Shown: positions 1-27,829 of the stretch, piece after piece | Layout of the letters: the number at the start of each line of letters is the position of its first letter | Position numbering within the stretch: position 1 is the stretch's first letter | Origin: a virus | IMG/VR virus record: IMGVR_UViG_3300036832_000374 | Coordinates: 1 to 27,829 of that record | Direction: 5' to 3' (one strand) | DNA length: 27,829 bases | Position numbers and translations under genes: made by a program | Notes under the pieces: model-generated | Seen by the model: the letters and a program-made list of their open reading frames with translations, nothing else | Database searches by the model: none | Told to the model about the DNA's origin: nothing

Positions 1-22
1 ACTGGAGCGCATGGAGGAGCAA

Positions 23-265
23 ATGGACAAGCTTACAGATGACGGCGAGCCGCGCACGCCACTGGAGCGCATCAAGGCGGCGCATCAGTTCAAGCGTGAG
101 CAAATACTCTATGGTACTGAGGATGAGCTCGACTGGAGCGAAGATATTCTGCCCGGACAGGCTGGTCTCAAGCAAGTTTGGGCCGACGATGACGGCAAGC
201 TATGGCTGATCGTACGTAATGACGATGGCCAGTTGAAGCTGAAGCGCATATGGCAGATCGTATAA
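23..265 (+). CDS. Small acidic hypothetical protein
   Basis: An 80-residue soluble protein rich in Asp and Glu, with an LERIKAAHQFKREQ-type helix near the N-terminus and a short beta-like C-terminal half (DDGKLWLIVRNDDGQLKLKRIW). I recognise no family. I chose the ATG at 23 because GGAGG at 13-17 lies five bases before it. An in-frame ATG at 11 is possible, and the frame stays open to the left edge, so the gene could begin outside the window. The 11-base string CTGGAGCGCAT occurs at 2-12 and again at 62-72, in frame both times (L-E-R), so the N-terminus may be a small duplication. Its end overlaps the next gene. Confidence 0.55.
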   Translation: MDKLTDDGEPRTPLERIKAAHQFKREQILYGTEDELDWSEDILPGQAGLKQVWADDDGKLWLIVRNDDGQLKLKRIWQIV

Positions 266-372
266 ACAGGTTTTTCAGGCCGGATAGTCCAAGCCGAGTT
301 CTCGCTTTCGGGCTTGCTTTGGGCTTTTTGATCGGCGTCGTCTCTACCCTCATCCTTCTGGGTAATCCTTGA
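250..372 (+). CDS. Tiny single-TM membrane protein
   Basis: A 40-codon reading frame starting inside the end of the previous gene (16-base overlap) and ending in TGA at 370-372. It has a short basic, aromatic N-terminus (MADRINRFFRPDSPSR) followed by one hydrophobic helix from about residue 17 to 37 and an Asn-Pro end, so it should sit in the inner membrane with a basic cytoplasmic side. Very small single-TM proteins in phage late regions are often holin-like, spanin-related or superinfection proteins, but nothing here decides between these. The upstream sequence (GAAGCTGAAG) is only a fair ribosome site. Support is the overlap architecture and the clean hydrophobic profile. Confidence 0.45.
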   Translation: MADRINRFFRPDSPSRVLAFGLALGFLIGVVSTLILLGNP

Positions 373-379
373 TCATAAC

Positions 380-410
380 GGTCAACTGGATTAGGTTGAC
401 CGGGGTCAAC
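380..410 (+). repeat. Triple GGTCAAC half-site cluster
   Basis: GGTCAAC occurs at 380-386 and 404-410, with its reverse complement GTTGACC between them at 395-401. The last two form a near-perfect 16-base palindrome, GTTGACCGGGGTCAAC (395-410). The first two could also form a 7-bp hairpin with an 8-base loop. It lies in the largest untranslated gap of the left end, just before the ribosome site of the gene at 428. No T-run follows, so an operator or leader structure is more likely than a terminator. Confidence 0.5.
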
Positions 411-427
411 ACCATGAGGACATCATC

Positions 428-748
428 ATGCCGTCATCGACGACGATGAAAAATCTTACATTGGCAAGCGCGCAGCACCTCATGAACATGGGGCATATCA
501 CGCCCGCGCATCACGCCAAGATCAAAGCCGCAGCGATGAAGATGCCGAAAATGGCATTCGCGAAGTCACCTGCCCCCAAGCTGCAAATTCCCAAGAAGCC
601 GGTGGCGAATGCTTTCGGTGCGCTCGGCGGCCCGCAGCAGGCACAGGGGTCGGTGCCGGGCGTTCCCGGTATACCCGGAATGGGCGGCGTTCCCGGCGCG
701 CCCACCGCACTGCCCGGTCTAGTCGGTCTCAGTTCATCTGACGAATGA
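428..748 (+). CDS. Small Gly/Pro-rich phage protein
   Basis: A 106-residue protein in two parts. Residues 1-58 are basic and Met/Ala/Lys-rich and probably helical (motif HLMNMGHITPAHHAKIKAAA). Residues 59-101 are a Gly/Pro-rich tail with short runs such as GVPGIPGMGGVPGAP, which would be extended or disordered. AGGA at 417-420 sits seven bases before the ATG. I know no function. Position at the head of the small-gene block and low complexity suggest a minor virion or assembly protein, but this is inference. It is separated by 22 bases from the next, strongly initiated gene. Confidence 0.6.
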   Translation: MPSSTTMKNLTLASAQHLMNMGHITPAHHAKIKAAAMKMPKMAFAKSPAPKLQIPKKPVANAFGALGGPQQAQGSVPGVPGIPGMGGVPGAPTALPGLVGLSSSDE

Positions 749-770
749 CTTAACCCAAAAGGAGGATTTT

Positions 771-1373
771 ATGCAGCCGTTCCTAGCGTTGATTACCCCG
801 GTGAGTGGCGGAGAGCCAGCCCATCCGATCGCACCGGGCGGACCGGTGCCAATGCCACCGATCTACTATCCTCCAAGTTCTCCGGGCGTGCCAGCCCATC
901 CGATTGCGCCCGGTGGACCGCCGCCGAGTGTCTCGCATCCAATCCCTCCCCTTCCTGCGCATCCGATTGTAATCCCGCCGGATGCGATTGCGCCCGGGGT
1001 ACCTACGCATCCGATCTATATTCCAGTCTATCCGGCGCATCCAATCGTCATACCTCCCGGTTCTCTTGGAGGGGGTAAACCGGAGCATCCAATCTATCTA
1101 CCACCACCGATCACGGGTTTGCCGGAGCATCCGATCGTGATTCCACCTGACGCGATAGAGCCGGGAGTACCCAGCCATCCGATTGTGATTCCGCCGCCGC
1201 CATTGGGCATCTGGGGCGGTGCCAACGAGCCGTTCCCGACGCCGCCGATCTTCCTGCCGCCGGACTCGCCGGAGCGGGACAAGCTGATCGAATGGCATAT
1301 CGGCTGGAGCGAGAATACCGGATGGGTGGTGGTTGGCGTACCTAATCCGCCGCACCCGACGCCATCGAAGTAA
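771..1373 (+). CDS. Proline-rich HPI-repeat protein
   Basis: A 200-residue protein made almost wholly of short repeats around the tripeptide His-Pro-Ile, usually [VLE]-P-[AES]-H-P-I-[VY]-[IL]-P-P. I count nine HPI copies in residues 15-140 and one degenerate copy (TPPIFLPP). The last 35 residues differ: charged and Trp-containing (DKLIEWHIGWSENTGWVVVGV). The repeats should form an extended polyproline stalk, with the tail as a possible folded docking piece. The ribosome site is excellent (AAAAGGAGG at 757-765), suggesting strong expression. No enzyme motif is visible. A structural spacer or fibre-like virion component is possible but unproven. Confidence 0.7.
   Translation: MQPFLALITPVSGGEPAHPIAPGGPVPMPPIYYPPSSPGVPAHPIAPGGPPPSVSHPIPPLPAHPIVIPPDAIAPGVPTHPIYIPVYPAHPIVIPPGSLGGGKPEHPIYLPPPITGLPEHPIVIPPDAIEPGVPSHPIVIPPPPLGIWGGANEPFPTPPIFLPPDSPERDKLIEWHIGWSENTGWVVVGVPNPPHPTPSK
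813..1190 (+). repeat. Coding HPI repeat array (nine copies)
   Basis: Degenerate in-frame repeats, each with a CATCC(G/A)AT core encoding His-Pro-Ile and separated by 6 to 19 residues of Pro/Gly-rich spacer. Copies differ mostly at third codon positions, which suggests an old expansion kept by protein-level selection. Confidence 0.6.
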
Positions 1374-1379
1374 GCAGAG

Positions 1380-1440
1380 CTCGGCGCGGCTAGGGTTGGC
1401 CCCTGAAAGGCTGGCTGCACCTCCAGCCTGCCGCGCTGGG
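1380..1440 (+). promoter_or_regulatory. Three-way-junction RNA leader element
   Basis: An outer stem pairs 1380-1390 with 1430-1440 (11 pairs, two of them G-U; the 7-bp core is GCGCGGC/GCCGCGC). Inside are two arms: AGGG 1392-1395 with CCCT 1401-1404, and AGGCTGG 1408-1414 with CCAGCCT 1423-1429. The element fills most of the 89-base gap before the gene at 1463. ACCTCC (1419-1424), in the loop and stem of the second arm, is complementary to GGAGG in that gene's ribosome site (1452-1459), so a translational switch is conceivable. No T-run follows. Pairing was found by eye. Confidence 0.4.
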
Positions 1441-1462
1441 ACCACGATGAGGGAGGAGGAAG

Positions 1463-1696
1463 ATGGCCAAGTTGACTGCGGCCCGCCGTAAGGCAATTCC
1501 GACCTCTCAGTTCGCCGGTCCGGACCGGTCCTATCCCATCATGGATAAAAGTCACGCACGCAACGCGTTATCCCGGGTGAGCCAGTACGGCAGTCCGGCT
1601 CTGATTGCCAAAGTGCGTGCGGCGGTGCATCGTAAGTATCCGTCGATCGGCAAGGAGGGCAAGTCGCGTTCATTCGGGAGCTTGATACATGACTAA
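1463..1696 (+). CDS. DUF6582-like small phage protein
   Basis: A 77-residue basic protein of a type common near phage structural genes. The pattern is an N-terminal MAKLTAARRKAIP, then F-A-G-P-x-R-S-Y-P-I-x-D-K-x-H-A-R (about residues 17-33), an Ala/Ser-rich helix and a basic C-terminus. This matches my memory of the family labelled DUF6582, whose function is unknown. GGGAGGAGGA at 1451-1460 gives a strong ribosome site just before the ATG. The last residues, FGSLIHD, match the ends of two nearby small proteins. Its end overlaps the next gene by eight bases, indicating coupled translation. Confidence 0.7.
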   Translation: MAKLTAARRKAIPTSQFAGPDRSYPIMDKSHARNALSRVSQYGSPALIAKVRAAVHRKYPSIGKEGKSRSFGSLIHD

Positions 1697-1910
1697 AAGA
1701 AAGAGCAGGCTATTTGAACGTAAGGGCTCCGTCGTTATCATGGACCGTGTCGACCCGCATGCTTTTGACGGCAAATGTGAGCTGTGTGGCGCGCTCGGCG
1801 AGCTGCGACCTTATGGCCCGAACAACGAAAATATCTGCTTTGACTGCGGCATGAAGGACAAGGCAATTACAAACCGGATGTTCAAGCAGTTTATTGATGG
1901 ACAAACCTGA
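1689..1910 (+). CDS. Small zinc-ribbon-like protein
   Basis: A 73-residue protein with two CxxC knuckles, C30-E-L-C33 and C50-F-D-C53, 16 residues apart, each followed by Gly. This is the classic layout of a structural zinc ribbon. The N-terminus is strongly basic (MTKRKSRLFERK) and could bind nucleic acid. The start at 1689 overlaps the previous gene by eight bases, with GGAG a short distance upstream; an internal ATG (residue 18) is an alternative that keeps the zinc site. Unlike its neighbours it lacks the F-G-[ST]-L tail. A DNA/RNA-binding or virion-associated role is possible. Zinc binding itself is inferred from the cysteine pattern. Confidence 0.65.
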   Translation: MTKRKSRLFERKGSVVIMDRVDPHAFDGKCELCGALGELRPYGPNNENICFDCGMKDKAITNRMFKQFIDGQT

Positions 1911-1912
1911 TC

Positions 1913-2116
1913 ATGCCGATCGTCTCGAAACAGCAAGCGCGTTTCATGTACGCCCATCAGGATGACCCCGGGCGGCTCGGAGATGTCGCCAAGGAATTCA
2001 TCCAAGCTAGCCCGCACGGCAAAGGTGCCTACAAGGGGCTGCCGAAGCGTGTGAAGGGTAGCAAGTCGACCCGCCAGAAAACCATGCGCCGGTTTGGCAC
2101 GCTCGCGATGGAGTAG
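1913..2116 (+). CDS. Small basic phage protein, SKQQARFM type
   Basis: A 67-residue, very basic protein beginning MPIVSKQQARFMYAHQ, then V-A-K-E-F-I-Q-A and a K-G-L-P-K-R-V-K segment. It resembles the common small phage proteins that start M-P-x-x-S-K-x-Q-x-R-F-M and contain x-K-E-F (some are labelled DUF3008), whose function is unknown. The ATG follows the previous stop by two bases, so translation is probably coupled. It ends in FGTLAME, the same tail type seen in the proteins at 1463 and 2121. The high positive charge suggests contact with DNA or with an acidic virion protein, but this is inference. Confidence 0.6.
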   Translation: MPIVSKQQARFMYAHQDDPGRLGDVAKEFIQASPHGKGAYKGLPKRVKGSKSTRQKTMRRFGTLAME

Positions 2117-2120
2117 CTAA

Positions 2121-2324
2121 TTGGCTCTGGAGCCGCCACCGCGGAAGATATCCAAGGCGGCAGCTGACTATGGCGAAGGTCTGCCGCAGGCACATTGCGG
2201 CATCTGCCAGCATTTCACCTCACCCAACAAATGCTCCGTCGTCATTGGGGCCGTTGCGTCAGAAGACTGGTGTAAGTACTTTGCGCGAGTGAAGCGGAAG
2301 TTCGGTTCGCTCAAGACGGAATAG
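2121..2324 (+). CDS. HiPIP-like four-cysteine small protein
   Basis: A 67-residue protein that begins with TTG, since no ATG is available and GGAG at 2110-2113 is well placed. Its cysteines are C26-G-I-C29, C38 and C51. The part from C38 follows the high-potential iron-sulfur protein signature C-x(6,9)-[LIVM]-x3-G-[YW]-C-x2-[FYW] except that the Gly is Asp (S-E-D-W-C-K-Y-F). Small HiPIP-like proteins of this kind occur, from memory, in alphaproteobacterial phages. The cysteines could hold a [4Fe-4S] cluster or a zinc ion. There is no export signal, unlike bacterial HiPIPs. It ends in FGSLKTE, the shared tail. Family assignment is moderate and cluster binding is inferred. Confidence 0.6.
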   Translation: MALEPPPRKISKAAADYGEGLPQAHCGICQHFTSPNKCSVVIGAVASEDWCKYFARVKRKFGSLKTE

Positions 2325-2329
2325 CCCTG

Positions 2330-3403
2330 ATGAGTGGTGACCCGTTCTGGTCAAATGTCGTGCTGCTGATGGGGTTCGAGGGTGCCAATGGCGCAACCAG
2401 CGGCCCGGGCCTGACGGATGAAAGCCCAGCGGTGCACGGTACTGGCACCCTTATCAATGTCACCCGTGGCAATATCAGCACCAGCCAGTTCGAGTTCGGA
2501 ACCTCGTCGCTGTTCATTAATGGGACCGGCGGCCCGTCTGGTTTGACATTCCCCGATAGTAACGACTGGAATTTCGGTGCTGGCCTCTTCACAATCGAGA
2601 CGTGGGTCAGGTTATCTACCATTTCCGGGTCTCAGGTTTTTGCCTCGCAGTGGGGAACGTCAGGGCAATTTGGTTGGCAATTCGGGATGACTGGAGCGTC
2701 CAATCTGAGTTGGTATGTTTCGACGGACGGCACGAGCATTCTGACCGATATTGGCGGCACATGGTCGCCGGTCGCCAATACTTGGTATCACGTTGCAGTA
2801 GACTACGACGGCACCAAGTATCGGGTCTATGTCAATGGCGTCATGACTGGGTCGTCCGTGACCCCACGAACCATATTCAATTCAAACCTTGCTCTTGGAA
2901 TCGGCTCTTATTCTACTGGCCTCAATTTGATGAATGGGTTTGTCGATGAGTTGCGCATTACCAAGGGTGTTGCGCGTTATGCCAGCGACGGCGGTTTTGT
3001 TGTCCCAACGGCAGCATTTCCCAGAGGTCCAGCAGTTACGACCTTCAACGTCAGAGCCTTTGGCTATGTTGGTCTGGCGCAGATGGATATCTCGAAACAG
3101 CAGCGATTCTCGGATGACCTCGTATGGATATCGACGGAATCACCGGTCTGGTCGCAGGCAGCGGCCTCGAATGCTGCGACACCGGTTTCGATCATTTTTC
3201 CCGGTCCCGGCACGGATACCGCGAAAGTGCTCGGCATCGAGGTAGCTGACGGCAATCAGATCAGATATGAACTGCAGCTGGGACCGAATGCGAGCAATGC
3301 ACGAGTCCCGGGTAACCTGTCTCGTCGCATGAGTGGCTTCAACTATATCGCATGGGCGGCCGGCTCGATATTCAGGTTCGTTGACGCGGCCAGTTTTCCA
3401 TAG
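2330..3403 (+). CDS. LamG-like protein with C-terminal domain repeat
   Basis: A 357-residue protein. Residues 1-230 look like a concanavalin A/LamG-type jelly roll: NVVLLMGFEG at the start, T-I-E-T-W-V-R-L-S, Q-W-G-T, N-T-W-Y-H-V-A-V-D-Y-D-G, R-V-Y-V-N-G and a closing F-V-D-E-L-R-I-T-K-G-V-A-R-Y. Such domains bind sugars or pack into fibres and heads. Residues from about F239 form a second beta-rich domain (FNVRAF, FPGPGTDTAKVL, GNLSRRMSG) repeated as the next free-standing gene. A carbohydrate-binding decoration or fibre role is likely. Its place before the terminase rather than in the tail genes is notable. Start ATG at 2330 lies five bases after the previous stop. Confidence 0.7.
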   Translation: MSGDPFWSNVVLLMGFEGANGATSGPGLTDESPAVHGTGTLINVTRGNISTSQFEFGTSSLFINGTGGPSGLTFPDSNDWNFGAGLFTIETWVRLSTISGSQVFASQWGTSGQFGWQFGMTGASNLSWYVSTDGTSILTDIGGTWSPVANTWYHVAVDYDGTKYRVYVNGVMTGSSVTPRTIFNSNLALGIGSYSTGLNLMNGFVDELRITKGVARYASDGGFVVPTAAFPRGPAVTTFNVRAFGYVGLAQMDISKQQRFSDDLVWISTESPVWSQAAASNAATPVSIIFPGPGTDTAKVLGIEVADGNQIRYELQLGPNASNARVPGNLSRRMSGFNYIAWAAGSIFRFVDAASFP

Positions 3404-3424
3404 TGGGCGACCAGAGGTGGGAGT

Positions 3425-3793
3425 ATGGCGTTTAACGTCAGAGTGTTCGCCTACAACGGTCTGGCGCAGCTGTTCGTTTCCAATCAGCACCGGCTCTCTG
3501 ACGATTCGGTGTGGGTATGCGAGGAGCCGCCGGTGTGGTCGCAGATAGCGGTCACGAACGGCGCGACGCCGGTCTCGATCACATTCCCCGGTCCCGGTGC
3601 GGACACTGCGAAGGTTCTCGCCATTGAGATTACTGACGGCCAGCAAATCAGGTATGAGGTCCAGCTGCTCGGTCCGACTGCGAGTAATGCGCGAATCCCG
3701 GGCAATCTATCCCGCCGCATGAGCGGCTTGGACTATATCACATGGACGGCTGGAGCGACCTTCAGTTTTGTCGAGGCTGCGAGTTTCCCATGA
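3425..3793 (+). CDS. Free-standing copy of LamG protein's C-domain
   Basis: A 122-residue protein that aligns end to end with residues 237-357 of the preceding protein. By hand I count about 84 identities in 121 positions with one single-residue gap. Both end in the same AASFP. Strongest blocks are FPGPGxDTAKVL, ASNAR(V/I)PGNLSRRMSG and Q-I-R-Y-E. It is therefore a tandem duplicate that lost, or never had, the LamG part. A homo- or hetero-oligomer with the C-domain of its neighbour is plausible. GAGGTGGGAG precedes the ATG. Its stop overlaps the next start as ATGA. Function is unknown; a beta-sandwich decoration or fibre base is my guess. Confidence 0.7.
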   Translation: MAFNVRVFAYNGLAQLFVSNQHRLSDDSVWVCEEPPVWSQIAVTNGATPVSITFPGPGADTAKVLAIEITDGQQIRYEVQLLGPTASNARIPGNLSRRMSGLDYITWTAGATFSFVEAASFP

Positions 3794-4035
3794 AAAAAAC
3801 TGCCGCTATTGTTATCCTGCGAGCGCTGCACAAGCGGAAGGGAAAATCCGATCGCGACCTCTTGCGTGCGGCATTGAGTGACGCCGGCTATCTTCCTGCC
3901 ACCTTTCAGGTCACCATCAACCGCTTGCGCAATCATCGCCTCATCAGCGATATCAAGGGAGGCGACTTGAAAATTACAGCTCGGGGCGAGGAATACAGGA
4001 ATGCCTATCCCGACGTCGAAGGCCTTTCCTCGTGA
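3790..4035 (+). CDS. Winged-helix-like protein; small terminase candidate
   Basis: An 81-residue basic protein starting MKKTAAIVILRALHKRKGKSDRDLL. Its order of a first helix, a Y-L-P-A-T-F-Q-V-T-I-N-R-L-R-N-H-R-L-I recognition-helix region and a strand pair (SDIKGGDLKITARGEEYR) fits a winged helix-turn-helix, where 'L-I ... L-K-I-T-x-x-G' is the usual wing ending. I chose 3790 over an upstream in-frame ATG at 3742 because 3790 forms an ATGA overlap with the previous stop. It overlaps the terminase gene as GTGA. Small terminases sit exactly here and recognise DNA, so TerS is a reasonable proposal; a transcription regulator is the alternative. Identity with known TerS is not evident. Confidence 0.5.
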   Translation: MKKTAAIVILRALHKRKGKSDRDLLRAALSDAGYLPATFQVTINRLRNHRLISDIKGGDLKITARGEEYRNAYPDVEGLSS

Positions 4036-5594
4036 GTGAGCCGGTTTCCATCCTGAAGGCGACGCCGACCTACAAAGAACTGATGATGCGCTTTGCCAAT
4101 CGCGAGCGGCGCATGAACAGCATGTATGCCATCCTCAACGAGAGCGGCCAGATCGTGCCTTACCGGCGCCGGCCGGCACAGGCGCGCTATGCGGCCGAGC
4201 AATGGCTGCTCGACATCATCGTCAAGGCCCGGCAGATCGGCTTTTCGTCCGAAATCTCCATCGATATCGCCGACCAGTGCCTGTGGCGGCGCAATTTCAC
4301 CGCCGGCATCATCGACTACACGCTCGACGACGCGCGGCTGAAGCTGCAGAAGGTCCGGACGGCTTACATGGGCGCGCCAGAGCCTGTGCGGGAGGTGGTG
4401 CGGCTGGTGAAGGACAATGAGGAGGAGCTGAAGTGGTCGAATGGTTCGACATGCTATGTTGGGACCAGCCACCGCGGTGGTACGTTGCAGTACCTGCATA
4501 TATCCGAATTTGGCAAGATTGCCACGGACAAGCCCGACATCGCCCGCGAGATCATGACTGGTGCATTGAACACGATTGCGCCCGGGCAGAAGATCAAGAT
4601 CGAATCGACGGCGCATGGCACGTCTGGTTCGTTCTACGACATGGTGAGGAAGGCCGAGGCGAAGGCAAAGAGCGGCCAACCACTGTCACGGCTGGACTTC
4701 CGGCTGCATTTCTATGCGTGGTGGATGGACTCGAAATACGTTATTCAGCCCAATCTGGCGATCGTCTCTCAGGAAATGAGAGAATATTTCGATGGCCTGC
4801 GCGCCAAGCATGGCATCATGCTGACACCCGACCAGAAGGCTTGGTACGTTCTCAAGTATGAGATGCTCGGCCGCGACGACATGCATTCGGAATTTCCGAG
4901 TGCAATGGATGAGACGTTCTTCAACAGCATGGAAGGGACGTGGTTCAAGCGGGAGATGCAGAAGGCACGCGAGGAGCGGCGGATTGGCTACAACATTCCG
5001 CACGATCCCAACTATCTTGTGCAGACGTTCTGGGACATCGGGCTCGAGAACAAGAACAACCAGAACGCCATCTGGTTTCACCAGACGGATGGCACCCGGC
5101 ACCGGGTGATCGACTACTATGAGAATGTCGGCGAGGGCATCCAGCACTACGCGGCGAAAGTAAAGGAGATCGGCGCCAAGCGTGGCTTCACCTACGGCAA
5201 GCACTATGGTCCGCACGATATCGGGCATCGCAGCTGGGAGGATAACGCGCGCACGCGCAAGGAAATCGCCAAGGATTTGGGTATTGATTTCCAGATGGTG
5301 CCGCGGGTGCTCGACAAGGAGGACGCGATCGAGGCGCTGCGCAAGATGCTGAACCTGACGTGGGTTGATCAGGAGCATTGCGCGCGGCTGATCGAGTGCC
5401 TCGACAATTATCGCAAGACATGGTCGAAGCAGCTGGCGCAGTGGACCTCGGTGCCGCTGCACAACTGGGCGAGCAACGCCGCGGACGCCGGCATGACTGG
5501 CGCGGTGGGTTTGAAGCCGGGTGATATCGGGCTGGCGGACGGCAGCCGATCGAAGGGTCGGCGAGAAGTGAAGGGTTCACAATGGGCACAGTGA
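4032..5594 (+). CDS. terL: Phage terminase large subunit
   Basis: The 520-residue packaging motor: an N-terminal ATPase that drives DNA into the procapsid and a C-terminal RNase H-like nuclease that cuts genome units. Visible are an atypical Walker A loop at K65-ARQIGFSS-73, a Walker B strand at 154-159 (YLHISE, with E159 as catalytic Glu), and a nuclease half with F-W-D-I-G near 334, H-D-I-G-H and a C-terminal H-N-W-A-S-N-A-A-D-A segment near 480 whose Asp is typical of the metal site. Length fits the family. It starts at GTG in a GTGA overlap with the preceding winged-helix gene. The C-terminal tail is basic, as expected for portal or DNA contact. Confidence 0.9.
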   Translation: MSEPVSILKATPTYKELMMRFANRERRMNSMYAILNESGQIVPYRRRPAQARYAAEQWLLDIIVKARQIGFSSEISIDIADQCLWRRNFTAGIIDYTLDDARLKLQKVRTAYMGAPEPVREVVRLVKDNEEELKWSNGSTCYVGTSHRGGTLQYLHISEFGKIATDKPDIAREIMTGALNTIAPGQKIKIESTAHGTSGSFYDMVRKAEAKAKSGQPLSRLDFRLHFYAWWMDSKYVIQPNLAIVSQEMREYFDGLRAKHGIMLTPDQKAWYVLKYEMLGRDDMHSEFPSAMDETFFNSMEGTWFKREMQKAREERRIGYNIPHDPNYLVQTFWDIGLENKNNQNAIWFHQTDGTRHRVIDYYENVGEGIQHYAAKVKEIGAKRGFTYGKHYGPHDIGHRSWEDNARTRKEIAKDLGIDFQMVPRVLDKEDAIEALRKMLNLTWVDQEHCARLIECLDNYRKTWSKQLAQWTSVPLHNWASNAADAGMTGAVGLKPGDIGLADGSRSKGRREVKGSQWAQ

Positions 5595-5595
5595 C

Positions 5596-5871
5596 ATGAC
5601 GCTATCCGGTATCAGACTAGTCAGACAGGTGTTCAGTGAGCTGCTGCCGCCCGGATATACCGTGGGGCCGGTTTATATGAGCTACGCACACGAGCACGAC
5701 GTCGAGTGGCAGGTGCTGACGTTTCATGTTACAGCTCCGGACGGCCAGCCTTTGGTGCTTACGTCCGAAAAGGTTCCAGCTCGCGACGATATCAATGAGC
5801 TGGCAAAACGCGCTGCCAGCAGGTTTGCAGAAGGGTTATTGAAAAATGAGCCACCTCCAGCAGGCAATTGA
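5596..5871 (+). CDS. Hypothetical protein after terminase
   Basis: A 91-residue protein with no family I recognise. It shows an N-terminal helix (IRLVRQVFSELL), two or three beta strands (YTVGPVYMSYA, VEWQVLTFHVTA, PLVLTSEKVP) and a C-terminal amphipathic helix (DINELAKRAASRFAEGLL) with a Pro-rich end. An alpha-beta-alpha fold of this size could be a small connector or a regulatory subunit. The ATG follows the terminase stop by one base, so it is translationally coupled. The last 26 bases overlap the next gene. Its place between terminase and portal suggests a head-assembly role, but nothing in the sequence proves it. Confidence 0.55.
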   Translation: MTLSGIRLVRQVFSELLPPGYTVGPVYMSYAHEHDVEWQVLTFHVTAPDGQPLVLTSEKVPARDDINELAKRAASRFAEGLLKNEPPPAGN

Positions 5872-6364
5872 AAACATGGCAGCCAACGACCCGACGCTTA
5901 TCCGGGTCAAGAAGATTCCGGTTGGCACTGTCGTCAGGTTCTACGGCCGCAGCGGTGCAATGCGGCAGGGCCGCAACGAATTTCCGGCTTTCGTGCTCAA
6001 GCAGCATCCGGATGACGGCAGCCTCGACCTGATCGTGTTTTTCGAGGCGGAGGACATGATCTGGGAGCAGCGGGTGCGCGCCTACGACGAAGCCACCAAT
6101 CCCCACCACAGCTGGTCGCCTGTCGAGCCGATCGAGGACGATCGCGAGGTAAAGCCGGTGCTTTATGGCACCGACGAGGCATCAGATGCCACTTTGGCGC
6201 TGGACGCCGCCATTGATGGAATGGCTGGGGAAATTGAGGGACTGCGCCAGCAGATGTATGGCGAGTATCAGCCGCCGGACAAGTCTATGATCGAGTATCT
6301 CGCGGACTTCGACAAGAGGCTACGCGAGCTGGAGATGAAACTGGAGCGCAAATTGAGGAAGTGA
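5846..6364 (+). CDS. Hypothetical protein with C-terminal coiled coil
   Basis: A 172-residue acidic protein. Residues 15-85 look like a small beta barrel (GTVVRFYGRSG, FPAFVLKQHPDDGSLDLIVFF, YDEATNPHHSWSPVE). Residues 108-172 are helical with heptad-like spacing, ending in LAELEMK-type repeats (LRELEMKLERKLRK) typical of a coiled coil. The pattern of a beta domain plus coiled coil recurs in phage baseplate or neck proteins, but I recognise no named family. The start overlaps the previous gene by 26 bases, with GAAGG upstream; M11 is an alternative start. Only one base separates its stop from the portal start, so its product is probably made in step with the portal. Confidence 0.6.
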   Translation: MSHLQQAIENMAANDPTLIRVKKIPVGTVVRFYGRSGAMRQGRNEFPAFVLKQHPDDGSLDLIVFFEAEDMIWEQRVRAYDEATNPHHSWSPVEPIEDDREVKPVLYGTDEASDATLALDAAIDGMAGEIEGLRQQMYGEYQPPDKSMIEYLADFDKRLRELEMKLERKLRK

Positions 6365-6365
6365 G

Positions 6366-8822
6366 ATGGCGCGAGCCGCTGATCAAATCCTTGATGATGT
6401 CACCTATTCGGATGTGACGCCGGGTGCCGAGAGTGACATGCGGTCATCTCAGGACGAGGGCGAGCGCAAGGCGGCAATTCCACTGTCGAAGAGAGACCCG
6501 AAGGCTCAATTTCTCATTCTGCGGGCCAACACCAATGCCGATCTCGAGTATTCGGCTAAATGGCGCCGACAGGCGACCGAAGACTTGGGATTTGTCGCTG
6601 GTGACCAGCTGTCGCGGGAAGACAAGCAGCTGCTGGACGAACAGGGGCGGCCACATATTGTCTTCAATCGTATCGAGACCATCCTGAAGGCGATTGCCGG
6701 CATGGAAATCAATGGCCGGCACGAGATCAACTTTATCCCGCGCAATAATGCTGACACCGCCAAGAACGAACTGCTCACCGCGGTCTCGAAATGGATGGGT
6801 GACGGCTGCGATGCCGAGGATGAGCAGTCCGAAGCATTTCAGCAAGCGATGAGTGCCGGTCTCGGGGTTTCGGAATGCCGCTATTCGTTCGAAAATGAGC
6901 CAGAGGGCTCATACATCGAGGAACAGATCGACTGCCGCGAGCTGGTGTGGGACCGCACCGCACGCAAGAAGAATTTGAGGGATGCGCGACGACTGGGACG
7001 GTTGCGCCGCATGCCACTGGGCGACGCTTTGCAGATGTTTCCCGGCAAGACCAAACTGCAGATCGATGCCCAGTGGGCCAATACGCAGTACCTCGACGAG
7101 GCGACGCTGAAGTCGATCGAGGAAAAACGCATCCGCGAGGAAAACACCGCGCTCTGGGAGGACTATGACGATCGCAACGAGGTGACGGTCGTTGTCATTC
7201 AGTGGCGGGAGCGCGAGCCATACTGGCGCGTTGCCGATGTGGCCAGCAATACCATCCAAGACTATACCGAGCCGCAATACAGCAAGATCAGCGGACGGTT
7301 GAAGGCGATCGGCAAGCGAGTGGGCGCTAATGTCGCCATCCACGCCCGCAAGGCTTTCCGCTGGCGTTATTATCAGGCGTTTCTGGGTGCCGACGCATTG
7401 CTGGAAGCCGTTCAGCCGGCGCCATGCGGCAATCAGTACTCGTGGGGCATAATCACGGGCGCCTTCGATGCCAAGACACGGCAGTGGTATGGGCTGGTGC
7501 GGGTGATGCGTGACCCGCAGATGTGGGCCAACAAGTTTATGTCGCAGATCATGCAGATCATGAACGCCACGGCGAAAGGCGGCATCTTGGCGGAGGCTGA
7601 TGCCTTCGACGATCAGCGTGAGGCGGAAGAGACCTATGCGATGCCGGAGGGCATCACGTGGATGTCGCCCGGCGCGCTGTCCGGCCAGAAGCCGAAGATC
7701 ATGCCAAAGCCCGGGCAGGGCGACCCCAGCGCCTACGTCAATCTTCTGACCTATGCGGTGAGTTCGATCACCGCGGTGACCGGCATCAATCTGGAGTTGC
7801 TCGGTCAGCAGGACCAGCAGCAGCCGGGCATTGTCGAACACATGCGCAAGCAGGCCGGCATGACGGTGCTGGCGACCATGTTCGATTCGCTGCGTGGTTT
7901 CCTGAAGATCGTCGGCCGCAAGCGGCTGTATTTCATCCAGACGCGCGTTGCGGATGGCACCATGGTGCGGGTAGCCGGCCCCGAATATGCCGGCGTAGTG
8001 CAGGTAACCAAGGACAAGACGACTGGCACCTATGATGTTGTGGTCGACGATGCGCCGACCAGCCCGAACATGAAGGAAGCCAACTGGGCGATCATGCAGC
8101 CGATGCTGACGCTGTTCAAAGACCAGCTGGCGGCCCAGCCAGAGCTGTTATTGCTGGCGCTGGAATACTCGCCGCTGCCGACGCCATTCGTCGACGCCAT
8201 GAAGAAGGCTTTGGCGAAGGCACAGGCCAGCGACCCGGGCCAGCAGCAATGGCAGGAGAGCATGAAGCAGCTGGCGATTTCCAAGCTGACGGCGGAGATC
8301 AACAAGGACCAGAGCATTGCGGAGATGAACAATGCCAAGGCTGGCGCCACCAGCTCGACCGCGACCTATGATCTGGCAATGGCGCAGAATCTGCTGGCGA
8401 AGAACGACATTCAGGGATTCGAGCATCACATCTCGGCGATGAGCGAAGCGGCAAAGGCCGAGCTCAACAAGGCCAAGGCGGCGCATGCCATCGTACTGGC
8501 GCACAAGGACGCACAGCAGGTTGGCATCGATGCGCAGCAGCACGGCAGCAACATGATGAGCGATGCTACCGACCGGGCCGTGGCCCGCCATGGCGCTGCG
8601 GTCGACACCGCGGGCGCGGCAGTAGACCATCACAGTGCATTGACCGATCGTATTCATGCCCATCTCGCTGCGCGCCAGCAGCAGATCGAGGCGCTGCAGG
8701 CGGCAGGTGACCAGCAGCTGACTGCTCAGCAGCTGCAACAGCAGGATGAGCACAACAGGCGTACTAGCGATATTGCCAGAATGGCGGCAACTCAGCCGCC
8801 GCCAGAACCAGAGACCCCATGA
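6366..8822 (+). CDS. P22-like portal protein
   Basis: An 818-residue portal subunit; twelve form the ring through which DNA is packaged and ejected. The N-terminal region has the P22-family pattern: W-R-R-Q-A-T-E-D-L-G-F-V-A-G-D-Q-W/L, then G-R-P-H-I-V-F-N-R-I, I-A-G-M-E-I-N-G-R, and later I-T-A-V-T-G-I-N-L-E-L-L-G with Q-Q-P-G-I-V-E. The last 180 residues are helical and rich in Gln, Ala and His (Q-Q-Q-I-E-A-L-Q-A-A), like the C-terminal barrel of P22 portal, and bring it above the usual 700-odd residues. It begins one base after the previous stop and overlaps the next gene by ATGA. P22-type portal with N4-type capsid is a known combination. Confidence 0.88.
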   Translation: MARAADQILDDVTYSDVTPGAESDMRSSQDEGERKAAIPLSKRDPKAQFLILRANTNADLEYSAKWRRQATEDLGFVAGDQLSREDKQLLDEQGRPHIVFNRIETILKAIAGMEINGRHEINFIPRNNADTAKNELLTAVSKWMGDGCDAEDEQSEAFQQAMSAGLGVSECRYSFENEPEGSYIEEQIDCRELVWDRTARKKNLRDARRLGRLRRMPLGDALQMFPGKTKLQIDAQWANTQYLDEATLKSIEEKRIREENTALWEDYDDRNEVTVVVIQWREREPYWRVADVASNTIQDYTEPQYSKISGRLKAIGKRVGANVAIHARKAFRWRYYQAFLGADALLEAVQPAPCGNQYSWGIITGAFDAKTRQWYGLVRVMRDPQMWANKFMSQIMQIMNATAKGGILAEADAFDDQREAEETYAMPEGITWMSPGALSGQKPKIMPKPGQGDPSAYVNLLTYAVSSITAVTGINLELLGQQDQQQPGIVEHMRKQAGMTVLATMFDSLRGFLKIVGRKRLYFIQTRVADGTMVRVAGPEYAGVVQVTKDKTTGTYDVVVDDAPTSPNMKEANWAIMQPMLTLFKDQLAAQPELLLLALEYSPLPTPFVDAMKKALAKAQASDPGQQQWQESMKQLAISKLTAEINKDQSIAEMNNAKAGATSSTATYDLAMAQNLLAKNDIQGFEHHISAMSEAAKAELNKAKAAHAIVLAHKDAQQVGIDAQQHGSNMMSDATDRAVARHGAAVDTAGAAVDHHSALTDRIHAHLAARQQQIEALQAAGDQQLTAQQLQQQDEHNRRTSDIARMAATQPPPEPETP

Positions 8823-9208
8823 TTTCGGCGAGACATGCGCTGCTACGGCAGGCGCAACAATATTTCCATATGCATCTGCTCGGTGTCGTTAGATGGGATG
8901 ACGTCATCGTCGACAAGCCGATTCCGATTCCGCCCGTGCGGGGAAACCGGGAGCAGGGCAAGTTCAAGGACATCGTGGTAACGCACTTCAATGGTTTTCG
9001 GATGGAACTGATCGGGCCATTCGAGAGTGATGAGCCGCTGGGCCTGATCAAACTAAGTCGCGGAGATAATTGGTTCGAGGGAACGCTGGACGCGGTAACT
9101 TGGTCTCGGGCCGCGGACTTCATCAAGCGACATAAACAGCAGGGAGCCGACCATGGCACCGAAAGCACAACCACTACCACTGGAGCCGGAGACGATTGGG
9201 GACGTTGA
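8819..9208 (+). CDS. Hypothetical protein between portal and scaffold
   Basis: A 129-residue protein, basic at the N-terminus (MISARHALLRQAQQYF) with beta-rich middle (DIVVTHFNGFRMELIGPF, LGLIKLSRGDNWFEGTLDAV) and a helix (WSRAADFIKRHKQQ). I know no family for it. It starts in an ATGA overlap with the portal stop. Its final 18 residues, Thr/Gly-rich and probably disordered, are encoded in a 56-base overlap with the scaffold candidate, an unusually long overlap for this window. The tight coupling on both sides suggests it is needed with portal and scaffold in a set ratio, for instance as a portal-binding or nucleation factor. That role is inference. Confidence 0.55.
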   Translation: MISARHALLRQAQQYFHMHLLGVVRWDDVIVDKPIPIPPVRGNREQGKFKDIVVTHFNGFRMELIGPFESDEPLGLIKLSRGDNWFEGTLDAVTWSRAADFIKRHKQQGADHGTESTTTTTGAGDDWGR

Positions 9209-10439
9209 GGAAGGAACGCCGCCGCCGGAGTCGGAAGTCGACGATCTCGGACTGACACCAGACGAGCGCACGGCCTTCGACGGCATGAGGGAGGCCGACA
9301 GAGGCCTTCCGGAGGCTCCAGAGAGCGATGAACCGGAGCCGGCTGCCGACACCCCGGCCGGGGTCGACAGGCCCACCCTTGAGGCTCCGCCCGCTCCTGT
9401 GGAGGCAAAGAAACCGCCTGCTCCGGCGCCCGAGGAGGACGAGGAGCCGGATACGGTCGTTACCGACCCCCGGACCGGCAAGCAACAGCGCACCATTTCG
9501 TTCGGCAAGCACCAGCGGCTGCTCAACAAGGCCCGGCAGGATGCCGAGGCACTGCGCTCTGCGGCCGAGGAAGGCCGGGTTAATCAGGCCAAGTTGGCGG
9601 AGCGGCTGGCCATTCTCAACGAGGCGCTGACGACGGCGCCTCCGCCACAGCCACGGACGCCACAGGAAGAGGAGCATTTACGCCAGCAGGAAATCGCGCA
9701 GAACCCGCTGCTGGAGGATACCATCGACCCGTCGATCGATCTGGCAGGGTCGATCGCGCAGCTGCAGCGGCGTCAGGTCTTCATGGCCAATGCGTCGTTC
9801 TCCCAGCAAGAGGCGACACAGGAGCAATTGGCCGATCAGACGATGCTCCGCGACTTCAGCCGTGACACGGCAGCTTATGCGACGACGCAGGAGGGTGAGC
9901 ATTTCTTCGGTCCGGACGGCGCCTATCAGTATCTCAAGAACAGCCGTCTCGTGGAGCTCGGCATCGCGCTGTTCGACAAAGACCCGACCGACCCGAACGA
10001 GCAATTCACGCAAGCCGAGATCAACAAGATGATTTCGGACTTCAACGTCGAGGAGAAGTGGGTCGTCAACAATGCTCTGACGGCGGGCAAGTCGCCAGCC
10101 AAGGCGATTATGCGGCTGGCCAAGGGGCGTGGTTGGAAGGCGCCGTCAGCACAGCAAGCTGCAGCTGGTACCCAGCAGGCGAAACCGGCACAACCGAGCG
10201 CCCGGCGAGTGCCTCCGCCCATGCCCACCCCCAGTGCGGTCAGGCAGTTGCAGGCAGAACAGGCCGGCGCGGCAGCTTCGCGGTCGCTGTCGGACGGTGG
10301 CGGCGCTCCTCCCGGCGAGCCCCTTTCGATGGAGCAATTGCTGAAGATGAATGATGACGAATTTGGCATATACATCGACAATCTGCCGCCCGCACGGCTG
10401 CAGGCATTGATGGGCCGGGAATTTCCGGGGCGCGGCTGA
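9153..10439 (+). CDS. Scaffolding protein candidate
   Basis: A 428-residue protein placed between portal and major capsid gene, the usual site of the scaffold. Residues 1-110 are acidic and Pro-rich (PLPLEPETIGDVEEG, APAPEEDEEPD) and likely disordered. Residues 115-240 are strongly helical with coiled-coil character (LLNKARQDAEALRSAAEEG, LAERLAILNEAL). Residues 240-330 are mixed. The C-terminal 100 residues contain a Gln/Ala/Pro linker and a final acidic helix (SMEQLLKMNDDEFGIYIDNL), which resembles capsid-binding ends of scaffolds. GGGAG precedes the ATG at 9153. The scaffold call rests on position, charge and helical layout, not on a firm family match. Confidence 0.65.
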   Translation: MAPKAQPLPLEPETIGDVEEGTPPPESEVDDLGLTPDERTAFDGMREADRGLPEAPESDEPEPAADTPAGVDRPTLEAPPAPVEAKKPPAPAPEEDEEPDTVVTDPRTGKQQRTISFGKHQRLLNKARQDAEALRSAAEEGRVNQAKLAERLAILNEALTTAPPPQPRTPQEEEHLRQQEIAQNPLLEDTIDPSIDLAGSIAQLQRRQVFMANASFSQQEATQEQLADQTMLRDFSRDTAAYATTQEGEHFFGPDGAYQYLKNSRLVELGIALFDKDPTDPNEQFTQAEINKMISDFNVEEKWVVNNALTAGKSPAKAIMRLAKGRGWKAPSAQQAAAGTQQAKPAQPSARRVPPPMPTPSAVRQLQAEQAGAAASRSLSDGGGAPPGEPLSMEQLLKMNDDEFGIYIDNLPPARLQALMGREFPGRG

Positions 10440-10451
10440 CAGGAGGATGAG

Positions 10452-10697
10452 ATGAGCTGTCTCAGTCTGAGTTTCGTTGAGCAGTTATGCGTCTGGCTGA
10501 TCATCGTCATTGCCATCGTCTCGATCATCAAGCTATTGGTGCCGTTTCTGGCCGGCTTGGTCGGATTCCCGATTGTCGGCCAGATCGTCAATATCGTTCT
10601 TTGGGCAATTGTGGCGATTCTGATCGTCTACATCATCTTCGCTCTGCTCAGTTGCCTGCTGGGCGCTGGAGGTAGCTTGCATCTACCGCGGCCGTAG
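10452..10697 (+). CDS. Two-TM small membrane protein in capsid block
   Basis: An 81-residue, almost uncharged protein. Hydrophobic helices run from about 9 to 35 and 43 to 70, joined by a short GFPIVG turn, with a GGSLHLPRP end. It should be an inner-membrane hairpin. GGAGG at 10442-10446 provides a strong ribosome site just after the scaffold stop. A holin is the usual explanation for a small hairpin membrane protein, but holins seldom sit between scaffold and capsid genes. A virion or ejection membrane protein is an alternative. I recognise no family. The gene is the last before a 191-base non-coding stretch. Confidence 0.6.
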   Translation: MSCLSLSFVEQLCVWLIIVIAIVSIIKLLVPFLAGLVGFPIVGQIVNIVLWAIVAILIVYIIFALLSCLLGAGGSLHLPRP

Positions 10698-10888
10698 GAT
10701 ATTAAGAGGTTACCGGGTAATATGCTGAACCCGTAAGCTTGAGGCTTTGAAGTCAGCCTGTTTTGTGGGTGATCGGAAAACCCTCCCGCCCTCTGCAGTG
10801 GGGCGCTTATAAACAGTCTGCACCCATGCATATCGCAAACTGCGCCGCGGCCCCCTATGGGGCCGGGCCATCTTCGCAGGGGTGCCAA
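10698..10888 (+). other. Non-coding leader before HNH gene, with hairpins
   Basis: A 191-base stretch without convincing genes. It holds a strong hairpin, CGGCCCC 10848-10854 with GGGGCCG 10859-10865 and a CTAT loop, 24 bases before the chosen HNH start. A weaker stem, AGGCT 10742-10746 with AGCCT 10755-10759, is followed by GTTTTG and could be a poor terminator. A third weak stem pairs 10714-10718 with 10729-10733. I see no convincing -35/-10 pair. The segment probably arrived with the endonuclease gene, since neighbours on either side are tightly packed. Confidence 0.45.
10848..10865 (+). promoter_or_regulatory. GC hairpin upstream of HNH start
   Basis: Seven perfect G-C pairs with a four-base CTAT loop, ending 13 bases before the AGGGG ribosome site (10878-10882) of the HNH gene. 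No T-run follows, so it is more likely to damp translation or block exonucleases than to end transcription. Confidence 0.4.
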
Positions 10889-11401
10889 GTGGCGTCCGTT
10901 CCACGACTTGAGCGGCTGAACGAATTGTTCCGTTATGACCCCGAAACCGGGCATCTCATACGGCGCATTTCGACGTCGTCGCGCGCTCGGGAGGGGACAA
11001 GGGCTGGGTACCTGCACGAAGCGAGTGGGTACCTATGGGTTAATGTCGACAGCACTCCCTATCGGCAGCATCTCCTCATCTGGCTTATGGTTTATGGCGA
11101 ATGGTGTCCTCGCCTGATCGATCATTCCGATCGCGACCGAAGCAACAACCGCCTCGGTAACCTCCGAAAAGCGACCGAATCTCAGCAGCACCAAAATGCT
11201 GGTTTGCGCCGCGACAATATGTCGGGGGAGCGCGGTGTCCGTCAACATGCCTGTGGGAAATACACTGCCAGACTGTATGTCGACGGTCGAGAAACGCATC
11301 TGGGCTTGTTTGATACGCTGGAAGAAGCCGCTGAGGTCGCGCGGTTGGCGCGCCAGACGCATTATGGCGCCTTTGCGCCACTCTACGACAGAGCGAGGTA
11401 A
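10889..11401 (+). CDS. HNH endonuclease with AP2-like DNA-binding domain
   Basis: A 170-residue free-standing homing-type nuclease. The first 100 residues end in the HNH metal/active site, I-D-H-S-D-R-D-R-S-N-N-R-L-G-N-L-R, which matches the family's 'IDHxNxDxxDNRxxNLR'. The C-terminus is an AP2-like module: G-V-R-Q-H, K-Y-T-A-R-L-Y-V-D-G-R-E-T-H-L-G-L-F-D followed by an A-x-x-A helix. I chose GTG at 10889 because AGGGG lies six bases upstream and the protein then begins V-P-R-L-E-R-L-N-E-L-F-x-Y-D-P-E-T-G, the usual N-terminus; the frame is open back to a TTG at 10763. It sits between scaffold and capsid genes without breaking either. The gene is selfish and not needed for assembly. Confidence 0.85.
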   Translation: MASVPRLERLNELFRYDPETGHLIRRISTSSRAREGTRAGYLHEASGYLWVNVDSTPYRQHLLIWLMVYGEWCPRLIDHSDRDRSNNRLGNLRKATESQQHQNAGLRRDNMSGERGVRQHACGKYTARLYVDGRETHLGLFDTLEEAAEVARLARQTHYGAFAPLYDRAR

Positions 11402-11407
11402 AGCGCC

Positions 11408-12523
11408 ATGTCAACTACAAGCTTTCCGGTTAACGATTCAATGGCCGTCAAGTTGTGGTCGCGAGTACTCGACTACGAGGCTCTCAAATACACGGCGATC
11501 GCACCTTTGATTGGCGACGATGAAAATTCCATCATTCACATGCAGGATGCATTCACGAAAGGCCCGGGTGACGCCATCACCTATGCCATCGTGATGCAGC
11601 TGGCGCAGGCTGGTTTCTCGGAAAACCAGCTGGCCGAGGGCAACGGTGAAGCACTCACCACCTATTCCGATCAGCTTGTGATCAACGAGCTGATGGCGGT
11701 GGCTGGCGTCAAATCCCGGCGCACCATCGACCAGCAGCGTGTGCCATGGGACTTGCGCAACACGGCGAAGGGCCGTCTCGGCGACTGGTACGCCAAGCGT
11801 TATTCAGTGGCTTTCTTCAACCAAGTCTGCAGCTACAATGTCCAGACCGATGTTCGCTACACCGGCCTCAATCCAACGACCTTGGTATCGCCGACCCGTA
11901 TCATCCGGCAGTCTAATCGGGCGAGCGATGATCTTCTGGTCGCTGGTGACACGTTTACTCTCGACATGATCGACAAGGCGAAGGAATTGGCGATCACTGC
12001 GACGCCGATGATTCGGCCGATACGCATCAAGGGCAACAATGGTCCGCGAGGACAGGGCCGCAGCGACTTCGGCAATACGCTGGAGGATATGTACTGCGCC
12101 TACCTGCATCCGTACCAAGTCACGGCAGTTCGCCGCAACACCTCGACCGGTCAGTTCATCGATATCCAGAAGGCGGCATCGATGGGCCGGCAGGATACCG
12201 GCAACCGCATCTTTTCCGGTGCCATCGGCATGTACAACTCGACCATCCTGCGCTCGGCTTACGACGTCACGGATGGTGTGTCTGCAGCCAACGTCGATGT
12301 GCCGACCGTGCGGCGCGCGGTGTTCCTCGGCGGACAGGCGGCGATGATGGGGTTCGGCCGCGACAACAGCCCGAACAAGCTGACGTGGAACGAGGAACTG
12401 TTCGACCACAAGCGGCGCCTTGAGATTTCTGCGCTGACCATCCACGGGATCAAGAAGACCCGCTACAACAACGTCGACTACGGCACCATCGTGATGTCGA
12501 CTTACGCGGCGCCTGCGACCTAA
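11408..12523 (+). CDS. Major capsid protein, N4-gp56 family
   Basis: A 371-residue shell protein. The N4-gp56 family pattern is clear: an N-terminal A-V-K-L-W-S-R, D-x-x-T-Y-A-I-V-M-Q-L, the N-E-L-M-A-V-A-G-V segment, the R-Q-G-x-R-x-D-F-G-N region, Y-C-A-Y-L-H-P-Y-Q-V, and the C-terminal signature D-H-K-R-R-L-E-I followed by G-I-K-K-T-R-Y and D-Y-G-T-I-V. Length is close to the family norm. The fold is HK97-like. The gene lies six bases after the HNH stop, and a GAGG in the end of that gene may act as ribosome site. The decoration candidate follows at once. Confidence 0.92.
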   Translation: MSTTSFPVNDSMAVKLWSRVLDYEALKYTAIAPLIGDDENSIIHMQDAFTKGPGDAITYAIVMQLAQAGFSENQLAEGNGEALTTYSDQLVINELMAVAGVKSRRTIDQQRVPWDLRNTAKGRLGDWYAKRYSVAFFNQVCSYNVQTDVRYTGLNPTTLVSPTRIIRQSNRASDDLLVAGDTFTLDMIDKAKELAITATPMIRPIRIKGNNGPRGQGRSDFGNTLEDMYCAYLHPYQVTAVRRNTSTGQFIDIQKAASMGRQDTGNRIFSGAIGMYNSTILRSAYDVTDGVSAANVDVPTVRRAVFLGGQAAMMGFGRDNSPNKLTWNEELFDHKRRLEISALTIHGIKKTRYNNVDYGTIVMSTYAAPAT

Positions 12524-12534
12524 GGAGAACGGAC

Positions 12535-12951
12535 ATGACTACTGGTGTTCTCGGCACGGCTGCCCGGCAAGACCCGCGGCAAGTCACCAACACGATGAAG
12601 AAGACGATCAACTTCAACGACGCTGCAACCGGCATTGCTGTTCCATTCGCCAATTATCTGCCGCAGGGCGCTTTTCTTACCGGCGTTTGGGTTGAGGTGG
12701 TGACGGCGTTCAATGGCACCACGCCCACGGTGACGGTCGGCATCAGCGGTGGCGCTGCCAACAGTATCGTACAAGCTGGCGACGTGGTGTGGACTGCAGC
12801 GGCGCCCGCTATCAATATCGCGCGTGGGCTCGGCCGGGCGCTGACGGCGGCTGCCGATGTGCTTCCGACAGCGACGTGGAATGCGACCGGCGCCCCGACG
12901 ACCGGTCAGGCGATCGTCGTGCTGGAGTTCGAAGGCGGCTGGCTGTCCTAG
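12535..12951 (+). CDS. Capsid decoration protein candidate
   Basis: A 138-residue beta-rich protein with AAGGAG just before the ATG. Repeating strands (GAFLTGVWVEVVTAFNGTTPTVTVGISGG type pattern split over residues 45-72, then VLEFEGGWLS at the end) and low charge suggest a small beta sandwich. Its place directly after the capsid gene, with only 11 bases between, is where many phages encode a cement or decoration protein present in high copy. I recognise the general type but not a named family. No signal peptide, enzyme motif or cysteine is present. A head fibre base is the main alternative. Confidence 0.55.
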   Translation: MTTGVLGTAARQDPRQVTNTMKKTINFNDAATGIAVPFANYLPQGAFLTGVWVEVVTAFNGTTPTVTVGISGGAANSIVQAGDVVWTAAAPAINIARGLGRALTAAADVLPTATWNATGAPTTGQAIVVLEFEGGWLS

Positions 12952-12971
12952 TTTCTCCCTAGACTTGGGCC

Positions 12972-12999
12972 GGGCGGCCGACCCCGCCCCGCCTCTTTT
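12972..12999 (+). terminator. Possible intrinsic terminator after decoration gene
   Basis: GGGCGG at 12972-12977 pairs with CCGCCC at 12984-12989 around a six-base loop, and CTCTTTT follows within ten bases. The T-run is short and slightly distant, so it may be a leaky terminator that lowers expression after the capsid genes. It was found by eye only. Confidence 0.35.
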
Positions 13000-13013
13000 G
13001 CGAGGTGAGACCC

Positions 13014-13505
13014 ATGATGAAGCGCTTCCTCAACTCAGCTGCCAGCGGTGCCATCTTTGGATTAGCTGCCATGGCTACGGTCGCAATGGCAGTGACCTTG
13101 ACTGGACGCAACAGCGACCGCTATCGCTCGATCGATCAAGTCGGGATGAATGCCGTCTTTCCCGAACTCGGCATCACGGCGACGCCCTCGGGCACGATCG
13201 CAACGGCCTATCAGCTCACTGCGGGTGTTTCGCTGGTATCGACGGTCGCCACCACGGGTGATGCCGTCAAACTGCCTTCGACGACGGCATTCGGTGCCCC
13301 CACCAACCTCGATGCCTCGCTCAATGTGGTTGTCGCCAACAACGGGGCCGCAGTCTCGATGAACCTGTTCCCGTTCGCGGCGACCGACATTATCATTTCG
13401 AATGGTGTCGCAGGTGGTGCAGGAGCTGCACTGGCGGTCGCCAAGCTTAAGTCGGCGGATTGCTGGTCGTTCTCTACCGGGATATGGTTCTGCACGGTTG
13501 GATGA
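13014..13505 (+). CDS. Beta-rich protein with N-terminal TM/signal anchor
   Basis: A 163-residue protein. Residues 3-28 are a basic start plus a hydrophobic helix (FGLAAMATVAMAV), which could be a signal peptide (A-M-A before V-T-L-T) or an anchor. The rest is low-charge and beta-rich (TAYQLTAGVSL, NVVVANNGAAVSMNLFPFA, STGIWFCTVG), a pattern common in trimeric phage head or tail decoration proteins, where 'V-x-N-N-G-A' strands and a C-terminal W-x-C/V strand recur. I chose ATG 13014 because GAGGTGA sits six bases upstream; GTG 13005 and ATG 13017 are alternatives. An export signal on a structural protein is odd, and the hydrophobic N-terminus may instead be a packing helix. Confidence 0.55.
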   Translation: MMKRFLNSAASGAIFGLAAMATVAMAVTLTGRNSDRYRSIDQVGMNAVFPELGITATPSGTIATAYQLTAGVSLVSTVATTGDAVKLPSTTAFGAPTNLDASLNVVVANNGAAVSMNLFPFAATDIIISNGVAGGAGAALAVAKLKSADCWSFSTGIWFCTVG

Positions 13506-13519
13506 GCGGATGAGGCACC

Positions 13520-14245
13520 ATGGCCAACGATCTGACGGCGATGATCTTCCGCATCGCTGCGGAGCTGGGGGCCAGATTTGACCTAGCGGGTGCCATCGGC
13601 TCGGCAAATCAAGCGCAGCCGAACAGCGAGGCCATCCGCAACGCCATCAACACGGCGATCAGCGTCTACCAGAAGCAGCGCTTCCGCTTCAATGAAATAG
13701 ACCCCAGCAATCCGCCGACATTCTCCACGATAGCCGGGGATTCGACCTATTCGACCACCGACAATCCAATCATCTCCTCGGCTTACTTCATCGACTACCT
13801 CAACATCCAGATCGGCAATACGCTGATGCGGCTAGATCAGGTGTCGCCGGAGCGGCAGCACCTGAACATCCAGCTGTTCACGCAATTTGGTCTGCCGACC
13901 AGCTACGCCTATGAGGGCAATACGCTTATCCTGTATCCGATTCCGGTGCAGGTTTACACGATTTACATCGGTGCCCACATTTTCATGCCGGGACCGCAGA
14001 CCGACAGCGAAGCGAACAACGTCTGGATGATGCCGACGCAGGGTGAGCGGCTGATTCGTTGTCGTTCGAAATATGAGGTCGCGCTGCATGTCACCCGCAA
14101 TCAGCAGATGGCGGCGGCGATGTCGCCGGAGCCTGACGGCAATGGTGGTCAGCCGGGCGAGGCCTACAAGGCTTGGCGGTCGCTGAAGGCGGAGGGCAAC
14201 AAGGTCACTTCAGTGCGGTCGCGTGTCAAACCCATGGCGTTCTAG
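13520..14245 (+). CDS. Head-tail adaptor (SU10/P22 gp4-like)
   Basis: A 241-residue connector protein that would bind beneath the portal ring and join the head to the tail hub. The N-terminus has the usual helical pattern M-I-F-R-I-A-A-E-L followed by I-R-N-A-I-N-T-A-I-S-V-Y-Q-K-Q-R-F-x-F-N-E, then a beta-rich centre (I-I-S-S-A-Y-F-I-D-Y-L-N-I, L-P-T-S-Y-A-Y-E-G-N-T-L-I-L-Y-P-I-P) as in the adaptor family of SU10-type phages. Position directly before the hub supports the call. GAGG precedes the ATG. The C-terminal 60 residues are helical and basic. Confidence is good for adaptor, moderate for the exact family. Confidence 0.72.
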   Translation: MANDLTAMIFRIAAELGARFDLAGAIGSANQAQPNSEAIRNAINTAISVYQKQRFRFNEIDPSNPPTFSTIAGDSTYSTTDNPIISSAYFIDYLNIQIGNTLMRLDQVSPERQHLNIQLFTQFGLPTSYAYEGNTLILYPIPVQVYTIYIGAHIFMPGPQTDSEANNVWMMPTQGERLIRCRSKYEVALHVTRNQQMAAAMSPEPDGNGGQPGEAYKAWRSLKAEGNKVTSVRSRVKPMAF

Positions 14246-15979
14246 ATGGCGAAGGTTGGCAAGCTCATTTCGTTTCCAGATTATGCGCCGGACGTCACGC
14301 CGCTCGGGACGGCGGATTCGCAGACGATATACAATGTGGTGCCACGCGGCGACGGCTACGGACCGGTGCCGAGCCTGCAACAGTTCACGAACGCACTGCC
14401 GGGACCATGCCGCGGCTATTTCTTTGGACGCAAGACGGATGGTTCGATAGCCATCTTTGCCGGCACCGCCACCGATCTCTATTTGCTCAACAATGCCAAT
14501 TTTCAGTGGGTATTGGCGTCGAAGGGCGGCATTTCCTACGGGGCTCTGCCGTCGACGGACAACTGGTCATTCGCGCAGTTCAATGATCTCATCATCGCCT
14601 GCCAAGCCAATACGGTGCCGCAGAAGTTCATTCTGACGACCGCATCGAACTTTATCGATCTTGGCGGCTCGCCGCCGCAGGCAGGCTCGATATCGGTCAT
14701 CGGCTTCTTTGTTGTTCTGAGCGCGCTGACATCCAATCAGCGGCGGGCGCAATGGAGCGATCTTGATGCGCCAGAGATATGGGCGGCAGGGTCTGGACTG
14801 TCTGACTTTCAGGACTTCCCCGATGGCGGGTCATGCATCGCATCGAGCGGTGGCGACGCCTATGGATTGATTTTTCAGGAGCAGTCGATCAGATCGATGA
14901 CCTATGCCGCCGGCAATCCGGCAATCTTCCAATTCTATCGCTTCTCGACGCAGGAAGCGCTATTCGGCAAGTACTCCATCATCAACATCGGCAATCTTGT
15001 CTTCTACATATCGGCTACTGGCTTCAAGCAGATTCTGAGTACCGGCGACCCGACACCGATCGGTAAGGAGAAGATCGACCGGACGTTTTTCAACGACGCC
15101 GACAAGGGCAATCTGCAGCTTGTGCTCGGCGCATCCGACCCGTCATCGACGCGAGTCTACTGGGCCTACAAGAGCCTGTCCGGAAGTGCGGGGCTGTTCG
15201 ATCGTATCCTCGTCTACGACTATGCTCTCAACAAGTGGACGAGAGTTAACCTTTACGGCGAGTTCATCGCGACGCTGGCCAAGCCGGGAGTATCGCTTGA
15301 ACAGCTGGATGCGGTTGCGCCACAGCAGCTGCTTGTCACCAATGCCCTTGCATCCCCGGTTACGCCGTTGATTCGGCTGACGCTGACGGCAACCTCCAAC
15401 AGCTACTTCAACATCGCCGGCCAGAATTTCATCGTGGTGCAGGGCATCATCGGAACCGGCGGCTTGACTGCGGCGGCCAACGGAACATGGAAGGTCAACA
15501 TCATCGACTCGACACATATCGATCTGATCGGTTCGACTTTTGTCGGGGTCTACACTTCTGGCGGGGCCATCGGTGGCTCGTTAGATGCACTCGGCTTCTC
15601 GCTCGACAGCGTTGCCAAATCCAGCATTGCGCAGCTGTCGGCATTCGACAACACCCACTCGCTCGGGTTTTTCAATGGGCCGACCTTGGAGGCGCTGCTC
15701 GAGACGCCTGACGCAGATGGCGAAGGCCAATATCTCTTCACTGATATCATCATGCCGATCACTGATGCGACACAGGTCTATTGCTCGGTGGGATGGCGCA
15801 ACAGTCCGCAAGGACTGCCGCAGTACACCAAGGAGCAGATCGTCGATGATCAGGGGCAGGCCTGCTTCAATCCGATCGAGAGCCGCTATCAGCGTGGCCG
15901 GGTGCGGATTGTTGCGGGCTCGGCATGGACATTCATCCGCGGCATTCAACCCAACACGCAGCTGGCGGGAGACCGTTGA
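14246..15979 (+). CDS. Tail hub / gp10-like protein with FCCH-like insert
   Basis: A 577-residue protein starting directly after the adaptor stop. Repeated beta-blade-like segments (G-R-K-T-D-G-S-I-A-I-F-A-G-T, W-S-F-A-Q-F-N-D-L-I-I-A, I-G-N-L-V-F-Y-I-S-A-T-G-F, D-R-I-L-V-Y-D-Y-A-L-N-K-W-T-R-V) suggest a propeller, as in P22 gp10, the hub that stabilises packaged DNA. At about residues 375-450 an inserted beta module occurs (N-G-T-W-K-V-N-I-I-D-S-T-H-I-D-L-I-G-S-T-F), the pattern often labelled 'ubiquitin-activating E1 FCCH-like' in phage proteins; here it carries no ubiquitin meaning. The C-terminus closes with R-G-R-V-R-I-V-A-G-S-A-W-T-F-I-R-G-I. The gp10 link is from position and fold pattern. 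Confidence 0.6.
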   Translation: MAKVGKLISFPDYAPDVTPLGTADSQTIYNVVPRGDGYGPVPSLQQFTNALPGPCRGYFFGRKTDGSIAIFAGTATDLYLLNNANFQWVLASKGGISYGALPSTDNWSFAQFNDLIIACQANTVPQKFILTTASNFIDLGGSPPQAGSISVIGFFVVLSALTSNQRRAQWSDLDAPEIWAAGSGLSDFQDFPDGGSCIASSGGDAYGLIFQEQSIRSMTYAAGNPAIFQFYRFSTQEALFGKYSIINIGNLVFYISATGFKQILSTGDPTPIGKEKIDRTFFNDADKGNLQLVLGASDPSSTRVYWAYKSLSGSAGLFDRILVYDYALNKWTRVNLYGEFIATLAKPGVSLEQLDAVAPQQLLVTNALASPVTPLIRLTLTATSNSYFNIAGQNFIVVQGIIGTGGLTAAANGTWKVNIIDSTHIDLIGSTFVGVYTSGGAIGGSLDALGFSLDSVAKSSIAQLSAFDNTHSLGFFNGPTLEALLETPDADGEGQYLFTDIIMPITDATQVYCSVGWRNSPQGLPQYTKEQIVDDQGQACFNPIESRYQRGRVRIVAGSAWTFIRGIQPNTQLAGDR

Positions 15980-17928
15980 TGCCCGGATTCGGCAGCCTCA
16001 TGCCTCTGCTCGACGAGTCGCCGACGTGGCTGAAGAGCGCCTTGCAGGGGTCGCGCGCGGTCGGCAGTAGCGGGGTCGGATTCGGTTCGATGGCACCTGC
16101 TGCCGCTGAAGATGAGCAGAAGTTACGGGATGTCGCCGACTTGCCGGAACAGCAGCCATACTATGACCCGGCGACGGGTCTGCAACTGGCTGGCGGCAGA
16201 GGTGCCAAATATCAGTCACCGCAACCGAAGAAGCAGCCCACTTATACGATGGAGCCCGATCTTACCCAGCAGCAGATGGGCGTTGGACCGGAGGGCGGCT
16301 CGGATGCGCCGAACCCCTATCCGCCCGGCACCGAGGAATCGGACTACTTCGAACGATCGCGGACGGAAGGCCTGCCGCAAGTGCGACGTCCGGGCGTGCT
16401 GCCGGTCGCCAAGACGCCCGAAGGCTATACGCTGGCAGTGCCGAAAGCCGCCGAGCTCGCTCAGTACATCATGGGCGGTCCGGCGATCGAGGCGAAGGCG
16501 GGCGAGGCTGTGCTCGGCGCGGGCATGGCGCGTGTCAAGAGGGCGGCAGCTGCCCGGGCGAAGGTCGCCGAAGAGACGCCACCTCCTCCCATTGGACATA
16601 ATCAACCCCCTCAAAATGTCCAAGGACAAAATGTACCCCCTCAAAATGTCCAGATGGATGAGTTCCAGCCAGTGCGCCCGGAGACGCGGACGGCGCAAGA
16701 GATTGCATATCCACCGCCGCCGAAACCGGTCGGCGATCGCAGCAAGTTCGTCGATGCGTCCGGCAATGCCATCGAAGGCGCGGCTTATACCAAGGAGGCC
16801 CGCCGCATCCTTGATGAGATCGCCGCCGGTCCGAAGGGCGCGGGGCCGATCGATCTGACAAAACCGACGACGCTGCCTCCCGTGCCGCAGGTTGATCTGC
16901 CGCGTTATGCGCCACCGCGAGGTGTCTCGCCTCGGCTGCAGGATGCTCTGAACAATCCGGAGGTGCTCGACGGGCTTCGCCAAGGCATCAGGAATGGCAT
17001 GGAGATGGGCGCCCACAACTGGTACGTCAACGATGCCGTCCGGGATGCCTTCGTCAAGGAGCTCGGACCGGTGAAGGGACAGTCTGAGTTCGAGCGCATG
17101 ATGGACAATGTCGCTGCGACCTCGCCGCGTTCTGATGTGCCGACCAATGTGCGAAATGCATCCTACTATTTCGCTCATGCGACGCCTGCCGATTTGCCGG
17201 ACAAGAATCCCTATCCTTATGGACACATTGCGCAGAAGCTGCACCGGCAGAATATCGAAACGATCAGCAGCGAAGGCGGATGGGAGCCGCTGCAGAATCC
17301 GAAGCCGGCGTCATTCGCACAGAATCTCAAAGGCAACTACGAGCCTGTCACCGCTGATACGCACGCCTTCCGTGCGATCGGCATGCGAACGGAAGACCCG
17401 CGGTTCTTGGAGCCATCGGTCAGTGCGGTGTACAAGGCCGGCGGTGACCCGGCAACGGATACGTTGGTTGGCAAGTACGGAGAAATTTCAAAGAACAAGA
17501 AGGGTCAGGATATTGTGACGTTCAGACCCAGACAGCTATTCGATAGCGGCAAGCTAACGATGGAGGATGCGAAAAAGATTCCATATTTCTGGGCAACCAA
17601 GCCTAAGGAAAACGAATATGCCGCAGTGGAGCAACTCTACAAGCAGTTGGCGGCGGAGCATGGCCTGACGCCGGCTGGCGCGCAGGCTGCAGGATGGGCG
17701 GGTTCGGGCGAACTCACCGGGCTCGGAACGGTGCCGACGCATACCTTCCCGGAGCTCCTCAACGAGCGTATCCTTTTCACTGCCAAGATGCGCGGCGAGA
17801 ACCCGGCGACGACGCTGAAGAATTTCATCCGCGGCAAGAAGCCACTGCTCTCTACCGCACTGACCGCTGGCGCCGGGGCCGCGGGAGCTGCAGCGCTTTC
17901 GAAGCCATCGGATGAGGAGCGGCAATAG
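15979..17928 (+). CDS. Internal virion protein with DNA-glycosylase-like domain
   Basis: A 649-residue protein starting in a TGATG overlap with GGGAG upstream (an earlier in-frame ATG at 15925 lacks support). Residues 1-130 are Pro/Gly/Gln-rich after a distinctive MPGFGSLMPLLDE start; 150-200 are Ala-rich helix; 206-225 are a tandem GHNQPPQNVQ repeat; 230-320 are linker. The folded part, about 345-620, includes N-W-Y-V-N-D-A-V-R (347-355), V-A-A-T-S-P-R-S-D-V-P-T-N-V-R-N-A-S-Y-Y-F (378-398) and V-T-A-D-T-H-A-F-R (457-465). The last resembles the catalytic Asp strand of HhH-GPD DNA glycosylases, and a related phage domain is, I believe, known as DUF7178. It ends in a hydrophobic AGAGAAGAAA helix. 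Ejection with DNA is inferred. Confidence 0.6.
   Translation: MPGFGSLMPLLDESPTWLKSALQGSRAVGSSGVGFGSMAPAAAEDEQKLRDVADLPEQQPYYDPATGLQLAGGRGAKYQSPQPKKQPTYTMEPDLTQQQMGVGPEGGSDAPNPYPPGTEESDYFERSRTEGLPQVRRPGVLPVAKTPEGYTLAVPKAAELAQYIMGGPAIEAKAGEAVLGAGMARVKRAAAARAKVAEETPPPPIGHNQPPQNVQGQNVPPQNVQMDEFQPVRPETRTAQEIAYPPPPKPVGDRSKFVDASGNAIEGAAYTKEARRILDEIAAGPKGAGPIDLTKPTTLPPVPQVDLPRYAPPRGVSPRLQDALNNPEVLDGLRQGIRNGMEMGAHNWYVNDAVRDAFVKELGPVKGQSEFERMMDNVAATSPRSDVPTNVRNASYYFAHATPADLPDKNPYPYGHIAQKLHRQNIETISSEGGWEPLQNPKPASFAQNLKGNYEPVTADTHAFRAIGMRTEDPRFLEPSVSAVYKAGGDPATDTLVGKYGEISKNKKGQDIVTFRPRQLFDSGKLTMEDAKKIPYFWATKPKENEYAAVEQLYKQLAAEHGLTPAGAQAAGWAGSGELTGLGTVPTHTFPELLNERILFTAKMRGENPATTLKNFIRGKKPLLSTALTAGAGAAGAAALSKPSDEERQ
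16594..16653 (+). repeat. 30-bp tandem duplication in coding region
   Basis: Two adjacent 30-base units (16594-16623 and 16624-16653) match at 26 of 30 positions and encode GHNQPPQNVQ and GQNVPPQNVQ. Each starts GGACA and contains CCCCCTCAAAATGTCCA, so the junction also forms the inverted repeat TGTCC-AA-GGACA. The stretch is richer in A and in C-runs than its surroundings. Confidence 0.75.
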
Positions 17929-20900
17929 ATGGCTGGCTTTGGCACCATCGCACCCGGACTGGACGATGATGCCGCTCGCGAGCTGCTGGCTCGTTATCCG
18001 GTGTCGGATACTCCCGCTTCATTCCCACCAGTACCGTCCGCGTCAGCCTCCGAAAATGAGCAGCCCGACTGGAGGGAACGCGAGGCAGAAGCCGGCCTTG
18101 CCGCGAGCCGGCCGAGTGGGGTTTCCACCATGTGGCAGGCGATAAAGCATCCCTCGCTTTACCCTATGTATAAGGCGATGACGGCTCCGCGGGAGGAGCC
18201 TGCGCCGGAAGCCTCCGCGAATCTGCCTGATGCTGGGCCTCCGCTGATCCCGTCGGGGCCACAGATATCCGCCGGCACAAGGATCGGCAGCGCTCTTTCC
18301 CAGAACCTTCCGGAAGCCGTCTTTGGGTCGCTCAAGAGCGGCGTCACCGCACCCGGGGAGGCATTGTCCGGCAAGCTACCAATGTACACCCCTGAGGGCA
18401 CTCTGAACCCGGATGTGGTGGGACGCGCCTTGGACATTGCCGCGCTCGCTGGCGGAGGTTCAGTAGCAGGGACGGCCGAGCGTGCCGCGGCTCGAGCACC
18501 GGGTGACTTCCGTGTCATGGGTCGGCAGCTATTCTCGGACACTGGCAAGCCGGCTGCTGCTGCGGCTGTTGCCGCGCATGCTCCGCAGTACACCACGAGC
18601 ATCGAGGGTGCGCTCGATCGCATTCCGTCTCAGGTATTGACCGGCGACCAGTTCGCCAATCAGCTCAAGCGCTATGGTGCCAAGCCGGAGGAGATGGCCC
18701 ATCGCGACGTCAACGACCTGTTGGTGGGACAGCCTTTAGTCACTAAGGCCCAGATTAGGCAGCATCTGGCGGACAATCCGGTCGAACTCAGGCCGATCGA
18801 GCGTGCAGTTAAGCCATGGGAGGAGCTCACCTCGGAGCAGCAATATAAAATTGCCGACATGCACATGGAGAACCGGCCCCACATTGAGGAGGACAATCCA
18901 AGGGATTACTACAACCGGCTCGTCGAGGAGAATGCAACGTTGTTCGGGGATGCTCCGGTATACCAGCAGTACACCGTGCCCGGCGGTGAGAACTACCGCG
19001 AGCGGCTGATGCAGCTGCCTATGACTGGAAAAGGAGATGCGACAGGCGCGGCAGACTTCGCCAAGCAAATGCGTGAAAAGTACGGCGACCGGTGGGTTGG
19101 CGAACTAACACCAGCGGAAAACGCTAGGTACGATGCATTAATTGAAGCTAGTCCAAAAGAGAGTGAAGTTTTCAAAGGCGGTCATTGGGAGGAGCCTAAC
19201 GTCCTGTTCCATCGTCGCTCCACCGACCGAAACTTCGAGGAGCCGCTCACACAAGATCAAATCTACAACAATCAGGCGCGTGACTTCGCCATCAACGAGT
19301 CTAATTCGATTCAAGACCAGATGGGTGAGATCGGACGCCAGATTAACCGAACTCGTATGCCGATCGAGGCGGCGCGTCGGGAGCAGATTTTTAGCGATAT
19401 GCGTGCTGGTAAGATCACTCCCCCAGAGGCTCAGCGCAGATTCGATGAAGTGCCTGATATTCCTGAGCTGAAGCCGCTGCAGGACAAGCTGCAGGAGTTG
19501 CGTGCCTATCAAGACAGGGTTCATCGGGAGATTCCGGACAAGGTAGAGCCGCAGAAAACCCTGAGCCTACACGACGAAGAAAACCAGAGCGACTGGCATC
19601 AGCAGGGCCGCGAGAAGGGATATGGGTCGGCCGTGCCGCCAGACTGGCAGGTGCGCAAATATCCGGAGAACCCGGACTATTGGCAAATCTATAGCGGCAA
19701 CCGCACCATCGCCGACGTCCCGGTGGGGGTCGCGTCAAATGAGCGGGAAGCGCTGTCGATGGCGGCGCGGCAGAAGGGATTAACTGATATCCCAGACGCG
19801 CCGTTCAAGGGCACCGGCTGGGAGAGGCTGGCGCTGCATGACCAGCTGCGCGAGGCTGCCGAGAAGGGATATCCGCGTATCTCATGGACGGCCGGCGAGG
19901 AGAACCCGACCAATCCAATGGTTATGATGCGTGGACGGTCATTGGATGAGCTGCCAGCAGCGCGACAAGCCGAGATACTGAGGGCTGATAAAGGTATCAA
20001 GGATTACTACAACAGACGTCGCGTCGATCAGGCCAACAAGATCGGCAAGGCACATGGTGTTCAGGTTCAGCGCGGCGCGCTTCCCAATCAGATTCCGGCC
20101 TACTACATGGATATTCCGGACAGCCTTCGCAAAGAGCTGCTGTCCAAGCCAATGAGCCTGTTCTCGGACACAGGCGAAGCAGCCAAGGCAGCCGCAGTGG
20201 CGGAACATCTTCCGGCTGAACAAACTGGCGCCCAAAATGCAAGGTATGCAGACTGGCACGCAGCACTGGAAGGAAGAGAAAATGTCCCCGCGCAAGACGT
20301 TCACCCGACAGCAACTGGAGAAGGAGCTGGGGCAGCCCCGGCAGCCCCAGCACCCGGAGATAATGTCCCCGGAGGAGCTGGAGGAAGAGACGCGGGGCTG
20401 GAACAGGCACAGATATCAGCAGAGCGCGCCGCCGGGCGCCATCTCCCGCTCCCGGGACTTCCCCAAAAAGCCCTCCCGGTAGGTGATCGGCTCTACATTC
20501 CCGGGCCAATAGGCAAGATCAAGGACGTTGCCGAAAGCTATATGCGCGATCGGCCGCAGCCGACCTATCACCTGTCGCCTGATCAATATCATCCAGTAGA
20601 CCCCGAGCACTCCAAAGCCATTGCGCAGGCCTTCGAGGACATGCCGCATGCGCCGGACGACCCGGCAGTGAAAAACTCCTATGCGGCGATGATCAAGGAG
20701 ACGCGCGACCAGTATGATCACATCCGCGCTCAGCATCCCGAGCTGCAAATCGAGGCGAACAAGCCCGGTGAAGACCCCTATGCGGCGACACCGCGGCTGG
20801 CAGCGAGGGATGTCGCGGAAAACAATCATTTTTCGTTCTTTCCGACCCAAGAAGGTTTTGGCACTGGCGAGCAGGGTGGCATCGATATGGCGACGCATCC

Positions 20901-22182
20901 GATGATGCAGCCATCGGGCAGGACGCTGAATGGCAAGCCGCTGCTCAACAACGATCTGTTCCGCATCGTTCATGACTACTTCGGGCACTTGAAGGAGGGC
21001 TACGGTTTTCGCGCTGCGGGCGAGGACAATGCATGGCGATCGCATGCGGCGATGTATTCCGATCTGGCGCGACCGGCGATGACGAGCGAGACGCGCGGCC
21101 AGAACAGCTGGGTAAATTATGGTCCGCATGCCGAGGCTAATCGCGGGGCATCGGCGGCCGACACGATATACACCGACCAGAAAGTCGGCCTGATGCCGGA
21201 GTGGACGATGCGCGATCGCGGCAGTCCAGAGCCGATCATCACCTATCAAGGCTCACCGAGCGGGCATTCGATGGTCGATATGTCGAAAATCGGCAGCGGT
21301 GAGGGGTCAGCCGCTCGTGGGCAGGGCATGTACAGCGCGGAAGCCGAGCCGATCGGGAAGGCTTATCGGATTATGACTGCGGTACGGCAAGACCCGTTGC
21401 TGAAAAAATATAGGTTAAACGAGCGCGATACCAATTCTATGGCTCGCGATCTGGCTGATACCGAAGGTGATCATGGTCCGGTTGTCGAGGACTTACGGGA
21501 CCATATTGAAAACATGAAGGCTAGGCTGGGCGATGGAACCTTAAGTGATGTTCAGGCAGCGGAGACCCGGAGCCAGATCGACAGATCACAAAGGATGATT
21601 CGCTATCTCAACGATTCCAACCGGGCGAAGGGACATCTGTATCAGCTCGCGCTCGACCGGCCGATGGAGCATTTCCTGCACTGGGATAAACCGTTCAGTG
21701 AGCAATCGGACTATGTGAAGCAGAAGCTGCAGCCGATGCTCGACGAGCGAACACCAGTCATTCAACAGGCGCGCGCGCATCTGCTGGCACGAACGCAAGA
21801 GCGGCTCGCGCAGTTGCCGCCGGGTGTCAAGAACCAGAGACTGGAAGCCGATCTGCAGCGCTATTCCCAGCCTGTCGACTGGACGAATACGCCCGGCGAG
21901 AAGCTCTATGGGGTGGCGGCCCATTCCGCGCTGGGACGGGCGGCGAAAGACGCGGAAGAAGCATATCCGGTCGCAAGCCAGTATCTGCGCGCCAGAGGAA
22001 TCGCCGGCATCAGGTATCTCGCCGGGCAAAACTTCAACCTTCCACGCGGCGTTCTGGCAGGCAGCCATAACTATGTTTCATTCACTGCGCCGCGCATCCT
22101 GAAGCGCTATGCCATTCCGGGCGCGATTGGCGCAGGCGCTGCTGGTGCAGCCGCAAGTCAGCGAGGTGAAAATGGCTCGTAG
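17929..22182 (+). CDS. 1417-aa polyvalent virion protein with ART-like domain
   Basis: The largest protein here. (a) MAGFGTIAPGLDD start and Pro/Ala-rich N-terminus. (b) Residues 215-750: the large phage module with V-L-T-G-D-Q-F, P-G-G-E-N-Y-R-E (near 350), Q-S-D-W-H-Q (553-558), I-P-D-A-P-F (621-626), I-S-W-T-A-G (651-656) and a closing S-L-F-S-D (743-747). (c) Low-complexity linker 750-850. (d) Residues 860-1090: F-R-I-V-H-D-Y-F-G-H (H1015, H1020), H1039 and S-E-T-R-G-Q-N-S-W (E1054), a likely metal site. (e) Residues 1105-1390: ART-PolyVal-like, with Y-Q-G-S-P, S-K-I-G-S-G-E-G, G-M-Y-S-A-E (1133-1138) and W-D-K-P-F-S-E-Q (1252-1259). (f) Glycine-zipper C-terminus. Polyvalent proteins are thought to be injected to act on the host; that role is inferred here. 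Confidence 0.75.
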   Translation: MAGFGTIAPGLDDDAARELLARYPVSDTPASFPPVPSASASENEQPDWREREAEAGLAASRPSGVSTMWQAIKHPSLYPMYKAMTAPREEPAPEASANLPDAGPPLIPSGPQISAGTRIGSALSQNLPEAVFGSLKSGVTAPGEALSGKLPMYTPEGTLNPDVVGRALDIAALAGGGSVAGTAERAAARAPGDFRVMGRQLFSDTGKPAAAAAVAAHAPQYTTSIEGALDRIPSQVLTGDQFANQLKRYGAKPEEMAHRDVNDLLVGQPLVTKAQIRQHLADNPVELRPIERAVKPWEELTSEQQYKIADMHMENRPHIEEDNPRDYYNRLVEENATLFGDAPVYQQYTVPGGENYRERLMQLPMTGKGDATGAADFAKQMREKYGDRWVGELTPAENARYDALIEASPKESEVFKGGHWEEPNVLFHRRSTDRNFEEPLTQDQIYNNQARDFAINESNSIQDQMGEIGRQINRTRMPIEAARREQIFSDMRAGKITPPEAQRRFDEVPDIPELKPLQDKLQELRAYQDRVHREIPDKVEPQKTLSLHDEENQSDWHQQGREKGYGSAVPPDWQVRKYPENPDYWQIYSGNRTIADVPVGVASNEREALSMAARQKGLTDIPDAPFKGTGWERLALHDQLREAAEKGYPRISWTAGEENPTNPMVMMRGRSLDELPAARQAEILRADKGIKDYYNRRRVDQANKIGKAHGVQVQRGALPNQIPAYYMDIPDSLRKELLSKPMSLFSDTGEAAKAAAVAEHLPAEQTGAQNARYADWHAALEGRENVPAQDVHPTATGEGAGAAPAAPAPGDNVPGGAGGRDAGLEQAQISAERAAGRHLPLPGLPQKALPVGDRLYIPGPIGKIKDVAESYMRDRPQPTYHLSPDQYHPVDPEHSKAIAQAFEDMPHAPDDPAVKNSYAAMIKETRDQYDHIRAQHPELQIEANKPGEDPYAATPRLAARDVAENNHFSFFPTQEGFGTGEQGGIDMATHPMMQPSGRTLNGKPLLNNDLFRIVHDYFGHLKEGYGFRAAGEDNAWRSHAAMYSDLARPAMTSETRGQNSWVNYGPHAEANRGASAADTIYTDQKVGLMPEWTMRDRGSPEPIITYQGSPSGHSMVDMSKIGSGEGSAARGQGMYSAEAEPIGKAYRIMTAVRQDPLLKKYRLNERDTNSMARDLADTEGDHGPVVEDLRDHIENMKARLGDGTLSDVQAAETRSQIDRSQRMIRYLNDSNRAKGHLYQLALDRPMEHFLHWDKPFSEQSDYVKQKLQPMLDERTPVIQQARAHLLARTQERLAQLPPGVKNQRLEADLQRYSQPVDWTNTPGEKLYGVAAHSALGRAAKDAEEAYPVASQYLRARGIAGIRYLAGQNFNLPRGVLAGSHNYVSFTAPRILKRYAIPGAIGAGAAGAAASQRGENGS
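20282..20482 (+). CDS. Possible overlapping gene in another frame
   Basis: A 66-codon frame nested inside the 1417-aa gene, shifted relative to it. The product (MSPRKTFTRQQLEKELG, then MSPEELEEETRGW and a basic RSRDFPKKPSR end) is charged and protein-like. AAGGAAGAG lies about seven bases before the ATG. By hand only 7 of about 66 codons end in A or T, the usual mark of real coding in this GC-rich DNA, while the host frame here is a Gly/Ala/Pro linker with many codons ending in A. I know no family. It could be a real nested gene, or a former separate gene swallowed when two domains were fused by a linker. Needs conservation data to decide. Confidence 0.3.
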   Translation: MSPRKTFTRQQLEKELGQPRQPQHPEIMSPEELEEETRGWNRHRYQQSAPPGAISRSRDFPKKPSR

Positions 22183-22513
22183 GCTTCAGCCGCACGAGAA
22201 AGACCCCTATGCCATCGTCAGCACGGTCAACGAGCTGGTCGATGGCCGCTCCAACAATGTCGGTTCGAAGGGAAATATTGGCTCGTCACAGTTTAATGCC
22301 GTGACGCTGACGCCGGGTGCAACGACAACATCTGTCATTTTTGCGACGGCATCGGTGACATCCATGGTGTCGCTCACTCCGCGAACGGCGAATGCTGCAG
22401 CAGCAATACCGACAACTTATGTCTCATCGAATCTCAATGGCAGTTTCATTCTCACCCACCTAAACAATGCACAAGTCGACCGCACATTCGATTTCGCAGT
22501 CGTCGGAGGTTAG
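22172..22513 (+). CDS. Small beta-rich virion protein
   Basis: A 113-residue protein. After a basic start (MARRLQPHEKDPYAIVSTVNELVDGRSNNVG) comes a low-charge beta domain with F-N-A-V-T-L-T-P-G-A-T-T-T-S-V, M-V-S-L-T-P-R-T-A-N-A-A-A-A and S-F-I-L-T-H-L-N-N-A-Q-V-D-R-T-F-D-F-A-V-V-G-G. This pattern (V-T-L-x-x-G-A-T-T-T, then T-A-N-A-A-A, then a T-H-x-N-N-A strand) recurs in small phage proteins next to tail genes. ATG 22172 was chosen for the GAGGTGA six bases upstream; the frame is open to 22109. It overlaps the previous gene by 11 bases. A trimeric tail or fibre component is likely but not shown. Confidence 0.65.
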   Translation: MARRLQPHEKDPYAIVSTVNELVDGRSNNVGSKGNIGSSQFNAVTLTPGATTTSVIFATASVTSMVSLTPRTANAAAAIPTTYVSSNLNGSFILTHLNNAQVDRTFDFAVVGG

Positions 22514-22922
22514 GCTTTCGCTTATCCCTTCGCGATATATCGACGGCGTTTGGCCATTCGCAGAAGCGTTTCTCTTGCGTTCATACCGACGCACCGACCA
22601 GAACATTCCAATTGGTCTACGCGATGAGCTGCGCGACGGCCGGCGGCAGCTCTGGACGATCACACAAGGGGACGTGACAATTGTCGCCGCAGGCGTTACT
22701 TCTGTCTTCGCGTTGCGGTCGGGCTTCGCACTGAAAATCGAACACCTCGGCGGCGGTTCAATGCGGCAATGGTTGCCTCTGCTCAAGGAGCTGGAGGCTT
22801 ACGCCCGAGACCGAGGCTGCAAGAAGCTGACATGGGAAGGCAGGAGCGGCTGGCAGCGGCTGCTTCCTGACTACCGGGTGTCAGCGGTGGTAATGGAAAA
22901 GAGGCTCGACGCCGATGGGTAG
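22467..22922 (+). CDS. GNAT-like protein
   Basis: A 151-residue protein resembling small GNAT-fold proteins of podoviruses: an N-terminal strand and helix (V-R-L-S-L-I-P, V-W-P-F-A-E-A-F-L), a central strand pair (R-Q-L-W-T-I, V-T-I-V-A-A-G-V-T-S-V), then W-L-P-L-L-K-E-L-E-A-Y-A-R-D-R-G-C-K-K-L-T-W-E-G-R-x-G-W and a final L-P-D-Y-R-V-S-A-V-V-M-E-K-R-L. The helix, 'GC' strand and final EKxL strand are as in acetyltransferases, but the usual Q/R-x-x-G-x-G/A acetyl-CoA loop is not evident, so enzyme activity is doubtful. The start overlaps the previous gene by 47 bases with a weak ribosome site, and the end overlaps the next by eight. Confidence 0.6.
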   Translation: MHKSTAHSISQSSEVRLSLIPSRYIDGVWPFAEAFLLRSYRRTDQNIPIGLRDELRDGRRQLWTITQGDVTIVAAGVTSVFALRSGFALKIEHLGGGSMRQWLPLLKELEAYARDRGCKKLTWEGRSGWQRLLPDYRVSAVVMEKRLDADG

Positions 22923-24048
22923 CAGCTCACCAGCTACAACTACGCAACAGCAAAACACGACAACGACCGCTAATCCATGGGCAGCCGCGACGCCGCTGCT
23001 GAACAATCTGATTGGCGGCTATACCGGTGTCAACCCTGCCGTGACGCCGGGGCAAGCGCAGGCCGGTCAGAATTTGACGACTGCGGCAGCTGGCATCCCG
23101 AACCTGACGCCGCAAGCCACCCAATCGGTTCAGCAGCTATTCCAGAATGCCGGGATGATTCCGGCTGCCTATCAGCAGACGCAGCAGAACCTCAGTCCGA
23201 TCGCTGGCGCCAATCTCAATCCATTTCAGACCCCCGGTTTCTCGGATGCTCTGGCCAAGGTGAATCAAGACGCCCTCAATGCAGTAAAAGGCGTCTATGC
23301 CGGCAGCGGACGCTCGCCATCGGGTGCAGGTGATTTCGGAAAGACATTTGCTCAGGCTGTTCTGCCGCAAGAGGCAGCCGCGGTTTCTGGCCAGTACAAT
23401 CAGAACGTTGGCAATGTGCTCAGTGCTCAGCAAATGCTGCAGAACGCTGGTATCAACACCGCGCAGGGGATGGGCAACGTCAGCATGCAGGCGCTGCAGC
23501 AGGCCGGGCTATTGCCGAGCCTAGCGATGGGACCGGCGGCGCAGCAACTGAATGCGGCAAACATAGTGCAGGGGCAGCCGGTGCAAAACCTCAATGCGCT
23601 GTTGCAGCCGGGCGCCGTTCTCGGCGGCTTGGGTGGCACCACGACAGGCACGGGCTATTCTACCGGCCAGCAGATGCCAGCCAACAATCCGCTGATGAAT
23701 GTTCTCGGCGGTGTGAGTGCAGGTGCGGGATTGCTCGGTGCCTTGGGCGGCAGCGGAGGCATCATGAGCCTAGCGCCTTTGCTAGCGATGTCCGATCGGC
23801 GCCTGAAGACTAACATCAAGGACATCGGCCGCACGCACGATAACCAGAAGATTTACAGCTATCGCTTCAAGGCGGGCGGGCCGCCGCAGATCGGCATGAT
23901 GGCGGATGAGATCGCGAAGAAGATGCCTGAAGCAGTTGTGACCGGACCAGACGGCATGAAGGCTGTGCGCTACGATCTCGCAACGCGCAAAGCCGCCAAA
24001 ATGGGAATGCTGTCCGCGAGACAGGCGCCACAGCAAGAAGCCGCATAG
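22915..24048 (+). CDS. Gln/Ala-rich virion protein with S74 chaperone domain
   Basis: A 377-residue protein. Residues 1-280 are rich in Gln, Asn, Ala and Gly with helical stretches (L-T-P-Q-A-T-Q-S-V-Q-Q-L-F-Q-N-A-G) and a hydrophobic glycine-zipper piece at 255-290 (VLGGVSAGAGLLGALGG). The C-terminus from S293 is an intramolecular chaperone/peptidase S74 domain: S-D-R-R-L-K-T-N-I-K-D-I-G, Y-S-Y-R-F-K, I-G-M-M-A-D-E-I and V-x-Y-D-L-A-T. In endosialidase-type fibres this domain helps trimers form and then cuts itself off at the S-D site, with the Ser/Lys pair (S293, K298) acting. Here it is attached to a helical protein, not a beta fibre. Start ATG overlaps the previous gene by eight bases. 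Confidence 0.75.
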   Translation: MGSSSPATTTQQQNTTTTANPWAAATPLLNNLIGGYTGVNPAVTPGQAQAGQNLTTAAAGIPNLTPQATQSVQQLFQNAGMIPAAYQQTQQNLSPIAGANLNPFQTPGFSDALAKVNQDALNAVKGVYAGSGRSPSGAGDFGKTFAQAVLPQEAAAVSGQYNQNVGNVLSAQQMLQNAGINTAQGMGNVSMQALQQAGLLPSLAMGPAAQQLNAANIVQGQPVQNLNALLQPGAVLGGLGGTTTGTGYSTGQQMPANNPLMNVLGGVSAGAGLLGALGGSGGIMSLAPLLAMSDRRLKTNIKDIGRTHDNQKIYSYRFKAGGPPQIGMMADEIAKKMPEAVVTGPDGMKAVRYDLATRKAAKMGMLSARQAPQQEAA

Positions 24049-24057
24049 GAGATCACG

Positions 24058-24591
24058 ATGCCAGCACCTCCGCCATTCCAGATGACGCCGCTGCAGTTCG
24101 CACAGTCACCGACGCTGAACTCGCAGTTTCCGGCGCTGGCGAAAAGTCTCGCCGGTCTGAGGCTCGGGAATATTCCGCAGCAGCCGCCAGCCGTTGCGCC
24201 GGGTAGTGCAGTCCCGGGTGCTACCGGACCGACATCTGTCGGCGGTCCTGCCGGTTCTACGCCACTCGTGGCACCCGGAGTGCAGGCGCCGAATCCCGGG
24301 GCCAATGTCGGGCAGGCATCCAGTCCATTTGCCGGACCGGTGCAGCCCGGGCAGCCGCAGCCTGCACCATCGGGGATAATGGATGCCATCAAGGGTATGA
24401 CACCGCCGCAGATACTGAGCTGGCTGCAGAACACCAGTACGCCCAACATTGCCCGGACCCTCATGCCCAACGTAAGCATGCCGGGTGCGCCGGCTCAGGT
24501 ACCGGGTGGTGTTGCGGGCACGGCAGCGCTGACTGGCGCCGGAATGCTGCCGGCCGACATGACGAATCCGTATGGAGGCCAGAGTGCCTGA
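24058..24591 (+). CDS. Pro/Gly-rich hypothetical virion protein
   Basis: A 177-residue protein of low complexity, with AGGAG just before the ATG. Residues 1-35 form a possible amphipathic helix (LQFAQSPTLNSQFPALAKSLAGL); 36-108 are Pro, Gly, Ala and Val-rich and disordered; 109-135 are helical (IMDAIKGMTPPQILSWLQN); the end is again Gly/Ala/Pro-rich. There is no recognised family. It lies between two larger proteins of similar make-up, and its last eight bases overlap the start of the next gene. Likely a minor internal or tail-associated virion protein, by context only. Confidence 0.6.
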   Translation: MPAPPPFQMTPLQFAQSPTLNSQFPALAKSLAGLRLGNIPQQPPAVAPGSAVPGATGPTSVGGPAGSTPLVAPGVQAPNPGANVGQASSPFAGPVQPGQPQPAPSGIMDAIKGMTPPQILSWLQNTSTPNIARTLMPNVSMPGAPAQVPGGVAGTAALTGAGMLPADMTNPYGGQSA

Positions 24592-26596
24592 TCTGTCTAA
24601 TGGCGATCTGCTTGAGAGCATCATCCGACGATCGATGATGCCGGCGGGACCGGGCGATATTCCTGCTGGCATCGGTGATCCTAACGAGCCAGTGCAGCCG
24701 GGTGTGACGCCGGGTTCGTGGCTCGATCGGCAGACGCGCAAGAAAAAGCAAATGCCGTGGGACGCGCCTCCAGCTCCGGCGCCACAGGGCTTTGGGGTAC
24801 AGGGAAGCTGGGATGCTGGCGCGCCTCCGGCAGCACCGGAGTGGGGCGCTGGCGCCGGCATGCTGGCACCGGGTATCGGCGGGCTCGGCAATATGAATCC
24901 GGCGGTGACGACGGCTCCGACCAATCCGCTTGACCCGAATTATGCCCCGCCGGCTTCGACCGCGAGCCAGCTGCAGGACTTGGTGAGGCCGAGCACAAGC
25001 ACACCCGATCGAGTGCCACTGCCCACTCCTCGGCCCGATGTGCCAGATGTCGCTACTCCAGCGGAGGCAGGACTGCCGCGGGAACGGCCAGCCGAAGCTC
25101 CGCAACGCGAGGCAGATGGCCAGCCAGCCGCGATACCGCGTGAGGTCAATGGCCAACCCACAGTGATGGGAGGTGCCACTAATCAGGCCGGGATGCTTCC
25201 GAGCATTGGCGATATCGGCAGCCGCATCATGCAGGGATTAGGTGCTCATTCGAACCTGTTGCTGGCGTTGGGTGCTGGATTCGCTGGTGCGCCCAATATC
25301 GGGCAAGGCATCTCGCGTGCGGCTGCGGCGGCCATTCCGGCAGGGCAGGCCGACATTCAACAGCAACTAATGATGGGCAATCAAGGGGCAGCCTACAATG
25401 CGCTGATTGCTGCTGGTGTACCGCCGAATCTTGCCCGGATAGGTGCGACGGACAAGGAGGTCATGAAGAACCTGCTTGGTACCTACGTCAATCCGAAGAT
25501 GGAGATCAAGGAGGTCAAGACCGAAACGCCGCTTGGTACGCAAACGAGGCTATATGCAGTCGACCCACTTGGTCGCAGGCCAACGGTTGATGTCCAAACC
25601 GGTCAGCAGGTTGGTCCGGGTTACGCGGGTGGCGGTGTCGCAGGCGCTCCGCCCGGAACGCCCGGTTCGCAGGTGACTGGGATAGGTGGCGCTGCTGTGC
25701 CTCCCGGCACTGACATACAGAGGAGCGCAGCTGGTCAGGCGCTCAACGATGCCATGGGCGGCAAGCTGCCTGCGGATGCGATGGACAAGTACTGGCAGGC
25801 CGCGCAGCTACCATACAATTATGACCCCGAAACCAACCGCGACGAGACTTTTCTGAAAACGCTCGACCCGATCACGGGCAAGGCAGTCAAGGACATTGCC
25901 GATGGCAAGCTGCCGGGAACGGGGCGCAACCTGCAGAAATTGATGCCGCTGGTGTCGCGCTATGAAAACGGCTTCGACAATGTCCGCTATCAGGCTCGGC
26001 AGGGACTGGAGAAATATTATTATGGCGGCGGCAAAGGCGGCGATCAGCTGCGGGCCGCCAACACTGCGATCGACCACGGCGTCAAGCTGGAGAAGGCGAT
26101 CAACGATCTCCATAATTTCTCGACGATGCCCGGCTTTTTAAACAAAGCTACCGGCAAGGTTTCGGAGCAATACAACAAGCAATATCAGGATGCGCTGGCG
26201 CGGTTCAGATTCCACAAGGAGGTTTTTTCGAGAGAGATGGATATGGCGCTCACCGGCAAGTCGACTGTGAGTGGTCAGAATGAAATGAGAAGCAGGTTCG
26301 GAGATTATGCGAGTCCGGTCACTAACCGGGCAGCCCTGTATCAGGCAATGGGTGATCTGCAGGACCGTGTCAATGAACACGAGAACAGCTACCGCACCGG
26401 TATGGGCAAAAAGGGCCAGCAATTCACAGACATGCTGACGCAGCGCGGCGCAATGAACACGATGTTGCAAAACGATGCCGCGACCGGACGTCCATTGTCT
26501 GGTGGTGCGCGGGCACAGGCTCCGGCAGCCGCTGCACCACAGGCACGTCCTCCGGGTGTCTATAATTTTGACGCGAATGGGAATCCTGTTCAATGA
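24584..26596 (+). CDS. Large Pro/Gly/Ala-rich internal virion candidate
   Basis: A 670-residue protein. I prefer the GTG at 24584, since GGAGG (24574-24578) lies five bases upstream; the ATG at 24572 lacks a ribosome site and is the alternative. Residues 1-200 are disordered Pro/Ala-rich. Residues 205-260 hold a hydrophobic glycine-zipper segment (LLLALGAGFAGAPNIGQGI). Residues 300-380 are beta-like. Residues 390-630 are a helical domain with L-P-Y-N-Y-D-P-E-T-N, Y-E-N-G-F-D-N-V-R-Y-Q-A-R, A-A-N-T-A-I-D-H-G-V-K-L and F-H-K-E-V-F-S-R-E-M-D. The last type occurs in hypothetical phage proteins after the tail hub, of unknown function. Its layout fits a protein ejected into or across the membrane. 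It ends in an ATGA overlap. Confidence 0.65.
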   Translation: MPDLSNGDLLESIIRRSMMPAGPGDIPAGIGDPNEPVQPGVTPGSWLDRQTRKKKQMPWDAPPAPAPQGFGVQGSWDAGAPPAAPEWGAGAGMLAPGIGGLGNMNPAVTTAPTNPLDPNYAPPASTASQLQDLVRPSTSTPDRVPLPTPRPDVPDVATPAEAGLPRERPAEAPQREADGQPAAIPREVNGQPTVMGGATNQAGMLPSIGDIGSRIMQGLGAHSNLLLALGAGFAGAPNIGQGISRAAAAAIPAGQADIQQQLMMGNQGAAYNALIAAGVPPNLARIGATDKEVMKNLLGTYVNPKMEIKEVKTETPLGTQTRLYAVDPLGRRPTVDVQTGQQVGPGYAGGGVAGAPPGTPGSQVTGIGGAAVPPGTDIQRSAAGQALNDAMGGKLPADAMDKYWQAAQLPYNYDPETNRDETFLKTLDPITGKAVKDIADGKLPGTGRNLQKLMPLVSRYENGFDNVRYQARQGLEKYYYGGGKGGDQLRAANTAIDHGVKLEKAINDLHNFSTMPGFLNKATGKVSEQYNKQYQDALARFRFHKEVFSREMDMALTGKSTVSGQNEMRSRFGDYASPVTNRAALYQAMGDLQDRVNEHENSYRTGMGKKGQQFTDMLTQRGAMNTMLQNDAATGRPLSGGARAQAPAAAAPQARPPGVYNFDANGNPVQ

Positions 26597-27829
26597 CCAT
26601 CACCATCAATGGACCTGATGGTTCGACGTTCAATTTTCCGGACGGCACGACAGATGACATCATTGGAAGGGCGGTGAGGAATCACTATGGCACGACGCAG
26701 GCTGCAGCGCCTGCGGCTCCAGCCACTCCAGCTGCGCCACCGATCGCTCCGGGCGACCCTCGATTTACTCCAATGGCATTGGAAGCAAAGCAGGCCATCC
26801 GCGGCTTTCTACCGGGCATTGGTCCCCTCGTCTCGGACAGAGGCAGTGCAGCATTGTCTGCGCTGGCCCAGCCTCTGAGCGGTGCGGGTACGACTGCCCC
26901 AACATTCCGGCAGCGCTATGCCCAGAATCTGGCGCAAGAGACCTCGGCGCGTGAGGCTTATGAGGCTGCACATCCGCTGCGCAGTGCGGCAATTCAAGGC
27001 GCGTCTGGCACGGTGGGGCTTCTCGCGGGCGGCGGTCTCATTCCGGGAGCCGCCACCGCACTGGGTATGACGGGGCGGCTGGCTACTGCCATACCGAGAG
27101 CAGCTGCCAGCGGGGCCGTGCTGGGAGCTGCAGACATAGCTGCTCGCGGTGGCGACCCGACGCAGGGTGCCATTGGAGGGGCTTTGACCGGAGCAGCCGG
27201 ACCACTGATCGGCAAAGGCGCCGGCATGGTCTGGGATGCGGCGCGTGGCGCGATGCGCCCGATATCGGACGTTCCAGAGCGCTTCCTGCCGCAACCGGTC
27301 GCTGGCGTGAATGTGCCGGTTCGCGAATCTGTCCTGACGCGCGATCTTCCGACAGCTCGTGAAGAGCAGATCATGCTCAAGGGTGAGGGTGTGCCGACTG
27401 CGGTGCAGGCCGAGCAGGCGACCACTGATGCGATGCGGCAGGCCCACGCCAATCTTGCCACGCAGATGGACCCGACTGGTCAAGCTGCCGCCACTCAAGC
27501 TGCCGGCGTTCATCCGCTTGGCTCGGCGGTCGATGATCTAGTGGCGCAGGAACAGCAGCGAGCCTCTGCTGAGGTGGCGCGTTTGGTCGGTGCTCGGCAG
27601 GATACGGCGCAATTACGGACCGACGTCGGCGGAGGCGTTCAGGGGCCTATGTCAGTTGCGGACGTAGGCACATCGACCGGACAACGCATTCGCGATCTTT
27701 TTGCCGGAGCACGGGCGGCGACGCGCGCAGCCTATGGCGCGGCAGCCAGTGTGCCGGCGACCTACAATCCGCGATATCTGATCAATGCCGGTACCACCAT
27801 CCGCGATGCATTGAATAATCTGCCCGGGG
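26593..27829 (+). CDS. Large virion protein, 3' end cut by window edge
   Basis: The frame runs open from ATG 26593 to the last base (at least 412 residues, no stop). It starts with a small beta-like module, M-T-I-T-I-N-G-P-D-G-S-T-F-N-F-P-D-G-T-T followed by D-I-I-G-R-A-V-R-N-H-Y-G, a type of N-terminus seen on many large phage and prophage proteins. An Ala/Pro linker follows, then hydrophobic Gly/Ala-rich helices at about 130-160 and 170-205 (G-L-L-A-G-G-G-L-I-P-G-A, G-A-I-G-G-A-L-T-G-A-A-G-P-L-I-G), then Ala/Gln-rich helical sequence. The hydrophobic pieces suggest membrane interaction during DNA ejection. Function beyond that is unknown. ATGA overlap with the preceding gene. Confidence 0.7.
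   Translation, partial: MTITINGPDGSTFNFPDGTTDDIIGRAVRNHYGTTQAAAPAAPATPAAPPIAPGDPRFTPMALEAKQAIRGFLPGIGPLVSDRGSAALSALAQPLSGAGTTAPTFRQRYAQNLAQETSAREAYEAAHPLRSAAIQGASGTVGLLAGGGLIPGAATALGMTGRLATAIPRAAASGAVLGAADIAARGGDPTQGAIGGALTGAAGPLIGKGAGMVWDAARGAMRPISDVPERFLPQPVAGVNVPVRESVLTRDLPTAREEQIMLKGEGVPTAVQAEQATTDAMRQAHANLATQMDPTGQAAATQAAGVHPLGSAVDDLVAQEQQRASAEVARLVGARQDTAQLRTDVGGGVQGPMSVADVGTSTGQRIRDLFAGARAATRAAYGAAASVPATYNPRYLINAGTTIRDALNNLPG

Follow-up and report, generated by a model that had tools for sequence, protein, structure and literature searches.

Why should three neighbouring small proteins of one phage, with bodies that have nothing in common, end in nearly the same few residues? The question arises from a window of 27,829 nucleotides (27.8 kb), the whole stretch of DNA analysed here, which is an entire virus record from a podovirus-like phage, so labelled for its P22-type portal, its terminase and its phrog_334 capsid protein. 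In what follows, we describe the motif in the window, trace it through related phages, ask what its distribution depends on, and weigh the functions that it may serve.

Terminal FG strings in the window and the proteins that carry them

The three proteins are a DUF6582-like protein (1463-1696, + strand), a small basic protein containing SKQQARFM (1913-2116, +) and a HiPIP-like four-cysteine protein with a TTG start (2121-2324, +). Their translated open reading frames confirm the pattern F-G-[ST]-L-x-x-[DE] reported in the preliminary description, the tails being FGSLIHD (1673-1693), FGTLAME (2093-2113) and FGSLKTE (2301-2321), each with Phe as the seventh residue from the C-terminus. The Cys-rich small protein encoded between the first two (1689-1910, +; phrog_18256) is untagged. 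Similar strings open two large proteins: the late protein at 15979-17928 (+; DUF7178) has the N-terminus MPGFGSLMPLLDES, starting MPGFGSLMP (FGSL at 15988-15999), with a second copy, FGSMAP, farther on (FGSM at 16081-16092), and the polyvalent-type protein at 17929-22182 (+) has the N-terminus MAGFGTIAPGLDDD, starting MAGFGTIAP (FGTI at 17938-17949), with another FGSL at 18322-18333. An internal FGAL (614-625) lies in a small low-complexity protein (428-748, +), whose orthologues in related phages keep FG[AS][LI] at the same place; its membership of the tagged set is uncertain. The gene at 771-1373 encodes a 200-aa protein that consists of HPI[AVY]-centred repeats and Pro-rich segments (PAHPIAPGG, PAHPIVIPP), a relative of which occurs in locus L096.

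Across the roughly 30 predicted proteins of the window (8,791 aa), strings of the broader form FG[STAQN][LIMV] number eight, in six proteins, and all eight fall in tails, in N-terminal regions or in the low-complexity middle of the 428-748 protein; none was found in the terminase, portal, scaffold, capsid or tail proteins. Five of the tags are written in differing codons (ttcgggagcttg, tttggcacgctc, ttcggttcgctc, ttcggcagcctc and tttggcaccatc) and are therefore not recent DNA copies of one another.

The bodies are partly recognizable. The DUF6582 label given earlier to the first protein is poorly supported in Pfam, with 16.8 bits for a cut-off of 27.3, but clear as a match to phrog_16160 (E=2.6e-20), and the body resembles part of gp45 of crAss001, a protein that mass spectrometry and cryo-EM place in virions (PMC10172136). 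After the DUF6582-like stretch of gp45 itself (L250:2161-4689; also L248 and L249) comes AFGGSLF, and strings of a similar form, [FY]GGxL, occur near docked segments, a resemblance to the tag that is possibly coincidental. The HiPIP-like label is supported by a profile match to PioC (E=1.6e-9), by matches to other HiPIPs and by four invariant cysteines (C26, C29, C38 and C51), the iron-sulfur cluster being predicted only; orthologues of this phage gene (2121-2324) in related phages adjoin the terminase gene. Neither Pfam nor PHROGs assigned a function to the SKQQARFM or HiPIP-like bodies, and a tblastn search of annotated phages with the SKQQARFM protein gave no matches. The AlphaFold model of the SKQQARFM protein shows two helices and is unstructured beyond residue 32, as would be expected for a flexible docking peptide, though the confidence of the model is low.

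The tag in related phages

Relatives were collected by a terminase search, which gave nine close ones (81-82%), and by capsid alignment, which extended the set to 74 loci with identities down to 25%. Within the clade, defined as soil phages that share the capsid/portal module of the window, about ten unrelated protein bodies carry FG[ST][LIM] near the N-terminus, the C-terminus or both. Large proteins carry the tag at the N-terminus, small ones at the C-terminus and several at both ends. Its N-terminal form is M-x(1,4)-[FW]-G-[ST]-[LIM], after which A-P and acidic residues are usual, and its C-terminal form usually lies 5-12 residues from the end. As a short terminal peptide common to otherwise unrelated proteins, it meets one criterion for a targeting sequence of the T4 or P1 type.

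Conservation is seen in three families. Orthologues of the 15979 protein start MPGFGTLAP, MAGFGSLAP, MPGFGSLAP or MPRFGSLAP, and those of the 17929 protein start MPGFGTLAP, MAQFGSLAP or MANGFGSLAP, which bears out the earlier suggestion that the strings opening these two proteins are linked to the small-protein tails. The SKQQARFM orthologues retain the tag in all clade members (RRFGSIGIRH, RKFGSLSR, RKFGSLAMD, RRFGSIGARREK, RKFGQLGGD), and the linker that precedes the conserved FG varies in length. Several large proteins bear a second, C-terminal copy (GFGSLAQRDQ, SFGSMAREDQ, GFGSLAPKQDNQP, VFGSMAPGSDTGQ, AFGSLMPQDQRQ, IFGSLGPRGK), and two of these open with a Trp variant, WGSLAP. N-terminal tags also occur on further unrelated small proteins in L167 (146 and 172 aa), L198 (219 aa) and L165 (126 aa), and L207, L234 and L264 each encode two consecutive tagged proteins. 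A check of homologous tails, which had been proposed as a test, thus succeeds for the SKQQARFM and large proteins and fails for the other two small proteins of the window: the tail FGSLKTE is found only in the window, the HiPIP-like orthologues in L090 and L094 (located after the terminase) being without it, and nearly all DUF6582 homologues lack an FG tail, the exceptions outside the window being L019 and L020 (RRFGQLG). The L020 phage encodes homologues of the portal, scaffold and capsid proteins of the window.

Could so short a motif arise by chance or from composition? It has only four residues, and the HiPIP-like tag was seen once. The terminal zones of 593 non-redundant clade proteins, however, contain FG[ST][LIM] 19 times (11 N-terminal, 8 C-terminal), whereas the other 23 orders of the same residue classes together give 19 terminal occurrences with at most 3 for any one order, and the 1,568 proteins of control loci give 2. 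Tagged proteins number 16 of 593 in the clade and 2 of 1,568 in the controls (Fisher p=7.6e-8). The motif was picked after the window had been viewed, though most of the counted proteins lie outside it, and the division into clade and control was also set after looking, so the p value is only a guide. The simple longest-ORF rule used for gene calling missed some tagged genes, including two of the three small window proteins, which makes the counts conservative. In an unsupervised search for terminal words, FGSL ranked high among N-terminal words, with 9 occurrences where 1.4 were expected; among C-terminal words it was outranked by stretches that homologous families conserve at their ends. A scan of IMG/VR with a stringent nucleotide pattern encoding M-x-G-F-G-[ST]-[LIM]-A-P matched 30 stretches, and 16 of the 18 ORFs of at least 90 aa that start at these sites lie in clade contigs, several of them as near-identical copies. 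Together with orthologue conservation, differing codons and the unrelatedness of the bodies, the permutation and control counts largely refute an origin by chance, to which we give almost no credence, in agreement with the original judgement that coincidence was unlikely.

Some motif-like strings were not accepted. Capsid C-termini with DFGTVVVSTYAA were set aside as part of the capsid fold; an FGAL near the C-end of an 861-aa protein in L116 is not retained in orthologues; and an FGAI in a 450-aa ORF of L123 is antisense to late genes.

Association of the tag with the virion module

When relatives of the 17929 protein were searched with its C-terminal half only, every clade member whose N-terminus is present proved to be tagged. 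Homologues in L254-L256 (45-47% identical over about 580 aa), L260 and L261/L262 carry the tag at neither end, and these loci are without the clade capsid and nozzle genes within the DNA examined. A variant, MGPFGSTMPP, occurs in the L174/L263 phage, whose capsid protein is 63% identical. Similarly, SKQQARFM homologues that have clade portal, scaffold or terminase genes in the same locus end in FG[STQ][LI], and those in L267, L268, L272-L275, L277 and L278 (57-59% identical) share a different conserved C-terminus, VLNxIMxQLNQE; the genes with this tail directly precede that of a 2,044-2,154-aa protein, and the tail is absent from the proteins neighbouring this group. Since the outside homologues of both the 17929 and SKQQARFM proteins lack the tag, it tracks the virion module and not the protein body, as far as the compared loci tell. 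Isolates with a portal 35-40% identical (RHph_Y1_10, Mae-JY35, ctDrO704 and KLEP18-1) have no comparable set of terminal FG tags. The loci that a capsid scan of bacterial genomes returned, in Methylobacterium, Shinella and elsewhere, encode no tagged proteins, and hence no host was found for the tagged clade.

This distribution bears on the idea that the tag has no role in packaging and acts only once it has been injected, perhaps through contact with a single host or phage protein inside the infected cell. Polyvalent proteins do function in the host (PMC5512222), where a terminal docking peptide could be of use. A virion receptor nevertheless fits better with a tag that follows the virion module and is missing from homologous bodies elsewhere. 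We regard a purely post-injection role as very unlikely, without excluding it, as host identity is not controlled in the comparison.

Packaging, its alternatives and known systems

Sequence comparison demonstrates that the motif is real, terminal, carried by unrelated bodies and bound to this virion module. What it does is inferred, and we think it probable that cargo is recruited into the virion through FG[ST][LIM] acting as a short linear docking motif, the packaging, the receptor and the injection each being inference. Most likely, the tag would attach during assembly to a conserved inner surface of the procapsid, provided by scaffold, capsid or portal, and the polyvalent proteins and several small proteins would in this way be packaged and later injected with the DNA; it would work at either end and apparently remain uncleaved. 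Two untagged proteins are candidate receptors: the putative scaffold (9153-10439, +), whose role is inferred from its position upstream of the capsid gene and its composition, and the major capsid protein (11408-12523, +; phrog_334), whose structure model has the HK97 fold and is nearest to that of Ralstonia phage GP4. Between their genes lies an HNH endonuclease gene (10763-11401), probably a homing insertion.

We favour recruitment because the motif is terminal, independent of the body, limited to one virion lineage and found on proteins of a packaged type. The enrichment at termini over permuted motifs and controls, and the conservation in orthologues of the 15979, 17929 and SKQQARFM proteins, point the same way, as do the likeness of the DUF6582-like protein to gp45, the polyvalent domains of the large proteins and the precedents of the T4 capsid targeting sequence (CTS) and P1 DarB. 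LPD23 was called in two large clade proteins (L157 and L203), and partial ART-PolyVal matches, all below the cut-off, in several; the 17929 protein, which is homologous to the L157 protein, has no LPD or ART-PolyVal call of its own. With such domains and a position among virion genes, the large tagged proteins meet the criterion for polyvalent proteins, for which packaging and injection have been proposed from domains and late-gene context; no common packaging tag is described for them in the portion of the source available (PMC5512222). Against recruitment, the HiPIP-like tag is unique to the window, virion data do not exist for the clade, the tag is missing from annotated isolates whose portals are related, and the receptor cannot be identified from sequence. 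An open-ended ejection-type protein at 26593-27828 has a different N-terminal module, ITINGPDGSTFNFPDGTTDDIIGRAV, which is kept in clade orthologues; the tag is thus not required of every internal protein.

The receptor might instead be the portal or the ejection-protein core, in which case the tag would order ejection and not select cargo from the shell or scaffold side. The cargo protein gp45 of crAss001 binds the portal wing and the tail barrel (PMC10172136), and the large tagged genes adjoin ejection-protein genes; the small tagged genes, however, are distant from these, upstream of the terminase, and no sequence feature favours the portal over shell or scaffold. This alternative seems to us unlikely.

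The T4 CTS is a close precedent for a peptide of this kind: a short (about 10 residues) N-terminal peptide on several internal proteins, which the head protease removes (PMC7697877). The FG tag resembles it as a short terminal peptide common to several proteins, here with unrelated bodies, and differs in lying at either end, in its unrelated sequence and in the lack of an S78 protease in the records searched. The removal of the CTS, together with the shortness and terminal position of the motif, gives some ground for reading the tag as a processing site for a maturation protease that trims tagged ends in the head. Six records, several of them incomplete, contained no Peptidase_S78, the only family searched, with control genomes positive; moreover, the motif is absent from the scaffold and capsid proteins, the usual substrates, and an N-terminal cut would take off just a few residues. 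We therefore hold processing to be highly improbable. Of the three roles first suggested for the motif, docking and packaging fit the evidence, packaging by inference, whereas cleavage is disfavoured.

In phage P1, the first 30 residues of DarB, a large head-packaged protein that is delivered to the host, suffice as an N-terminal packaging signal, and no consensus signal was found among the Dar proteins (PMC9024508). The FG tag would likewise provide an N-terminal signal on large proteins; unlike the P1 case, it has a clear consensus and occurs also at C-termini and on small proteins. A third parallel is offered by encapsulin targeting peptides, such as the native PLTVGSLRRGG of M. xanthus with its conserved GSL motif (PMC7925596). 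Both are short flexible peptides with a hydrophobic-Gly-Ser-Leu core, a criterion that FGSL and its variants meet, and the shell inside which encapsulin peptides dock cargo has the HK97 fold, as does the capsid protein of the window. However, encapsulin peptides are always C-terminal and lie on the cargo of a cellular compartment, whereas most large clade proteins are tagged N-terminally; the FG tag has Phe before Gly, and capsid binding is not known for it. The likeness is only a resemblance, and the further proposal that FGSL binds the inner face of the HK97-fold capsid, as encapsulin peptides bind a pocket on the inner face of their shell, with a common mechanism and perhaps a common origin, and with other lineages having tags of their own, is speculative and in our view improbable.

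Large ejection-type proteins of other phages (L129:39646-41544, L128:8609-10777, L260:3565-9201 and L187:15978-18128) open with duplicated short motifs of their own (FDDLVPA/FDDLIPA, MFDDIPSG/MFADIQPA, GDWDVVSTEP/GDWDVVSHEP and DITKVPTDQLKAML/DITQVPTSELQAML), which may be address motifs belonging to other lineages. At the polyvalent-protein site of L104, L116, L147, L156 and L177, several large proteins end in G[IT]RG (GFLGTRG, PILGIRG, GTIGIRG, AVGIRG and LPVGIRG), possibly a second common C-terminal word.

To our knowledge, the way in which a phage chooses the proteins that it packs with its DNA is understood in few systems. With a natural consensus present at either end of many unrelated proteins, cargo selection becomes open to direct test; on this reading, the particle is predicted to carry several small proteins without a known function, the HiPIP-like one among them, and virion cargo could become predictable from sequence alone.

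Follow-up and report, generated by a model that had tools for sequence, protein, structure and literature searches.

A recurrent terminal tag on exchangeable effector-type proteins of a soil phage lineage, most likely a label for loading into the virion

Two giant proteins encoded in tandem in a phage genome begin with the same short terminal tag, [F/W]-G-[S/T]-[L/I/M]-[A/M]-P. Related phages have it at the N-terminus, the C-terminus, or both ends of giant proteins with shuffled domains, and of small, unrelated proteins encoded elsewhere in the genome. In this soil-phage group, the tag most likely serves to sort a varying set of effectors into the particle, which would deliver them into bacteria. 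The window, meaning the whole stretch of DNA that was analysed, is a linear phage record from IMG/VR (IMGVR_UViG_3300036832_000374) of 27,829 nucleotides and is probably a fragment. All window features described below are on the + strand.

The first giant protein has 649 aa (15979..17928) and starts at the stop codon of the upstream hub gene (14246-15979), with a further in-frame ATG upstream at 15925. The second has 1417 aa (17929..22182). Both reading frames are open end to end. Their starts, MPGFGSLMPLLDE and MAGFGTIAPGLDD, contain the tags MPGFGSLMP (15979..16005) and MAGFGTIAP (17929..17955), both of which recur in relatives, and a second copy, FGSMAP, is found at residues 35–40 of the 649-aa protein (16081..16098). 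None of 50,000 composition-preserving shuffles of residues 2–14 matched the observed ungapped score, which bears out the shared start described in an earlier, sequence-only reading of this DNA. Residues 15–60 of the two proteins do not align (1903 of 3000 shuffles). The shared end claimed in the same reading holds but is weaker than the start: in a local alignment of the final 30 residues, 1 of 3,000 shuffles reached the observed score. The cores between these ends are unrelated, as had been proposed, with a local score of 57 that falls inside the range of 20 shuffles (40–64). The letters T-P-E-G, which had been described as a shared motif followed by an Ala/Gly-rich helix, do occur in both proteins, but the 53-residue stretch is not significant (346 of 3000 shuffles), and TPEG was rejected as a shared element because it does not rise above chance.

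The C-terminal part is better described as two elements than as the single shared end first proposed: a Gly/Ala-rich hydrophobic segment and a terminal FGSL tag. In the 649-aa protein, the segment and its polar tail SKPSDEERQ (17848..17925) align with the ends of relatives. The segment and tail of the 1417-aa protein (22099..22179) align with ends that read FGSLAQRDQ (L039) and FGSMAREDQ (L057). The hydrophobic segment is also present on untagged core relatives, and the C-terminal FGSL tag is kept in relatives and lost or altered in both window proteins. The last 21–23 residues of both structure models have low confidence, with a pLDDT of about 30 at the C-terminal segment of the 649-aa protein, as would be expected of a flexible end. 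A further N-terminal piece, LPDVGxPLxxPGP, follows the tag on different cores (L108 56-, L120 3538-, L057 5427-, window 17929-).

A search for the same ends on unrelated cores found that they recur. The termini were not unique to these two genes, and their alignment did not fail when corrected for composition. The strict motif has 31 distinct occurrences in the fetched loci, 22 following a start codon and eight within 63 residues of a stop, which leaves the extra copy at residues 35–40 of the 649-aa protein. FG[ST][LIM] was observed 16 times within six residues of an N-terminus, compared to 1.0 by shuffling, and 14 times within 12 residues of a C-terminus, compared to 2.0, although six of the latter come from a truncated hub fragment or from the C-termini of capsid proteins. 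In twelve related records, the tag pattern gave 10 matches and a reversed control gave none. A scan of 2.9 million viral contigs for M[PA]GFG[ST]LAP returned 16 stretches, and nearly all of those inspected start tagged ORFs of the same lineage. Raw match counts exceed the number of independent cases because near-identical stretches of one phage (L001-L005, L007, L008) were recovered from several metagenomes. Proteins tagged at both ends were identified in six loci (L039, L057, L060, L076, L017, and L238), and a second type of end, ...GIRG, closes several tagged proteins (six observed, 0.04 by shuffling). No tagged relatives were found among the deposited phages examined, and the 649-aa protein had no relatives when used as a single-protein query against viral contigs. 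Constant ends around exchangeable centres, the layout originally suggested, are strongly supported, since the ends reappear both on cores with other domain combinations and on small proteins unrelated to them.

The small tagged proteins are encoded away from the giant genes, near the terminase, both in the window and in other phages, including a phage with no giant gene in its slot. Three are found in the window: a 77-aa protein with a weak DUF6582 match that ends in FGSLIHD (1463..1696), a 67-aa protein that ends in FGTLAME (1913..2116), and a 67-aa Cys-rich protein that ends in FGSLKTE (2121..2324) and has related proteins without the tag. An 80-aa protein of the same type as the first, from another phage (L317), ends in FGSLAPSDGDGDE, and relatives of the second end in FGSIGIRH, FGSIGARREK, and FGSLAPHDNGHELGVESGDY. 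Relatives in one small family end short of the point at which the window protein adds its tag. A 106-aa window protein (428-748) contains AFGALGG, perhaps a decayed tag, and a proline-rich ORF in a similar context in L317 (2783-3199) contains AQPFGSLAPG. The window also encodes a 200-aa proline-rich protein made of AHPI[VY][IL]PP-like repeats (771-1373). In L092, three different genes between portal and capsid (1798-2349, 4784-5557, and 8213-9493) have ends in or near FGSLAP, with four copies in total.

Domain searches, structure models, and relatives were used to characterize the cores, which appear from sequence to be polyvalent-type effectors with a DNA-glycosylase-like fold, a phrog_3170 domain, and an ART-PolyVal-like domain. 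The core of the 649-aa protein (module D; 16819..17838) matches DUF7178 and phrog_3842 (E 7e-11 and 6e-10) and probably has an HhH-GPD DNA-glycosylase-like fold. The model of this core (pLDDT 82) gave VIA-align 2 Z scores of 8.8 and 8.7 to 8-oxoguanine glycosylases, the higher to 8-oxoguanine DNA glycosylase 3n0u (183 residues, rmsd 3.9), with MutY next at 5.1–5.8, in agreement with its earlier description as glycosylase-like. Foldseek returned no match under 0.001 for this model and no significant match for either model. An invariant Lys and Asp in the module D alignment are 18 residues apart (K162 and D180 of the model), a spacing that we take to be that of the Ogg2 catalytic pair.

The 1417-aa protein consists of module A (residues 45–784; 18061..20280), module B (residues 825–1096; 20401..21216), which is phrog_3170 with a conserved HDYFGH...ETRGQNSW, and module C (residues 1097–1390; 21217..22098), which is ART-PolyVal-like by homology. 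The ART-like assignment made earlier for this end stands only through relatives and has no direct match in the window protein: L010, L039, L057, and L060 match PF18760 below the curated cut-off, L010 and L060 just below it. L039 also has a clear LPD23 domain (E 3e-23). In the window proteins themselves, no domain of the published set (ART-PolyVal and LPDs) was matched directly, and a sequence search of solved structures gave nothing useful for either core. The top VIA-align 2 row for the B-C model was the cyanophage A4 pre-ejectosome 9k3a (Z 6.4, 141 residues, rmsd 6.2). This likeness is suggestive of an ejected protein but was set aside because it is within the range of common arrangements.

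Modules were found in several combinations (A alone, B-C, B-D, A-B-D, E-B-C, and a fused B-D-C), and tagged arrangements include tag-A (a free-standing tagged protein in both L001 and L006), tag-B-C, tag-D, tag-E-B-C, and tag-A-B-D. Modules A–D recombine across relatives, so that the two window proteins take their domains from a single effector pool. The B-D-C fusion, a 1878-aa protein with the ART-PolyVal-like module (L010 7565-13201), has no tags, and the PF13252 capsid was not found in that record. A D-type gene in L009 (4017-5809) is apparently split into two ORFs, of which the first has the tag and the second the core.

Sequence comparisons indicate that the tag follows the capsid lineage and not the core. 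The window encodes a P22-like portal protein (6366..8822; E 2e-94), a PF13252 major capsid protein (11408..12523) related to solved phage capsids, whose presence tracks that of the tag, and the tail hub or nozzle protein, which is related to solved nozzle proteins. Giant genes occupy a slot directly downstream of the hub gene and ahead of an S74-type tail gene. The slot is filled by the two giant genes in the window and encodes no (L047, L055, and L069), one, or more giant proteins in relatives. Proteins with B or D modules in the hub/capsid lineage are nearly all tagged, the exceptions being the middle ORF of L009/L107 and the more distant L071 and L168, which have no clear tag. No complete core homologue outside this lineage had an end tag, as would be expected if the ends are a separate targeting part. 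In the same search, 34 outside records without PF13252 had no end tag and four records with PF13252 were tagged; outside records may be fragments, which makes absence in any single one weak but not the overall pattern. A gene-level count of tags inside and outside the lineage was not significant, since most genes have no tag in either group; the valid comparison is the one matched by core.

We put a probability of roughly two in three on the tag being a short linear sorting label for incorporation into the virion and ejection with the DNA, with exchangeable polyvalent effectors behind it. That the proteins are packaged, dock to a partner, are ejected, and act on the host as effectors is inferred. 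The tag, located in a flexible protein end, would dock to a lineage-specific part of the virion and so mark proteins for building into the particle and later ejection. The cargo would be effectors from the one optional slot after the hub gene, together with the small proteins whose genes lie near the terminase. What the tag docks to is a guess; the likeliest candidates are the inside surface of the capsid, placed first because similar peptides bind encapsulin shells through a hydrophobic-Gly-hydrophobic core (PMC7925596), and, second, the scaffold. Tags at both ends would perhaps add grip on a repeating lattice. Consistent with loading, tagged giant genes sit inside the virion gene block, and the ART-PolyVal-like and LPD23 domains of relatives were defined from polyvalent proteins that are predicted to be injected (PMC5512222). 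Arguing against it, the candidate ejection proteins downstream (24572 and 26593) lack the tag, so that some ejected proteins would go unmarked; neither window protein has the C-terminal tag, and the L071 and L168 proteins mentioned above come from the slot itself.

The best reading by analogy is that the tag would work like the T4 capsid-targeting sequence (CTS) and the P1 DarB signal, and it resembles encapsulin targeting peptides. The T4 CTS is a short N-terminal peptide, constant on differing mature proteins, that directs them to the head, and 10 residues are sufficient (PMC9026906). Like the CTS, the phage tag is one short end peptide on otherwise unrelated proteins. The CTS is a propeptide that is cut off by the head protease, and it is N-terminal, whereas the tag is also found at C-termini. 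One protease family, Peptidase_S78 (PF04586), is absent from eight records of the capsid lineage, seven of them tagged, and inspection identified no conserved L/I-x-E cleavage site. In P1, the injected protein DarB is likewise very large and has a signal at its N-terminus; with 30 residues of this signal, a reporter enters the capsid (PMC9024508). That signal belongs to one myophage protein, whereas the motif described here is carried at either end of many proteins, and the portal of its phage lineage is P22-like.

Encapsulin targeting peptides such as PLTVGSLRRGG, DGSLGIGSLKG, and NTGGDLGIRK have a hydrophobic-Gly-Ser-Leu or Leu-Gly-Ile-Arg core (PMC7925596), and an N-terminal TVGSL peptide is known (PMC8346489). 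The phage tag is likewise terminal with an FGSL core, and GIRG C-termini are also present, although the common core is just three to four residues and the similarity falls short of showing homology in tag or pocket. Encapsulins are non-viral shells and are encoded without tail, portal, or terminase genes; the tagged phage, by contrast, has genes for portal, capsid, and hub in one and the same window. That the tag is an encapsulin-like loading peptide docking inside the phage capsid is, in our view, doubtful. The genes of polyvalent proteins, effectors that combine several domains of which ART-PolyVal and LPD domains are examples, lie beside virion genes, and packaging of these proteins was deduced from context (Iyer et al. 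2017, PMC5512222). As in those, single polypeptides here combine several domains of different predicted activity (A, B, and C in the 1417-aa protein; B-D-C in L010). The sections of that paper considered here describe no common terminal tag.

The tag may instead act after delivery or during infection, by binding a host protein or membrane, or by binding a tail or portal part of the ejection channel and not the capsid interior. Such a role would fit the hydrophobic Gly/Ala-rich segment that often precedes the C-terminal tag, and a slot that adjoins the tail hub gene and begins at its stop codon. A host-binding motif should be independent of capsid type, however, and core homologues in other phages are untagged while tag presence tracks the capsid lineage, which disfavours binding to the host; small proteins encoded far from the hub are tagged as well. 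We consider an infection-stage role unlikely.

Two further explanations would require no function of the tag as a peptide. The ends could be remnants of shared descent, copied between neighbours by recombination or gene conversion during core swaps, given that tagged genes are in tandem in a mosaic slot and share other N-terminal pieces such as LPDVGxPLxxPGP. Alternatively, a DNA element that acts in recombination or translation initiation could encode FGSLAP incidentally, since several tags overlap the hub stop codon at a TGATG junction. Agreement between tag pairs was 0.89, 0.92, and 0.42 at codon positions 1, 2, and 3, respectively. Variation at third positions indicates selection on the protein, and agreement of only 42% there disfavours both a DNA signal and recent copying. 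The presence of the same motif at C-termini and on unrelated small proteins, and flanking linkers that do not align, also argue against remnants, which we regard as improbable. For a DNA element, synonymous variation and the codon-position result amount to a near refutation, and C-terminal copies sit directly before stop codons, which leaves it with very little credibility.

Injected phage effectors are known, and their entry into the particle is usually inferred from gene position. If the tag is a virion-loading label, sequence would be enough to recognize the cargo across the lineage, down to small proteins whose genes lie far from those of the tail. Such a tag could also be attached to other proteins to direct them into phage heads. 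The likeness to encapsulin peptides is a testable link between phage heads and bacterial nanocompartments. If the tag is indeed an encapsulin-like loading peptide, encapsulin cargo loading would have a living counterpart, or its origin, in tailed phages, and any protein of this lineage that ends in FGSLAP or GIRG could be predicted as virion cargo.

Two observations were made at the capsid gene of the window. An ORF (10763-11401) between the scaffold candidate (9153-10439) and the capsid gene resembles an HNH homing endonuclease. The C-terminus of the capsid protein (12470-12523) is DYGTIVMST, which resembles the FGTI of the tag, by possible mimicry or by chance.
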